In this document: piece after piece, positions 1-50,483 of the stretch
How positions within the stretch are numbered: the first letter of the stretch is position 1
How the letters are laid out: every line of letters begins with the position of its first letter
NCBI GenBank assembly: GCA_026421185.1
Contig: JAPKCH010000010.1
Span: 1-50,483 of the forward strand
Length of the DNA: 50,483 bases
Direction: 5' to 3'
Source of the DNA: Dehalococcoidia bacterium
Lineage (GTDB): Bacteria > Chloroflexota > Dehalococcoidia > Lucifugimonadales > Lucifugimonadaceae
Translations under genes and position numbers: made by a program
The notes under the pieces: generated by a model
The model's input: the letters and a program-made list of their open reading frames with translations, nothing else
The model's database searches: none
Told to the model about the DNA's origin: nothing

Positions 1-194
1 TCGTTTATGAGAGCCGTTGAAACGGATAGATACAATCTATTCTTGTTTGTAATGATTCGAGCAATGGGTCTCCACCTGATCGTCTTGGTGCTAACTCGCA
101 ACAGATATTTCGTGTTTCTCGGAATAGACACCTAGGTCAAGATGCGCCCGAGCCGGTTTATGGGTAACGACATAGGTAGAATTCTTGCAGCGCC

Positions 195-920
195 ATGCCA
201 GATACGACACCGAAAAATAATTACCCAGCCGACGCATCGTTCAATCCGCCTACTGCGGAGACTTCGGGAATTACTCGTCTAAGTAAAACGTCTAGCGAAT
301 CTGAAGGAGCACATCTCCGTAGGGTCGCCGAGGAACTGAGCGGTTCAGGCGAGGAACAACTTATAGCCCTAACTGCGAAGTTGTCGAGCCAAGAATTTTC
401 AGATCGTATTCTGGCTGCCCGTGAACTTGGAAAAATCGGATCATTAAAGGCAATTAACTTATTGCGTGAACTTCTTGCTTCAAGCGATGAAACGTCGTGG
501 AGTCTTGCGATTCATGGACTAAGGACAGGCGGGTCACGCGAAGGTTGGCTATGCCTCGAAGGTGTTGCTGAGAAAGATGCCACCCGGCTTGCTTCTGAGA
601 ACAAACGACTTTCAGATATCGCTTTTCGTCGACTAATGGCGATGGGGCGAACGAAGATGATGGACAGGCTATTCCGTGCTGCCGATGGACATTCACGCTC
701 TATTCCAGGCGATGTAGCCAAGCAGTTTTCGATAGATGCCATATCGACTCTGCCTGAAGCTCACCGAAACGTAATGCAGCACAGACTGGGCATACTAAGC
801 GGTACTTCTTCGACTCCATCGGACACCGCAGAAGTACTCGGCATTGCGTTGAACGATGTTCGGTCACGTGAACTTGAAGGCTGGCGTTCGATTCATTCGC
901 CGATTGATATCGCCGAGTAG
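195..920 (+). CDS. HEAT-repeat protein with sigma-70 region 4-like C-terminus
   Basis: The 241-residue soluble protein begins with about 45 polar, low-complexity residues. A helical stretch of HEAT/armadillo type follows (about 55-165; for example RILAARELGKIGSLKAINLL, 71-90). Residues 186-236 resemble sigma-70 region 4: LPEAHRNVMQHRLGI fits the LPxREREVLxxRFGL motif, and GIALNDVRSRELEGWRSI fits the helix-turn-helix GVTRERVRQIEAKALRKL. No sigma regions 2 or 3 are present, so it cannot be a normal sigma factor. The HTH is degenerate, and the usual TLEE is replaced by TPSD. It ends 15 bases before the MFS gene on the same strand, so they are probably co-transcribed. HEAT repeats are known protein-binding scaffolds; a role in transcription is only inference. 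The start ATG has no clear ribosome-binding site. I am confident it is a gene and moderately confident about the domains. Confidence 0.8.
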   Translation: MPDTTPKNNYPADASFNPPTAETSGITRLSKTSSESEGAHLRRVAEELSGSGEEQLIALTAKLSSQEFSDRILAARELGKIGSLKAINLLRELLASSDETSWSLAIHGLRTGGSREGWLCLEGVAEKDATRLASENKRLSDIAFRRLMAMGRTKMMDRLFRAADGHSRSIPGDVAKQFSIDAISTLPEAHRNVMQHRLGILSGTSSTPSDTAEVLGIALNDVRSRELEGWRSIHSPIDIAE

Positions 921-935
921 TCTTCTTCTCATCCC

Positions 936-2240
936 ATGGCTCTGGTGCAGGCATATACTGCGCCAGTGTTGAGCAATGATAAGGCAACAGAACAACCAGC
1001 ATCCCGCGGAGCTATTTCTCGGTTGATGCCCCCCACCCTTTCCAGTGCATTTCGATCTCTAAGCAATCGTAATTTTCGATATCTATGGTTTGGACAACTT
1101 CTTTCAGCTACTGCCATGCATGCCGATATGGTGGCTCGCTCATGGCTGGTTTGGAATCTGACAGGATCTTCAACTTCAGTTGCTTCGGTATTAGTAGCAC
1201 GTGCAATTCCGATGCTTATTTTAGGTTTAATTGGCGGAGTCGCTGCCGACCGATTTGACCGTCGTAAATTGCTGATGATTATTCAGGGGTGGACGCTCCT
1301 GATGCATGTCATCATGGCGGCGTTATTGCTTGCTGGCGTAGTCGAACTGTGGCACGTGTACGTGCTCGCATTCGGACTAGGTGCTGGAATGGCTATGAAC
1401 CAGCCAGTGCGAACTTCGATTATTCCTAACTTAGTCGATAAAAAAGACATGATGAACGCCATGTCTTTGAACTCGATAGCGATTAATAGCACCAGACTTG
1501 CTGGTCCGGCTCTCATAGCTCTGCTCATTGCAGCTACAGATGTTGGCTGGGCGTATGTGTGGTCGTCTGGTGCATTCGTCGTTGTACTGTTCACCACAAC
1601 TAAGATTGCAATTCCTAATATTGCATTGAGTGGTAAGCGAGGGAATCCGGTGTCTCAACTTGTCGAAGGGTTTGTGTATATCGGTCAGCATCGAGTAATT
1701 CTGGCACTGGTGCTTCTCGGATTAGGCCCGTTGGCGATTGGTTTCTCACATCAGGTTCTACTTCCTCAATTGGTTGAAGAAGAATTCGGCTATGGAATTG
1801 GCCTGATGGGCGTGTTGACGTCGGTGGGAGCGATTGGCGGATTGAGTGGTGGATTATTTATCGCTTCTCGTAGAAACGTTTCGTACAAAGGGCGATTGAT
1901 GTTGATAGCAGCAACTTCGTACGGCCTTGCGTTACTTGGATTTGCAGGAGCTAACTATCTATGGATGGCGTTCCCGCTGATTATTTGGATAGGTGTGTCT
2001 CAAACGCTTTTCAGGGCTGGAAACAGCGCTACTCTCATGGAAATAGCGCCAGATCATTTGCGAGGACGAATCATCTCAGCGACCCTGCTCGATACGGCAC
2101 TCTCTCCTGCTGCAGGGATAGCTGCGGGATTCGTAGCCGACAAGTACGGAGTGAGTTCGGGCTACCTATTGCTGTCGGTCGGATGTCTGGCGGTCGTGGC
2201 GCTCACGATTTTGATCTATCCTCGGATAAAAGACATCTAA
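936..2240 (+). CDS. MFS transporter (EntS/MFS_3-like exporter)
   Basis: The 434-residue integral membrane protein has about 12 hydrophobic segments and the MFS motif A loop GGVAADRFDRRKLL (residues 100-113) after the second or third helix. The cytoplasmic start RNFRYLWFGQLLSATAMHADMVARSWLVWNLTGSS is split here as RNFRYLWFGQLL (45-56) and SWLVWNLTGSS (69-79); it is typical of the MFS_3/EntS group of proton-driven exporters. The repeat of motif A in the C-terminal half, DHLRGRIISA, is also visible. The substrate cannot be read from the sequence. About 30 residues precede the usual family start, so an internal ATG at 1026 is a possible alternative start. It lies 15 bases after the HEAT-repeat gene. 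Confidence 0.85.
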   Translation: MALVQAYTAPVLSNDKATEQPASRGAISRLMPPTLSSAFRSLSNRNFRYLWFGQLLSATAMHADMVARSWLVWNLTGSSTSVASVLVARAIPMLILGLIGGVAADRFDRRKLLMIIQGWTLLMHVIMAALLLAGVVELWHVYVLAFGLGAGMAMNQPVRTSIIPNLVDKKDMMNAMSLNSIAINSTRLAGPALIALLIAATDVGWAYVWSSGAFVVVLFTTTKIAIPNIALSGKRGNPVSQLVEGFVYIGQHRVILALVLLGLGPLAIGFSHQVLLPQLVEEEFGYGIGLMGVLTSVGAIGGLSGGLFIASRRNVSYKGRLMLIAATSYGLALLGFAGANYLWMAFPLIIWIGVSQTLFRAGNSATLMEIAPDHLRGRIISATLLDTALSPAAGIAAGFVADKYGVSSGYLLLSVGCLAVVALTILIYPRIKDI

Positions 2241-2341
2241 TCGGTTTTCAGTGTGAAAATGCAATCGTTAGTACTCGAGGGTTCTACTGGCTTAGTTTAC
2301 GATTTCTAAAACGTCACTGAATAGTACTTAAGCATAAAAAT

Positions 2342-3490
2342 ATGAAAATCACCGACATCAAAACATTCATCATGAAAGGAGGAATCCGTAATTGGGTTTT
2401 CTGCAAAGTTGAGACTAATGAAGGTGTTCACGGATGGGGTGAGGGCACTCTTGAACGGCACGAACTAGCTGTTGAATCAGGTATCAATACGCTAGCTTCA
2501 CGACTGATTGGTCGTGACCCAACTGAGATCGAGAAAAACTGGCAGATCATGTATCGCCACGGATTCTGGCGTGGCGGGGTCGTGATGGGTTCAGCAATGT
2601 CAGCTATCGATATCGCACTTTGGGATGTAACCGGCAAAATCTATAACTTGCCGGTCTACAAAATGCTAGGTGGAGCAGTTCGTGACCGAGTTCGCGCTTA
2701 TACCCATGCTGGCGACCTAAGAGGCGGCTGGGATGCCGTCGATCAAGGTTTCACAGCGTTCAAGACTGGTGGCTGGGACCTTAGTAAGAAGGCTTTCCAT
2801 GAGAAAGACGTTGTCGACGACCTTCACGAGAAGATCAAGTCGATGCGGGAGTATCTCGGACCTGATGTTCAGATCATGATCGACAACCACGGTCGATCAC
2901 GTCCTTCAGTTGCCAATCGCCAGATCGCAGCAGTTGAGGAGTTCGATATTACGTTCTTCGAAGAGCCTGTTCCGCCAGACAATCTTGATGCTATGGAGCA
3001 GATTCGGTCTGCTGGTCACAACATGGATATTGCGACGGGTGAACGCTTGTTCTTCCGGTACGGTTTCCGAGACATTTTACATCGTCGGCTTACTGATGTG
3101 ATTCAGCCTGATATTGCTCACACAGGTGGGATTTCTGAGATCAAAAAGATCGCCCAAATGGCCGAAATAGAGTACGTAAAGTTCGCACCTCACAACCCGA
3201 ACGGCCCAATCGCAACTGCTGCTTCAATGCACGTTTGCGCGACCGTTCCGAATTTCCTGATTCTGGAAACAGCTCGTGACATGCCGTGGCACGACAAGGT
3301 TCAGACCACTCCGCTTGAGATCAAAGATGGCTACTTTGAGCTGCCTACGGCTCCAGGTTTGGGCACTGACTTGGACGAATCGATATTGGCACATCGTCCT
3401 TTCGATCCTAAAGAAGGTTCAGGGAACGCTGATTATGATGACGAATCTGGAAGCTGGAACGCCGAGGATATGTCGCCAGCCGATGTTTAA
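2342..3490 (+). CDS. Enolase-superfamily dehydratase, galactonate dehydratase-like
   Basis: The 382-residue enzyme has the two-domain enolase fold: an N-terminal capping domain (1-120) and a TIM barrel. Metal ligands and catalytic residues are visible. D181 and H183 lie in IMIDNHGR, E207 in FFEEP, E234 in ATGER and H284 in APHNP. These match the pattern of D-galactonate dehydratase (DgoD), which removes water from an aldonic acid to give a 2-keto-3-deoxy acid. The FAPHNPNGPIA stretch is also DgoD-like. The true substrate is unknown, as related proteins act on many acid sugars. A HAD phosphatase follows 50 bases downstream. It is one of four enolase-superfamily members in this window. Confidence in the family is high and in the substrate low. 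Confidence 0.88.
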   Translation: MKITDIKTFIMKGGIRNWVFCKVETNEGVHGWGEGTLERHELAVESGINTLASRLIGRDPTEIEKNWQIMYRHGFWRGGVVMGSAMSAIDIALWDVTGKIYNLPVYKMLGGAVRDRVRAYTHAGDLRGGWDAVDQGFTAFKTGGWDLSKKAFHEKDVVDDLHEKIKSMREYLGPDVQIMIDNHGRSRPSVANRQIAAVEEFDITFFEEPVPPDNLDAMEQIRSAGHNMDIATGERLFFRYGFRDILHRRLTDVIQPDIAHTGGISEIKKIAQMAEIEYVKFAPHNPNGPIATAASMHVCATVPNFLILETARDMPWHDKVQTTPLEIKDGYFELPTAPGLGTDLDESILAHRPFDPKEGSGNADYDDESGSWNAEDMSPADV

Positions 3491-3540
3491 ATTGTGCTGT
3501 TGTATCCCAGCAACTCAGGGCTACATTTACTATTGAAACT

Positions 3541-4224
3541 ATGACTAAAAAGGTTTTCCGCGCGGCACTTTTCGATATGGACGACACACTTATAGACAGG
3601 CGTGGGGCGTATGACGAAGTTTATCGCGTTATGTACGACCAGCAAGAGTTGATCCACGGATCTACGAGTTGGGAAGATGCTCTCGAATTCTTTTGGTCGT
3701 TGTCACCCGACAATGCCACTGATGCCAACACCGCTATTTTCGAGATACAGAAGCGATGGCCCGGCGTTCCGGGCGATTCTAAATCGCACTACGATTTCTA
3801 CTTTTCAAACATGGTGAAATTCATGAAAGTGCTTCCCGGTGCTTTTGATTTTGTCGATTGGATGAATTCGAACGAAGTTGTATGGGGCGTTGTCACTAAC
3901 GGAGATCAATTCCAGCATCAGAAAGCTAAGAACACTGGGCTAGATAAGAAGACACCATTCCTTCTAGCATCAAAGCTGTTCGGTCTGGATAAACCCGCTC
4001 CAGAAGTATTCATGGAAGCAGTTCGCTTGCTGAACATCGATGGTCTTAAACCGGAAGAAATTCTGTTTGTTGGCGATAATCCGTACACCGACATCATCGG
4101 TGCCCACGGAGTCGGTATGAAAACCGCTTGGGTCCGTATGGGGCGCGATATGTATCCTGACGATGCGCCAGCACCTGATTACATCATTGACCACGTTGAA
4201 GAATTGAAGCACTGGCTGGCGTAG
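3541..4224 (+). CDS. HAD-superfamily hydrolase (subfamily IA phosphatase)
   Basis: The 227-residue protein shows all four HAD motifs. Motif I is FDMDDT, with nucleophile D12 and acid/base D14. Motif II is the T of GVVTNGD. Motif III is the Lys of FGLDKPAPEVF. Motif IV is VGDNPYTDIIGA. A helical C1 cap lies between motifs I and II, as in phosphoglycolate phosphatase and YjjG-like nucleotidases. It should remove phosphate from a small metabolite in the cytoplasm. It follows the enolase-superfamily gene on the same strand and may be co-transcribed with it, but the substrate cannot be deduced. The gene starts with ATG at 3541. Confidence 0.87.
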   Translation: MTKKVFRAALFDMDDTLIDRRGAYDEVYRVMYDQQELIHGSTSWEDALEFFWSLSPDNATDANTAIFEIQKRWPGVPGDSKSHYDFYFSNMVKFMKVLPGAFDFVDWMNSNEVVWGVVTNGDQFQHQKAKNTGLDKKTPFLLASKLFGLDKPAPEVFMEAVRLLNIDGLKPEEILFVGDNPYTDIIGAHGVGMKTAWVRMGRDMYPDDAPAPDYIIDHVEELKHWLA

Positions 4225-4336
4225 ATTGATGAGCTGCCTGTTCTGTATTTGAACGTAGCTTTGATCAGAACTACTGATTACCACGGCGTTCATTCTTCAA
4301 CGTGGTCAATAACAGGGCTAGACAGATCGGCCGACC

Positions 4337-5050
4337 CTAAACGCCTAGTCCGCCTTGGACGATCTTCCCATCTCGGACGATGTCGCCCAGTGCGAGTGTG
4401 TGTGAAGAATCATTGATCGTTCCAATGCTCCAACCGAGAGATCCGAAGCGGAATCGGCTAATCGAACAGTTGAAAATGTCTGTTCGCATTGCTAGACGGT
4501 TGTCGATACCGGTGATGTAGTGAAGCAGCGCCCGCATCGTGTCGCCGTGGCTCACAACTGCGATCGTGTGTTTGCCGGATTTTTTATACCAAGCTTCGTT
4601 GTAGAGAATTTCATCTTCGAGCCAGTTCGATGCGCGACGTTCGACCCATCGCATCGTTTCACCATCGGCAGCTTTGAAGAATTGCCCTTTTTCCGCCATT
4701 GTGAGGCGAACCTCGGTCGGCATAACGTCCTTGGCGAGCTTTCCTCGCCATGCAGGAGTTTGCTTCTCGATGATGGCATCGACTCTATCGAAGTCGGTGT
4801 CAGGGATGCCCATGCCTTTTAGAACGCCCTGTGTGGTTTGTATCGCTCTCATAAGTGAAGATGAGTAAATCTTGTCGAACTTGACGCCTTCTTCGCCTAA
4901 GCGCATTCCTGCTGCCTCGGCCTGCTTGTGCCCTCTATCGGTCATAGGAGCGTCGAAATTCACTCCAGCCGCAATGCCTGGAGTCACGTTTGACTGTGAT
5001 TCGCCGTGCCTAATGAAATAGAAATCGAATTCGACGTTATCGTGAATCAA
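4337..5050 (-). CDS. Histidine phosphatase family protein
   Basis: This phosphoglycerate-mutase-like enzyme has the catalytic motif FIRHGESQSN, which carries the phospho-accepting His, near its N-terminus. The second catalytic His is in VVSHGDTMRALL (about residue 175). Members transfer or remove phosphate through a phosphohistidine; the exact substrate is not evident. I chose the TTG at 5050 because GGAG lies nine bases upstream. The reading frame is open to another TTG at 5080, which would add ten residues. The gene converges with the HAD hydrolase upstream in the window. A 411-base non-coding stretch separates it from the divergent aldolase gene. Confidence 0.85.
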   Translation of the reverse strand: MIHDNVEFDFYFIRHGESQSNVTPGIAAGVNFDAPMTDRGHKQAEAAGMRLGEEGVKFDKIYSSSLMRAIQTTQGVLKGMGIPDTDFDRVDAIIEKQTPAWRGKLAKDVMPTEVRLTMAEKGQFFKAADGETMRWVERRASNWLEDEILYNEAWYKKSGKHTIAVVSHGDTMRALLHYITGIDNRLAMRTDIFNCSISRFRFGSLGWSIGTINDSSHTLALGDIVRDGKIVQGGLGV

Positions 5051-5461
5051 GTCAGGAGTCTCCAAGAGTACTAATTGCAAGCCGTTAAAACCGGCAAGCG
5101 AACAGTATCACCGCTGAGTTGTCTAAGGGAAGAATTAGACTAGTTACGGAATGATGAACGCTGGTTCTATTAGATTAGGATTTCCGTGATAGGCGACGGG
5201 AAGATCGACTTCAAGTCGACTTAGCGATATTGTAATAAACTCTTCGAGCCGTAGTTATTCGTTGACCTTATAGTGTGATTTATCGAGCCTGCGGTACTGG
5301 CTCGCAATTAGCTGTTCTCAATAAAAATTGACACAAAACGGAGTCTGTTTTTTCATTAAAAGTATCTTGGAAAAAACGTACTGCTCCCCGTTGAGATACT
5401 ATTACGCCCGCGTACGCAAACGGTTTACAAACTATCTCTGCCAGTCACGTAAGAGGACAAC
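5051..5461. other. Intergenic region between divergent genes
   Basis: There is no convincing reading frame on either strand here. The right half is AT-rich with short A and T runs and probably carries the aldolase promoter (see 5328-5356). A small imperfect palindrome TCGACTTCAAGTCGA lies at 5205-5219. The TTG at 5080 could extend the histidine phosphatase slightly into this region. Confidence 0.6.
5328..5356 (+). promoter_or_regulatory. Candidate sigma-70 promoter for the HpcH aldolase gene
   Basis: TTGACA (5328-5333) is a perfect -35 box. A 17-base spacer separates it from TTTCAT (5351-5356), which matches four of six bases of the -10 consensus. The expected start would leave a leader of about 100 bases before the ATG at 5462. 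This is a consensus match only. Confidence 0.4.
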
Positions 5462-6292
5462 ATGAAACCAGCTGATCTAAAAGCTGCTCTAAAAGCTAAA
5501 ACGCCTGTATTTGGATTTATGATCTCAGCCACCGCAAGCATGCGCTGGGGCCGAGTATTTGCTGGTAGCACTCTTGATTTCGTTGTTATCGACTCAGAGC
5601 ACGGTTCACGTGACCGTCAGTTGATCGCTGACACAGTTGCTCAGATGCAGTCGCTCGATATTACCGCCATCGTTCGAACCCCAGACACTCAAGAAGTGTG
5701 GGTCGCAATGGCAATGGATGCTGGTGCTGACGGAGTGCTGGTTCCTTACTGTGAGACAGTCGATGAAGTTCGACACACATGCATGAAGATGAAGACGCAC
5801 CCGCTTAAGGGTGAATATTACGAGCAGGTTGTTTCAACTGGCGAGTATCCAAGCGAGAAGTCGAAGGCATATCTGGAAAATCGTCACAAAGATCAGATTT
5901 TCATCATGGGTGTCGAGAGTGAACCTGCTGCAAACCGTGTTGAAGAGCTGATTGAATGTGCTCCAATCGACGCAGTGTTCATTGGCCCGAACGACATGAC
6001 TACTTCACTTGGTATTCCTGATGAAGTAACCAACCCGATTTACCTAGACACATTGAGCAAAGTAATCGGTGCTGCTGACGATCGTGGACTACCGACCATG
6101 ATTCACCAACAGACAATCGAAGCTTCTGCTGTGGCTATAGAACTGGGTGCTCGATTCATCATGCACTCATCCGATGCCGGAATTCTTCTTCGTGGTACTC
6201 AAGACGAATTCGCACAGATTCGTGAGATTGCTGGCAAGAAGCACGGTGGAGTTGCCAAGGTAGTGGCCGAAGACACGTTAGACGTCGTTTAG
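5462..6292 (+). CDS. HpcH/HpaI-family aldolase (2-keto-3-deoxy-sugar-acid type)
   Basis: The 276-residue TIM-barrel protein belongs to the class II metal-dependent aldolases that cleave 2-keto-3-deoxy acids to pyruvate and an aldehyde. Family features are visible. VVIDSEHGSRD (41-51) holds the E46-H47 pair. IVRTPD is the substrate-binding Arg strand. MAMDAGADGVLVPYCETVDE is the conserved LDxGAxGixxPxV region. MGVESEPAANRVEEL and VFIGPNDMTTSLG hold the metal-binding Glu and the Asp of the following strand. The start ATG has AGAGG six bases upstream. An intrinsic terminator lies just downstream, so the gene is probably transcribed alone. With the enolase-superfamily dehydratases in the window it could cleave their keto-deoxy products; this is inference. 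Confidence 0.88.
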   Translation: MKPADLKAALKAKTPVFGFMISATASMRWGRVFAGSTLDFVVIDSEHGSRDRQLIADTVAQMQSLDITAIVRTPDTQEVWVAMAMDAGADGVLVPYCETVDEVRHTCMKMKTHPLKGEYYEQVVSTGEYPSEKSKAYLENRHKDQIFIMGVESEPAANRVEELIECAPIDAVFIGPNDMTTSLGIPDEVTNPIYLDTLSKVIGAADDRGLPTMIHQQTIEASAVAIELGARFIMHSSDAGILLRGTQDEFAQIREIAGKKHGGVAKVVAEDTLDVV

Positions 6293-6340
6293 GCAGATCT
6301 CTTACACAGCGATTTTGTGATCGCTATTGTTTGTAAACGA

Positions 6341-6375
6341 AAAAAGCCCCGGTCATTGCAACCGGGGCTTTTTTT
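6341..6375 (+). terminator. Rho-independent terminator after the aldolase gene
   Basis: AGCCCCGGT (6345-6353) pairs with ACCGGGGCT (6361-6369) across a seven-base loop and is followed by a run of T. A matching A run precedes it, so it can act on both strands. It lies between the aldolase (+) and the deacetylase (-). Confidence 0.93.
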
Positions 6376-6455
6376 ATTGGTTCGTCATTGTCATGCTGAA
6401 TTGAGTCAAGATTATTTGGCTGGAACTGGTGTCAGGCTTAGAGACGATCATCGCT

Positions 6456-7187
6456 CTAGCTGATAGTGAACTTGCGGAATGATTCGGCGTAGTCGGCGTC
6501 GATTTTCTTGCCGAGTTCAGAACGGCGGTCTTTCATCCACTTACTAGCTTGTTCAGGGTCGCTCACTTGGCTAACGTGATCCTTCAGTGCCGAAATAGAC
6601 GTTTCGACGTCCTGTTCGGTTAGTGGGTTCCAGAAGTTGGCGTTTTCACCAAAGCTCATTACCCAGACCTCGCGGACTTTGTGAGGCTCCAAGCCTTCGT
6701 CGTAGAAGAGTTCAGGGAACGTTAGATGATCGCGTGCGCTTGGGAATACGGCAGATAGAGCGGCCTCGCCCGCTGCGAAGTGATCAGGGTGCCCAATGTA
6801 GGTTGAGTTGAGCAGATCACGAGTTGGGCTGGTTGTTATCAGCACATCTGGCTGGTGCTTGCGAATCATGCGAGAAATATCTCGGCGTACATCGAGAGTT
6901 GGCTCAAGGTAACCGTCCGGGTATCCAAGGAACTCAACAGTCTTTAGCCCAAGCGTCTTACCCGCAGTCCGTTGCTCTTCAGCGCGTAATTCTGCAAGAT
7001 CGTTCGAAGATATTTCGCGATCTTCAGTTCCTTTTGAACCGTCGGTGCATAGAACATAGGTAACTTCCCAGCCCATGCGGCACCATTTGGCGACACTACC
7101 CGAGCAGCCGTATTCAGCGTCGTCGGGATGGGCTGTGACCACCATCGCTCGCTTGAAATCATTCTTAGACTCGTCGCCGGTCGTCAT
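6456..7187 (-). CDS. PIG-L/LmbE-family N-deacetylase
   Basis: The 243-residue protein has the zinc-binding motifs of the LmbE/PIG-L family: AHPDD at 19-23 and HPDH at 133-136. VLCTDGSKG and the EEQRTAGKTLGL segment, common in BshB/MshB-like deacetylases, lie between them. Family members remove acetyl groups from N-acetylglucosamine linked to lipids or small thiols, or from related sugars. The substrate here is unknown, and no bacillithiol or mycothiol genes are nearby. A downstream ATG (Met15, directly before VVTAHPDD) is an alternative start. The gene is separated by about 100 bases from the alpha/beta hydrolase on the same strand. Confidence 0.87.
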   Translation of the reverse strand: MTTGDESKNDFKRAMVVTAHPDDAEYGCSGSVAKWCRMGWEVTYVLCTDGSKGTEDREISSNDLAELRAEEQRTAGKTLGLKTVEFLGYPDGYLEPTLDVRRDISRMIRKHQPDVLITTSPTRDLLNSTYIGHPDHFAAGEAALSAVFPSARDHLTFPELFYDEGLEPHKVREVWVMSFGENANFWNPLTEQDVETSISALKDHVSQVSDPEQASKWMKDRRSELGKKIDADYAESFRKFTIS

Positions 7188-7293
7188 AGGTTGAGTAGCC
7201 CCCGCAATAAGTGTAGATGCCAGTAAAAGTTGGTCCGAGAAATTCGCATACGATAAGAAATTCTAGCATTGGAATATGCGGTTAAACCGTTGG

Positions 7294-8028
7294 TTACACG
7301 AGGTGGTCGGATACAAATTTAGTTACTGAACGGACTGCTAGCTCAGATGAGAAAAATGTGCTGTCATGATCGGTATTAGGAAGATTTGACAGTTCGTAGC
7401 CATAGCGAACTGCCGACTGTTTAGCATTGGCAAAGTGTGCGTCGTCTTCACCGCAGAACAACAATGTGGGAGCTGTGTGATCGTTCAATCGGCCTTCTGA
7501 ACCACTCCACCAAAGTAGTGCTTCGTGGGAAGCGGCAAGAGCGAGTGGGTCGTTGCCTGGTCGATCGCCATCAGGCTGTTCGACAGATTTTGCCCTGCCA
7601 GAACGCAAAACTCGAATATGCCGTGTGAACCGATCTGAATTCGCGCTAGCCGGCAACAAATGCATGCCGCCGATAGCAAGCATAGATAGCCGTTCTGGAG
7701 TCGATGCCGCCAGTTCGAGTCCGGTTCGTCCACCCATAGAAAATCCAACGTAGCCGTATTTTTCTGAACTGACTTGGTCAGCCAGCGCATTGACGACTTC
7801 TGCTCGCTTCTCAACGGTGTGATCGTGAGGGTCATGGGATTTAGTCGACAAACCGTGCCCGACAGAATCGAAGATCAGCACGCTGGCGTGTTTTTCAAGT
7901 GACTTAATCCAGCCGCCTCGGTTCCAATCGAGTCCCCACGACCCAAAACCGTGGTGAAGGATTAGAAGAGGTCCTGCTCCTGAAATTTCGTAGTTAATCT
8001 CAAGTGAATCGAGTTTAAGGGTTGGCAT
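7294..8028 (-). CDS. Alpha/beta hydrolase
   Basis: The 244-residue protein has the fold's landmarks. HHGFGSWGLDW (25-35) forms the oxyanion region. The nucleophile elbow is GFSMGG, with S97. FCGEDDAHF probably holds the acid Asp, and NTDHDSTF the catalytic His near the C-terminus. It resembles 3-oxoadipate enol-lactonase and esterase-like members. No signal peptide is visible, so it is cytoplasmic. It is divergent from purE, with about 100 bases between them. The true substrate is not deducible. Confidence 0.85.
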   Translation of the reverse strand: MPTLKLDSLEINYEISGAGPLLILHHGFGSWGLDWNRGGWIKSLEKHASVLIFDSVGHGLSTKSHDPHDHTVEKRAEVVNALADQVSSEKYGYVGFSMGGRTGLELAASTPERLSMLAIGGMHLLPASANSDRFTRHIRVLRSGRAKSVEQPDGDRPGNDPLALAASHEALLWWSGSEGRLNDHTAPTLLFCGEDDAHFANAKQSAVRYGYELSNLPNTDHDSTFFSSELAVRSVTKFVSDHLV

Positions 8029-8135
8029 CGGATGATTCTAAATGTTTTGCGGCTCGCGCTTTGTGCCGGGCGACTGTAAAATTGTTTAGTCCCCACACTG
8101 GCATCAAGCAACTCTTCAATTGGAGCGTCTAAATA

Positions 8136-8633
8136 ATGGCAAACCCACTCGTTTCGGTGATTATGGGCAGCACTTCGGATTTACCGACTATGCAGCACGC
8201 AATCGACATACTTGAAGAGCTTGGCGTGCCGCACGAAATTCGTGTCGTGTCGGCTCATCGAACACCCGATCTAATGTTTAAGTACGCCGAAGAGGTGAAA
8301 GATCGCGGAATCAAGGTAATTATTGCCGGTGCAGGCGGTGCTGCTCATCTGCCGGGTATGACGGCAGCAAAGACGATCCTGCCTGTGATCGGCGTGCCGG
8401 GCGTAGGCCCCCACCTCGACGGAATGGATTCGTTGATGTCGATGGTTCAGATGCCACGAGGTTACCCGGTTGGTACCGTAGCCATTGGTGAATGGGGAGC
8501 CGTGAACGCAGGTATCCTCGCTGCTCAGATCGTGGGTCTTATTGACCCTACCATTCAAGACAATATCGAAAAACGTCGTGCGAAGATCACTGACGATATC
8601 GAAGCTGCTACATACATCAAGCCAGAAGCCTAA
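8136..8633 (+). CDS. purE: N5-carboxyaminoimidazole ribonucleotide mutase PurE
   Basis: The 165-residue enzyme moves the carboxyl group of N5-CAIR to give 4-carboxy-AIR in purine synthesis. Class I PurE signatures are complete: [10 protein letters not shown] (10-19), VVSAHRTP with catalytic H41, [11 protein letters not shown], the [20 protein letters not shown] run, and [10 protein letters not shown]. The length is typical for the family. GGAG lies ten bases upstream of the ATG. purK follows 15 bases downstream, as in the standard purEK operon. Bases 8348-8395, coding for the LPGM loop, are repeated exactly inside the permease gene at 12681-12728. Confidence 0.97.
8348..8395 (+). repeat. 48-base exact repeat, copy 1 (within purE)
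   Basis: This copy codes for [16 protein letters not shown], a loop conserved in PurE proteins in general. It is identical base for base to the complement of 12681-12728. The flanking bases differ on both sides. This is the likely donor copy, because the peptide belongs to the PurE family. Confidence 0.95.
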
Positions 8634-8648
8634 CTAGACGGGTAATTA

Positions 8649-9812
8649 ATGGAACGCGAATCACTTTTGAAACCTGGATCGACTATTGGCATCATAGGCG
8701 GTGGACAGTTGGGGCGAATGCTCGCAATTGCCGCTCGCCAGATGGATTACAAGACAATTGTGTTGGATCCAGATCCGGGTTGCCCAACTGGGCAGGTAGC
8801 CGATGGGCAGATTACAGAGGCGTACTCAAGCCGAGATGCGTCTCGTGAGCTTGCTCGTTCGACCGACGTTGTTACTTACGAGTTCGAAAACGTTGATGCT
8901 GACTCCGTTTCAGCGGCGGCTGAACTCAAGCCAGTTCTCCCATCTGCATCTGTTCTGCGAACAACCCAGCATCGATTACATGAGAAGAACGCTCTTCTCA
9001 AAGCAGGTGTTTCTGTTGCTCCGTTCCGAAATGTTGAATCACTGAGTGATCTGCAGAAAGCTGCGGTTGATCTTGGGTACCCTATGGTGCTGAAGACATC
9101 TACTCAGGGTTACGATGGTAAGGGGCAGATGATCATCACCCGTGCGGAAGATATTGAGCATTCTTACGAAGTTCTTAGTAGCCCTAAAGTTGAATTGATC
9201 GTCGAACAGTTCGTTCCGTTCCAGATGGAAATTTCGACAATTTGCGCCCGGACTGCTGATGGCACAACTGCAACATTCCCACCTGCAGAGAATATTCACC
9301 TTAATCATATTCTTGATGTATCAATAGTTCCGCCGAGAGTATCGGAAGCTGTTATCGAGAAGGCTCGATTGCTCGCAGCATATATTGCTGATGAGCTCGA
9401 TGTAGTCGGGCTTATTTCAGTTGAAATGTTCGTTACGAAAGAGAACGAACTGTTAGTAAACGAGCTGGCGCCACGCCCTCACAATTCAGGCCACTACACG
9501 ATGGACGGTTGTGACACTTCACAGTTCGAGCAGTTGGTGCGAGTGCTGGCAGGGTTGCCTATTTCTGAACCTCACCTTCACTCGCCAACCGTGATGGTGA
9601 ATCTGCTTGGTGAAGTGTGGGTAGACACCGATGGTGACCCCGATTGGGGATGTGCGCTCGAATTGCCTGGCGTGAGCTTGCACTTGTACGGCAAGGCTGA
9701 GCCACGAGTGGGACGCAAGATGGGGCACATCAACGTGGTTGCTGAAACTGTTGAAGATGCGCTGCACATTGCCACACAGGCAAGAGACAGGGCATGGCGG
9801 CGCAGCCGGTAG
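8649..9812 (+). CDS. purK: 5-(carboxyamino)imidazole ribonucleotide synthase PurK
   Basis: The 387-residue ATP-grasp enzyme carboxylates AIR to N5-CAIR, the substrate of PurE. The N-terminal nucleotide-binding start GIIGGGQLGRML is diagnostic. It is followed by VVTYEFENVD, VLKTSTQGYDGKGQ (ATP-grasp), EQFVPF, VEMFVT and NELAPRPHNSGHYTMDGC, all typical of PurK. It lies 15 bases after purE. A 7-bp hairpin overlaps its stop codon. Confidence 0.96.
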   Translation: MERESLLKPGSTIGIIGGGQLGRMLAIAARQMDYKTIVLDPDPGCPTGQVADGQITEAYSSRDASRELARSTDVVTYEFENVDADSVSAAAELKPVLPSASVLRTTQHRLHEKNALLKAGVSVAPFRNVESLSDLQKAAVDLGYPMVLKTSTQGYDGKGQMIITRAEDIEHSYEVLSSPKVELIVEQFVPFQMEISTICARTADGTTATFPPAENIHLNHILDVSIVPPRVSEAVIEKARLLAAYIADELDVVGLISVEMFVTKENELLVNELAPRPHNSGHYTMDGCDTSQFEQLVRVLAGLPISEPHLHSPTVMVNLLGEVWVDTDGDPDWGCALELPGVSLHLYGKAEPRVGRKMGHINVVAETVEDALHIATQARDRAWRRSR

Positions 9813-9820
9813 TCCGGCTG
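9803..9820. terminator. GC-rich hairpin at the purK stop codon
   Basis: CAGCCGG (9803-9809) pairs perfectly with CCGGCTG (9814-9820) over a four-base loop. It lies between convergent purK and the ABC operon. It has no clean T run, so termination is only a guess. Confidence 0.4.
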
Positions 9821-9839
9821 GGGTCATGTTTAATTCTAC

Positions 9840-10622
9840 TTATTCGTCCGAATCCGGGCGTTTGAACTGAGAGTGGGTGTCGACGTTTTTGCCTGATTCA
9901 GTTAGTTCGATCTCGCCGTTGTGAACGGTGTAAATCTTGTCGGACATATCGAGAAGCGTGCGGTCGTGAGTTGTTGCCACGATAGACATGTCTTCTTCAG
10001 TGACCATCTGACGGAACAGTCCGAAAATCTCGGCAGCGTTCACAGAATCAAGTTCACCTGTCGGTTCGTCAGCAAGAATTACATTCGGCTTCATGGCGAC
10101 TGCACGAGCGATAGAGATACGCTGCTGTTCACCACCGGACAGTTCGTATGGACGGTGCTTAGCTCGGCGGCCTAACCCGACGATATCTAGTACTTCGTTC
10201 GTGCGCTTCGATCGTTCGGAAGCGCCAATGCCAGCTATTCGCATCGGAAGTTCTACGTTCTCGTATGCAGATAGGAGCGGAAGTAGCGCAAACGACTGGA
10301 ATACCACACCAATTCGGTGACGTCGCAGTTGGATGAACTGCTTCTCGCTAAATTTCTCCATGTCTTCGCCTTCGAACAGCACTTGGCCTGATGTTGGGTG
10401 GTCGAGACCAGCCAACATGTTCAAAAGCGTGGTTTTTCCGGAGCCGGAACGACCAACAAGAGTGATAAATTCACCGATTCTTACGTCGAGATCAACTTCT
10501 AGAACAGCGTGAACTGTTTCGCCAGAGAGTTCGTATTCACGAGATGCTTTGATTGCCTGAATAATTGGAGTGGTGGCACCACGTGATTCTTTGGCTATAG
10601 TCTGCTCAGTCGCCTGATTCAA
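9840..10622 (-). CDS. ABC transporter ATP-binding protein (MacB/LolD type)
   Basis: The 260-residue ATPase has Walker A GRSGSGKT (57-64), the Q-loop in VVFQSFALLP, the signature LSGGEQQR, Walker B VILADEPTGELD and the H-loop in TTHD. These are the traits of ATPases that drive FtsX/MacB-type permeases from the cytoplasm. It starts with TTG at 10622, inside the end of the preceding ATPase gene (17-base overlap), with AGGG a few bases upstream; the two are probably translationally coupled. It is the last gene of the four-gene operon. The exported substrate is unknown. Confidence 0.92.
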   Translation of the reverse strand: MNQATEQTIAKESRGATTPIIQAIKASREYELSGETVHAVLEVDLDVRIGEFITLVGRSGSGKTTLLNMLAGLDHPTSGQVLFEGEDMEKFSEKQFIQLRRHRIGVVFQSFALLPLLSAYENVELPMRIAGIGASERSKRTNEVLDIVGLGRRAKHRPYELSGGEQQRISIARAVAMKPNVILADEPTGELDSVNAAEIFGLFRQMVTEEDMSIVATTHDRTLLDMSDKIYTVHNGEIELTESGKNVDTHSQFKRPDSDE

Positions 10623-11484
10623 GTGTCACCCTTCCATCCTTCATATCTACTCGGACTCTCCGTCCGATATTCAGTTCATCGAGAATATCTCGAGGAATCT
10701 GTACTGACCCTCCCGAGTCGATCAGCAAGAACTCTTCTGTGTCACTGGTACCACCACCGAGTTTTCGTTCGAATGAAACTTCTCTGGTGGTTTCTGTACT
10801 GGTTTTGCCGTCCTTGATAGCAACGGCACGACCAACGCTGGTTGCGATTGCAGGGTCGTGAGTAACGATGACGATAGTTGTTCCGATGTCTTGGTTTACC
10901 TTGTTTAGAAGTTCAAGAACTTCTTTACCGGTTTTGTCGTCTAGTTCACCAGTCGGTTCGTCTGCTAGTAGTAAAGGCGGTTGGTTGGACAGCCCTACTG
11001 CGATGGCGACACGCTGTTGCTCGCCACCGGAAAGCTGTGCAGGTTTGTGGGCGGACCGATCGCCAAGACCTACAACATTGAGTAGCTCTTGAGCACGTTC
11101 TCTGCGATCAGAACCCGAAGCTCCTGATATGACCATTGGTAGCTCGACGTTTTCAAGCGCTGTTAGATATGGAAACAGGTTCCGTGATGTTTCCTGCCAT
11201 ATGAAGCCGACTTCGTGACGACGGTATTCGACAACTTCTTTATTGGTCATCTGAAGCAAATCGTAGTCGCCCACTCGGATTGTTCCGGCCGAAGGAGCGT
11301 CGTAGCCAGCGAGAATGTTTAGAAGTGTAGATTTACCACTACCTGATGCACCTACGATAGCGATGATTTCGCCAGCGGTGACATTGAGTTCAAGCCCGCG
11401 TAATGCCACGACTTCAAGATCGGCAGCTTTGTAGATCTTGAATAGACCATTGCAATCGATATAAGCAGAATTCGGTGTTGTCAC
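10606..11484 (-). CDS. ABC transporter ATP-binding protein with AbrB-like C-terminal domain
   Basis: Residues 1-230 form a MacB/LolD-type ATPase: Walker A GASGSGKS (45-52), signature LSGGEQQR, Walker B LLLADEPTGELD and H-loop THDPA. After a linker of about 20 residues, residues 248-292 resemble a SpoVT/AbrB swapped-hairpin domain (LLIDSGGSVQIPRDILDELN, then RRVRVDMKDGRVTLE). AbrB domains normally bind DNA as dimers. In an ABC ATPase the domain may instead serve dimerisation or regulation, which is inference. It lies 40 bases after the 1184-residue permease gene and overlaps the second ATPase gene. Two ATPases beside two permeases suggest a hetero-oligomeric exporter. Confidence 0.9.
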   Translation of the reverse strand: MTTPNSAYIDCNGLFKIYKAADLEVVALRGLELNVTAGEIIAIVGASGSGKSTLLNILAGYDAPSAGTIRVGDYDLLQMTNKEVVEYRRHEVGFIWQETSRNLFPYLTALENVELPMVISGASGSDRRERAQELLNVVGLGDRSAHKPAQLSGGEQQRVAIAVGLSNQPPLLLADEPTGELDDKTGKEVLELLNKVNQDIGTTIVIVTHDPAIATSVGRAVAIKDGKTSTETTREVSFERKLGGGTSDTEEFLLIDSGGSVQIPRDILDELNIGRRVRVDMKDGRVTLESGD

Positions 11485-11524
11485 TTAGCGTCACCTTTAT
11501 TTAACGTACGAACGATCATTCCTA

Positions 11525-14500
11525 TTAACTTTCACCCATTCTCATGATGCGGTGTATCGACATTCGGTAGACGGAAATCAGGATAAGCCCAATGACCACG
11601 AGGAATACTACCCCCAAAAGGCCGAAAGTGATTCCAAATCCTAACCAGTCTATTTTAACTGCCATAGGTGGGACGACTACAGCATTTTCGCCTGAACTGG
11701 CGAGGTACGGCATTATCGTTGAACCCATTCGGGCGCCCATTAGTATTCCGAGTGCGACTGCAACCCCGATTACCATCACCTGTTCCAATACAACAAGGAA
11801 CAGCATTTGTTTCATAGAGAGTCCGATAGTTCGCAACAGAGCCAGCTCTGTACGGCGTCCATCGAACGAGACTTTTGCATGAACCAAGAATCCAATGGCG
11901 CTAACGATTAGCACTGTAAAGAAAGCGATACCGAGCAGCGCTCGCCAGCCTGCAGAGACGAGCGGGTCGAACGCCACACCTGCTAGTTCTTGGCTTCGAT
12001 CAAGTACGTTTGAGCCTGGTCGAATTCGAAGAGCCGAAAGTTTGTTTATTATATCTGGTATCGCTCGATCACCTGCGACCACTGATTCAAGAACGCCTTC
12101 TTCTGACAAGAGCAGTTCGGAACCTTGTATCGTCGAAATCCAATATTCTGTCGGCTGAATATTGCCGGTGGTTCGAGTGATGTTTAGGCGTTCGTGAATT
12201 GATTCAAAATCAGCTATCAGGAACGGCTTTTCATCGAGTGCAAGAGTTGGGAAGTAGTCGATTACATCACGAATGGAAATATTAAACGGGACTCCGTCGA
12301 GGGCGATTTGAATAGGTTTGCCTTCCTCACCGCCATAACGTTCGATGAACGTTGTGCTTGCGATGACTGGTACGATTTCCAACTCAGATCCGTGAGCCAG
12401 CCCACGATATTCACGCGGAAGAGATGATGTCCAGCGAAGTCGAGCTACGCCTTCAACTGGCGTGCCATCAGGCAAACTCGCATAACCAAGATTGTCACCG
12501 AGTGCTTCGCGGGTCGGAGCCATCGTTCGCCAGTTGTTGACGGAATCGAATGTTTCGATGATGACTAGTTCAGTTCCGGTCTCATCTAGCACCGCAATGT
12601 CGTCGATATCTATAGCTGCTGGGGCAAGACCATTTTCGTAGTCGATCACGCCGATCGAATGAAGACGAATCGGTAACTTTACGCCGATCACAGGCAGGAT
12701 CGTCTTTGCTGCCGTCATACCCGGCAGAGGAATAAGTCCTCGCACACCGCGGAACGGTGTAGCTTGAATGGCGGAACCGATGCGGCACCATTCTGGCGAT
12801 TCACCATCTACGGGAACACCGCAGTTGAATCTCAATTGGTCAGACGCCAATGGGACCATCGTTCCGAGTGGAACTGAGAAAAATTGTCCGTTCGCATCCG
12901 ACAATCTGGCGACTAAGAAAGTTGATGGTTGCCTGATTAGCGGCAAGATTCGTGCAGTGAGCCAGCGTCCATTTGTCGGAAGCTCGATTCCTGCCGCTCC
13001 ACCGACGTTGAGCACTGCTGCCTTCTGGTCGAACGGAGAAAGATCAAAGTCCTCTCTGAACCATCCAACGTCTTCGATGGTGTCGATATTGACTCCAATG
13101 AACTGGAATCCCTCGACGTTCACCCCTGAGGTGATGTTTGCCGTTTCACGATAAATCGGTGAAGCAGCCTCAACATTTTCTAGTTCGCTTAGTTCGTCAA
13201 CTACAGAGACCGATACTCCATTATCACGAATGTTTAAGCCCGTGATTTTTACATCAGCGCCAGTGCGATAGTAGGCAGTGTCGATAGCGCTTTGCTGGAG
13301 GGTTGCTCCAAAGCTCGACGCGAACACGCCCAAAGCGGCTGTAAGGATCAGCAGCAGGGAGAGTCGAGAGTGGTGCGCAGGGTTTCGTGCCATTTGCCAG
13401 ATTACGAGAATAAACGCAGGTGGTGTGATTTTTGTCAACGGACGTCTCGACAGAATCCTGCCAGTGAAGTCCATCGCAACTGGGAATATTCTGAGCAGTA
13501 CCAAACCAGCAGCTACGAGGAAAATCGCAGGAACTCCAAGGATGAGCTGATTGACCGTAGTTTCACCAAAAATACTTACTGCTACGAACGAACCCTGCTT
13601 GGTGAGTTGCCAGAAAAGGAACATCACTAAGGCCAAGAATCCGAGATCTAGATAGTAGCGTTGAACGAGAGCCAACTTGGCAGGGCGCGCTCGTGAAACT
13701 CGACTTGCAAGTAATCCTAATCGAGTGGCTCTGAGTGCAGGAATAAATAGCGCTAGTAAGCCTAGAAGCCCTCCAAAGAACGCCATTCGGAATGCAGCGA
13801 GGGTCAGTCTTACTGGTAGTGGGTCTCCACCGTTTAGTTCGCTGTATATTGGCAGTACACCGATGAATCCAACTCCGAGCAGCGCAAGGAATGGACCGGT
13901 GACTGCGGCAATTGCCGCAAGGAATCCAGCTTCGATTACAAATACTGCGAGAATCTGACGAGATGTTGCTCCACGAGTTCGTAGTAGCTCTACTTCGCTG
14001 CGCTGCGCGTCTACTAGTAGTGACGCCAGTGTTACGACGTAGTAGAGAACGACGAGAACGATCAGGATCAACACGATGAACATCGGAAGCCGGTTGAAAA
14101 ACAGATCTGTTTCGAATGCGCTCAAAACTTGAGGGAGATCGGAACGAAGTAAGAAGCCGTCGACGATTGCTTTGAGTTCACGCTCGGTCGCATCTATGGT
14201 GTTTCGAATCGATTCGGTTTCAGATGCTGCAATGCGTTCTGGGTCGATATCGAGCCACCATGCATAGTCGGTTCCCATATTCGGGAAGTACGGGCCGAGT
14301 CCTTCAAGGATGGTTTGTTCAGGAACTACGAATCGAGCGAACTGAAGAGTGTCGGTTCGAGATCCGAATGCTTCGTTCTGAATTCGCCAGTGATCCTTTT
14401 CAGGATCGGCACGTTCGTACAGGCCCGTAACGAGAATATTTACCCTGTCGTGGGTATCTTCCCAATGTGGTCGCGCAGGGTAGATATCGCCAACACTGAT

Positions 14501-15079
14501 GCCCATTGCTGACGCTGATTGCACATCGATAATTCCTTCGATATGGAGCGAATCATCAGATGCAATGGTAGTTGCTGGACGCGCTAGCGACCCTTCGACG
14601 ATATTTACACGATTTTCGACTTTAGGGAGTGTCATCATCGTGACTCGTCGGCAGTCACATTCGATTAATCCATCGGCATCGCCTGAATTAGTGCCGAGGT
14701 TCGAGCTACAAGGACAATCAGCGGGATCCACTAAGGCTGGAGGCAAGTCTACGAAGAAAGTCCAAGTTTTTATTGCGAACTCAGTTTGATCTAGAAAATG
14801 ACTGAAATTACGAACGATTGAGCCATTCATCGCATCGACCATCACTGAATGCGTTTCAGGATTTGTGGGCACTTGCCCCGCTTCTACTAACACGTCGAGC
14901 TCTGATTGTTCATGAGTCGAGAGTGCGCGTTGAAGAGCTACGTCTCGCAGAGCGTCGAAGAAGATAACCGAACTCGCCATGATCGTAGACGCGAGAACAA
15001 CACCCACTACAACTGCTGAGAGCAGTCGCCAGTGAGAAAGCGTTCGCTTAACGATGAGTTGGAAAGAGTTACCGATCAT
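11525..15079 (-). CDS. Large FtsX-type ABC transporter permease (B)
   Basis: The 1184-residue membrane protein has an N-terminal transmembrane helix (about 17-40). A large extracytoplasmic region follows, then a cluster of helices with an FtsX core (about 330-600). A second extracytoplasmic region and a C-terminal FtsX domain (about 1020-1184, with RRTELALLRTIGLS) complete it. SRVSRARPAKLALVQRYYLD is the conserved cytoplasmic link. It is a paralogue of the next gene upstream. Its ATG overlaps that gene's stop by four bases (ATGA), so translation is coupled. Residues encoded by 12681-12728 ([16 protein letters not shown]) are copied exactly from purE and have no counterpart in the paralogue. 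The substrate is unknown; lipid, lipoprotein or peptide export is typical for the family. Confidence 0.9.
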   Translation of the reverse strand: MIGNSFQLIVKRTLSHWRLLSAVVVGVVLASTIMASSVIFFDALRDVALQRALSTHEQSELDVLVEAGQVPTNPETHSVMVDAMNGSIVRNFSHFLDQTEFAIKTWTFFVDLPPALVDPADCPCSSNLGTNSGDADGLIECDCRRVTMMTLPKVENRVNIVEGSLARPATTIASDDSLHIEGIIDVQSASAMGISVGDIYPARPHWEDTHDRVNILVTGLYERADPEKDHWRIQNEAFGSRTDTLQFARFVVPEQTILEGLGPYFPNMGTDYAWWLDIDPERIAASETESIRNTIDATERELKAIVDGFLLRSDLPQVLSAFETDLFFNRLPMFIVLILIVLVVLYYVVTLASLLVDAQRSEVELLRTRGATSRQILAVFVIEAGFLAAIAAVTGPFLALLGVGFIGVLPIYSELNGGDPLPVRLTLAAFRMAFFGGLLGLLALFIPALRATRLGLLASRVSRARPAKLALVQRYYLDLGFLALVMFLFWQLTKQGSFVAVSIFGETTVNQLILGVPAIFLVAAGLVLLRIFPVAMDFTGRILSRRPLTKITPPAFILVIWQMARNPAHHSRLSLLLILTAALGVFASSFGATLQQSAIDTAYYRTGADVKITGLNIRDNGVSVSVVDELSELENVEAASPIYRETANITSGVNVEGFQFIGVNIDTIEDVGWFREDFDLSPFDQKAAVLNVGGAAGIELPTNGRWLTARILPLIRQPSTFLVARLSDANGQFFSVPLGTMVPLASDQLRFNCGVPVDGESPEWCRIGSAIQATPFRGVRGLIPLPGMTAAKTILPVIGVKLPIRLHSIGVIDYENGLAPAAIDIDDIAVLDETGTELVIIETFDSVNNWRTMAPTREALGDNLGYASLPDGTPVEGVARLRWTSSLPREYRGLAHGSELEIVPVIASTTFIERYGGEEGKPIQIALDGVPFNISIRDVIDYFPTLALDEKPFLIADFESIHERLNITRTTGNIQPTEYWISTIQGSELLLSEEGVLESVVAGDRAIPDIINKLSALRIRPGSNVLDRSQELAGVAFDPLVSAGWRALLGIAFFTVLIVSAIGFLVHAKVSFDGRRTELALLRTIGLSMKQMLFLVVLEQVMVIGVAVALGILMGARMGSTIMPYLASSGENAVVVPPMAVKIDWLGFGITFGLLGVVFLVVIGLILISVYRMSIHRIMRMGES
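12681..12728 (-). repeat. 48-base exact repeat, copy 2 (within permease B)
   Basis: Read on the minus strand, this is identical to 8348-8395 of purE, with the first base in the third codon position in both genes. The same 16-residue peptide is therefore read. The stretch is 16 codons long and leaves the permease frame intact. The flanks read RGLIP before and KLPIRLHSIGV after, and look like ordinary permease sequence. Confidence 0.95.
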
Positions 15080-18000
15080 GTTGAGGTTGCTGAGAATCCT
15101 TCTCGAGCCATTCGGGCAATTTTAATTCTTTGGAATGAAAGTATGGATTTGACGACTCCGGCCAGAGCGATCGTAAATATCGCAGCGATTGTAACTAAAG
15201 GGAGCATCCAATTGGTTTGCAGTATAAATGGCGGCAATAATTGCTCCCCATTGCCGGTGTGAGCCATTGATCCGACCATCAATGAACTGACGGCGATTCC
15301 AGTTCCAATTCCAACTAGCACACCCACAAGAATTGCGGGAAATAGCTCGGCTATCGTACTTATACAGTGGTCGCGACTGCTTCCGCCCAAAGCGAGTACC
15401 AAGGCGGAATCTCCTTTGGTTCTTAATGAATATGCCGCTAAGAATATTGCATATGACAGTAGCACTATCAGCCCTGACACTATCGTTGCGAGGATGCTCA
15501 TTCCGCGCCATCCCGCCACGGCGACTGGGTCGGTAAACGTGCTGTTTATGAGTTGATCACGTGAATCGATTCTGGCGAGTCTAAAAACACCTCGGACGTT
15601 TTTAGTAATTTCCTTATTCCGAAGTTCGGAAGGTGCGAGAGTGGCGAATAGTTCGTTCGGGGTTATGGTTTTTCGACCACGTAGTTCTACGAAATCTATG
15701 ATGGCGTCGATATCTGCAACAGCAAATGGTCCTTTTTGAGGATCGATGGTTGGGAAGTATTCGATGGCTTCAATTACCTCAACAGGAACTAGTCCGCCTT
15801 GAACATCGATCATGAACGGTCGGTTCAGTCCAACTCCTGATTGGTCCAAGAACAACTGACTGGCGATAATCGGTATCGGTCGGTTTACTGCTCGGCGATA
15901 AATACCTCTGATTCCCTCGCTCGAACCTCTGCCGAGGGATATGTTTCCAACCCCGACCCCAACGTCACCTTCGGCTACACCTGAAATACCTTCAGGCTCG
16001 CCAGTAATAGTGAATATAGTGTCTTCGCCTTCAGCTGTAGGCAGTCCAGTCCATAATTCAGGTAAGTCGAAATCTACTACGAGATGCTTTGTGCCGTCTG
16101 AAGTCGTGATTACTAGGTCATCTACGAGCAAATTAGTTAGAGGAGCGCTGTCGTCCTCTGCATTAATAAAAGTTTGAATCGAAGCGATTTCGACTGGCTC
16201 TGTAAATTTAGATAGCCGAGCTGATGTATGAAACCAGTCTTCCTCAAATAGCCCCATATTTATCGTGTGGGTGTCGCCTAGCCCGTCTTTCAAAACGATC
16301 CATAGTTCAAGATTTGGTGTTACTGGTTTATTTCTCACCCATATGGACATTTCAGTGGCGTCAGGAGGTAGTTGAATAGGCTCTGGGAGTACTCGAACCG
16401 CAAGACGATCGACGATCTGACTTATCGGAACCACAGAATTCGAAAAATCATCTCTAAACCATGCAACTTTCTGAAAGTTGACCGGGTCGATAGCAAACAA
16501 TGTGAACAGTGTTCCAGTTGAAGTGGTTCCTACGGATGATCCGGTTCGAAGAGCTGGTGTAACTACATCGGTTGACTCAAGATCACGCACCTCTTGAAGC
16601 TGCTCACGTCCTACTTGGCCTGTCGACCCGGTCGTAGTCACGTGGATGTCAGATCCAGTGCTATAGAAAACCTGCTCATTGGTGGATCGTTCTAAGGTCG
16701 ATACGACCGACCCCGCGACAATTCCGGTACTAATCGCCAGTGTGAATGCCAGCATTGGCCAGCCGTGGAAGAAAGGTCGGCGTGCCACGCTGGCTAGGCC
16801 AAGTCCTAGAGCCGTTGAATTACCTCGTAATCCAATGCCGGCTATTACTCGAGTAATCATCGGGAAGAGTCGTAGTGCAACCAACGAGCTAGCGATAACG
16901 ATTAAGACCGGGGCTGCTAACAGGCTGAGGTCTAGAGAGATATCACCCTCTCTCTCCGAACGAACTACGCTGTTTCTAGCTCCGACTTCCCACCAAAGAA
17001 TTCCACTTAATGCGACCACTAAGGCGTCGACGTAGAAACGCTGAAACCACGGAGCGCCAACTGGTCGTGCATCGGATGATCGAGACGCAGCGAGTGTGGA
17101 CTTGTCCCAAAATGAAGATGCTGCCGTTATTAGCATCACAGTGCCGACTGCGGCTCCGAACGACCATATCCAGCCTGATAGAGATAGTTCGACCGGCATG
17201 CTGCTGCCGTTGGTTATTGATGAGTACGCAGGCAGATATCCAAGAGCGCCGATAGCCACTATCGAAGCAAGTGGAGCGATTATTGCTGCAGGAATCGAAA
17301 TAACAGCTGCTTCGAGCATATTAACGGCGAGCTGCTGCTTGATGTTGAAGCCTCGGCTTCTGAGCATCATATATCCGTATACCCGGTGTTTTCCGAGTAG
17401 GCCTACAGCCATTGTTAGATAAAAGGCTACACATGCAAGGATTAGCAGCGCCAAAAGCATCAGCGGGATTCTGCCGAATAATGCTCGCTGCTTCATCGAT
17501 TCAATTCTTGGAATCATTTCGGTGATTACGAACGGACGAGCGACGTTTTCTTCCAATTGCGTCGCTAATCCACCAAATGCTGATTCAAGTTCAGCTACAG
17601 ATTTTGTAGCCAGTAAATTTTCATCTGTGTATATAAACCAATCGTAAGACGCCGGAAGCCCTGAATTGGCTTCTGCTACCTCAGTGAACATCGAATTGCT
17701 TGTAGGAAGCATGATCAACGGCTGCTCACGCCCGACGATAGCTGGTGCGAGATACGCTTCGCCGAGTTGCATCCAAAAAACTTCTTTAGGGTTTGCTTGT
17801 TCGAAGGTTCCTGTTACTACGGCGCGAACAAGTCCGGTGCCACGTGCGATTGGCTGAGAATTGATCACATCGCCGATGGATATCCTCAGAAGTTTTGCTC
17901 GATCGTGCATTACGGCGACTTCAATCGTCGTTTCACCTTTAACAATGCTGGTTGCGTCAGTCGGAGCTACGCCCTCTATGAATGTGACGTGATCGGTGAA

Positions 18001-18345
18001 ATTCTCTATGTATTGAAACGAACTGAGAGAGGCGTCGCCATCCTGTCGCATTGGTTGGTTAAGCCAGCCCCACCAGTGCTCTCGACTCTTGGTTAGGCGG
18101 GTGGTGTCAGTTACCAAATCGCCCAGATGTTTTTCAGTAGCTTCAAAAATTTCAGCGTCAGCAAGGACATGGTCTTCGTAGGCGAGCGGTACCCATGAAG
18201 TATTGATGTGGACATTTGTGTTTACATCGCCAATGTCCTCGACCGCCGCACGCATCGATATAATTTCAAGCGAACGACTGTACTGAGGAATGCCCGATGT
18301 GGTGGCCGTTGCGAATAGCGCACCGACCATTAATCCGATGATCAT
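15076..18345 (-). CDS. Large FtsX-type ABC transporter permease (A)
   Basis: This is the first gene of the operon: 1089 residues, with the same plan as permease B. There is an N-terminal helix (MIIGLMVGALFATATT), a long extracytoplasmic domain, helices at about 290-440 and 470-600, a second extracytoplasmic domain, and a C-terminal FtsX helix bundle (about 940-1089). The ATG at 18345 starts right at the first helix. The frame stays open upstream to a TAA at 18406-18408 and codes for LIRLIRARASSDRW, which looks like the cytoplasmic lead of this family. No ATG, GTG or TTG occurs there, so the true start may be unusual (CTG at 18393) or a base may be wrong. The operon is divergent from the HtrA-like gene. 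Confidence 0.88.
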   Translation of the reverse strand: MIIGLMVGALFATATTSGIPQYSRSLEIISMRAAVEDIGDVNTNVHINTSWVPLAYEDHVLADAEIFEATEKHLGDLVTDTTRLTKSREHWWGWLNQPMRQDGDASLSSFQYIENFTDHVTFIEGVAPTDATSIVKGETTIEVAVMHDRAKLLRISIGDVINSQPIARGTGLVRAVVTGTFEQANPKEVFWMQLGEAYLAPAIVGREQPLIMLPTSNSMFTEVAEANSGLPASYDWFIYTDENLLATKSVAELESAFGGLATQLEENVARPFVITEMIPRIESMKQRALFGRIPLMLLALLILACVAFYLTMAVGLLGKHRVYGYMMLRSRGFNIKQQLAVNMLEAAVISIPAAIIAPLASIVAIGALGYLPAYSSITNGSSMPVELSLSGWIWSFGAAVGTVMLITAASSFWDKSTLAASRSSDARPVGAPWFQRFYVDALVVALSGILWWEVGARNSVVRSEREGDISLDLSLLAAPVLIVIASSLVALRLFPMITRVIAGIGLRGNSTALGLGLASVARRPFFHGWPMLAFTLAISTGIVAGSVVSTLERSTNEQVFYSTGSDIHVTTTGSTGQVGREQLQEVRDLESTDVVTPALRTGSSVGTTSTGTLFTLFAIDPVNFQKVAWFRDDFSNSVVPISQIVDRLAVRVLPEPIQLPPDATEMSIWVRNKPVTPNLELWIVLKDGLGDTHTINMGLFEEDWFHTSARLSKFTEPVEIASIQTFINAEDDSAPLTNLLVDDLVITTSDGTKHLVVDFDLPELWTGLPTAEGEDTIFTITGEPEGISGVAEGDVGVGVGNISLGRGSSEGIRGIYRRAVNRPIPIIASQLFLDQSGVGLNRPFMIDVQGGLVPVEVIEAIEYFPTIDPQKGPFAVADIDAIIDFVELRGRKTITPNELFATLAPSELRNKEITKNVRGVFRLARIDSRDQLINSTFTDPVAVAGWRGMSILATIVSGLIVLLSYAIFLAAYSLRTKGDSALVLALGGSSRDHCISTIAELFPAILVGVLVGIGTGIAVSSLMVGSMAHTGNGEQLLPPFILQTNWMLPLVTIAAIFTIALAGVVKSILSFQRIKIARMAREGFSATST

Positions 18346-18549
18346 CCATCGATCGGAACTGGCTCGGGCTCTGATTAGTCTTATTAGGCTCAGATTTGTA
18401 CTCGTTTATTCCGTTATCAAAGTATCCAGCCAATTCAACGCAACGTTTCTGATTGGCGCTACATAGAATATCCACCAGCGATAAGTGTTGTTGCTTGATA
18501 CGCTGGCAGTACGGAATTCGGTCTATTCGATGCAGACATTACCATCACT

Positions 18550-19650
18550 TTGACACTTTCACATCTTTCAAAACTACTGAATATTACGTTCGTAGCAATT
18601 GCTCTGATGATTGTGACGGTTTCATGCGTAACATCAGGCACAGGTGAAATCTCATCAGATTCAGAAAATTTTGCGTCCGAAACTGACGCCACGTCAGTTG
18701 TCATCCCAACTCCGGTATCCCGTGATTCAGACACGCTCGCTCTAGGTACTCCGGAACTTGTTGAACTTCTTACGCCATCTGTCGTGCAGATCGCTGTGAA
18801 TTTGAACCGAGGTCAAGGCGTTGGCACGGGTGTGGTCCTCGACGCAGAAGGGTTGATTCTTACGAATTGGCACGTCGTAGAAGACGCAGTCACGATTACA
18901 GTCGCATTTGAAGATGGCTCTATTGCTGAGGCAGAATTATTCCGACGAGACCCGCAACTTGATCTCGCAATTGTTCGCGTAGAGGGGCAAACTGGCCTGA
19001 AGCCAGCGATCTTTGGTGACTCTGACGCGCTACGCATTGGCGAAGACGTTGTTGCGATTGGTCATGCACTCGGTTTGCGTGGAGGCCCAACCGTTAGCAA
19101 AGGCGTTGTGAGCGCACTTGATCGGACGATTGTTGGCGAAGCTGGCGGCGATCTTACCGGGTTAGTTCAAACCGACGCCGCTATTAACGAAGGTAATTCT
19201 GGCGGGCCGCTAGTAAATATGTTTGGTGAAGTTGTCGGCATAAATACTTCGAAAATCAACATTGGTGATCGAATCGGTTTCGCTATAAACATTAATGCTG
19301 CCAAAACTGCCGCTTACAGCCTAATAGCACAAGGGCCGCTGCCGCCTCCAGGATTTCTCGGTGTAGGTGGAGTAGATGTAACTCGTGCTTTGGCTCGTGC
19401 CTTACGACTGCCAGTTGGTGAGGGATTTGGCGTGACTATAATTGATCCAGATTCTCCGGCCGCTCAAGCCGGGTTCGAACTTGATGACATCATCGTTCAG
19501 CTCAATGAAACCGAAGTCACCCGTGGTCAGGATTTGACCGAATTTCTTCGTGAGCATCCAAGCGGTAGCGACGTGAAAATTACAGTTGTTAGAGATTCTC
19601 AGTTCTTGGTCACACTCCAAGCAACGCTGGTCGACCGTCCTGAACGGTAG
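18550..19650 (+). CDS. HtrA/Deg-type trypsin-like serine protease, lipoprotein, with PDZ domain
   Basis: The 366-residue protein starts with TTG. It has a signal sequence ending in a lipobox (MIVTVSC, C26), so it is probably membrane-anchored outside the cytoplasm. The S1C protease domain spans about 70-260. The catalytic triad is H108 (LTNWHVV), D138 (LDLAIV) and S217 (EGNSGGP). A PDZ domain follows (about 270-360; GFLGVGG, then IIDPDSPAAQAGFELDDII). This is the DegS/HtrA single-PDZ plan for protein quality control. A terminator-like hairpin follows at 19678. The TTGACA at its start codon looks like a -35 box, but I take it as coding. Confidence 0.92.
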   Translation: MTLSHLSKLLNITFVAIALMIVTVSCVTSGTGEISSDSENFASETDATSVVIPTPVSRDSDTLALGTPELVELLTPSVVQIAVNLNRGQGVGTGVVLDAEGLILTNWHVVEDAVTITVAFEDGSIAEAELFRRDPQLDLAIVRVEGQTGLKPAIFGDSDALRIGEDVVAIGHALGLRGGPTVSKGVVSALDRTIVGEAGGDLTGLVQTDAAINEGNSGGPLVNMFGEVVGINTSKINIGDRIGFAININAAKTAAYSLIAQGPLPPPGFLGVGGVDVTRALARALRLPVGEGFGVTIIDPDSPAAQAGFELDDIIVQLNETEVTRGQDLTEFLREHPSGSDVKITVVRDSQFLVTLQATLVDRPER

Positions 19651-19677
19651 CGCTTCGATCCTCGTAGAGTCGAATAC

Positions 19678-19701
19678 AGGCTTTATTCATTAGAGCCTTT
19701 T
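19678..19701 (+). terminator. Probable intrinsic terminator after the HtrA-like gene
   Basis: AGGCTTTA (19678-19685) pairs with TAGAGCCT (19691-19698), with one T-G pair and a five-base loop. TTTT follows from 19698. Confidence 0.6.
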
Positions 19702-19790
19702 GCGTACCTACTGATATCGTGCGCAGCATCCTGTAAGTTCGTGCAGAATGTGCGGAATTATTACGCGTACCACTACGAAGGGCACTTCAG

Positions 19791-20618
19791 ATGACCGATC
19801 ACGATGGATCCGAACTCAAAGGCAAAGTAGCAATAGTTACTGGAGCCGGCCGTATGCGCGGCATTGGTCGCGGCACGGCGATAGTTCTTGCCCGAATGGG
19901 TGCAAACGTAGTTGTCACAGGCACCGGTCGAGATCCCAGCACATTTCCTCAGGACGAGAAAGATGCTGGCTGGCGAGATATTCAATCGACTGCCGAGCAA
20001 ATCGAGTCGTGCGGAGTAAAAGCATTAGCGCTCGTTTCGAACGTCGCTGAAGAAGACGATGTTCAGAACATGGTCGACGCAACGGTTGCTGAATTTGGAC
20101 GGCTCGACATCATCGTGAACAATGCTGCTGCCCCATATGGCAACGACCGTGTATCCGTTCTCGATTTAAAGGCTGATGTTTTCAAAACCGTGATCGATGT
20201 GAAGGTGATGGGTACGTTCTACGCCTGTCGTGCCGCTGCTGCTCAGATGATCAAGCAGGGCGAAGGCGGTCGTATCGTTAATCTTTCGTCGACTATGGGA
20301 AAAAGTGGTCGAGCGAATACGAGCGCATATAACGCTGCAAACTTCGCTGTCGATGGATTCACGCAGGCATTGTCAAAGGAAATTGGTGAGCACGCTATTA
20401 CGGTTAACAGCGTATGCCCTGGCCTGACTGAGACTTCTAGGCTTGACCTTATGGGCCGCACTGAAAAGTGGGCCGCACGAATCGCTGAAGTGCCCTTGAG
20501 ACGAGCTGGTACCGATGAAGAAGTCGGTGAATTGATCGGATTTCTATGTAGCCCACGAGCGGGATACATCACAGGTCAGTCGGTCAATGTAAACGGAGGC
20601 GTGATTACTGAACGTTAG
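19791..20618 (+). CDS. SDR-family oxidoreductase-like protein lacking the catalytic Lys
   Basis: The 275-residue Rossmann protein has VTGAGRMRGIGRG (16-28) as nucleotide-binding motif, with two extra residues compared with TGxxxGxG. IVNNAAAP (108-115), S167 in VNLSS and Y180 are also present. The active-site YxxxK reads YNAAN, so N184 replaces the catalytic Lys. The C-terminus (GQSVNVNGGV) is typical of FabG-like enzymes. Without the Lys it may be inactive, use another residue or play a binding role. It starts with ATG at 19791 and converges with the JAMM peptidase gene, whose stop overlaps its end by four bases. Confidence 0.88.
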   Translation: MTDHDGSELKGKVAIVTGAGRMRGIGRGTAIVLARMGANVVVTGTGRDPSTFPQDEKDAGWRDIQSTAEQIESCGVKALALVSNVAEEDDVQNMVDATVAEFGRLDIIVNNAAAPYGNDRVSVLDLKADVFKTVIDVKVMGTFYACRAAAAQMIKQGEGGRIVNLSSTMGKSGRANTSAYNAANFAVDGFTQALSKEIGEHAITVNSVCPGLTETSRLDLMGRTEKWAARIAEVPLRRAGTDEEVGELIGFLCSPRAGYITGQSVNVNGGVITER

Positions 20619-21100
20619 ACGTCTTTACCGGCGAAGAGAGCGATTTCTACGAAATCTTCCGCTTGATCATCCCAAGCGAACTGGCGTGCCTCAACCACAC
20701 GATCTTCATCGATTCCTACAACGATTTGTTGAACAGGATAAGCCGGTCCGTCGCCCCATGGATCGGAAGCGTTCGTCTTGTCAGTCTCTGAGAAGTATGC
20801 TCGACCGTTTGGATGCGAGTGGTAGATGATTTTAGGGCAGACATCATTATCAAGCGTTTGGTTTAGATCAAGAAGGTCTTCGCCAGCTATTACGAACGCT
20901 GTTTGGGCCGAACGGTCTTTGGCGGTAGGGTGAGTTTCAGGCTCGTATGCGTTGATCGCTCGTCGCACGCCGCCAGCTTCACTTGAGTCTTTTACGCCGG
21001 TGATCCAACCGCAGCATTCGTTTGGGAATGATTGGCGAGCGTGTGCGAATATTTCTTCGAGAGAAGATCGTGGAACGTTGATAACGGCTGGAGTTGGCAA
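20615..21100 (-). CDS. JAMM/MPN+ metallopeptidase (Mov34 family)
   Basis: The 161-residue protein has the JAMM zinc motif: E28 in PNECCGW, and H94 and H96 in YHSHPNG, followed by S104 and D107 in YFSETDKTN. Prokaryotic stand-alone JAMM proteins (Mec/RadC-like group) remove peptides or amino acids from the C-terminus of ubiquitin-like sulphur carriers such as ThiS, MoaD or CysO. No such carrier gene is visible nearby. It starts with TTG at 21100, with AGGA nine bases upstream. The activity is very likely; the target is unknown. Confidence 0.85.
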   Translation of the reverse strand: MPTPAVINVPRSSLEEIFAHARQSFPNECCGWITGVKDSSEAGGVRRAINAYEPETHPTAKDRSAQTAFVIAGEDLLDLNQTLDNDVCPKIIYHSHPNGRAYFSETDKTNASDPWGDGPAYPVQQIVVGIDEDRVVEARQFAWDDQAEDFVEIALFAGKDV

Positions 21101-21340
21101 GTAAGAGATTCCTGCTATTCGACGTGCGGATTGCTCGGCACTGTTAGATGTGACCGTTGAAGTGTAGCGATGTATCCACTACAACGTATAAAAGCTTCTG
21201 ACATAAGCTTATTTATTCGTTTTATATAGATGCTTATGAGGCGTGTTGTTGTGACACTGTTTTACACGTTCGATACTAGAATGTGTGACGATTGGTACCT
21301 GATTCACTTGCCCATATGTTCTCCTAGGCCGAATTTTTAG

Positions 21341-21805
21341 ATGGCTGGACTTCCGAAAAGCTGGATAGATCGAAGACGACGTAAATTGCGTCGTATTCAA
21401 CGCGAGGCTATTGCACGTATTGGTATATCAACTTCTGGTGCTCCATCTGTAGGCGAAACTACGATGTGCATCGCATATATGTGCCCCTGGGCGCATTCCT
21501 GTAACACTGCGACACCACGACCTTCACTCGTCGCGGAACGAGATTGCCTACGAAAGTTTCCAGAAGATACTCGGCCAGATTCTGGGTTGTCAGACGTTGC
21601 GCTCGATAATCTTGCAAAGCATAGAGAAAACGGTATCCGTCTCGGAAGTGTGACTGTGACCGTGCTGGACGAATTCAGGCCTTGTGGCCCAAGTCGTTCA
21701 ATGAACCAAAATAAGCCTGAACGACCGGTTTACGATGGTGGTGTAAAGGGTAAACCGTTTCTGCCACCGTTCGAAGAAATAAGCACTGTTCGCCGAAGCC
21801 AATAG
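21341..21805 (+). CDS. Hypothetical protein with five Cys
   Basis: I do not recognise this 154-residue protein. The N-terminus is very basic (DRRRRKLRRIQR, 10-21). A CIAYMCPWAHSC cluster (C-x4-C-x5-C) follows, with two more Cys further on, so metal binding or an iron-sulphur site is possible. There are no membrane segments. Codon choice (CGA for Arg, GAA, GAT) is like the neighbouring genes, which supports it as real. The start ATG has no good ribosome-binding site. It ends ten bases before the stop of the convergent CoA-transferase gene. Confidence 0.5.
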   Translation: MAGLPKSWIDRRRRKLRRIQREAIARIGISTSGAPSVGETTMCIAYMCPWAHSCNTATPRPSLVAERDCLRKFPEDTRPDSGLSDVALDNLAKHRENGIRLGSVTVTVLDEFRPCGPSRSMNQNKPERPVYDGGVKGKPFLPPFEEISTVRRSQ

Positions 21806-21814
21806 ATTTATGTA

Positions 21815-23107
21815 CTAGCTGACAGATCCCGAACGCCGTAGCTCGGAAATTTCTTCTGCAATTAGGCCAATATCGTCCAGAATTTCGTCAGTGTGCTGGC
21901 CCAGTGATGGCGAAGACTTTAGTTCAGGCATACCTGCTCCGAACTGGAGTACCGGACCTGAAGTTTTGACTTTATGACCCGTGTGGTGGTCTAGCTCTAC
22001 AACGTAGTCGTTTGCTATAACCTGCTCGTCATCAACCATTTCTTCGATGAACCTGATCGGTTCGCATGGAATATCGTACGATCTGAGTTCTTTGAACCAG
22101 TGGGCGGTAGTTTTACTTGCGAAGATTTCTTCAAACTTGCCGACAAGCTCTTCTCCGAGTCTTTGTGCCTCATCTGTCGAATCATCGTAGCTGTGATCCG
22201 TAACTCTTAGATCTTCCAGTCCAAATACGCTCAGCAAACGTGCACGGGCGTGTACTGCGAGAGTTCCTAAGGTAAGACCACCATCGAGGGTTTTGTAAGC
22301 CCTGTAGTAGCAGCGGTAAATTGCCGGGCGAACGGTAATTTGGTAACTCTCTTGAATTTCTTCGTAACTAGCGCCTTGCTGCAAGAGTTCTGGGTAAGTA
22401 TTTTCATGCCACGTTTTCGCAGGAGCTGGGAATCCTTCAACATCGGCAATACGTAACGTTTGCATTCCAATTGCGTTCGAGAGAAGACTCGTAGATACGA
22501 GCTGGCCTTTTCCGGTTTTGCTTCTACCTATAATTCCGGCAAGGATGCCGTTGGCCGCAGCGTATCCAGTTGAGAAATCTATATATGAGGACGACCACAC
22601 GACTTCAGGTTGGCCGCCCTTGGTGATCTTGCCTTCACTTGCAACTGCGCCTGTGTAGCCCTGAACGATCAGGTCGAACCCAGGGATATCTGCCATGTGA
22701 CCTTTTGATCCGTAAGCGGTGATATCAACGTATACGAGCTTTGGATTGATTTTCGATACAGATTCGTAGTCGATCCTGAGTTTTAATGCGGTGTCATGCC
22801 GGTTGTTGGAAATAATGCCATCGGCGGATTCTATAAGTTTTCGAAGCGTCCCTTGTGCGGAATCTTGTTTTAGGTCAAGACAAATACTGCGAGTCCCTCG
22901 ATTTAGAGGGATAAATACTCGACTTTCGTTTTTGGCAAAGGAGCTAGCGTGGCGCCAAGGATCTCCGACCGGTGGCTCGATCTTTATAACGTCAGCGCCC
23001 ATGTCTGCGAGAAGCTGTCCAGCCCATGGCCCAGCAACGAAGCTCCCGAACTCCAACACTCTTATTCCCTGGAGTGGCCCTGCCATACGAGTTTGATTTA
23101 CTGACAT
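21815..23107 (-). CDS. CaiB/BaiF family III CoA-transferase
   Basis: The 430-residue protein carries the family landmarks: LQGIRVLEFGSFVAGPWAGQ near the N-terminus, LLADMGADVIKIEPP, LNRGTRSICLDLK, and PGFDLIVQGYTGAV with the conserved catalytic Asp. These enzymes move CoA between carboxylic acids such as carnitine, formate/oxalate, bile acids or racemised acyl groups. Which acid is used here cannot be told. No acyl-CoA dehydrogenase or racemase lies beside it. The ATG is at 23107. Confidence 0.9.
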   Translation of the reverse strand: MSVNQTRMAGPLQGIRVLEFGSFVAGPWAGQLLADMGADVIKIEPPVGDPWRHASSFAKNESRVFIPLNRGTRSICLDLKQDSAQGTLRKLIESADGIISNNRHDTALKLRIDYESVSKINPKLVYVDITAYGSKGHMADIPGFDLIVQGYTGAVASEGKITKGGQPEVVWSSSYIDFSTGYAAANGILAGIIGRSKTGKGQLVSTSLLSNAIGMQTLRIADVEGFPAPAKTWHENTYPELLQQGASYEEIQESYQITVRPAIYRCYYRAYKTLDGGLTLGTLAVHARARLLSVFGLEDLRVTDHSYDDSTDEAQRLGEELVGKFEEIFASKTTAHWFKELRSYDIPCEPIRFIEEMVDDEQVIANDYVVELDHHTGHKVKTSGPVLQFGAGMPELKSSPSLGQHTDEILDDIGLIAEEISELRRSGSVS

Positions 23108-23468
23108 TCTGTGGTCGTTGTCCCTAGTTTAGTGAGAGATGTTCGCCGATGGACTCGGGCACTCGTTCGTAGATGCTTGGCGCATGTGGGAGATGTTATC
23201 GCCGTTATGCTTTTCATGTGCGGCGTTTTTTATCACGTTTTTATCGTCAACGTGTCTTCGGAAGAATAACAAAAACTGAATGGCGATCAGGTCTAATTAC
23301 CTTACCGGCAATGCTTCCAACAACCCATAATTGAAGCTGTCATATCCGTGAGACTTCTTGATTACGATGCTGTTTTCGTGTTCGGAATTTCATCAACAAT
23401 ATGTTGCGATAGGCTTCCCGTGCTAATACTTGCGCTCGTATTTAGGGCGGTCTCTTCTGCGCCCTGAA
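23108..23468. other. Intergenic region with an orphan terminator
   Basis: There is no convincing gene. It holds a plus-strand hairpin followed by T (23200-23231) that no recognised plus-strand gene precedes, and otherwise unremarkable AT-rich sequence. Confidence 0.5.
23200..23231 (+). terminator. Plus-strand hairpin-T-run terminator without an upstream gene
   Basis: CGCCG (23200-23204) pairs with CGGCG (23221-23225), with a further ATG/CAT pairing inside, and is followed by six T. On the minus strand it would have no T tail. The only upstream gene on this side is the CoA-transferase on the opposite strand, so it may end a small RNA. Confidence 0.5.
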
Positions 23469-23588
23469 CTAACCCGTTAGGAGATTTGGTAATTTATTGG
23501 CTGTTATTTTTTTATCGACTATGACCGTGAACATGCCATCTGAAGTTCGAAATTCTCCGTGTACGTTACTTTCAACTTCCTTTGCCAT
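23469..23588 (-). CDS. Small hypothetical protein (39 aa)
   Basis: I do not recognise it. The ATG at 23588 is preceded by GAGGG with an eight-base gap, a much better ribosome-binding site than at the earlier in-frame starts (the frame is open to 23714). The short product begins MAKEVESNVHGEF and ends NKLPNLLTG. It is soluble, with alternating polar and hydrophobic residues in the middle (GMFTVIVDKKI). It stands alone between the CoA-transferase and cytochrome genes. Confidence 0.4.
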   Translation of the reverse strand: MAKEVESNVHGEFRTSDGMFTVIVDKKITANKLPNLLTG

Positions 23589-23865
23589 ATCTATCACCCT
23601 CGCGTGCTGATTGAAAAGGAGTGTTCTCTGGGTTAACGAAAATGTTTTTCTATGTTGTTTAGCAACAATAGAAATTGCCGAGTATTTAAGCGAATATATG
23701 CCGGTATTATCCAAAGTCGTATGAGAGTGTCGCTAAATTTGTGCATATACACCATCACGCAATACTCTCCTCTATCTGTTCTATAGGTGGTGAGCTGATA
23801 GCGGCTATTTTCTTCGGTGCGTTTTTGTGTGTGTGGGTAGTTATTGAAATTATGGGGCTTGATAC

Positions 23866-24288
23866 GTGTTCAAACGTTCAAAATTCGTTGTTGTATTGGT
23901 TCTGGCAGTTTTCACACTGTTCGTAGTAGTTGCGTGTGCGGAGTCGACAAAAAAACTATTTCTAACGGCAACTCTGGTTCCTGAAATCGATTCAATAGCT
24001 ACGGACACAAACGAACCGGATGCATCAGGCCCAGATATCGACAATGGCGAAAGCAAATTCAAAAGTCTCGGCTGTAGCGGTTGCCACAACACTGACTCGA
24101 GAAAGCTAGTAGGGCCAGGTCTCGCCGGGGTTGGTTCTAAGGGTGATGACTACATGCGAACGTCTATCGTTGATCCTGCAGCAGTGATTGTCGATGGATT
24201 TAACAATCTCATGCCCAAAAAATTCGGCGATGCGATTAATGGCGACGACATGGACGACCTAATTGCGTATTTGAATACGCTGAACTAG
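23866..24288 (+). CDS. Small c-type cytochrome lipoprotein
   Basis: The 140-residue protein starts with GTG, with GGGG eight bases upstream. A signal sequence with lipobox VVVACAES (C24) suggests a lipid anchor outside the cytoplasm. A linker of about 35 residues rich in acidic residues follows. The haem motif is CSGCH (C70, C73, H74), and M116 in NLMPKK is the likely sixth haem ligand. The spacing and the ending DDLIAYLNTLN fit class I cytochrome c like that of subunit II or small electron carriers. It should carry single electrons; the partner is not nearby. It is convergent with trpB. Confidence 0.88.
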   Translation: MFKRSKFVVVLVLAVFTLFVVVACAESTKKLFLTATLVPEIDSIATDTNEPDASGPDIDNGESKFKSLGCSGCHNTDSRKLVGPGLAGVGSKGDDYMRTSIVDPAAVIVDGFNNLMPKKFGDAINGDDMDDLIAYLNTLN

Positions 24289-24391
24289 TTATCGCTCAAC
24301 GGGCAGGCAAATCGTCTGCTACGTAAGTTTCACTAGCGTAAGCGATCTCGATATTTCTGTATAAGTTACTGTGGATCTTGTATTTAAAGCG

Positions 24392-25621
24392 TTAGCTACG
24401 TAGATCCACGCCTGAAGCTGCGGCTACAGTATCGAGGTCTTTGTCGCCTCGTCCGCTGAGCAGTAGAAGCACGATCTGGTCTTTGGGTAGTGTTGGAACC
24501 CACTTCATCATGTACCCGATGGCGTGAGCAGGTTCTAATGCAGGGATGATTCCCTCGGTGCGGCTTAGGAACCTGAAACCAGCTAGAGCTTCATCATCGG
24601 TCGCCGATACATAAGTGGCTCGCTCGGTATCTTTCAAATAGCTGTGCTCGGGTCCTACGCCAGGGTAATCGAGACCTGCTGAAATACTGTGCGCTTCGGT
24701 AACTTGCCCGTCTTCGTCTTGCAGTAGGTAGCTCATTGAGCCGTGCAGCACGCCGGGCCGACCCTTGGTCATCGTGGCTGCGTGACGCTTGTCGAGACCT
24801 TCGCCGGAGGCTTCAACACCTATTAATCCAACGCTTTCATCCTGCTGGAATCCAGAGAAGATACCCATAGCGTTTGATCCGCCGCCGACACACGCAATAA
24901 CGTAGTCAGGAAGCCGGCCGGACATATCGAGAATCTGCTGGCGTGCTTCCGCACCGATTACGGATTGGAAATCACGAACCAGTTTTGGATATGGATGTGG
25001 TCCAACTACGCTACCGATTATGTAGTGAGTGTTTTCGACGTTAGAAACCCAATCACGAATCGCTTCGTTCGTTGCGTCTTTGAGCGTGCGACTTCCAGAA
25101 GTTACTGGTTCGATTTTCGCTCCTAGTTCACGCATTCGGTACACGTTTGGTGACTGACGAGCAATGTCGGTTTCGCCCATGTAAACGATGCACTCGAGGC
25201 CCATCTGCGCGCAGACGGTTGCAGTCGCAACGCCATGCATTCCAGCTCCGGTTTCGGCGATGATTCGCTTCTTTCCGAGTCGTTTTGCGAGTAGGGCTTG
25301 ACCAATAGCATTGTTTATCTTGTGCGCACCGGTGTGGTTCAAATCTTCCCGCTTGATGTATATCTGAGTTCCACCAAGCTTTTCGGAAATATTCTTGGCG
25401 TGGTACATCGACGATGGTCGACCAACGTAGTGAGTTAGCAGGTCTTCGAATTCAGCCCAGAAGGAATCGTCTTGCCGTGCTTCGTCAAAAGCGTTTTCGA
25501 GTTCGGTGAGAGCTGCCATCAGCGTTTCTGGAACGAACTTGCCGCCATAGGGACCGAATCGCCCCAGCGAATTAGGGAGTGATTCGGATTCATGGTCAGA
25601 TTTGTACGAAGTTGATGTCAT
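24392..25621 (-). CDS. trpB: Tryptophan synthase beta chain
   Basis: The 409-residue PLP enzyme joins indole and serine to make tryptophan. The TrpB1 hallmarks are clear: [29 protein letters not shown] with PLP-binding K101, [47 protein letters not shown] and [11 protein letters not shown]. It is full length. trpA and other trp genes are not next to it, so the pathway is split in this genome. No attenuator with a Trp-rich leader is visible upstream. Confidence 0.97.
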
Positions 25622-25792
25622 CGAGGAAATCTCGTGTAAAAGCAGGTTTGATTATTTGCCGAATTTCCAAAAAGAAATCGGATATTAGGGCGTGATTCGT
25701 TATCACAAGCTAGGATAGCATTGGATCAACTGTCAATCTCACCGCTGGCCGTATATCTCCCTAGAGACAAGTTTTAAAGGACTATCCTAACG

Positions 25793-26308
25793 TTGGCACA
25801 AATGAGCACAAATCGACCGGATATGGACGAGTACATGATGTCGATAGCAGTAGGAGTTAGAGCTCGTGCCAACTGCCTTGGCAGCCACATTGGGGCGGTA
25901 CTGGCTAGAGACGGCCACATCGTTGCTACCGGCTACAACGGAACTCCACATAAAACTCCGAATTGTGATGAGGGCGGGTGTGGTCGATGTTTAAACACGA
26001 AGGACTATCCGTCTGGCACCGGGTACGACCTGTGTATTTGTGTACACGCCGAACAGAATGCACTGCTTTCCGCTGCTCGATTCGGAATAGCGGTTGAAGG
26101 ATCGGTTCTCTACACCACGTGGCGTCCTTGCTTTGGGTGTACCAAAGAAATGCTTCAAGCTGGCGTTTTGGGCGTTAGATACGGCGAAGACTGGGAGCCT
26201 AATGCGGATTTAAAAGAGGAATACTTTCGTCTACAATCTTATTTTCCAGATGGTGTTAAAAAAGTGGAACTTCCAGATGGAGCAAATTTTCACCGCCGAG
26301 GTAAATAA
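25793..26308 (+). CDS. dCMP deaminase family protein (ComEB-like)
   Basis: The 171-residue zinc enzyme has the cytidine/deoxycytidylate deaminase signature: HAE (85-87, zinc ligand and proton-shuttle Glu) and PCFGC (112-116, two Cys ligands). An extra Cys/His-rich insert (NCDEGGCGRC, 57-66) and the substrate loop GYNGTPH match dCMP deaminases of the ComEB/Dcd type. These turn dCMP to dUMP for thymidylate synthesis. The TTG at 25793 is used here, and an ATG at 25802 is an equally good start. The enolase-superfamily gene begins two bases after its stop, so they probably form an operon. Confidence 0.9.
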   Translation: MAQMSTNRPDMDEYMMSIAVGVRARANCLGSHIGAVLARDGHIVATGYNGTPHKTPNCDEGGCGRCLNTKDYPSGTGYDLCICVHAEQNALLSAARFGIAVEGSVLYTTWRPCFGCTKEMLQAGVLGVRYGEDWEPNADLKEEYFRLQSYFPDGVKKVELPDGANFHRRGK

Positions 26309-26310
26309 TC

Positions 26311-27540
26311 ATGAAAATTACGAGCATCGAGACCATAGCCCTGCAAGATAAGGCTGATGGGAATGTAACCTCGTGGAATCCTTCATTTCTACCAAGTGAT
26401 AAAACTCGTGCCGTGACTGAATGTGGTGACGGCCCCTCTGGTACCGGTGGGTATGATCTAACAGTAGTTCGAGTTCATACTGATGAAGGCTTAACCGGAA
26501 TTGGGCAGTGTGAGGCGCCAAGCCTCGTAATCGACGCAATTATTAGATCTTCACAAGGCCTTGAAGCGTTACTAATCGGAGAAGACCCGACTCAAGTTCA
26601 ACGTCTTTGGCAGAAGATGTACAACTCTACCGGAGTATTTAACCGTCGAGGAGTCGGAATTGGCGCGATTGGTGCGGTAGAAACAGCGCTGTGGGACATC
26701 ACGGGTAAAGCGTACGGAAAACCGATTCATGAATTGATATGGCGATCGTTTACGACTACGGGGAGCGATGTTGAGCCACTGAAACGCGTTACCCCCTACG
26801 CAACGGTATATCCGCCCGGTGCGAACTTGGAAGAACTCGAAGAACGAGTAAGTCTTGCAGTTTCGCGTGGATTGAAGGCGATAAAGATTGAGGAATGGCC
26901 TGGTCAGTTCGGAAATGTTGATGTCGAAACCGACGTCGCTGTTATCGAAAAGGCCCGTTCGATAATCGGGCCAAAGCGTGATTTAATGATCGACGTGCAG
27001 AATCGATGGCGTGACGTTGGTCAGGCGCTTCAGACGATTCAGGCAATTGAACAGTTCAATCCGTACTTCATAGAAGCGCCACTCCCTGCCGACAACATCG
27101 AAGGCTACCGACGGCTGTCAGAATCAACCAACGTTAGAATCGCTGTCGGCGATTGGGGATTCAGCACCCGGCATGAGTTTGCTGATTTGCTTCGTCGTGG
27201 GCGACTCGGAGTTGTTCAGCCGAGCGCCGTGCGTGGTGGAGGTATGCACGAAATTTTGAATATTGCTGAAGATGCGTATCAATTTGGCGCACTTTGTATT
27301 CCTCACACTTGGTGTCACGTTATTGGCGTAGCTGCTCAGATTCATTTGGCGGCTGTAGCACCGAATATGCCTTACTTTGAATCGCCAATAGCGTTCCCTT
27401 CAACTCCACTAGTAGAAAACTTGTTGTTGCCGAACTTTGAGATTGCAGAGGACGGAACGATGGAAGTTCCTAACCGCCCGGGTCTTGGTTTCGAACTCAA
27501 CGAAGACGTAATTTCGGAGTTCAGAGTTGATCCGTACTAG
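26311..27540 (+). CDS. Enolase-superfamily (mandelate racemase-like) enzyme
   Basis: The 409-residue enzyme has K192 and E194 in AIKIEEW at the end of barrel strand 2 and D228 in MIDVQNRW. E255 lies in FIEAPLP, and D281 in AVGDWG, where many relatives have Glu. H332 lies in CIPHTW. The D-E-D metal set and catalytic His support an active acid-sugar dehydratase or racemase. The substrate cannot be named. The start ATG lies two bases after the dCMP deaminase stop, with GAGG 11 bases upstream inside that gene's end. Confidence 0.88.
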   Translation: MKITSIETIALQDKADGNVTSWNPSFLPSDKTRAVTECGDGPSGTGGYDLTVVRVHTDEGLTGIGQCEAPSLVIDAIIRSSQGLEALLIGEDPTQVQRLWQKMYNSTGVFNRRGVGIGAIGAVETALWDITGKAYGKPIHELIWRSFTTTGSDVEPLKRVTPYATVYPPGANLEELEERVSLAVSRGLKAIKIEEWPGQFGNVDVETDVAVIEKARSIIGPKRDLMIDVQNRWRDVGQALQTIQAIEQFNPYFIEAPLPADNIEGYRRLSESTNVRIAVGDWGFSTRHEFADLLRRGRLGVVQPSAVRGGGMHEILNIAEDAYQFGALCIPHTWCHVIGVAAQIHLAAVAPNMPYFESPIAFPSTPLVENLLLPNFEIAEDGTMEVPNRPGLGFELNEDVISEFRVDPY

Positions 27541-27773
27541 CGTGGTTGGCTTGGGTTTGAGAATTCGAATTTAGTGCGACCATAGTATGAGAATCAAGGG
27601 CAATGGCAGTAGCTTAAAACCGTTCAAGTCACGATAAGATGTCTGTAAATGCTAATTATACGGGGCGTACTATGTGTGGCTGAATTATTTGGGTTGTATC
27701 GCTAGCAAGTGCGGCTTTGTTGATGAATCTTGGCTGAAGAATTAAACTTGCCACAATCGTATTGAATTTACTT

Positions 27774-28340
27774 ATGGATCTTTCGTTCGACAATAGCCAA
27801 TCACGTACTGCTCGCTTTAGGCGTGAACTACGTAATCCTTCAATGCTGACAATCATCCTCATTTTGATTGTGATTGCCGTGGTGGTTCTTGGCCCGTTCG
27901 TACCGGGTTGGGTTTCAACAACTCGGGGTAGCTTAGAAGCGATAGCCAAGAAGAAAGAACTCAACGAAGCGGGCATACTTTCGCTTGGAGCTATTGTGCC
28001 GAGTCAGATCACACCTTGGCTCAATCACCAGGTTAATACGATGATCGATGCTCAAGGACCGCTTGACTGGAAGGTTGTTTCATTCAGATCCGGGGCGTGT
28101 TTGGGAGAGAATCTATCTCAGCTCCCTGCCAGTAAATATTCAACTGCAATAATCACGGCATGTGACGAACTCGATGATATTCAGCAACAGTACTCTGGCA
28201 GTTGCTTCTTGGCTTCCGACTGTAATGTGCCAGAAATTGCCAAAGAAGAACTTCGAGCTGCGATGAGTAGAGTTTGGTCAGAATTCTCGGATGCTGGATT
28301 CGTTCTTCCGTACGAAGTGCTTGAGCAGGGGCTGCCGTAG
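27774..28340 (+). CDS. Uncharacterised membrane-anchored Cys-containing protein, copy 1
   Basis: I do not recognise this family. The 188-residue protein has a short basic cytoplasmic start (RTARFRRELRNPS) and one transmembrane helix (about 24-43). An outer domain of about 140 residues follows, with four or five Cys (GACLG, TACDELDD, SCFLASDC). It is paralogous to the next gene: SFDNSQS matches YDEDNSRS, WKVVSFRSGAC matches WKVGNYRFGVC, and the Cys positions agree. I chose the ATG at 27774 rather than a TTG at 27762 because it aligns with the start of the paralogue. The conserved Cys may form disulphides outside the cell. Confidence 0.75.
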   Translation: MDLSFDNSQSRTARFRRELRNPSMLTIILILIVIAVVVLGPFVPGWVSTTRGSLEAIAKKKELNEAGILSLGAIVPSQITPWLNHQVNTMIDAQGPLDWKVVSFRSGACLGENLSQLPASKYSTAIITACDELDDIQQQYSGSCFLASDCNVPEIAKEELRAAMSRVWSEFSDAGFVLPYEVLEQGLP

Positions 28341-28380
28341 CTGTTGGATGCTATCGTATAATTTGTTCGATAAATCACAG

Positions 28381-28411
28381 CTATAAACAACAAATTTTTC
28401 GTTGTTTATAG
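28381..28411. repeat. 11-bp perfect inverted repeat between the two paralogues
   Basis: CTATAAACAAC (28381-28391) is repeated as GTTGTTTATAG (28401-28411) around a nine-base AT-rich loop. It lies 47 bases before the second paralogue's ATG. There is no T run, so it is more likely an operator or RNA structure than a terminator. Confidence 0.75.
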
Positions 28412-28457
28412 AGAATTCGGTTGCCTATATGGCGCTGTTCCTAAGGAATTAAAACTC

Positions 28458-29000
28458 ATGGGTCTTGTGTACGACGAAGACAACTCTCGGTCAGCACGAA
28501 TCAAACGAGCGTTGCTCAGTCCGTCAAAGCGAACAGTTTTAATCGCTGCAGTTCTACTACTACTCATTTTGTCGCCGTTGATTATGAAAACGATCGGCAC
28601 AGCTCAAGAAGGTATAGGGTCCGTTACGGCTGAAAGTGATTTGGACATCAATACGGCCGGTGCACATGCGGATCTTGAAGATTCAGGAATTGCACCTTTC
28701 TTGGTTTCACAAGGTGAGATCATGATGGCGGCAACCAGTCCGAAGCATTGGAAAGTCGGAAACTACCGATTCGGTGTTTGTAGTTCCGAACGAGTTGGTG
28801 AAATAACCGACACTTCGTATAGTGCTGCGATTGTTGAAGCCTGCGACGTGATGTACGACATTCAAGGTAAGTACTCGAGAGATTGCTACCTCGCAAGAAC
28901 CTGTGATGTGAAAAGCACGGCGAAAGACGAGCTGATTGCAGTGGCCAATGATTTGAAGACGGCGCATTCAACTGCGGGCTTCATATGGCCTAATCCTTAG
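28458..29000 (+). CDS. Uncharacterised membrane-anchored Cys-containing protein, copy 2
   Basis: The 180-residue protein has the same plan as its upstream neighbour: acidic start (DEDNSRS), basic patch, one transmembrane helix (about 25-43) and an outer domain. The Cys pattern is also shared: GVCSSE, EACDVMYDIQ, DCYLARTC. Shared motifs include DIQxxYSxxCxLAxxC, CDV or CNV, and AKxEL. The tandem copies have diverged strongly, so the duplication is old or the family evolves fast. The function is unknown. The ATG at 28458 lies 117 bases after the first copy's stop. Confidence 0.75.
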   Translation: MGLVYDEDNSRSARIKRALLSPSKRTVLIAAVLLLLILSPLIMKTIGTAQEGIGSVTAESDLDINTAGAHADLEDSGIAPFLVSQGEIMMAATSPKHWKVGNYRFGVCSSERVGEITDTSYSAAIVEACDVMYDIQGKYSRDCYLARTCDVKSTAKDELIAVANDLKTAHSTAGFIWPNP

Positions 29001-29225
29001 TATTAACAAAAGAGTGCAAAGTTCGTCAGAGATTCGATGGCAACAACGACATTGCATGGATGGCACTCTGTGATGGCCGGTTCTATCTCGGAAATTAGTC
29101 AGAACAGCTACTCGGTTGGGCATACAAATGTTGGCTACTGCTAAACTTCCGGAAAATTCGTGATTTGGAACGGCTTTGATCTGGAAAATATGATTGTCTC
29201 CGTAAGTAAGGATGCTTTTTAGCTC

Positions 29226-30941
29226 ATGGACAGTTCTCTCTCTCCGCACGGCCTGATTGGTGAAGCGTACCGTCCACCCAAGATTGGAAGCAAGGGAGCT
29301 GTGGTAGCCAACCACACGATGGCTGCACAGGCAGGGATGCGGGTTCTCTACGGGGGCGGAAACGCTGTCGATGCTGCGATTGCAGTAGCGTTCGCATTGG
29401 GAGCCGCTGAACCGCAAGGGTCATCGATTGGTGGCGATGGGTTTGTGATGGTTCACATGGCAGCCAACAAATCAGTCGAAGTCGCTAATGGAACGGGGGC
29501 GGCGCCTCTATCTGCAACCGCCGACAAGTACTCAAACGGGATTCCTTACACAGGCATTTTGGGGACTTCTGTCCCGGGAATTGTCGATGCGCTATTGAGC
29601 GCACATGAACGCCACGGAATATTGACGCTGGCTCAGTGTTTGGAGCCAGCTATCGAGCTGTGCGAAGATGGTGTTCCGGTATCTGACTTTCAATCTCAAA
29701 TGGCGGCACAAAATCCGGTACTGAGAAGTTCTTCAACTTCAGGACCCGTGTTTGCCCCGAACGGAAATTGGTTGAAACCGGGCGAGATTCGACGTAATCC
29801 AAATTTGGCTCGAACTTACAAGCAGATCGCTGATTTGGGTCGGGACGCGTTCTACGAAGGCGATATTGCACGGGAGATCGCACGTTATTCCGAAGAGCAC
29901 GATGGATTGCTGACCTACGAGGATTTGAAGCGACACAAGGTCGAATGGCAGGCTCCGGTAGCTGTGAACTATCGAGGTCGAACTGTTTACGAGGCACCGC
30001 CGAATTCGAGTGGGCATGTGCTGTTGCAAGAACTAGCCATGTTCGAGCAATTCGATCCTAAGGAGTACGGCTACATGTCGCCTGAATCGGTTCATCTAAT
30101 GGTCGAGGCGAAGAAACTGGCATTTGCTGATCGTGAAGCGTATTTGGCTGACCCTAACTACGTTGATGTTCCTATCGAAGGTTTACTGAACGCTGAATAT
30201 CTTGCCGAGCGTGCGGCATTGATCGACATAGAGCGTGCAGCCGAGAACGTTTCTGAAGGCGATCCGTGGGCGTTCATGGATCGTTCACCTAGCGTAGAGA
30301 AAAAACATCGTAGAGGTGGTCGTTTGCATTCGGCTGGAACCGATACCACCCACTTCTGTGTGGTCGATCGATGGGGCAATTCAGTTGGTGAGCTGCAAAG
30401 CATTCAAACGATGTTTGGTTCGTGCGTCATCGCAGGTTCGACCGGAATATTGATGAATAACCGTATGACCTACTGGCACTTAGAGCCAGACCACATCGAC
30501 TATCTAAATCCTGGTCAGCGAGTTCGTCACACGATGAACCCTGTAATGGTCTTCTCTAAGCCTGTTGAAGAAGGTGGGAAGCTTGAGCTGGTTTGCGGTA
30601 CTCCAGGCGCTGATACGCAGGTTCAAACGAATATGCAGATCGTTACCAGCGTGTTCGACTACGGCTTGAACGTCGCAGAGGCTATTGATGGCCCTCGCTG
30701 GACACATAATCAAGCTGGCACTGATTCTGCAGTACCTCGATCCACTACTGATTCGCTTCAGATAGAAGATCGTGCGGGTGAAGAGGTAATCGCAGGGCTT
30801 AATGAACGGAGTCAACCTGTTGAATCGACTGGTCAATGGGGTGGAGCCGGAAGCGAGGGTGCTATTCAGGTCGATCTTGAGAACGGAACCCTGTTTGCTG
30901 CATCAGATCCAAGACGTGAGGGTGATGCGCAGGTTTGGTAG
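29226..30941 (+). CDS. Gamma-glutamyltransferase family protein (YwrD-like)
   Basis: The 571-residue Ntn-hydrolase should cut itself before T374 in GTDTTHFCVV to form two subunits. GGGNAVDAAIAVAFALG (43-59), QGSSIGGDGFVMVH (64-77), GTSVPGIVDALL and GILMNNRM are family landmarks. It transfers or hydrolyses gamma-glutamyl groups, for instance of glutathione. No signal peptide is seen, so it is probably cytoplasmic like Bacillus YwrD. It appears to be a single gene, with 285 bases upstream of the dehydrogenase hairpin region and a hairpin downstream at 30953. Confidence 0.92.
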   Translation: MDSSLSPHGLIGEAYRPPKIGSKGAVVANHTMAAQAGMRVLYGGGNAVDAAIAVAFALGAAEPQGSSIGGDGFVMVHMAANKSVEVANGTGAAPLSATADKYSNGIPYTGILGTSVPGIVDALLSAHERHGILTLAQCLEPAIELCEDGVPVSDFQSQMAAQNPVLRSSSTSGPVFAPNGNWLKPGEIRRNPNLARTYKQIADLGRDAFYEGDIAREIARYSEEHDGLLTYEDLKRHKVEWQAPVAVNYRGRTVYEAPPNSSGHVLLQELAMFEQFDPKEYGYMSPESVHLMVEAKKLAFADREAYLADPNYVDVPIEGLLNAEYLAERAALIDIERAAENVSEGDPWAFMDRSPSVEKKHRRGGRLHSAGTDTTHFCVVDRWGNSVGELQSIQTMFGSCVIAGSTGILMNNRMTYWHLEPDHIDYLNPGQRVRHTMNPVMVFSKPVEEGGKLELVCGTPGADTQVQTNMQIVTSVFDYGLNVAEAIDGPRWTHNQAGTDSAVPRSTTDSLQIEDRAGEEVIAGLNERSQPVESTGQWGGAGSEGAIQVDLENGTLFAASDPRREGDAQVW

Positions 30942-30952
30942 GTTCGTTCGCA

Positions 30953-30977
30953 GCAACTTTTAGTTTTAGAAAGTTGC
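30953..30977. terminator. Hairpin after the gamma-glutamyltransferase gene
   Basis: GCAACTTT (30953-30960) pairs perfectly with AAAGTTGC (30970-30977) over a nine-base loop, 12 bases after the stop codon. It lacks a T run, so its role as terminator is uncertain. Confidence 0.35.
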
Positions 30978-30986
30978 GAAATTAGA

Positions 30987-31130
30987 GATCGACTCGATAG
31001 TTTTGAATAACTGGCCTTACATGGCTTAGCTCGAACGCTGTGAACCCAATAATTCGGAACGGGAATAGCGCAATTGCGACCCTCCGATTCGAATGAGGCC
31101 AATTACGAGTTGTTCGAGTGTCATTGAGTA
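30987..31130 (-). pseudogene. Possible remnant of a small membrane protein
   Basis: One minus-strand frame begins with ATG as MTLEQLVIGLIRIGG and breaks. A second frame reads ALFPFRIIGFTAFELSHVR before a stop. The second piece resembles a membrane-protein pattern I recall from related bacteria (YRxIGFxLFELTxxR). The two frames overlap as a frameshifted gene would. The resemblance is only remembered, so this is a weak call. Confidence 0.2.
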
Positions 31131-31289
31131 GTCTTTATGCGGGACTTAATACTGCCGGACGTGTGCGTAGTGCCACTACGATAGCCCCGTTTTTATTCCT
31201 GCCCACTATAATCACCCACGTTTACGAAAGTCCCTCATTAATTTAGATCTCATCTGAAGCAATTGTTCAGAGCATAAAAGTAAATACAT

Positions 31290-32228
31290 ATGAAATATCG
31301 GCACCTCGGAAATTCCGGTCTTGAAGTCAGTGTTATTGGTCTCGGAACCAATAACTTTGGTGGTCGAATGGAATTCAAAGAGGCCCGGGAAGTGATATTC
31401 GCCGGTATGGATGAGGGAATCAACTTCATCGATACAGCCAATATTTACTCTCACGGCAACTCGGAGGAGATCATTGGACGAGCGCTGGTTGATCGACGTG
31501 ATGAAACATTGATCGCCACCAAGTTCGGCATGCTCTGGGAAGAGGGGCCGCACGGTAAGGGTGGATCTCGAAAGCACATCATGGATTCGCTGGAAGGTTC
31601 ACTGAGACGATTGCAGACGGACTACGTCGACTTGTATCAGATGCATCGACAGGATCCTGATACGCCTATTGAGGAGACCCTTCGAGCGTTGGATGATGCG
31701 GTTCGAGACGGGAAAGTTCGTTACATTGGACTTTCAAACTTCGAGCCATGGCGAATAGCTGACGCACAATGGACAGCTAAGCACAACGGCTACACACCGT
31801 TTATTTCGTCTCAGCCCGAGTATTCGATGCTGGATAGAAGTGTCGAGCGTGGCGTTCTGCCTGTTTCCGAAAAGTACGGACTAGGCACGCTGCCGTACTT
31901 CCCGCTTGCACACGGATTCTTGACTGGTAAGTACCGCCGAAACGAAGCCGTTCCTGAGAATACTCGATTGGCACTGACTCCTGATGCGCAGAGCAAGCGA
32001 TTATCTGAAGATAATTTCGACATTCTCGACCAGTTAGAAGCGTTCGTTCAGAAACGCAATCATACGATGGTTGAACTGGCGTTTGCTTGGATTCTTGCTC
32101 GACAATCGGTTGGTTCGGTGATCGCTGGTGCAAGTACGCCCGCGCAGATTCGTCAGAACGCAGCCGCAGCCGAGTGGGAGTTAACTGCCGAAGATATGAC
32201 TGAGTTAACGGGGATTCTCGACAGTTAG
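31290..32228 (+). CDS. Aldo/keto reductase
   Basis: The 312-residue TIM-barrel oxidoreductase has the full catalytic tetrad: D48 and Y53 (FIDTANIYSHG), K78 (IATKFG) and H119 (YQMHRQD). The start RHLGNSGLEVSVIGLGTNNFGG is typical. The C-terminal cofactor site VIAGASTPAQIRQNAAA supports NADPH binding. It resembles YhdN/Gfo-independent sugar or steroid aldehyde reductases; the substrate is unknown. The ATG at 31290 has no strong ribosome-binding site. Confidence 0.93.
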   Translation: MKYRHLGNSGLEVSVIGLGTNNFGGRMEFKEAREVIFAGMDEGINFIDTANIYSHGNSEEIIGRALVDRRDETLIATKFGMLWEEGPHGKGGSRKHIMDSLEGSLRRLQTDYVDLYQMHRQDPDTPIEETLRALDDAVRDGKVRYIGLSNFEPWRIADAQWTAKHNGYTPFISSQPEYSMLDRSVERGVLPVSEKYGLGTLPYFPLAHGFLTGKYRRNEAVPENTRLALTPDAQSKRLSEDNFDILDQLEAFVQKRNHTMVELAFAWILARQSVGSVIAGASTPAQIRQNAAAAEWELTAEDMTELTGILDS

Positions 32229-32541
32229 TCGGATTCGATAGTAATGGTCTTGCCGTCAGACGGAGTATCGTCAACGGAAAGCTGTTCTGGGGACGAGCAT
32301 GATGCTTCGAATCATACGAATAGTGTGACGCCTTTTGTATTGACAATTCCTTCATTATGAAGCTTGGATATGGAATCAGGGAATTCACATATCGGTATGA
32401 CCCGATTGGTTCGACGTGAGTGAGCCCCCAATTGATTTCACAGTGAATCGCAGTAATTGGGGAATGATCCACTAAGTCATATGCCGATGAGACGCCACGT
32501 AATAAAGCGATGAGACAGGTGAGTCTGTAAAGTACAGCGAT
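32229..32541. other. Intergenic region upstream of glpK
   Basis: No gene can be supported. The main feature is the inverted repeat at 32426-32462. A TTGACA at 32340 has no matching -10 box at a normal distance. Confidence 0.5.
32426..32462. promoter_or_regulatory. Nested inverted repeat upstream of glpK
   Basis: CCCCAATTGATT (32426-32437) faces AATC (32446-32449) and AATTGGGG (32455-32462). The outer 8 bp pair perfectly and the inner 4 bp pair across an eight-base loop, with a five-base bulge. It ends 79 bases before the glpK ATG and could be an operator or leader-RNA structure. Confidence 0.45.
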
Positions 32542-34044
32542 ATGCCAGAACACATACTCGCAATTGACCAGGGTACGACTTCAACCCGCGCTATCGTTTT
32601 CGATTCGTCGGCAACGCCCGTGGGGTCGGCGCAGGTCGAGCTGTCTCAGCATTTTCCTCAGCCGGGCTGGGTTGAGCATGACCCGATCGAAATTGCCGAG
32701 GCGGCCATTAGTGTCGCGAAGCAAGCTATCGCACGGGCTCAACTTGCGCCAGAAAATATAGCTGCAATTGGGATATCCAATCAGCGCGAGACAACGATTG
32801 TTTGGGAGCGAGCTACGGGTCGTCCTGTCGCCAACGCAATTGTGTGGCAGGATCGCAGGACTGCCGAAATTTGTGCCGACTTGGGTCGTGGTGATCGCGT
32901 ACGAGACATTCGCCAGGCTACTGGGCTGATAGTCGATGCTTACTTTAGTGCAACAAAGCTGATGTGGTTGCTGGCGACTATTCCCAATGGTCAGGCTCGT
33001 GCTGAAGCTGGTGAGCTGTGCTTCGGAACAGTCGACAGTTGGCTGCTTTGGCGGCTAACGAAAGGTGCTTTGCACGCTACAGACGCCACTAATGCTTCTC
33101 GAACCATGCTTCTGAACATTCACGATTTACAGTGGGACCCTGAGATGTTGGAGCTGTTCGATATTCCAGAAGTGATGTTGCCCGAAGTGCGTGGGTCGTC
33201 AGATGATTTTGGAGTTACCGATAAATCGGTATTTGGAGCTGAGATTCCGATTACAGCGATGGCTGGCGATCAGCACGCTGCTCTTTATGGTCAGGCATGT
33301 TTTCGGAATGGTCAGATCAAGTGCACATACGGTACGGGCGCATTTGTACTGGCAAACCGAGGATCAACTCCGCCAATTCAACAGTCGGGACCCGGTGATA
33401 CCGGATTGCTGGCTACGTTGGGTTTCCAGATTGGTGCGAAGAAACATTACGCTATTGAAGGATCGGTGTTCGTAACGGGGGCGACTGTTCAGTGGCTTCG
33501 TGACGGACTCGGAATCATTTCGAATCCCGCTGAAACCTCAGATATGGCACTTGTGGCTGAGTCAAACGAGGGCGTGTATTTCGTTCCTGCGTTTGTTGGC
33601 CTTGGCGCTCCTCACTGGCAGCCTTATGCGAGAGCTTCGATAACCGGTATGACCCGTGGAACTTCGCAATACCACATCGTAAGGGCTGCGCTCGAGTCGA
33701 CAGCGTTTCAGGTGAAGGATGTTGTGGGTGCTATGGAGGGTGGGCGAACCCGTTCGAATCAGCCACTTCGGGCAGATGGTGGGCAGAGCGACAATCCGTT
33801 CGTTATGCAGTTTCAGGCAGATATTCTCGATAGACCTGTTGAAGTCGCAAACGTTTCTGAAACGACAGCACTGGGTGCAGCGTTCTTGGCAGGACGAGGT
33901 GTTGGATTGTGGCGATCTGAGAACGAAATAAGCAGTTTGTGGAAGGCTTCAGCTCGATATGAACCTTCAATAAGCGAGTCAGAGCGGACCAATTTATACG
34001 CTGGGTGGCTCGATGCAGTTAGACGTTCAAGTTCAACGATTTAG
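32542..34044 (+). CDS. glpK: Glycerol kinase
   Basis: The 500-residue FGGY kinase phosphorylates glycerol to glycerol 3-phosphate with ATP. ILAIDQGTTSTRAIVFD (residues 5-21) is the GlpK phosphate-binding start. QRETTIVWERATGRPV, NAIVWQDRRTAE, MAGDQHAALYGQACF and FVPAFVGLGAPHW with DARGxxxGxTRGT-like YARASITGMTRGTS also match. It is full length. No glycerol facilitator or dehydrogenase gene is adjacent. The NmrA-like gene starts 20 bases downstream and may be co-transcribed. Confidence 0.95.
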   Translation: MPEHILAIDQGTTSTRAIVFDSSATPVGSAQVELSQHFPQPGWVEHDPIEIAEAAISVAKQAIARAQLAPENIAAIGISNQRETTIVWERATGRPVANAIVWQDRRTAEICADLGRGDRVRDIRQATGLIVDAYFSATKLMWLLATIPNGQARAEAGELCFGTVDSWLLWRLTKGALHATDATNASRTMLLNIHDLQWDPEMLELFDIPEVMLPEVRGSSDDFGVTDKSVFGAEIPITAMAGDQHAALYGQACFRNGQIKCTYGTGAFVLANRGSTPPIQQSGPGDTGLLATLGFQIGAKKHYAIEGSVFVTGATVQWLRDGLGIISNPAETSDMALVAESNEGVYFVPAFVGLGAPHWQPYARASITGMTRGTSQYHIVRAALESTAFQVKDVVGAMEGGRTRSNQPLRADGGQSDNPFVMQFQADILDRPVEVANVSETTALGAAFLAGRGVGLWRSENEISSLWKASARYEPSISESERTNLYAGWLDAVRRSSSTI

Positions 34045-34064
34045 TCGTATTAAGGTAAATATTT

Positions 34065-34958
34065 TTGACTGTTCTTGTGAGCGGAGTTACCGGTAAAACA
34101 GGCATGCATGTTGCGGAGTCGTTGGTGAATCGTGGCGTCGGCGTGCGAGCGCTAGTTCGCGACATAGAACGAGGCAAGATGGCGACGCTCGGAATGGCCG
34201 TTGAGTTGGTTTTGGGCGACTTCGATGATTCGCAGTCTATTGAGAATGCGCTCGACGGATGCGAAGGGGTCTTCATCGTTTCGGTCGACAATGATCGACA
34301 AGTTGAACAGGAAATTAATGTGGCGCAGGTCGCTAAAGATTCAGGTGTCGGACACATTGTGAAATTGTCGTCGAGCGATTCAGGTAATCGTTTATATGCA
34401 TGGTCGGTAGCGCACGCTGAAATCGAATCTGCGATCTCCGAAATAGGTGTTCCATACTCATTTTTACGACCTCACTACTTTATGCAGAATTACTTTTCTC
34501 TGTTGAAAATTAATAACGCAGGCGTGGTGACGCTAGAAGCGCCTGCCAATGATGGTGAGATTGGCGCAATTGATGCTTACGACATCGGAGAGTGTGCTGC
34601 CGCATTACTCTCAAGTGTAGATGTGCTTCACAATCACGCTCTGCTAACCGGACCAGAAACCATTTCGATGGAGCGAGTCGCATCAGCTTTTTCGAGTGCT
34701 ATTGATCGAGAGATAAGTTACGTAAATCTTGATCCCGCTGCGTATTTATGTGAACTAGAAGCGGACAATGACGATAGCGCCAAAGACATTGCGGATGTCT
34801 ACGAAGAAGTTCGTGCCGGAACGATGGCGGTTTACTCCGATAACGTTGAGAAAATCAGCGGTAGTAAGCCTCGCTCTATCGAGACATTCGCTACCAGTAA
34901 CATCGATGCTATCAACGCGGCAATCGTCGCCTCATCCACTGTGCGAAGCGCCACTTAG
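34065..34958 (+). CDS. NmrA-like NAD(P)-binding protein
   Basis: The 297-residue Rossmann protein has the extended/atypical SDR start TVLVSGVTGKTGMHVAESL (2-20) with GxxGxxG. GVRALVRDIERGKM and the LVLGDFDD and GVFIVSV strands of the NmrA/QorB group follow. HIVKLSSSD and PYSFLRPHYFMQNYF are also typical. No Tyr-x3-Lys catalytic pair stands out, as usual for NmrA-like proteins, which sense or reduce quinones or NADP. It starts with TTG at 34065, with AAGG upstream, 20 bases after glpK. Confidence 0.85.
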   Translation: MTVLVSGVTGKTGMHVAESLVNRGVGVRALVRDIERGKMATLGMAVELVLGDFDDSQSIENALDGCEGVFIVSVDNDRQVEQEINVAQVAKDSGVGHIVKLSSSDSGNRLYAWSVAHAEIESAISEIGVPYSFLRPHYFMQNYFSLLKINNAGVVTLEAPANDGEIGAIDAYDIGECAAALLSSVDVLHNHALLTGPETISMERVASAFSSAIDREISYVNLDPAAYLCELEADNDDSAKDIADVYEEVRAGTMAVYSDNVEKISGSKPRSIETFATSNIDAINAAIVASSTVRSAT

Positions 34959-35019
34959 CGCTGATTCAACTGCTAACCTTCCGCCATCTTGAACCTAGGA
35001 ACTCTCGGAGGCTCGATTT

Positions 35020-36045
35020 ATGCATGTTGGAACTCAGGTAGCAGCACGGAACGACTCGGATTTTGAACAGTGGGCACAGCTTGGGGTGGTGAACATCTGC
35101 TCCGACCCACCGGGCGATCCGCATGGCTGGACTGTCGATGACCTGAAGCGTCACCGTGAAAAGGTCAACTCGTATGGAATCGAACTCGATATGGTTCAGA
35201 TTCCTCTTTCATCGACGCCGATTGATCGTTCACAGTCACCGAACGTAATGCTCGGTAAGAGCCCTGAACGTGACCGAGAAATCGATTCGATTCAGAATAT
35301 TATTCGTATTTGCGGCGAAGTTGGCATTCCGGCAGTCAAATACAATATGAACATCATTGGCATCCCGCGCTCGGAGCGTGAGGAAGGTCGAGGTGGATCT
35401 TCAAACTCGACATTCAGATGGTCGAAAATGGACCAAGACGCACCCCCCACCATTGCCGGCGTTGTTGGAATCGAAGATAATTGGGAACGCATCGAATACT
35501 TCCTATCGCGAGCTGTTCCAGCAGCTGAATCGGCTAAAGTGCGCTTGGCTTGCCACCCGCACGACCCGTACACGCCAGATGGCTACATGGGCGTGACTCG
35601 GGTGCTCGGAACTATAGATGGCATGAAGAAGTTTGTGCAGATGCACGAAAGTGAATACCATGGTCTGAATTTCTGTCAGGGCACAGTTACTGAAATGCTC
35701 GACGACCCAGGTAAAGAAATCGCTGATGTGATCCGCTGGTTCGGTTCACGAAATAAGATATTCAACGTTCACTTCAGAAACATTCGTGGACACAAGCTCG
35801 ACTTCATGGAAGCCTTCCCGGACGAAGGTTCGATCGACTTCTCAGAGATCATCAAGGTCTATCAAGAAGTTGGATACAAGTACATGCTGATGCCTGACCA
35901 CGTTCCTGATATCAGCGGTGACGATGCTCAAGGAACAGCGTTTGCGTTTTGCTATGGTTACATTTCGGCTTTGCTTCAGGGCATCGACGAGCCACGCAAG
36001 CAGCCGTGGGTAACGAAGGCTCCTAAAGGCGAAGGCGCTTGGTAA
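35020..36045 (+). CDS. uxuA: Mannonate dehydratase (UxuA family)
   Basis: The 341-residue TIM-barrel protein resembles the xylose-isomerase-like mannonate dehydratases, which turn D-mannonate into 2-keto-3-deoxygluconate with a divalent metal. VKYNMNIIGIPRSEREEGRGG is present in part as VKYNMNIIGIPR. LACHPHDPYTPDGYMG holds the metal-binding His and matches the HPDDPP element of UxuA. NFCQGTVTEM, FNVHFRNIRG with metal His, and LMPDHVPD agree. It has a strong GGAGG site nine to ten bases upstream of the ATG. It lies 2 kb from a ManD-type enzyme, which catalyses the same reaction with an unrelated fold. Confidence in the family is high; the exact substrate could be a related acid. Confidence 0.85.
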   Translation: MHVGTQVAARNDSDFEQWAQLGVVNICSDPPGDPHGWTVDDLKRHREKVNSYGIELDMVQIPLSSTPIDRSQSPNVMLGKSPERDREIDSIQNIIRICGEVGIPAVKYNMNIIGIPRSEREEGRGGSSNSTFRWSKMDQDAPPTIAGVVGIEDNWERIEYFLSRAVPAAESAKVRLACHPHDPYTPDGYMGVTRVLGTIDGMKKFVQMHESEYHGLNFCQGTVTEMLDDPGKEIADVIRWFGSRNKIFNVHFRNIRGHKLDFMEAFPDEGSIDFSEIIKVYQEVGYKYMLMPDHVPDISGDDAQGTAFAFCYGYISALLQGIDEPRKQPWVTKAPKGEGAW

Positions 36046-36119
36046 CTAGCTTGCTGGACAACTTTTCTTCCTGTGGGAAAGGAGATGGGTGAGTTTAAGA
36101 AAGATTTCGAGGGGACTTG

Positions 36120-36623
36120 ATGACGAAAATAGAAGAAGCGAACGATCCGGTTGCATACCGGTCGCATGTACGCATTGAACGTGTGAAGGGTCCGATCCGT
36201 AGAGCGTTCATACCCGCTCATGATGGTCCTGTGATGCTTGGAGTTCACTCCGAAGTAGCCGAACACTATGGAGTCGACAACAACGTCGTCGATCCGTATA
36301 CGACCACTCTGGATTACGTCATCGCTTCAACCGCTGGTTGAATGACTGGAACATTTGGCGGTGCCCTTGAGGCTCGCGGGATTCCGGCTGGCGATGGCTT
36401 CCTTCACTCAGACAGTGTTGGCGAGCTTGAAAAAGAGAGTGGTGTACTTGTGATCAAGCGCGTTCACGTGAAGTACACGCTGAAAGTCGATTCAGCGCTA
36501 CGTGAAGAGAAAACCGCAGCGATTCAGCGGGCGTTTGATTTGCACGCAGATTCATGCCCGGTGTATCGAAGTATCTACACTAGTATCGACATCACGAAAG
36601 AACTTGAAATCGTCGAGGCGTAG
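36120..36623 (+). CDS. OsmC-family protein, probable selenoprotein (in-frame TGA at 36339-36341)
   Basis: Two open stretches in the same frame, 73 and 93 codons, are split only by a TGA. Together they make a 167-residue OsmC/YhfA-like protein. The text around the TGA reads DYVIASTAG-TGA-MTGTFGGALEARG. In OsmC relatives this place (AxxGGC) holds the peroxide-reactive Cys. The second conserved Cys is present in ADSCPVYRS. Sequence after the TGA is fully family-like, with no sign of decay, which argues for selenocysteine rather than a broken gene. Sec-containing OsmC-like proteins are known from marine metagenomes. The protein should reduce organic hydroperoxides. The start ATG has GAGGGG five bases upstream. 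It follows the uxuA gene on the same strand. No selenium-insertion genes are in this window. Confidence 0.82.
36358..36377 (+). promoter_or_regulatory. Candidate bacterial SECIS-like hairpin
   Basis: GCG (36358-36360) and GCC (36363-36365) can pair with CGC (36375-36377) and GGC (36371-36373), leaving a CTTGA loop 24 bases after the TGA. An alternative small GGC-GGT-GCC hairpin (36357-36365) puts GGT in the loop 18 bases after the TGA. Either is at the right distance for a bacterial SECIS, but I could not compute folding. Confidence 0.35.
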
Positions 36624-36751
36624 TTGGGTGTTACGCTGCTTGTAGCGTGATTGACTCGGTTATGCCGGTTGGACTAGTTAGGATCACGACTACGTAGTTT
36701 GCAGATTCGATGATTGGGCTGAGAATTTCAAGCTTGTGGTGAGCATTCAAC

Positions 36752-36940
36752 ATGCCGGGATCGATAGCCTTCAGTCGAGGCGTTGTAATCGATGTGATTA
36801 GTATTTTGATGGGCATGAATGAGGAATTCCAAGCTGATGCGAACATGTGCTTGATTGTTCTGATGACGACTGGCATTGTTGCCCTGATTTTTGGCGGCAC
36901 TTTGCGCGGAGGCGGAATCAGCTTCGAAAAGTCTAAGTAG
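36752..36940 (+). CDS. Possible small membrane protein
   Basis: The 62-residue frame has one hydrophobic segment (CLIVLMTTGIVALIFGG) and a polar end (GGGISFEKSK). It is followed 25 bases later by a terminator in the right orientation. The start has no ribosome-binding site, and an overlapping minus-strand frame (36631-36900) ending SPTGITESITLQAA is about as plausible. I do not recognise either. Confidence 0.3.
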   Translation: MPGSIAFSRGVVIDVISILMGMNEEFQADANMCLIVLMTTGIVALIFGGTLRGGGISFEKSK

Positions 36941-36964
36941 CGGTTATCTACGAATGATTAAATG

Positions 36965-36998
36965 AAAACAGCCCGATGAAATTCACCGGGCTGTTTTG
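36965..36998. terminator. Bidirectional terminator
   Basis: AAAACAGCCCG (36965-36975) pairs perfectly with CGGGCTGTTTT (36987-36997) around an 11-base loop. A and T runs flank both sides, so it can stop transcription from the plus strand and from the convergent manD gene. Confidence 0.9.
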
Positions 36999-37044
36999 TA
37001 TTTCTTACGAACAACCTACCTTGTAGAAAACTCGCCTTCGGCAG

Positions 37045-38343
37045 CTATGGCTTGACCATTGATCCGTCGGCTCGTCTAACGGTGTCCCACGCTCCGCCAA
37101 ACTCGCGTTCTTTGAACGGGAATTTGGCGGCCATATCTTCATCGATGTCGATGCCGAGACCAGGCTTACCGTTTGACCACATCATGCCATCCTTCAGTGT
37201 TGGAGTTCCAGGGAACATCTCGCGAGTTCGCTCCGAAGGAATGTTGGCTTCCTGAATACCGAAGTTGTAGGTGTTCAAGTTCAACATCATGTTCGCAGCG
37301 TGACCAACAGGCGAAGTATCGCCAGGGCCGTGCCATGCAGTTCGAACGTTGTAGAGTTCCCCCATTGCAGCAAGTTTACGGGCCGGTGTGATTCCACCGA
37401 TCTGAGACATATGAATTCGGATGAAATCCATCAGACGGTTCTGAATCATCGGAACCACTTCGTGTGGGTTGTTGTGCAGTTCACCCATTGCTATTGGAGT
37501 GGCGCACTGCTCGCGAACCATCTTGAAATAGGCCTGGTCTTCAGGGCTGAACAGGTCTTCTAGGAAGAACAGCTGGTACTTCTCGACTTCTTTTGCGAAC
37601 CAAACACCTTGAATCGGTGGTATTCGTTCGTGAACGTCGTGAAGAATTTCTAGTCCGTATCCGAACCGTTCTCGGATGTATTCAAATAGACCCAGAGCCG
37701 ATCGCATGTATGGCTTGGGTTCGTAGACTCCACCCGGGTGAGCGTAAAGCTTGTCAGCTTGGTATTCACGCAGCCAATCGGTGTTGGCGATAGGGCCTTC
37801 GAGTACGTTTTGGTTGCCGCCGGAGTTCGTGCCAGTAGCTGCGTTTTTGTTGCCGTAGGTTGCGTATCCAGGAGTAGACATCTGCACACGGACGTGGTGG
37901 AAGCCTTGTTCTACGTAGGCCTGAACCTTGTCACCGACTTCTTCGTGAGTTTCACCAGAAGTGTGAACGTAAACAGGGGCTGCCACGCGTGCTCGACCAC
38001 CGAGTAGGTCGTACACAGGCATGCCTGCCATCTTGCCTTTGATGTCCCAGAGCGCCTGGTCGACGCCAGAAAGTGCGTTGTTCAGCACTGGACCGTTGCG
38101 CCAGTAAGACGAAACGTACGACGATTGCCATATGTCTTCGATGTCGGCTACGTTTCTGCCGATAAGGAAGGGTCGTAAATAGTCATCGACAGCAGCCGCT
38201 ACTGCAGTTGGTCGCTGTGTGAAGGTTGCACAGCCGATGCCGTAAAGACCTGGTTCAGAAGTTTCGATCTTGACGATAACGAGCCGAATATTGTCTGGCT
38301 CAGTGAGAATAGTCTTGATATCTCGAATCGTTACATTGCTCAT
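37045..38343 (-). CDS. manD: D-mannonate dehydratase family (ManD/RspA)
   Basis: The 432-residue enolase-superfamily member has the ManD signature. D236 and H238 lie in LHDVHER, E262 in LEDLF, E288 in AMGELHNNPHE and H338 in AWHGPGDTSPVGHAAN. The long loop rich in Gly and Asn (about 158-185) is also ManD-like. Family members dehydrate D-mannonate, some also D-gluconate, and some have little activity (RspA), so the name is a family call. A convergent terminator lies at its end. It is followed, upstream on the same strand, by the NHL-repeat gene, with a 230-base gap. Confidence 0.9.
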   Translation of the reverse strand: MSNVTIRDIKTILTEPDNIRLVIVKIETSEPGLYGIGCATFTQRPTAVAAAVDDYLRPFLIGRNVADIEDIWQSSYVSSYWRNGPVLNNALSGVDQALWDIKGKMAGMPVYDLLGGRARVAAPVYVHTSGETHEEVGDKVQAYVEQGFHHVRVQMSTPGYATYGNKNAATGTNSGGNQNVLEGPIANTDWLREYQADKLYAHPGGVYEPKPYMRSALGLFEYIRERFGYGLEILHDVHERIPPIQGVWFAKEVEKYQLFFLEDLFSPEDQAYFKMVREQCATPIAMGELHNNPHEVVPMIQNRLMDFIRIHMSQIGGITPARKLAAMGELYNVRTAWHGPGDTSPVGHAANMMLNLNTYNFGIQEANIPSERTREMFPGTPTLKDGMMWSNGKPGLGIDIDEDMAAKFPFKEREFGGAWDTVRRADGSMVKP

Positions 38344-38575
38344 AAATAGCTTGACCTTAGTGCTTACGTGGGTATGTATGTAGAACAGGTTATTACATCG
38401 AGCGGCAAAGAACTGTACTCGCTGATTTGGCGTAGGGGTGAACGGTTATACATGCGCCCACTTATCGAACAGGGATGAGTTGTACGTTGTTCTCGTCACC
38501 ACTGCATCTAGTCCTCGCCTAAGGTCCCTCCACAGGAGTCTGGACATAGCCGATGGTAGCCTCAGGAAGTGTGCC

Positions 38576-39589
38576 TTATTTACGTTTCCATTTGCGTAGA
38601 GATGCGAATTCGCGTTGTGGTTCCTGGTAGCGACCCCATTCGACGAATGAGACTTCAGCGACGTAGACGTTGCCTTTTGAGTCGATCGCCATGCTGTGTG
38701 GCCACAGAAACTGATCTGGCTCTTCACCAAACGTTTCGCTGCCGAATCGGGTAAGTCGATTGCCGTGTCGGTCGTAAACACCAACACGGTTACCGACGTT
38801 CTTGTTGCCCCTAGAAGGAGAACCGGACGTTGGACCCTGCTCTGCTACGTAGATTCGAACATCATCACCTGTGCCAGTAACTTCGACTGCTACAGCCTTG
38901 TGAGCGTTCCATTCTCGACGGAATTCACCATCGATAGAGAACACCTGAACTCGGTGGCTTTCTCGATCGCAAACGATAACTTCTTCATCGTCGATCAATG
39001 TAAGGCTGTGTGGGAGATTGAACTCCCCAGGGTCGGTACCCGACGTGCCCCACGACAGGATGTGGTTACCGTCTTTATCGAGTCGGTGCACCCGAGAGTT
39101 TCCGTAACCATCTGAGATGAAAATATCTCCGGTTTTCTTGGAAATCGCAACGTCAGTCGGCTTGTTGAACATCTCGCCGCTCTGGGCCTTAGCCTCTTCG
39201 CCAGTTCCGATCTGCATCAGATACTCGCCTGAAGGTGACATCTTGTTGATCTGGTGGCCGGTGTCGTCAACCAGCCAAACGTTGCCTTCGTGGTCGATAG
39301 TGATGGCGTGAGGTCGTGAGAACCAAGTGTCCCAGAACATCGCTTTGGTTCCGTAGGGATCGGTAAGAATACGGACCTTGTCAGGCGGGTTGTCGTTGCC
39401 CCACATGTTGATCAGATTGCCGTCGGGATCGAACACAATAATTGGCTGTACGCCACGGTTGAATACGTAGACGTTGTCGTCGGCATCAACGGCAACTGAA
39501 GTTGCCTCTTTGATCCACAAACCATGGGGGATTTTGGCCCAATTCGCAACTGGTTCGAATTCCGTTGATGACGTTACGAGTTCTGGCAT
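38576..39589 (-). CDS. NHL-repeat beta-propeller protein
   Basis: The 337-residue protein consists of six NHL-type repeats, such as RPHAITIDHEGNVWLVDDTG, KPTDVAISKKTGDIFISDGY, LPHSLTLIDDEEVIVCDRES and WPHSMAIDSKGNVYVAEVS. They are spaced about 45-55 residues apart, as in a six-bladed propeller like the lyase domain of peptidylglycine amidating enzyme. There is no signal peptide. Such proteins bind ligands or act as lactonases or lyases. The place between two acid-sugar dehydratase genes suggests a lactonase-like role, which is inference. Confidence 0.87.
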   Translation of the reverse strand: MPELVTSSTEFEPVANWAKIPHGLWIKEATSVAVDADDNVYVFNRGVQPIIVFDPDGNLINMWGNDNPPDKVRILTDPYGTKAMFWDTWFSRPHAITIDHEGNVWLVDDTGHQINKMSPSGEYLMQIGTGEEAKAQSGEMFNKPTDVAISKKTGDIFISDGYGNSRVHRLDKDGNHILSWGTSGTDPGEFNLPHSLTLIDDEEVIVCDRESHRVQVFSIDGEFRREWNAHKAVAVEVTGTGDDVRIYVAEQGPTSGSPSRGNKNVGNRVGVYDRHGNRLTRFGSETFGEEPDQFLWPHSMAIDSKGNVYVAEVSFVEWGRYQEPQREFASLRKWKRK

Positions 39590-39875
39590 TTGGCTCGACT
39601 TTTTGGATACTTCGTGTCTGGAAGCGGTTCGAAATCTACCGCTGATGATGCATGGTACTGCTACTGGCGATTTATTTGTCTGATATCACAGCGAGAATTT
39701 GTTCGAAAACTGGCAAAACGGTATTACATATACTCAGTTATTAGAAGGCTAATGCGTAGAGACATTGGTCACTCATGATGCTTGGTATAAGTACGAATAC
39801 TGGTAAAGGCGATCGTACCGACGCCGATGAAGTCGTTGACGATACTGCGAATAAATTGCCACTAAGTAACTCGAA

Positions 39876-41033
39876 TTAGACCAGGTTGGCGTTCACATAG
39901 TTCCAGTCGAACTCGAATCCGAGCCCCTGCCCCTGCGGGATGCTTACGAAGCCGTTTTCGTCCATTGGATCACACGGTTGCTTGAGGTGCGGCGGAACTA
40001 ATGAGTCGTAGTCCTCTTCGGGTCGCAGTAGGCCTCGTTCGTAGTATTCACAAGTCTCTTCCGACGTCGAGGCTAACAACGCCAAATTAGCGAATCCAAC
40101 GTACTCAAGCTCACACTGCATCCCGATCGCTTCGTAGAACCCAAGCGCTTTTCGAACGCCGGTAATACCTCCAAAGCTGACGTCGATCCGCCCCATGTCT
40201 GAAGCGTTCTGCATCGCCCATTCGGCGCGGGAGTAGAGACTGCCGGGTTCTGTTTCAGGCCCGAGAATGGATATATCGAGCGCTTCTGCCAGCTTACGAT
40301 ACGGTTCGGTCTTGCGTTCGTCCATCGGGTGTTCGAGCCAGTAGTAGTTGAGCTTTTCGATCTCACGCCCAACGTATAACGACTCCTCGAACGTGTAGAT
40401 GCCATACGGATCGAGCATCAGAACCATGTCGTTGCCGACAGCGTCTCGAACTGCCCGGCATATCTCTAGATCGGCTTCCGGGAACGCCGGTTTGCTGGGA
40501 GCGGGCTCCTCTTTTTCAGGGTTCCAGTAGATGTTGGCGTGGACCTTGTAGGCGGTATAGCCACGTTTTTTCATTTCGACAGCATGGGCGGCGTAGACCT
40601 CGGGTGATCCGAGGTTCGGAGCAGAGCTAGCGTATGCTTTGACCTTGTCTCGATAGCCACCCAAAAGCTGTGCAACCGAAACTCCTGCCGACCGACCTGC
40701 CAGATCCCACAGCGCACAGTCCACCGCTCCGATCACCGCTTCAGAGATCCCGTGATGACCCATCATCCACTGCCACAAAAGTTCTCGATTCAGCGGGTCT
40801 TCGCCGATCAATAACGGCTTCACCAGCTGCTCGATAACTTCCGTCGTCGGTGCCACAAGGTACATATTGTCCCCTGTGAAAAATCCCTCGGCACCTTCGT
40901 CGGTTTCGATCTTGAGAATCCGGTGAACCTCGTCGTGTTGCTCTCCCCAAACCTCATAACCCCATTTACTTGGGTTAGACCTAGATTTACCTTTGAACGA
41001 AATTACTTTTACATCGGTTATTTTCATCGCCAT
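39876..41033 (-). CDS. Enolase-superfamily (mandelate racemase-like) protein with altered active site
   Basis: The 385-residue protein has the metal ligands D208 (MLDPYG), E234 (WLEHP) and E260 (LGPETE). The strand 2 motif is K163-V-H165 (YKVHAN), where relatives usually have K-x-K. The strand 7 position that usually holds the catalytic His reads CELEYVGFANLALL, so E310 takes its place. It probably still binds a metal and an acid, but the chemistry may differ. It begins with ATG at 41033, next to a 10-base C run in the divergent intergenic region. Confidence 0.87.
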   Translation of the reverse strand: MAMKITDVKVISFKGKSRSNPSKWGYEVWGEQHDEVHRILKIETDEGAEGFFTGDNMYLVAPTTEVIEQLVKPLLIGEDPLNRELLWQWMMGHHGISEAVIGAVDCALWDLAGRSAGVSVAQLLGGYRDKVKAYASSAPNLGSPEVYAAHAVEMKKRGYTAYKVHANIYWNPEKEEPAPSKPAFPEADLEICRAVRDAVGNDMVLMLDPYGIYTFEESLYVGREIEKLNYYWLEHPMDERKTEPYRKLAEALDISILGPETEPGSLYSRAEWAMQNASDMGRIDVSFGGITGVRKALGFYEAIGMQCELEYVGFANLALLASTSEETCEYYERGLLRPEEDYDSLVPPHLKQPCDPMDENGFVSIPQGQGLGFEFDWNYVNANLV

Positions 41034-41067
41034 ACAATATTCTGATAACTAGATAAGAGATATACAA

Positions 41068-41077
41068 CCCCCCCCCC
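41068..41077. repeat. Ten-base C homopolymer
   Basis: A run of ten C lies between the divergent enolase-superfamily and SDR genes, 35 bases upstream of the former's ATG. No other run of this kind is in the window (a run of six C lies near the right end). Confidence 0.9.
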
Positions 41078-41213
41078 GTTTATTACATAGTTTTTGGTAG
41101 ATTTGTGTGTCGGAATATTTAAATAAACACACGCCGCCCGGTAAGCATGATTTACACATCGAACTATCGCTACCAACGACGACGGAATCATATTCGAGAG
41201 CAGGAATAACTAC

Positions 41214-42020
41214 ATGTTTGCAGATTTGAATGGAAAAGTTGCGCTGGTTACCGGTGGTGGTCAGGGTCTGGGTCTTGGCATCGTACTGAAGCTAGCTGGT
41301 CAGGGCGCTGACATTGCTATCGCCGACCTCAGCGAAGGGAACGCAACTGCGGCCGCCAAGCAGGTCGAGGCGCTCGGTCAGAAGGCTTACACAGCCAAGA
41401 TGGACGTTTCCGACAAAGCTTCGGTTATCGCTGCGGTTGAGAAGATCACTTCTGAAGCTGGCCATATCGACATTCTCGTCAACAACGCTGGCGTTGCCGG
41501 TGCACCGGGTTCTACTGGCACTGGTTTCAGAGACATTGACTGGGACTTTACTTGGAAGATCAACGTGAAAGGCCTTGCCGACGTTACGGAAGCAGTTCTT
41601 CCGCAGATGCGAGAACGTCAGGCTGGAAAAATCATTAATATTTCTTCGGTTGCTGCTAAAGCTGCGAAATACCAGACTGCTTACTACGCTACGACCAAGA
41701 TGGCTGTCGTTGCTTACACGCAGGCAGTGGCTCGTGAGTTCGCTGCCGAGAACATCAACGTTAATGCTGTGGCACCGGGTCGAATTTGGACTCAGTTCCA
41801 CCAGGACTGGATGAAAGAGCGCGAGGCTCTTGGTGACGAGGCGGTTGCTGGTAAGGACAAATACGATGTGTTCATGGGGTCTTTGAAGGAAGTAATTCCT
41901 ATGGGCCGACCGCAGGAGCCGTCTGACATTGGCGCTTTGGTTACGTTCTTGGCTTCCGAAGAGGCTCGCAACATCACAGGTCAGACCATCCAATGCGATG
42001 GGGGCCAAGTAATGGTGTAA
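41214..42020 (+). CDS. SDR-family oxidoreductase (FabG-like)
   Basis: The 268-residue classical short-chain dehydrogenase has the nucleotide motif TGGGQGLG (13-20) and DLS at the end of strand 2, which favours NAD(H). NNAG (90-93), S144/S145, Y158 and K162 (YATTK) complete the active site. It is intact, unlike the SDR at 19791. The reaction is oxidation of a secondary alcohol or the reverse; the location suggests acid-sugar metabolism. A terminator follows directly. The ATG is at 41214, with GAG-rich sequence upstream. Confidence 0.93.
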   Translation: MFADLNGKVALVTGGGQGLGLGIVLKLAGQGADIAIADLSEGNATAAAKQVEALGQKAYTAKMDVSDKASVIAAVEKITSEAGHIDILVNNAGVAGAPGSTGTGFRDIDWDFTWKINVKGLADVTEAVLPQMRERQAGKIINISSVAAKAAKYQTAYYATTKMAVVAYTQAVAREFAAENINVNAVAPGRIWTQFHQDWMKEREALGDEAVAGKDKYDVFMGSLKEVIPMGRPQEPSDIGALVTFLASEEARNITGQTIQCDGGQVMV

Positions 42021-42041
42021 GTGCCATTGGCGCTTTTTTTT
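42020..42041 (+). terminator. Intrinsic terminator of the SDR gene
   Basis: AGTGCC (42020-42025) pairs with GGCGCT (42029-42034), with one T-G pair and an ATT loop. Eight T follow directly. It starts on the last base of the stop codon. Confidence 0.8.
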
Positions 42042-42137
42042 AGACAGCCTGATTTACATTGGGAGAAACTCCGTCATAGGAGTCGAGGGGGCTGGTGTGG
42101 GGTCACGCTAGGCGTGATTGGTTCGTGAGTGAATTTG

Positions 42138-42169
42138 AGAATCGGCTGGCGAAATCGCTAGCCGATTCT
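42138..42169. terminator. Long hairpin between convergent genes
   Basis: AGAATCGGCT (42138-42147) pairs with AGCCGATTCT (42160-42169). A G-T pair and GCGA/TCGC extend it inward to a two-base loop. It sits a few bases from the end of the minus-strand epimerase gene. The T run on either side is poor, but the stem is very stable. Confidence 0.6.
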
Positions 42170-42172
42170 TGA

Positions 42173-42937
42173 TTAATTACCCAGCGGCCATGCCTGGATG
42201 CCGTCGGTTGGTTCGTAGCCTAGGACTTCTTTGGAGTGGGTCAGGTCGCGGAATCTCGTGTAGTTGTCAGATACCCCGTAGAAGACGTCCCATTTCAAGG
42301 AGTCTGGTGCATCGACGCACTTTTGGAAAAACTGCCTAATGTCGTTGTGCCCGAAGTGCACCGCAACTTCGCGCTGATCAGCAGGACGATCTTCGGCGCG
42401 TACACGGCCGATTCTAACTGCAATAGCTGAGCCGTGATTCTCTGAGAACAATCGTGCCATTGCTTCGCCAGCGATTTTGGTTACGCCGTACATCCGTTCA
42501 GGGTGCGGTGGATCGGTGTGCATCATCACTGGTCGTGGAGTTGGAAGATTGTCCATTCGACCCTCTCGGAACGACTTATATGGCTCGTAGTTTTCCGAAG
42601 CCATCAGGGTTGCACCCGAAGATCCGAAGATCACACGTTTTACCCCGGCTTCGCCAGCCGCTTTGAACACGTTGTATGTTCCTTCGATATTGATATTGAG
42701 CTGAGCCTGATCGTCGTGTCCGAGATATGCGGCTAGGTGAATAACGGTGTCTATACCGTCGAAAGCTGGCCGAATAGCGTCGAAGTCAGTGATGCTCGCT
42801 TGAGTGGTCTTGAAGCCTTCGACTGCCTGCCTATTTAGCGCAGTAACAGTGTGACCTAGCGAATCAAGATGCTTGCCGACAATGCCGCCGATAAGTCCGC
42901 TCATACCGGTAATAAGGATATTTTTAATAGTATCCAA
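42173..42937 (-). CDS. NAD-dependent epimerase/dehydratase (uronate dehydrogenase-like), copy 1
   Basis: The 254-residue extended SDR has ITGMSGLIGG as nucleotide motif (GxxGxxG), DTVIHLAAYLG, VIFGSSGA and the active pair MYGVTK (YxxxK). Uronate dehydrogenases, which oxidise glucuronate or galacturonate, share this plan; UDP-sugar epimerases are usually longer. It starts with TTG at 42937 after GAGAG. A close paralogue lies at 43794-44558, so cobO and a pseudogene sit between two copies. Confidence 0.85.
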   Translation of the reverse strand: MDTIKNILITGMSGLIGGIVGKHLDSLGHTVTALNRQAVEGFKTTQASITDFDAIRPAFDGIDTVIHLAAYLGHDDQAQLNINIEGTYNVFKAAGEAGVKRVIFGSSGATLMASENYEPYKSFREGRMDNLPTPRPVMMHTDPPHPERMYGVTKIAGEAMARLFSENHGSAIAVRIGRVRAEDRPADQREVAVHFGHNDIRQFFQKCVDAPDSLKWDVFYGVSDNYTRFRDLTHSKEVLGYEPTDGIQAWPLGN

Positions 42938-43007
42938 CGGTTGCTCTCAATCAGGATTTGAATGTGAAATTGATCTGGGTAGACAGTATCACGAGGGGGC
43001 AAAGAGA

Positions 43008-43580
43008 CTAAAACTCTACGCCCTTTTGCGCCTGAATACCTTGCTCGGCGTACGGGTGCTTTACTTCCTTCATTTCGGTAACCAAATCGGCAAATTCCAC
43101 CAATTTTGGTTCGGCATCCCTGCCCGTTAGAACAACGTGAAGCATCTCAGGCTTGTTCTCAAGCACTTCGATAACTTCGTTTATGTCTATCCAGCCGAAA
43201 GAAATTGGATAAGTGATTTCATCGAGAAGAATTAGGCTGTAGTCGCCCGAATTGATCTTCTCTTTGGCAATGTTCCAGCCGTTTTTAGCGAGGGATTCGT
43301 CTTCCGTGAGGTCTTTGGATGTCCATGTGAATCCCCGACCCGACGAAATGACATCTATGCCAAGTTTTTGGGCAGCCATCTGTTCGCCGTACATAGATTT
43401 TTCGCTCTTTATGAACTGCACAGCCATTGTGCCCATGCCCCGTCCCCATGCGCGAAGCATCATTCCGAACCCTGCGGTGCTTTTGCCCTTGCCGTTACCG
43501 GTATTGATGATCACGAGTCCTTTGCGATCACGCTTGAGGTTCGGTCGTGGAGTGAACTTGCTTGGTGGGGTTTTAGGCAT
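43008..43580 (-). CDS. cobO: Corrinoid adenosyltransferase (CobO/BtuR)
   Basis: The 190-residue enzyme adds the adenosyl group of ATP to cob(I)alamin. The P-loop TGNGKGKS (27-34) is followed by RAWGRGMGTMAVQFIKS, the LLDEITYPISFGWI Walker-B-like region, VVLTGRDAEP and the KHPYAEQGIQAQKGVEF end, all typical of CobO. No other cobalamin genes are adjacent. Its ATG overlaps the stop of the VIT-family pseudogene fragment upstream. Confidence 0.95.
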   Translation of the reverse strand: MPKTPPSKFTPRPNLKRDRKGLVIINTGNGKGKSTAGFGMMLRAWGRGMGTMAVQFIKSEKSMYGEQMAAQKLGIDVISSGRGFTWTSKDLTEDESLAKNGWNIAKEKINSGDYSLILLDEITYPISFGWIDINEVIEVLENKPEMLHVVLTGRDAEPKLVEFADLVTEMKEVKHPYAEQGIQAQKGVEF

Positions 43581-43774
43581 GAAATAGTTCCTTGAATTTA
43601 GATCGATTGAGAATGAATGGTGTTACCGGAACGATTCCGGCTAAGAGGAACGCAACGAAGGTCCATCATGTCCTTCAGATAACTCTGAGGTGAGCCGCCT
43701 TCAAGCCGCTGCTTCACCCGATCGGGTGTGTGCATATCTCTAAGATGTTCAGGACCACTTAGGATTCGGGCCAT
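43573..43774 (-). pseudogene. VIT1/CCC1-family transporter remnant with internal deletion
   Basis: From ATG 43774, with AGGAG 11 bases upstream, the frame reads MARILSGPEHLRDMHTPD, then VKQRLEGGSPQSYLKDM. This is like the cytoplasmic start of VIT-family iron/manganese transporters. It then runs on in the wrong frame to a stop at 43598. A second frame from about 43683 reads TFVAFLLAGIVPVTPFIL, like the last helix of the family, ending at 43573. A full-length member has about 200 more residues, so the middle was lost and the frame shifted. It lies just upstream of cobO. Confidence 0.65.
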
Positions 43775-43793
43775 TTAGCAATTTACTCCTGGC

Positions 43794-44558
43794 CTAGAAA
43801 CCGTGATCGGCGGCGCTATCTTGCGGCACGAATCCGAGCACTGTTTTGGCGTGTTCTATATCTCGATACCGGGTTGGATTATCGGAGCATGCGAACACTA
43901 GGGCGTATTTTAAATCTTCTGGTGCATTCACGGCTTTGTCTATCATCTGCAAGATATCTCTGTGACTGCACCAGACCGATGCATTACGTGCGTTCAGAGG
44001 GACGTTATCGATTTCGACTTTGCCGATACGGATACAGATTATCGATATATCGTGTAGCTCGGAATACATCCGACCTAAATTCTCGTTGAACATTTTGGAT
44101 ACGGAGTACATGTCCCGCGGACGAATCGGGTCGTCTACGGTGACTATCGGCCTAGGTGAAGGCATATCGAAGTCTGGGTCATGAACGAGAGATTTGATTG
44201 GGTCGTCTTTTTCGTACCCGGATATTACGGCGCCGGTGCTGGCAGCCACTATTCGTTTCACGCCGGCGATGCGGCACGCTTCGAACAGGTTGGAAACACC
44301 GGTTATGTTCGCCTTGATGTGAGTGTCAGCAGGAACGTCACCGCGTGAACCAGCCATGTGAATTACGGTGTCGATTCCTTGTACGGCTGGAAGAATGCCT
44401 TCGATGCCGTCGCCGATATCTACGACTGTTGTTGGAAACCCCTCAACTTCGCTTCTACCAAGAGCCGTAACGTCGTTATTTTCTGCAAACTTTCGCCCTG
44501 CTAATCCTCCGATTAGGCCGCTCATTCCAGTTACAAGTATTTTTGACGATTTGTTCAA
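43794..44558 (-). CDS. NAD-dependent epimerase/dehydratase (uronate dehydrogenase-like), copy 2
   Basis: The 254-residue extended SDR is paralogous to the gene at 42173: VTGMSGLIGG, DTVIHMAGSRG, and active-site MYSVSK (YxxxK). The shared segments SPRPIVTVDDP and TPRPVMMHTDP lie just before the catalytic Tyr. Later elements match: CSDNPTRYRDIEHAKTVLGF against VSDNYTRFRDLTHSKEVLGY. It begins with TTG at 44558. Both copies have intact active sites, so they may act on different sugars. Confidence 0.85.
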   Translation of the reverse strand: MNKSSKILVTGMSGLIGGLAGRKFAENNDVTALGRSEVEGFPTTVVDIGDGIEGILPAVQGIDTVIHMAGSRGDVPADTHIKANITGVSNLFEACRIAGVKRIVAASTGAVISGYEKDDPIKSLVHDPDFDMPSPRPIVTVDDPIRPRDMYSVSKMFNENLGRMYSELHDISIICIRIGKVEIDNVPLNARNASVWCSHRDILQMIDKAVNAPEDLKYALVFACSDNPTRYRDIEHAKTVLGFVPQDSAADHGF

Positions 44559-44611
44559 CTTGATTTTGCTCTCGCTTGGAACCTTGTCGATTCGTTTAGC
44601 GATGTTGTGAT

Positions 44612-47143
44612 TTACGAAAATTCAGTGATGTGGGCAGAAGTTACTCGTTCGAGTTCTTTTGCCAGCGGTTTGTTCGCGTTCAACGAGTCGAGTGTTCCAT
44701 CAACCATCAAATCTGACGCTTCCCTACGAGCAATTTGTAGTAAATCAACGTCGTCGATAGTCGCAACTTTCAATTCGTCCCAGCCGCTTTGACGAGTGCC
44801 CATGTAGTCGCCGGGGCCTCGAATCCTAAGATCTTCTTCAGCTAGTTTGAATCCGTCGTTGTAGTTGAGTAGCGCTTCAATTCGTTCGTTGATGATCCCG
44901 TCCCTGGAAGCCGATTTTAGGATGCAGTAGCTTTCAGCCTCGCCTCGACCTACCCGACCTCTAAGCTGGTGAAGCTGTGCAAGCCCGAACCGATTTGCGC
45001 TCATGATCATCATCACTGTGGCGTTTGGAATGTCGACTCCGACTTCGATCACAGGTGTTGCGATAAGTACGTCGATTTCCTTCTTACGCACACGATCCAT
45101 TACTTCTTGTTTTTCAGACAGTTTCATACGTCCGTGGAGAAGACCAACTCGCAGATCTTTAAATTCACCATTTGATAGTCGGTAAAACTCTTCAACTGCT
45201 GATGCCGCTTCGACCGCTTCTGAATGCTCGATCAACGGGCATACGATGAATGCCTGGTGACCTTCTGCAACTTGGTTCCGAATTAGTTCGTAGGCAGCGT
45301 TTTCTGTGACATTGCTGTTGGCGGTGGATGTTGTTATCGGCTTTCGACCCTTTGGGAGGATCTTGAGCGTGGTTATATCGAGATCGCCGTAAACGGTTAG
45401 CGAGAGCGTTCTCGGGATCGGTGTTGCCGACATTGCTACAAGATGGGGGCGAGGATTACGTTGAGTGAGCGCTCCTCGTTGTTCAACACCGAAGCGATGC
45501 TGCTCATCTACTACGGCGAGTCCTAGCTTAGGAATGGCGACCTGTTCCTGTAGCAACGCGTGCGTTCCGATGATTAGATCGGCTTCGCCATCAGCGATCA
45601 TCTGCTGAATGCGTTTTTTAATAGATCCTTGAAGACTTCCTATGAGTAAAACCATCGTGATTCGACGGTTACCGCTTCCGGGGAGTTCCGCGTGTCGAAC
45701 AGCGTCTTTTGGTTCTCCGGGGAGCGATTCTGCTTTGAGCTGATTGGCGATACTCAGGAAATGCTGCTCTGCGAGAACTTCTGTCGGAGCCATCAGTGCT
45801 CCTTGATGACCTGAAGTATTTACAGCTAGTAAAGCGGAAAGAGCTACAACTGTTTTTCCGCTGCCCACTTCGCCTTGAAGTAGCCGCCCCATCGGCACGC
45901 CCGTCGACATGTCTTCAATGAATCCGTCTAATGAAGTCTGCTGGTCGGTCGTTAGTTCAAATTCGAGTGAATCAAGGAATGCTTCGACTACGGGCTTACT
46001 TCGTTCTTTATCGATGACTATGCCGTTGCGACGATGCTTCCATTCAGATTTTTTCTTAAGGGCGGCGAGTTGGTACATGAAAAGCTCGTCGAAGGCGAGA
46101 CGACGACGTGCTTGGAAGTGCTGGTCGGTTGCATCGGGGTAGTGCATCGATTCAATCGCCTGATCAAGATTAATGAAAGCATGGCGTTGCTTTAGATCGT
46201 CGTCTAGATACTCGTCGAGTAGCGGCAATCCCGTATCGAGGGATTTACGCGTGGCAGTTCGGATTGATCGCTGGACGAGCCCGTCGGTAGATGGGTAAAT
46301 CGGCAATAAATTTCCGGCGTGAGTCAGTTGGATATCGCCTCCATTTGAATCTGATACAGAGCTCGACGGTAGCTGGTCGTATTCTGGATTTTGCATCTGG
46401 GCACGACCGCTGAATTCTTTAATCTCTCCTGAGAAAGCGATTAGATCGCCGTGTTTGAAGCGGTTCGCTAGATATGCCTGCCTGAAGAACGTTGCTTCGA
46501 GTAGCCCTGTGCCGTCGTTGATCAAAATTTTGGCAGCACCGGGCGGCGGTCCGATTTTCGCTCTTTCCGATCTGACCACACGACCTGCGACGGTCATCAG
46601 TTCACCAAATAGCGCTTCTCCAATTTTCGTTACTTGGGAGTAGTCGACGTGACGATTCGGGAACAGGCGAATCATGTCGCGCAGGTTATTTACATCGAGA
46701 CGGGCGAGCTTTGGTCGTGTTGCCTTGTGAATGAACTTTAGTTCTTCAATAGGCGTGTCGAGTGTGTACTTGGTTCGAGGTGAAGATCTTCGGGCTAATT
46801 TTTTTTCAGGTTCCGGCGTTGGAGCAGGAGCGGCAGAGGGTATGGCTGTAGTTGATTCAGCGCGGAGTCTGCCCATTACGGTAGAAGCCCATCGGTGACG
46901 TTGACCCGGCTGAAGCGCGGCGTAGTTCGTACCGCCAAGGGGTTCGACATCACGAATCCAAGGCAACGCCTTTGCAGATTGTTCGAGCAACTTGTCGATT
47001 CCACCCATAACAGCTCTATCTGTGAATTCGAGTTTGCGTTCGAGCTCTAAAACGTTCCGAAGCGCGTTGATCGCTCGGTTGGGAGTTTGGTTTGATGAGG
47101 AGCTACGTGATCGTCGAGCCGCTTCGCGTCCGCCAGCGTTCAT
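44612..47143 (-). CDS. recG: ATP-dependent DNA helicase RecG
   Basis: The 843-residue helicase rescues stalled forks and processes Holliday junctions. After an extra N-terminal part (about 1-160), the wedge/OB-fold domain follows (about 160-300; IGEALFGELMTVAGRVV). The helicase core has LLQGEVGSGKTVVA (Walker A), APTEVLAEQH, VVDEQHRFGVEQR (DEQH box), AMSATPIPRT, GVDIPNATVMMI and QLRGRVGRG. The DYMGTRQSG motif near the end is RecG-specific. It overlaps the degV stop by four bases (ATGA) and so is translationally coupled to it. Confidence 0.96.
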   Translation of the reverse strand: MNAGGREAARRSRSSSSNQTPNRAINALRNVLELERKLEFTDRAVMGGIDKLLEQSAKALPWIRDVEPLGGTNYAALQPGQRHRWASTVMGRLRAESTTAIPSAAPAPTPEPEKKLARRSSPRTKYTLDTPIEELKFIHKATRPKLARLDVNNLRDMIRLFPNRHVDYSQVTKIGEALFGELMTVAGRVVRSERAKIGPPPGAAKILINDGTGLLEATFFRQAYLANRFKHGDLIAFSGEIKEFSGRAQMQNPEYDQLPSSSVSDSNGGDIQLTHAGNLLPIYPSTDGLVQRSIRTATRKSLDTGLPLLDEYLDDDLKQRHAFINLDQAIESMHYPDATDQHFQARRRLAFDELFMYQLAALKKKSEWKHRRNGIVIDKERSKPVVEAFLDSLEFELTTDQQTSLDGFIEDMSTGVPMGRLLQGEVGSGKTVVALSALLAVNTSGHQGALMAPTEVLAEQHFLSIANQLKAESLPGEPKDAVRHAELPGSGNRRITMVLLIGSLQGSIKKRIQQMIADGEADLIIGTHALLQEQVAIPKLGLAVVDEQHRFGVEQRGALTQRNPRPHLVAMSATPIPRTLSLTVYGDLDITTLKILPKGRKPITTSTANSNVTENAAYELIRNQVAEGHQAFIVCPLIEHSEAVEAASAVEEFYRLSNGEFKDLRVGLLHGRMKLSEKQEVMDRVRKKEIDVLIATPVIEVGVDIPNATVMMIMSANRFGLAQLHQLRGRVGRGEAESYCILKSASRDGIINERIEALLNYNDGFKLAEEDLRIRGPGDYMGTRQSGWDELKVATIDDVDLLQIARREASDLMVDGTLDSLNANKPLAKELERVTSAHITEFS

Positions 47144-48015
47144 TTCTTTGAACGAGGTTCAGGGATATTTTTAGATTCAGATCGAATCAAACCGAATCCG
47201 AGAGTGCCAGGTCCCAGGTAGTTGCCGACTACCGGACCGAGTTGTGCCACGATCGGAGTGCCGCCGGGGATATGTTCTGCAACTTGGTTAGCGATTGCTT
47301 CAGCATCTGCTCTATCGGTTGTGTACAAAATAGCTAACTTGTCGAGTGGAGCTGCATCAACCACCATATTGACGAGTCGCGCTATTCCCTTTTTCCGGTT
47401 ACGTGCCCTGCCGGCCGGGTGGGCTTCACCATCGATTAATGTGAGGATTGGGCGAATATTGAGCACCGATCCTACAAAGCCCTGCGCTTTGCCGATTCTG
47501 CCGCCCCTAACCAGATATTTAAGCGTGTCGACCATGCCGATGAACGATGCACGCTCACTGGAACTTTTAGCAAGCGCTACAGCTTCTTCGATTGAACCGC
47601 CAGCGGCGATATGCTCAGCGACTTGAACTGTAGCCCAGCCCAGCGCCATCGAAGCTTGTTCTGTATCGACTACTTCTACCCGAGTTCCCTTCGCCTTCAT
47701 CTCTTCAGCAGCATTAGCTGCGGAGTTATAAGTAAGGCTCAACTTAGAACTGAGGTGAATCGAAATGATTTCGTCGTGGGTTTCGGCGAGTTTTTCGTAA
47801 ATCTCAATATATGTGCCAACTGAAGGAGCCGAAGTAGTTGGTATGATTTTTTGATCGGGCAGTCTTCGGTACATCTCATCTGCAGAGATGGTTACTCCAT
47901 CGAGGTACGTTTCGTCTTCGATGTGAACGTTGAGAGGTATTACAGATATACCGTGCTGTTTTGCAATGTCTACCGGAAGATCAGACGTGCTGTCGGTTAC
48001 GACGGCTATGCTCAT
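47140..48015 (-). CDS. fakB: DegV-family fatty-acid-binding protein (FakB-like)
   Basis: The 291-residue protein matches the DegV family. VVTDSTSDLP lies at the start, followed by TTSAPSVGTY, HLSSKLSLTYNSA and VVDTEQASMALGW, then LKYLVRGGRIGKAQGFVG and the IRPILTL segment. These proteins hold a fatty acid and hand it to the kinase FakA, which makes acyl phosphate. The kinase gene lies 105 bases upstream on the same strand. GGAG lies seven bases before the ATG. The gene overlaps recG. Confidence 0.92.
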   Translation of the reverse strand: MSIAVVTDSTSDLPVDIAKQHGISVIPLNVHIEDETYLDGVTISADEMYRRLPDQKIIPTTSAPSVGTYIEIYEKLAETHDEIISIHLSSKLSLTYNSAANAAEEMKAKGTRVEVVDTEQASMALGWATVQVAEHIAAGGSIEEAVALAKSSSERASFIGMVDTLKYLVRGGRIGKAQGFVGSVLNIRPILTLIDGEAHPAGRARNRKKGIARLVNMVVDAAPLDKLAILYTTDRADAEAIANQVAEHIPGGTPIVAQLGPVVGNYLGPGTLGFGLIRSESKNIPEPRSKK

Positions 48016-48120
48016 TTGTTTGCTCCGCAGATTGAAAAGTGTTCGATTTTAAGATCTCGTAACAGGGTTGTCGCCTGAAATTTACGTTCAACGGCTTCAG
48101 GATTGCCGCTGGTCATCAGG

Positions 48121-49794
48121 CTACTCTACTGCAACCAGATACTCGTAGTGTGGTTGTCCACCGTAGACGACTTCGAATTCAACGTTTTCGAACTTGGTTT
48201 TGAGTGATTCGGTAGCTTCTGTAACTTGCTGATGGGTGAGTGATGCCCCGGTGTATATAGTAATGATTTCAGCACTCTCCACATTGATTTCTATCATTTT
48301 TGTAAGAACGAAGAGCGGGTCACTTCCAACTGCGACGATATCGTCGTCGAATGTGGCAAACGACATGCCTTCTCGGATTTCGTGGCCGTGTATCGTCACA
48401 TCTCTACTGGCTTTGCAGACGCGTCCGTCACCAACGTCGCCAAGCACATCGTTCATTGCCGTCTCGTTATCGTCGAGGTTCGACCTCGTGTTGAATTCCA
48501 ACAGAGCTGCGACACCGGTTTGAACTGATCGAGTTGGTATAACTCGAACATCTTTCTCGCTTAAGGCCGGCACTTCCAAGGCTGCTGGAAGAACGTTTTT
48601 ATTGTTTGGTAAAAGGATTACCCGATTGGATGGCGCTGATTCGACAGCTTTTAGAAGTTCGGAAACCGATGGGTTCATCGTGTCGCCGCCTTCGATTACT
48701 GACGTCGCGCCTAGTCCAGCACTTACGATGAGATTCGACAGACCATCGCCGGCAGCAACCGCAACGACAGCGATTTCAACTGGTTCAGTAGGAGATGCAC
48801 TGGAATTTTGTCTTTCACGTTGTCGATCATCTGACCATGCAGACGCTTGATCGTCCATGTTGGAGATTTCGATATTCGAGAGTTGACCGTATGAGAGCCC
48901 GGCGCTTAGCGCTTCACCGGGGTCTTGCATGTGAATGTGAACTTTGGCGATGCCATCGGTACCATCGACGATAGGCGATCTGCCGATTTTCGTCATGCGG
49001 TCACGTATTGCGTCGATATCGAGTTTTTCTGACTGGATAGCGAACACCGTGCAGTAGCCCCAATCGATTTCATCAGAAGCGTCTACGAAATCTGCTTTGA
49101 CTGATCCAGAGAAGTTCTTTCCGTATGGCATTGGGACTTCGAGTACCCTGCCGACAGGTTCTTCTCCTCTCAGTGCTCGTATTGCTCCATCAAGCATCAC
49201 AGCAAAACCGAAACCGCCTGAATCGACGACCTCAGCCTCGGCGAGAACGGGTAGAAGTTCTGGTGTGCGCCGGACAGAATTTATAGCTTCTTGCGCCACT
49301 TCACTCAGCACACTGGTTAGTTCAGGGTTTACAGAGGCAGATTTCTCCGCTACTTCCGCACATTCGCGATAGACGGTCAGCATTGTCCCTTCAACCGGGT
49401 TGGGCAGTGCTTTGTATGCGCTGTCGGACGCTATTCTAATCGAACGTGCGAAGTGTTCTCCGGTTAGATCAGAATCTTCACCTATCGCTTCTGCCAAACC
49501 TTTGAAGTACTGGGCGAGAATCATGCCGGAGTTTCCTCGTGCCCCAAGTAGTGCTGAACGAGCGATTATTTTAGCCACGTTGTTTGCAGATTCGGTTGAA
49601 TTCTCAGGCAGGTTATCGACGATCGATCTGAGCGTGAGCAGCATGTTAGTGCCGGTATCACCGTCTGGAACAGGGAACACGTTGAGGGCATTGATAGTGT
49701 CTCGATTTGCCTCGACTGCTTTTGCTGTAGCCCTGATCATGCCGGTAAGACGTGAAGAAGTTCCACTCGGTATTCTAGTTTGAGAATTCGCCAT
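48121..49794 (-). CDS. fakA: Fatty acid kinase, DAK2-domain (FakA/YloV)
   Basis: The 557-residue protein has an N-terminal DAK2 (dihydroxyacetone-kinase-like) domain. The metal-binding motif NVFPVPDGDTGTNM (38-51) holds D44, D46 and N50, and ALLGARGNSGMILAQ binds ATP. A middle FakA domain and a C-terminal DegV-like domain follow (about 300-557), the usual FakA plan. It phosphorylates a fatty acid held by FakB (DegV). I chose the ATG at 49794 because AGGAG lies nine bases upstream; an in-frame TTG at 49821 would add nine residues. It is divergent from rpmB, as in Bacillus. Confidence 0.94.
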   Translation of the reverse strand: MANSQTRIPSGTSSRLTGMIRATAKAVEANRDTINALNVFPVPDGDTGTNMLLTLRSIVDNLPENSTESANNVAKIIARSALLGARGNSGMILAQYFKGLAEAIGEDSDLTGEHFARSIRIASDSAYKALPNPVEGTMLTVYRECAEVAEKSASVNPELTSVLSEVAQEAINSVRRTPELLPVLAEAEVVDSGGFGFAVMLDGAIRALRGEEPVGRVLEVPMPYGKNFSGSVKADFVDASDEIDWGYCTVFAIQSEKLDIDAIRDRMTKIGRSPIVDGTDGIAKVHIHMQDPGEALSAGLSYGQLSNIEISNMDDQASAWSDDRQRERQNSSASPTEPVEIAVVAVAAGDGLSNLIVSAGLGATSVIEGGDTMNPSVSELLKAVESAPSNRVILLPNNKNVLPAALEVPALSEKDVRVIPTRSVQTGVAALLEFNTRSNLDDNETAMNDVLGDVGDGRVCKASRDVTIHGHEIREGMSFATFDDDIVAVGSDPLFVLTKMIEINVESAEIITIYTGASLTHQQVTEATESLKTKFENVEFEVVYGGQPHYEYLVAVE

Positions 49795-50011
49795 CAGATT
49801 AAGCTCCTGGCTGTTTTGCAACCGCTGCAGTTCAAAAAGGTTGCTCAGACTCGCAATTCATTGATCAAGAATTCAGTTGTTCCGGCTCGACTTGCATGGT
49901 AGCGTTAATCTCTGAAGTCTTATCCGGGTATTGCTGCTCTTCAGGAGCAATTGTGATATTTGGTCATAGACATTCCCGCCATCAAGAAGTAATTTCGAGA
50001 GTTTAAACGCT

Positions 50012-50236
50012 ATGCCAAGCTCCGACCAGATCAGGGCAAAACTAGGATTCGGTCCACGACCTAAGCCATTGTTCGGTCACAACCGTTCACACGCAATGAA
50101 CGCGACCCAAAAGATTTCTAAGCCTAACCTTCAGAACAAGTGGATTATGGTTGACGGTCAACGTTACCGAGTGAAGTTGACCGCTCGAGAGATGCGAACT
50201 CTTGACAAGAAGGGTATTTCTCTCCTTTCAGAGTAG
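50012..50236 (+). CDS. rpmB: Ribosomal protein bL28
   Basis: The 74-residue basic protein has the L28 landmarks: PLFGHNRSHAMNATQK (19-34) for GxxxGNxVSHSxxKTxR, then KPNLQNKW and VDGQRYRVKLTAREMRTLDK. It is full length. Four zinc-binding Cys present in some L28 proteins are absent. It is divergent from fakA, and a strong terminator follows. Confidence 0.93.
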   Translation: MPSSDQIRAKLGFGPRPKPLFGHNRSHAMNATQKISKPNLQNKWIMVDGQRYRVKLTAREMRTLDKKGISLLSE

Positions 50237-50258
50237 AAACCGTTCTTATTTGAATATG

Positions 50259-50289
50259 AAGCCCTTCTCAATTGAGAAGGGCTTTTTTT
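50259..50289 (+). terminator. Rho-independent terminator of rpmB
   Basis: AAGCCCTTCTC (50259-50269) pairs perfectly with GAGAAGGGCTT (50274-50284) around AATT, followed by a run of T to 50289. It also has an A-rich left side. Confidence 0.95.
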
Positions 50290-50406
50290 ATTCCAATTCA
50301 TTTAAATATGGGCTTTGATGTTGGGCTCATCAGATCACGCCTCATAGTCGCTAAAATGTGGTGAATTATCTACAAGAAACTATTCGAAAAAGATTTATTT
50401 AATAGA

Positions 50407-50436
50407 TTGACATAGTGCTTTAGGGTGCTGTACTTT
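50407..50436 (+). promoter_or_regulatory. Candidate promoter for a gene starting at the window end
   Basis: TTGACA (50407-50412) has a perfect -35 match. TACTTT, 18 bases further (50431-50436), matches the -10 box in three of six bases. A GTG at 50461 may start the next gene, but only seven codons are in the window. Confidence 0.35.
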
Positions 50437-50483
50437 GCTCGCGAGTAATAGAGTCCCCCCGTGACAACTGAAACGCATGGGTC

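Follow-up and report, generated by a model that had tools for sequence, protein, structure and literature searches.

An exact inverted copy of 48 nucleotides of purE within an ABC permease gene of a Dehalococcoidia bacterium

The copied tract, its two genes and the relatives

How did 16 codons identical to a part of purE come to stand, on the opposite strand, within an ABC permease gene of a Dehalococcoidia bacterium? Both genes are located in the stretch of DNA that we analysed (the window; 50,483 nt of contig JAPKCH010000010.1). The reverse complement of positions 12681-12728, which encode residues 785-800 of the permease (reverse strand), is identical at 48 of 48 bases to positions 8348-8395 of purE (forward strand). 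The initial annotation had thus correctly reported an exact 48-base purE copy within the permease gene, with no mutations between the copies (0 differences over 48 bases). When the pair is extended by three bases, 50 of 51 match. The donor gene (8136-8633, forward strand) encodes AIR carboxylase/N5-CAIR mutase (PF00731, E 1.4e-61), and the recipient (11525-15079, reverse strand) encodes an FtsX/MacB-type ABC permease (FtsX, PF02687, E 3.7e-16; structural matches to MacB and LolE), whose flanks around the insert stay in frame, as had also been noted, in an intact ORF of 1184 aa. The tract starts at the third codon base in both genes (CCT in the permease, CAT in purE), in agreement with the same reading phase first described, and both copies translate to the same 16 residues.

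Two ABC ATPase genes (9840-11484, PF00005 in both) are found between donor and recipient, on the permease strand; and purE is followed by an ORF (8649-9812, forward strand), convergent with these genes, that we take to be purK-like from its position and sequence. In relatives, too, purE and the permease are a few kb apart and in opposite orientation, so donor and target were already close before the event. Several further MacB-like permease paralogues are present in the same genome, on contigs C70, C46, and C65.

The donor and copy arms form an inverted pair with a spacing of 4,285 nt. Searching a 221-base query around the insert against the whole genome returned only itself and purE (E 9.4e-19). 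The 48-nt inverted pair is far beyond chance, because those that follow it in length within the window are much shorter or less exact (30 nt at 83%, 20 nt at 90%, 19 nt at 89%, and 16 nt exact). The 30-nt pair is an imperfect inverted repeat at 4186-4215 and 4281-4310, with its arms 65 nt apart.

The bacterium represents a marine lineage related to Candidatus Lucifugimonas, a member of SAR202 (Chloroflexota). The placement of Lucifugimonas in SAR202 agrees with PMC10444878. The relatives include Candidatus Lucifugimonas marina JH1073 (CP046147), and Chloroflexi and Dehalococcoidia MAGs. A protein search against the bacterium's own genome and 39 relatives found permease orthologues in all 18 same-genus relatives, and in others. 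We aligned the permease with those of 22 relatives, of which 18 belong to its genus and the other 4 to its family (two rows are incomplete in regions away from the insert). All 22 are without exactly these 16 codons, and both flanks align, most same-genus rows reading GLLP before the insert and xxPIRLHSIGV after it. Consistently, the permease is 1,184 aa long, as compared to 1,166-1,175 aa in the 16 full-length same-genus orthologues, and the alignment gives a net gain of exactly 48 bases, with no permease codons lost. A family-wide search of 76 genomes gave permease matches in 40 (own genome included). The other family loci that were returned and re-aligned are all without the insert (29 of 29); among the other 10 matching genomes, two (G020 and G023) are in the 22-relative alignment and eight lie outside both alignments. 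No match was obtained in 36 genomes; of these, G019 and G021 do appear in the 22-relative alignment, and the others are uninformative. The insert is known from one genome only, so that the support for its reality and fixation comes from a single assembly.

In the tree, the permease sits on a terminal branch (0.15 changes per column) among the same-genus rows; forks nearby are weakly supported. Because the aligned relatives are without the 16 codons and have both flanks, the 16 codons represent a precise insertion on the terminal branch of this lineage, not shared ancestry. The insertion of 16 whole codons, as first proposed, is borne out by the relatives, which show a gain of exactly 16 with no permease sequence lost, and none of the permease alleles compared carries a diverged version of the peptide.

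A homologous tract was found in the purE of 15 relatives, each with 7-16 of the 48 bases unlike those of the insert (6-13 of the 16 third positions in 14 of the relatives). Since the bacterium's own purE differs at none, the donor is the purE of its own lineage. By a rough estimate (a simple correction, the least diverged relative, 16 sites only, with some comparisons saturated), the event falls at 95% within about the final third (0.36) of the time that has passed since the split from the least diverged relative, so that the event is indeed recent relative to the split of the relatives, as the identity of the two copies had suggested. If gene conversion later acted between the two copies, the event would look younger than it is.

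How the tract may have arisen

Our reading is that a 48-nt piece of purE was probably copied once, recently and in inverted orientation, into the MacB/LolE-type permease gene 4.3 kb away. A 3′ end that had stalled or broken during replication or repair would have used the opposite strand at purE as its template (alternatively, a short single-stranded purE fragment would have been captured at this step), and synthesis would then have resumed at the original point. The frame, the lack of stops, and a tolerant, apparently disordered loop would have let the insert survive selection; no function of the peptide is needed by this explanation. Copying linked to replication or repair, from the inverted donor, is favoured, and capture of a short fragment is its main rival. 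The earlier suggestion of copying from a template is accordingly plausible, although the data do not distinguish it from fragment capture.

The joins bear on both. Microhomology at the left join is 0 or 1 nt, depending on whether the ancestral codon was CCA or CCT, and the right join has none; the 1-nt option requires an extra A at the right join, too. Joins with at most 1 nt of microhomology and a clean return to the departure point are unusual for template switching, and fit the inverted switches of E. coli less well. The permease carries the 10-mer GATCGGCGTG (12647-12656, reverse strand) at a distance of 24 nt downstream from the insert, and the 10-mer is found again across the right edge of the purE donor tract; it is off the join, and a 10-mer is shared in 1.4% of shuffled flanks. 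As a switching site it yields no path to the observed product and was rejected. The chance of a donor this near is 17% within the window and 1.7% within the 520 kb sampled, and the nearness lends weak support to local copying, since the pair was noticed by looking within a single window. The distance of 4.3 kb is larger than the fork dimension of E. coli, which PMC3161906 quotes as 1.5 kb.

Under capture, a single- or double-stranded purE fragment of about 48 nt, left by degradation or excision, would have entered the permease gene at a break or gap, with no template switching by a polymerase. This route is possible, if on balance unlikely. The blunt joins, with no target bases lost and essentially no microhomology, speak for it, and short intragenomic fragments reportedly integrate in Acinetobacter baylyi; on the other side, a local donor calls for no special reason under this model, and the proteins looked for were not found. 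The genome is estimated to be 96.6% complete, so the following absences are likely, not certain: of 12 same-genus genomes searched, this one among them, none yielded Ku, which makes classical end joining unlikely; the search of this genome for a ComEC-type competence domain was negative (10 of 14 control genomes were positive), which makes uptake from outside less likely; and reverse transcriptase (PF00078) was not found in it either (3 of 14 control genomes were positive). We rejected Ku-dependent end joining and a retro-copy made by reverse transcriptase on these grounds.

Artefact, recurrence and tolerance in the permease

The initial annotation had also raised an assembly error, which can be split into two cases: a mis-join at the repeat, and chimeric molecules. 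At contig ends, seven sampled pairs overlap by exactly 55 nt. One of these overlaps is between positions 1-55 of the window and the end of contig C24 (54486-54540), which makes C24 a candidate neighbour of the window's left end. We infer from the overlaps that the assembler used a k of 55; as this exceeds the 48-nt repeat, the reads must have carried the whole insert and some flank, and a mis-join in the graph through the repeat is unlikely and was rejected. The concern about an assembly error is thereby much reduced but not removed, as the overlaps do not speak against chimeric molecules. That the contig was built from chimeras formed in the library or by amplification is, in our view, quite improbable. 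The insert is carried by a single genome, and whole-genome amplification is known to join neighbouring sites into inverted chimeras; but such an artefact needs two joins in one molecule, with the permease restored at the exact base, and the chimera must also outnumber the true molecules at the site. The insert is moreover in frame, the inferred k is longer than the repeat, and 520 kb of the genome hold no further isolated repeat of 24 nt or more, so the assembly is not chimera-rich.

This last count comes from a filter for exact dispersed repeats of at least 24 nt, from which pairs at contig ends, near-tandem pairs (<200 nt), and pairs with similar flanks were dropped. In our sample of the bacterium's genome (519,699 bases, 24% of the genome), the 48-mer is the only repeat left. 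Comparing the whole window to the whole genome revealed no other such copy; the remaining matches are weaker, are palindromes, or represent the contig-end overlap. The same filter applied to relatives left 75 pairs in G013 (400 kb), 14 in G012 (200 kb), one in G019 (200 kb), and one in 11 loci (L062-L072); judged by eye, the G013 and G012 pairs belong for the most part to short palindromic repeats. Six pairs, including two (38 and 47 nt) from the unfiltered list, were compared with ORFs of at least 80 aa, and only for the 38-nt pair, which represents two paralogues, are both members in ORFs. A single case, rare in the sample, does not on its own show a recurrent process.

Repeats of other kinds were also noticed. 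An isolated 32-nt direct repeat is present in a relative (L069:8494 and 9609, 1.1 kb apart), with only one copy in short ORFs. Short palindromic repeats of the TGTCATTCTGAA...TTCAGAATGACA type are dispersed in G013 (L095-L114) and G012 (L125-L134); per 100 kb, their core TGTCRTYCT is present 16.0 times in the G013 sample, 11.5 in the G012 sample, 2.7 in the bacterium's own sample, and 0.5 in G019. These repeats seem to have expanded in some Lucifugimonas genomes and to be scarce in this one. A perfect 26-nt palindrome, AAGCCCTTCTCAATTGAGAAGGGCTT, is located at 50259-50284 of the window and may be a bidirectional terminator; a similar 30-nt palindrome is found in G012.

We modelled residues 590-1055 of the permease using AlphaFold2 (21-row alignment, mean pLDDT 76.5). 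The insert corresponds to model residues 196-211, which lie partly within and partly just past the only stretch below 50 pLDDT (189-209), between two strands, and in the alignment the length of this loop varies among same-family members. The best solved matches of the model are MacB and LolCDE (low TM-scores of 0.31-0.32 on the query, E about 2e-4), which is consistent with the FtsX match. The insert thus falls in a low-confidence, length-variable and probably disordered loop of a predicted MacB/LolE-like extracytoplasmic domain, and the best reading is that the insert was kept as it is in frame and harmless. It would be very surprising if the purE loop had instead been recruited and selected for a function in the transporter. 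The frame, the shared phase, and the intact ORF would fit such a role; however, the predicted loop is of low confidence and probably disordered, and no substitutions have accumulated that could reveal selection. In addition, the donor tract is free of stops in five of the six combinations of orientation and phase (the real one included), so the shared phase needs no selection and may be a coincidence; among 48-nt tracts of the window, 51% are without stops.

We give practically no credence to a mobile or repeated element, or to shared ancestry or convergence of the two peptides: a sequence is indeed repeated in two genes, but the rejection of a repeat family or element follows from there being only two copies in the genome, with neither target duplication nor inverted ends visible, and that of ancestry or convergence from all synonymous positions matching the bacterium's own purE only, and from the orthologues, all of which, where aligned, are without the insert.

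Meaning and comparison with known systems

The case is an unusually clean natural one, from a bacterium whose genome yielded no Ku: the donor, target, orientation, boundaries, and ancestral state can all be read. Similar cases would let one measure the rate at which unrelated coding sequence is pasted in frame into other genes. A wider proposal, that in marine SAR202 inverted copying nearly free of microhomology now and then carries short coding pieces, in frame, from one gene into an unrelated neighbour, is a conjecture that we consider improbable. If it were true, such copying would amount to a small-scale shuffling of protein segments that is missed by whole-gene comparisons.

Similar to templated insertion mutations, the insert has bases identical to another place in its own genome (48 of 48, the second place being unique), and in the aligned relatives the ancestral site is insert-free, with continuous flanks. 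In Acinetobacter baylyi, short-patch double illegitimate recombination reportedly places short intragenomic pieces into unrelated genes, and is said to replace a short segment between two microhomologies; the permease differs in having a pure insertion, with nothing replaced and microhomology lacking. FoSTeS/MMBIR and the long-distance switch in E. coli (PMC3161906) involve, as in the permease, an inverted copy from a nearby place and then a return. The E. coli inverted template-switch junctions described in PMC3161906 carry microhomology and involve mostly kilobase segments, whereas the permease insert is 48 nt, with 0-1 nt at its joins and no net loss; the microhomology expected of MMBIR/FoSTeS is not seen at the permease joins (at most 1 nt at the left, none at the right). 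Template switching between inverted repeats in yeast (PMC8604942) also alters coding sequence by inverted template copying. In the yeast events, however, the arms of existing repeats become homogenised or spacers are inverted, with substitutions as a result; the permease, in contrast, gained a new 16-codon segment from an unrelated gene. Seen against these systems, the locus holds a well-resolved single templated insertion, which is ordinary in kind and not a new kind of system.

Follow-up and report, generated by a model that had tools for sequence, protein, structure and literature searches.

An OsmC-family gene in a marine SAR202 genome (Chloroflexota, Dehalococcoidia) is crossed by a single in-frame TGA, which raises the question of whether this codon interrupts the gene or is read as selenocysteine (Sec). 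The gene lies in a 50,483-nucleotide stretch of contig JAPKCH010000010.1, the whole of which is referred to as the window. Judged from the sequence, TGA 36339-36341 is very probably read as Sec. The complete reading, to which we assign a probability of about 96%, is that of a Sec-OsmC gene whose full-length protein is produced with the help of SelA, SelD, SelB and a downstream hairpin, and in which U74 and C146 would form a redox pair (table 1).

With the TGA taken as a residue, positions 36120-36620 encode 167 residues and are closed by a TAG at 36621-36623; no other TGA is found inside the frame. The upstream limit of the frame is an in-frame TGA at 36090, and an AGGGG (36110-36114) is located five bases 5' of the ATG. 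The joined protein matched the Pfam OsmC family (PF02566) with an E value of 2.7e-9 and 37.8 bits, passing the gathering cut-off of 27.5. The initial annotation had read two frames joined by a TGA alone as one protein with a second conserved Cys in an SCPV motif; translation and the Pfam match bear out the former, and the latter was found as C146. The window has 292 in-frame TGAs that are flanked on each side by an open run of 20 or more sense codons; among them, the TGA of the OsmC gene ranked first when both flanks were scored for coding-like codon use (0.139 vs. 0.083 for the next site).

Table 1. Features of the OsmC-family locus, in window coordinates
Feature	Position	Strand	Remark
Predicted Sec-containing OsmC-family gene	36120..36623	+	167 residues + TAG stop
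Predicted Sec codon TGA (U74)	36339..36341	+	Reactive Cys position of OsmC proteins
C146 codon (SCPV), second conserved redox residue	36555..36557	+	Invariant in 28-row alignment
Putative bacterial SECIS hairpin	36358..36377	+	7 bp, one bulged base, loop CUUGA
UxuA-like (PF03786) TIM-barrel gene	35020..36045	+	Directly 5' of the OsmC gene; context, outside the Sec mechanism

The predicted fold of the protein is the OsmC fold. In detail, an AlphaFold2 model built from 28 sequences of the window and its relatives reached a pLDDT of 85.6, and its best structural matches were OsmC/Ohr proteins (Foldseek E value 1.9e-6). VIA-align 2 superposed the predicted model on 3cje with Z 12.4 and an rmsd of 2.5 over 124 residues, and on Escherichia coli OsmC with Z 11.3. 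A sequence search of solved structures did not find OsmC. In the model, U74 is placed within a long helix (residues 63-85) and C146 right after another one (125-145). Both OsmC redox positions, that is, position 74 (TGA) and C146, are invariant in the alignment of 28 rows, with invariant residues flanking the TGA on both sides.

The TGA is conserved throughout the relatives. The gene or pieces of it were found in 37 of the 120 genomes of the relatives search, and one TGA is present in each match that extends across the site. Extending the search by profile to 393 genomes of the class and to 400 of the phylum yielded further copies, and all matches covering the site had the same codon, with two exceptions. 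TGA-bearing orthologues occur in about 90 distinct Chloroflexota genomes (hand count), with identities down to ~30%, and they include the cultured SAR202 Candidatus Lucifugimonas marina JH1073, which has a closed genome. Of 77 sequences aligned by codon, 75 have TGA in this column, one has TGC (Cys) and one TGG (Trp). The motif U(M/L)xGT is present in every aligned TGA row. The Cys exception (L163, genome G806) is a single long-branch sequence and is a case which Sec/Cys exchange predicts. In the Trp exception (L164, G742:C49:15837-16214), the normal N-terminal frame is gone, which suggests decay of a Sec gene; ~29 N-terminal residues are out of frame, yet the genome has selA. In the phylogenetic tree, the window protein groups with its own genus, and a second, deeply branching clade (f60 and others), also with TGA, is set apart. 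Nearly all relatives found in the phylum carry the same TGA, so that this is very probably a genuine selenoprotein gene.

The machinery for Sec is encoded in the window's own genome, in which selA (518 bits, cut-off 268), selB (313 bits, cut-off 242) and selD (370 bits, cut-off 125) were identified. For selD (L021, G000:C83:31871-32797), Sec is predicted as well, its in-frame TGA lying at TCAGUAGK. The respective tRNA-Sec is represented by its 5' half only, cut by the very end of contig C35; these 58 bases, identical to JH1073, include the anticodon loop CTTCAAC. An Rfam search for tRNA-Sec in this genome gave tRNA-Ser (gct) alone above the threshold, and the partial copy came to light when the JH1073 gene was used as the query of a DNA search. 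Scanning for a tRNA-Sec pattern returned chance-like matches only. Six relatives, JH1073 among them, have the full tRNA-Sec with anticodon TCA. Several genomes of the genus (G000 and G012; L168, L072 and L075) have contigs that end at or within tRNA-Sec, and G012 has the gene at two contig ends, suggesting that it lies in a repeat or an integration site. In the phylum sample, selA occurs in 34 of the 35 genomes with the TGA gene versus 322 of the 400 overall (hand count), a modest enrichment that is uncorrected for relatedness; the TGA-bearing genome G561 of this sample gave no selA match.

Three other explanations of the TGA were weighed. An internal stop seen in one genome alone resembles a broken gene, and a nonsense mutation or a sequencing error might have split an ordinary Cys-OsmC gene and left a pseudogene. 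This explanation, which we regard as extremely improbable, is refuted by the phylum-wide retention of both the TGA and the frame behind it: the same column holds TGA in the 75 orthologues from many genera and families, the sequence shows no decay downstream, and the codon is also present in JH1073, the assembly of which is a closed PacBio genome (PMC10444878). Translation as two proteins, namely an N-terminal fragment of 73 residues and a C-terminal protein of 93 residues starting at ATG 36342, is just as hard to credit. Reinitiation is possible in principle in the window's genus, where an ATG directly follows the TGA; however, the codon after the TGA is Leu and not ATG in 30 of the 75 sequences, and the location of U74 inside the predicted helix 63-85 means that the fold needs both halves.

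The third explanation accepts readthrough and holds that, through recoding or a changed code, the TGA is translated as Trp or Cys instead of Sec. It draws on the TGG of the one relative described above and is very improbable, if marginally less so than the other two. The copy with TGG looks like a decaying one, the remaining non-TGA case is Cys, as expected from Sec/Cys exchange, the gene has one TGA, at the reactive position, and the Sec pathway is present in the genome. The reading as Sec is therefore retained, and the claims of the initial annotation on this point are upheld. It had held that the TGA is selenocysteine and not a chance nonsense hit, and that both halves are free of decay. 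The former agrees with the conservation of the TGA, the Sec genes of the same genome, for which it had proposed a search (selA, selB and selD, with the contig-cut tRNA-Sec), and the Cys relative; the rank among the window sites and the 75/77 count argue against chance, and the downstream frame is kept in the TGA orthologues. It had also asked whether relatives carry Cys or TGA at the site: close relatives have TGA and one distant relative has Cys.

A hairpin downstream of the TGA is a probable, though not proven, SECIS element as judged from sequence comparison. It starts 16 bases past the TGA, with its 5-base loop from 24 nt past it. In the codon alignment, synonymous sites are constrained at the hairpin, from codon +7 to codon +15 past the TGA. 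In detail, the largest excess of synonymous conservation was found at codons +12, +11, +7, +15, +2 and +13 past the TGA and at +80 (the top seven of 138), and Arg at +12 is written CGC in 66 of the 75 sequences. In a control with codons redrawn and the protein unchanged, codons +5 to +13 folded more stably than expected, with a mean z of -1.66, compared with -0.37, 0.47 and 0.02 in control stretches; the set as a whole is supportive, whereas significance is not reached for the window sequence taken singly (p 0.07). The folding energy of the window hairpin is unremarkable (z -1.07 and -1.01). A consensus fold in a single register over all clades failed, because the position of the hairpin shifts by a few bases from one clade to another, and counts within clades were used instead. 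In sister clades, the 7-bp stem is kept in 28 of 28 sequences, with 196/196 cells paired and one compensatory change. Covariation by itself is too weak to establish the hairpin, as some shuffles reach the observed values, and the near-invariance of the stem leaves little of it to be seen.

According to the published bSECIS model (PMC13188914), the hairpin lies 16-37 nt past the UGA, its apical loop has 3-9 nt, and one of the first two loop bases is a G. The window hairpin agrees with this model in its distance of 24 nt, its 5-nt loop and its stem. On the contrary, the G is fourth in the loop CUUGA of the window's genus, and for this reason the element is graded as probable only; the sister-clade loops GGA and GUU comply with the rule on the loop G. 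The hairpin had been proposed at 36357-36377. It is present one base shorter, with constrained codons, but the energy is not significant by itself and the loop G departs from the model.

The following course is inferred, with respect to Sec insertion itself as well as to the peroxidase chemistry and its substrate. SelA would form Sec-tRNA-Sec with selenophosphate from SelD, and SelB would deliver it to UGA 36339-36341, aided by the downstream hairpin, so that the 167-residue protein is completed. In OsmC/Ohr proteins, the first Cys is the one that attacks the peroxide, and the second is the resolving Cys. U74 and C146 would act as a redox pair in the manner of these two cysteines: the selenol of U74 would attack a hydroperoxide or similar oxidant, the resulting selenenic acid would be converted to a Se-S bond with C146, and this bond would be re-reduced by a cellular dithiol. 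Sec at the first redox position would confer higher nucleophilicity.

In the search for neighboring genes, the UxuA-like gene was located 74 bases upstream of the OsmC gene and in the same orientation. The two genes remain neighbors in several genera of the family; in genus g11, the neighbor was not seen within 1.5 kb on either side of the OsmC gene. From this position alone, the UxuA-like gene may hint at a role of the OsmC gene tied to sugar-acid breakdown. Two genes of the enolase superfamily (MR_MLE) are also found nearby (37045-38343 and 39876-41033), and they fit the expansion of paralogous catabolic enzymes known for SAR202.

As a kind, Sec OsmC-like proteins are already known from marine metagenomes. 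Three sequences with the motif UxxT were reported from the Sargasso Sea in 2005 (PMC1088965) and five with the same motif from the GOS metagenome in 2008 (PMC2398784), and OsmC-like selenoproteins are listed in a 2026 review (PMC13188914). In common with the window protein, they belong to the OsmC family (PF02566/COG1765), have Sec, which in the window protein is predicted, at the redox site, come from marine bacteria, and have Cys homologues and a predicted downstream SECIS. The Sargasso and GOS proteins, compared here by their reported motif, have UxxT, whereas the Chloroflexota set has U(M/L)xGT (UxxG); the two may belong to the same subfamily. Neither PMC13188914 nor PMC2398784 was found to name Chloroflexota or SAR202 as a host. 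Selenium is unmentioned in the SAR202 papers searched, PMC10444878 included, and no paper treating SAR202 and selenoproteins together was found in the literature collection searched, which is an incomplete one.

The window protein resembles the OsmC/Ohr peroxiredoxins (TIGR03562 and TIGR03561; E. coli OsmC 1nye and Pseudomonas aeruginosa Ohr 1n2f) in its predicted fold and in two conserved redox positions, one per protein half. It differs from them in the predicted replacement of the first Cys by Sec and in scores far below the NCBIfam OsmC/Ohr cut-offs. A Sec/Cys OsmC-related family of NCBIfam, OsmC_like_Se (NF041052), shows weak similarity over most of the length, but the window protein scored 14.1 bits, below the curated cut-off of 95. 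Relatives matching this model scored 12-25 bits among the individually tabulated proteins, with a best E value of 1.5e-6 among 28 members. These scores and the motif U(M/L)xGT place the Chloroflexota proteins outside the model, and they perhaps constitute a separate subfamily. A broader proposal seems to us possible but rather doubtful, namely that the UxxGT proteins form a separate and old subfamily spanning the phylum, almost always with Sec, linked to UxuA-like sugar-acid enzymes in SAR202 genomes and acting on a substrate other than the organic hydroperoxides of OsmC/Ohr.

What is added to the known Sec OsmC-like proteins is the host lineage, the near-exclusive use of Sec across a phylum, the motif UxxGT and the scores far below the OsmC_like_Se cut-off. 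The Sec prediction is directly testable in JH1073, since its closed genome contains both the TGA gene and the full tRNA-Sec. The OsmC-family protein would be split or cut short by standard gene callers, and thus a redox enzyme and a selenium requirement of these bacteria would be missed.
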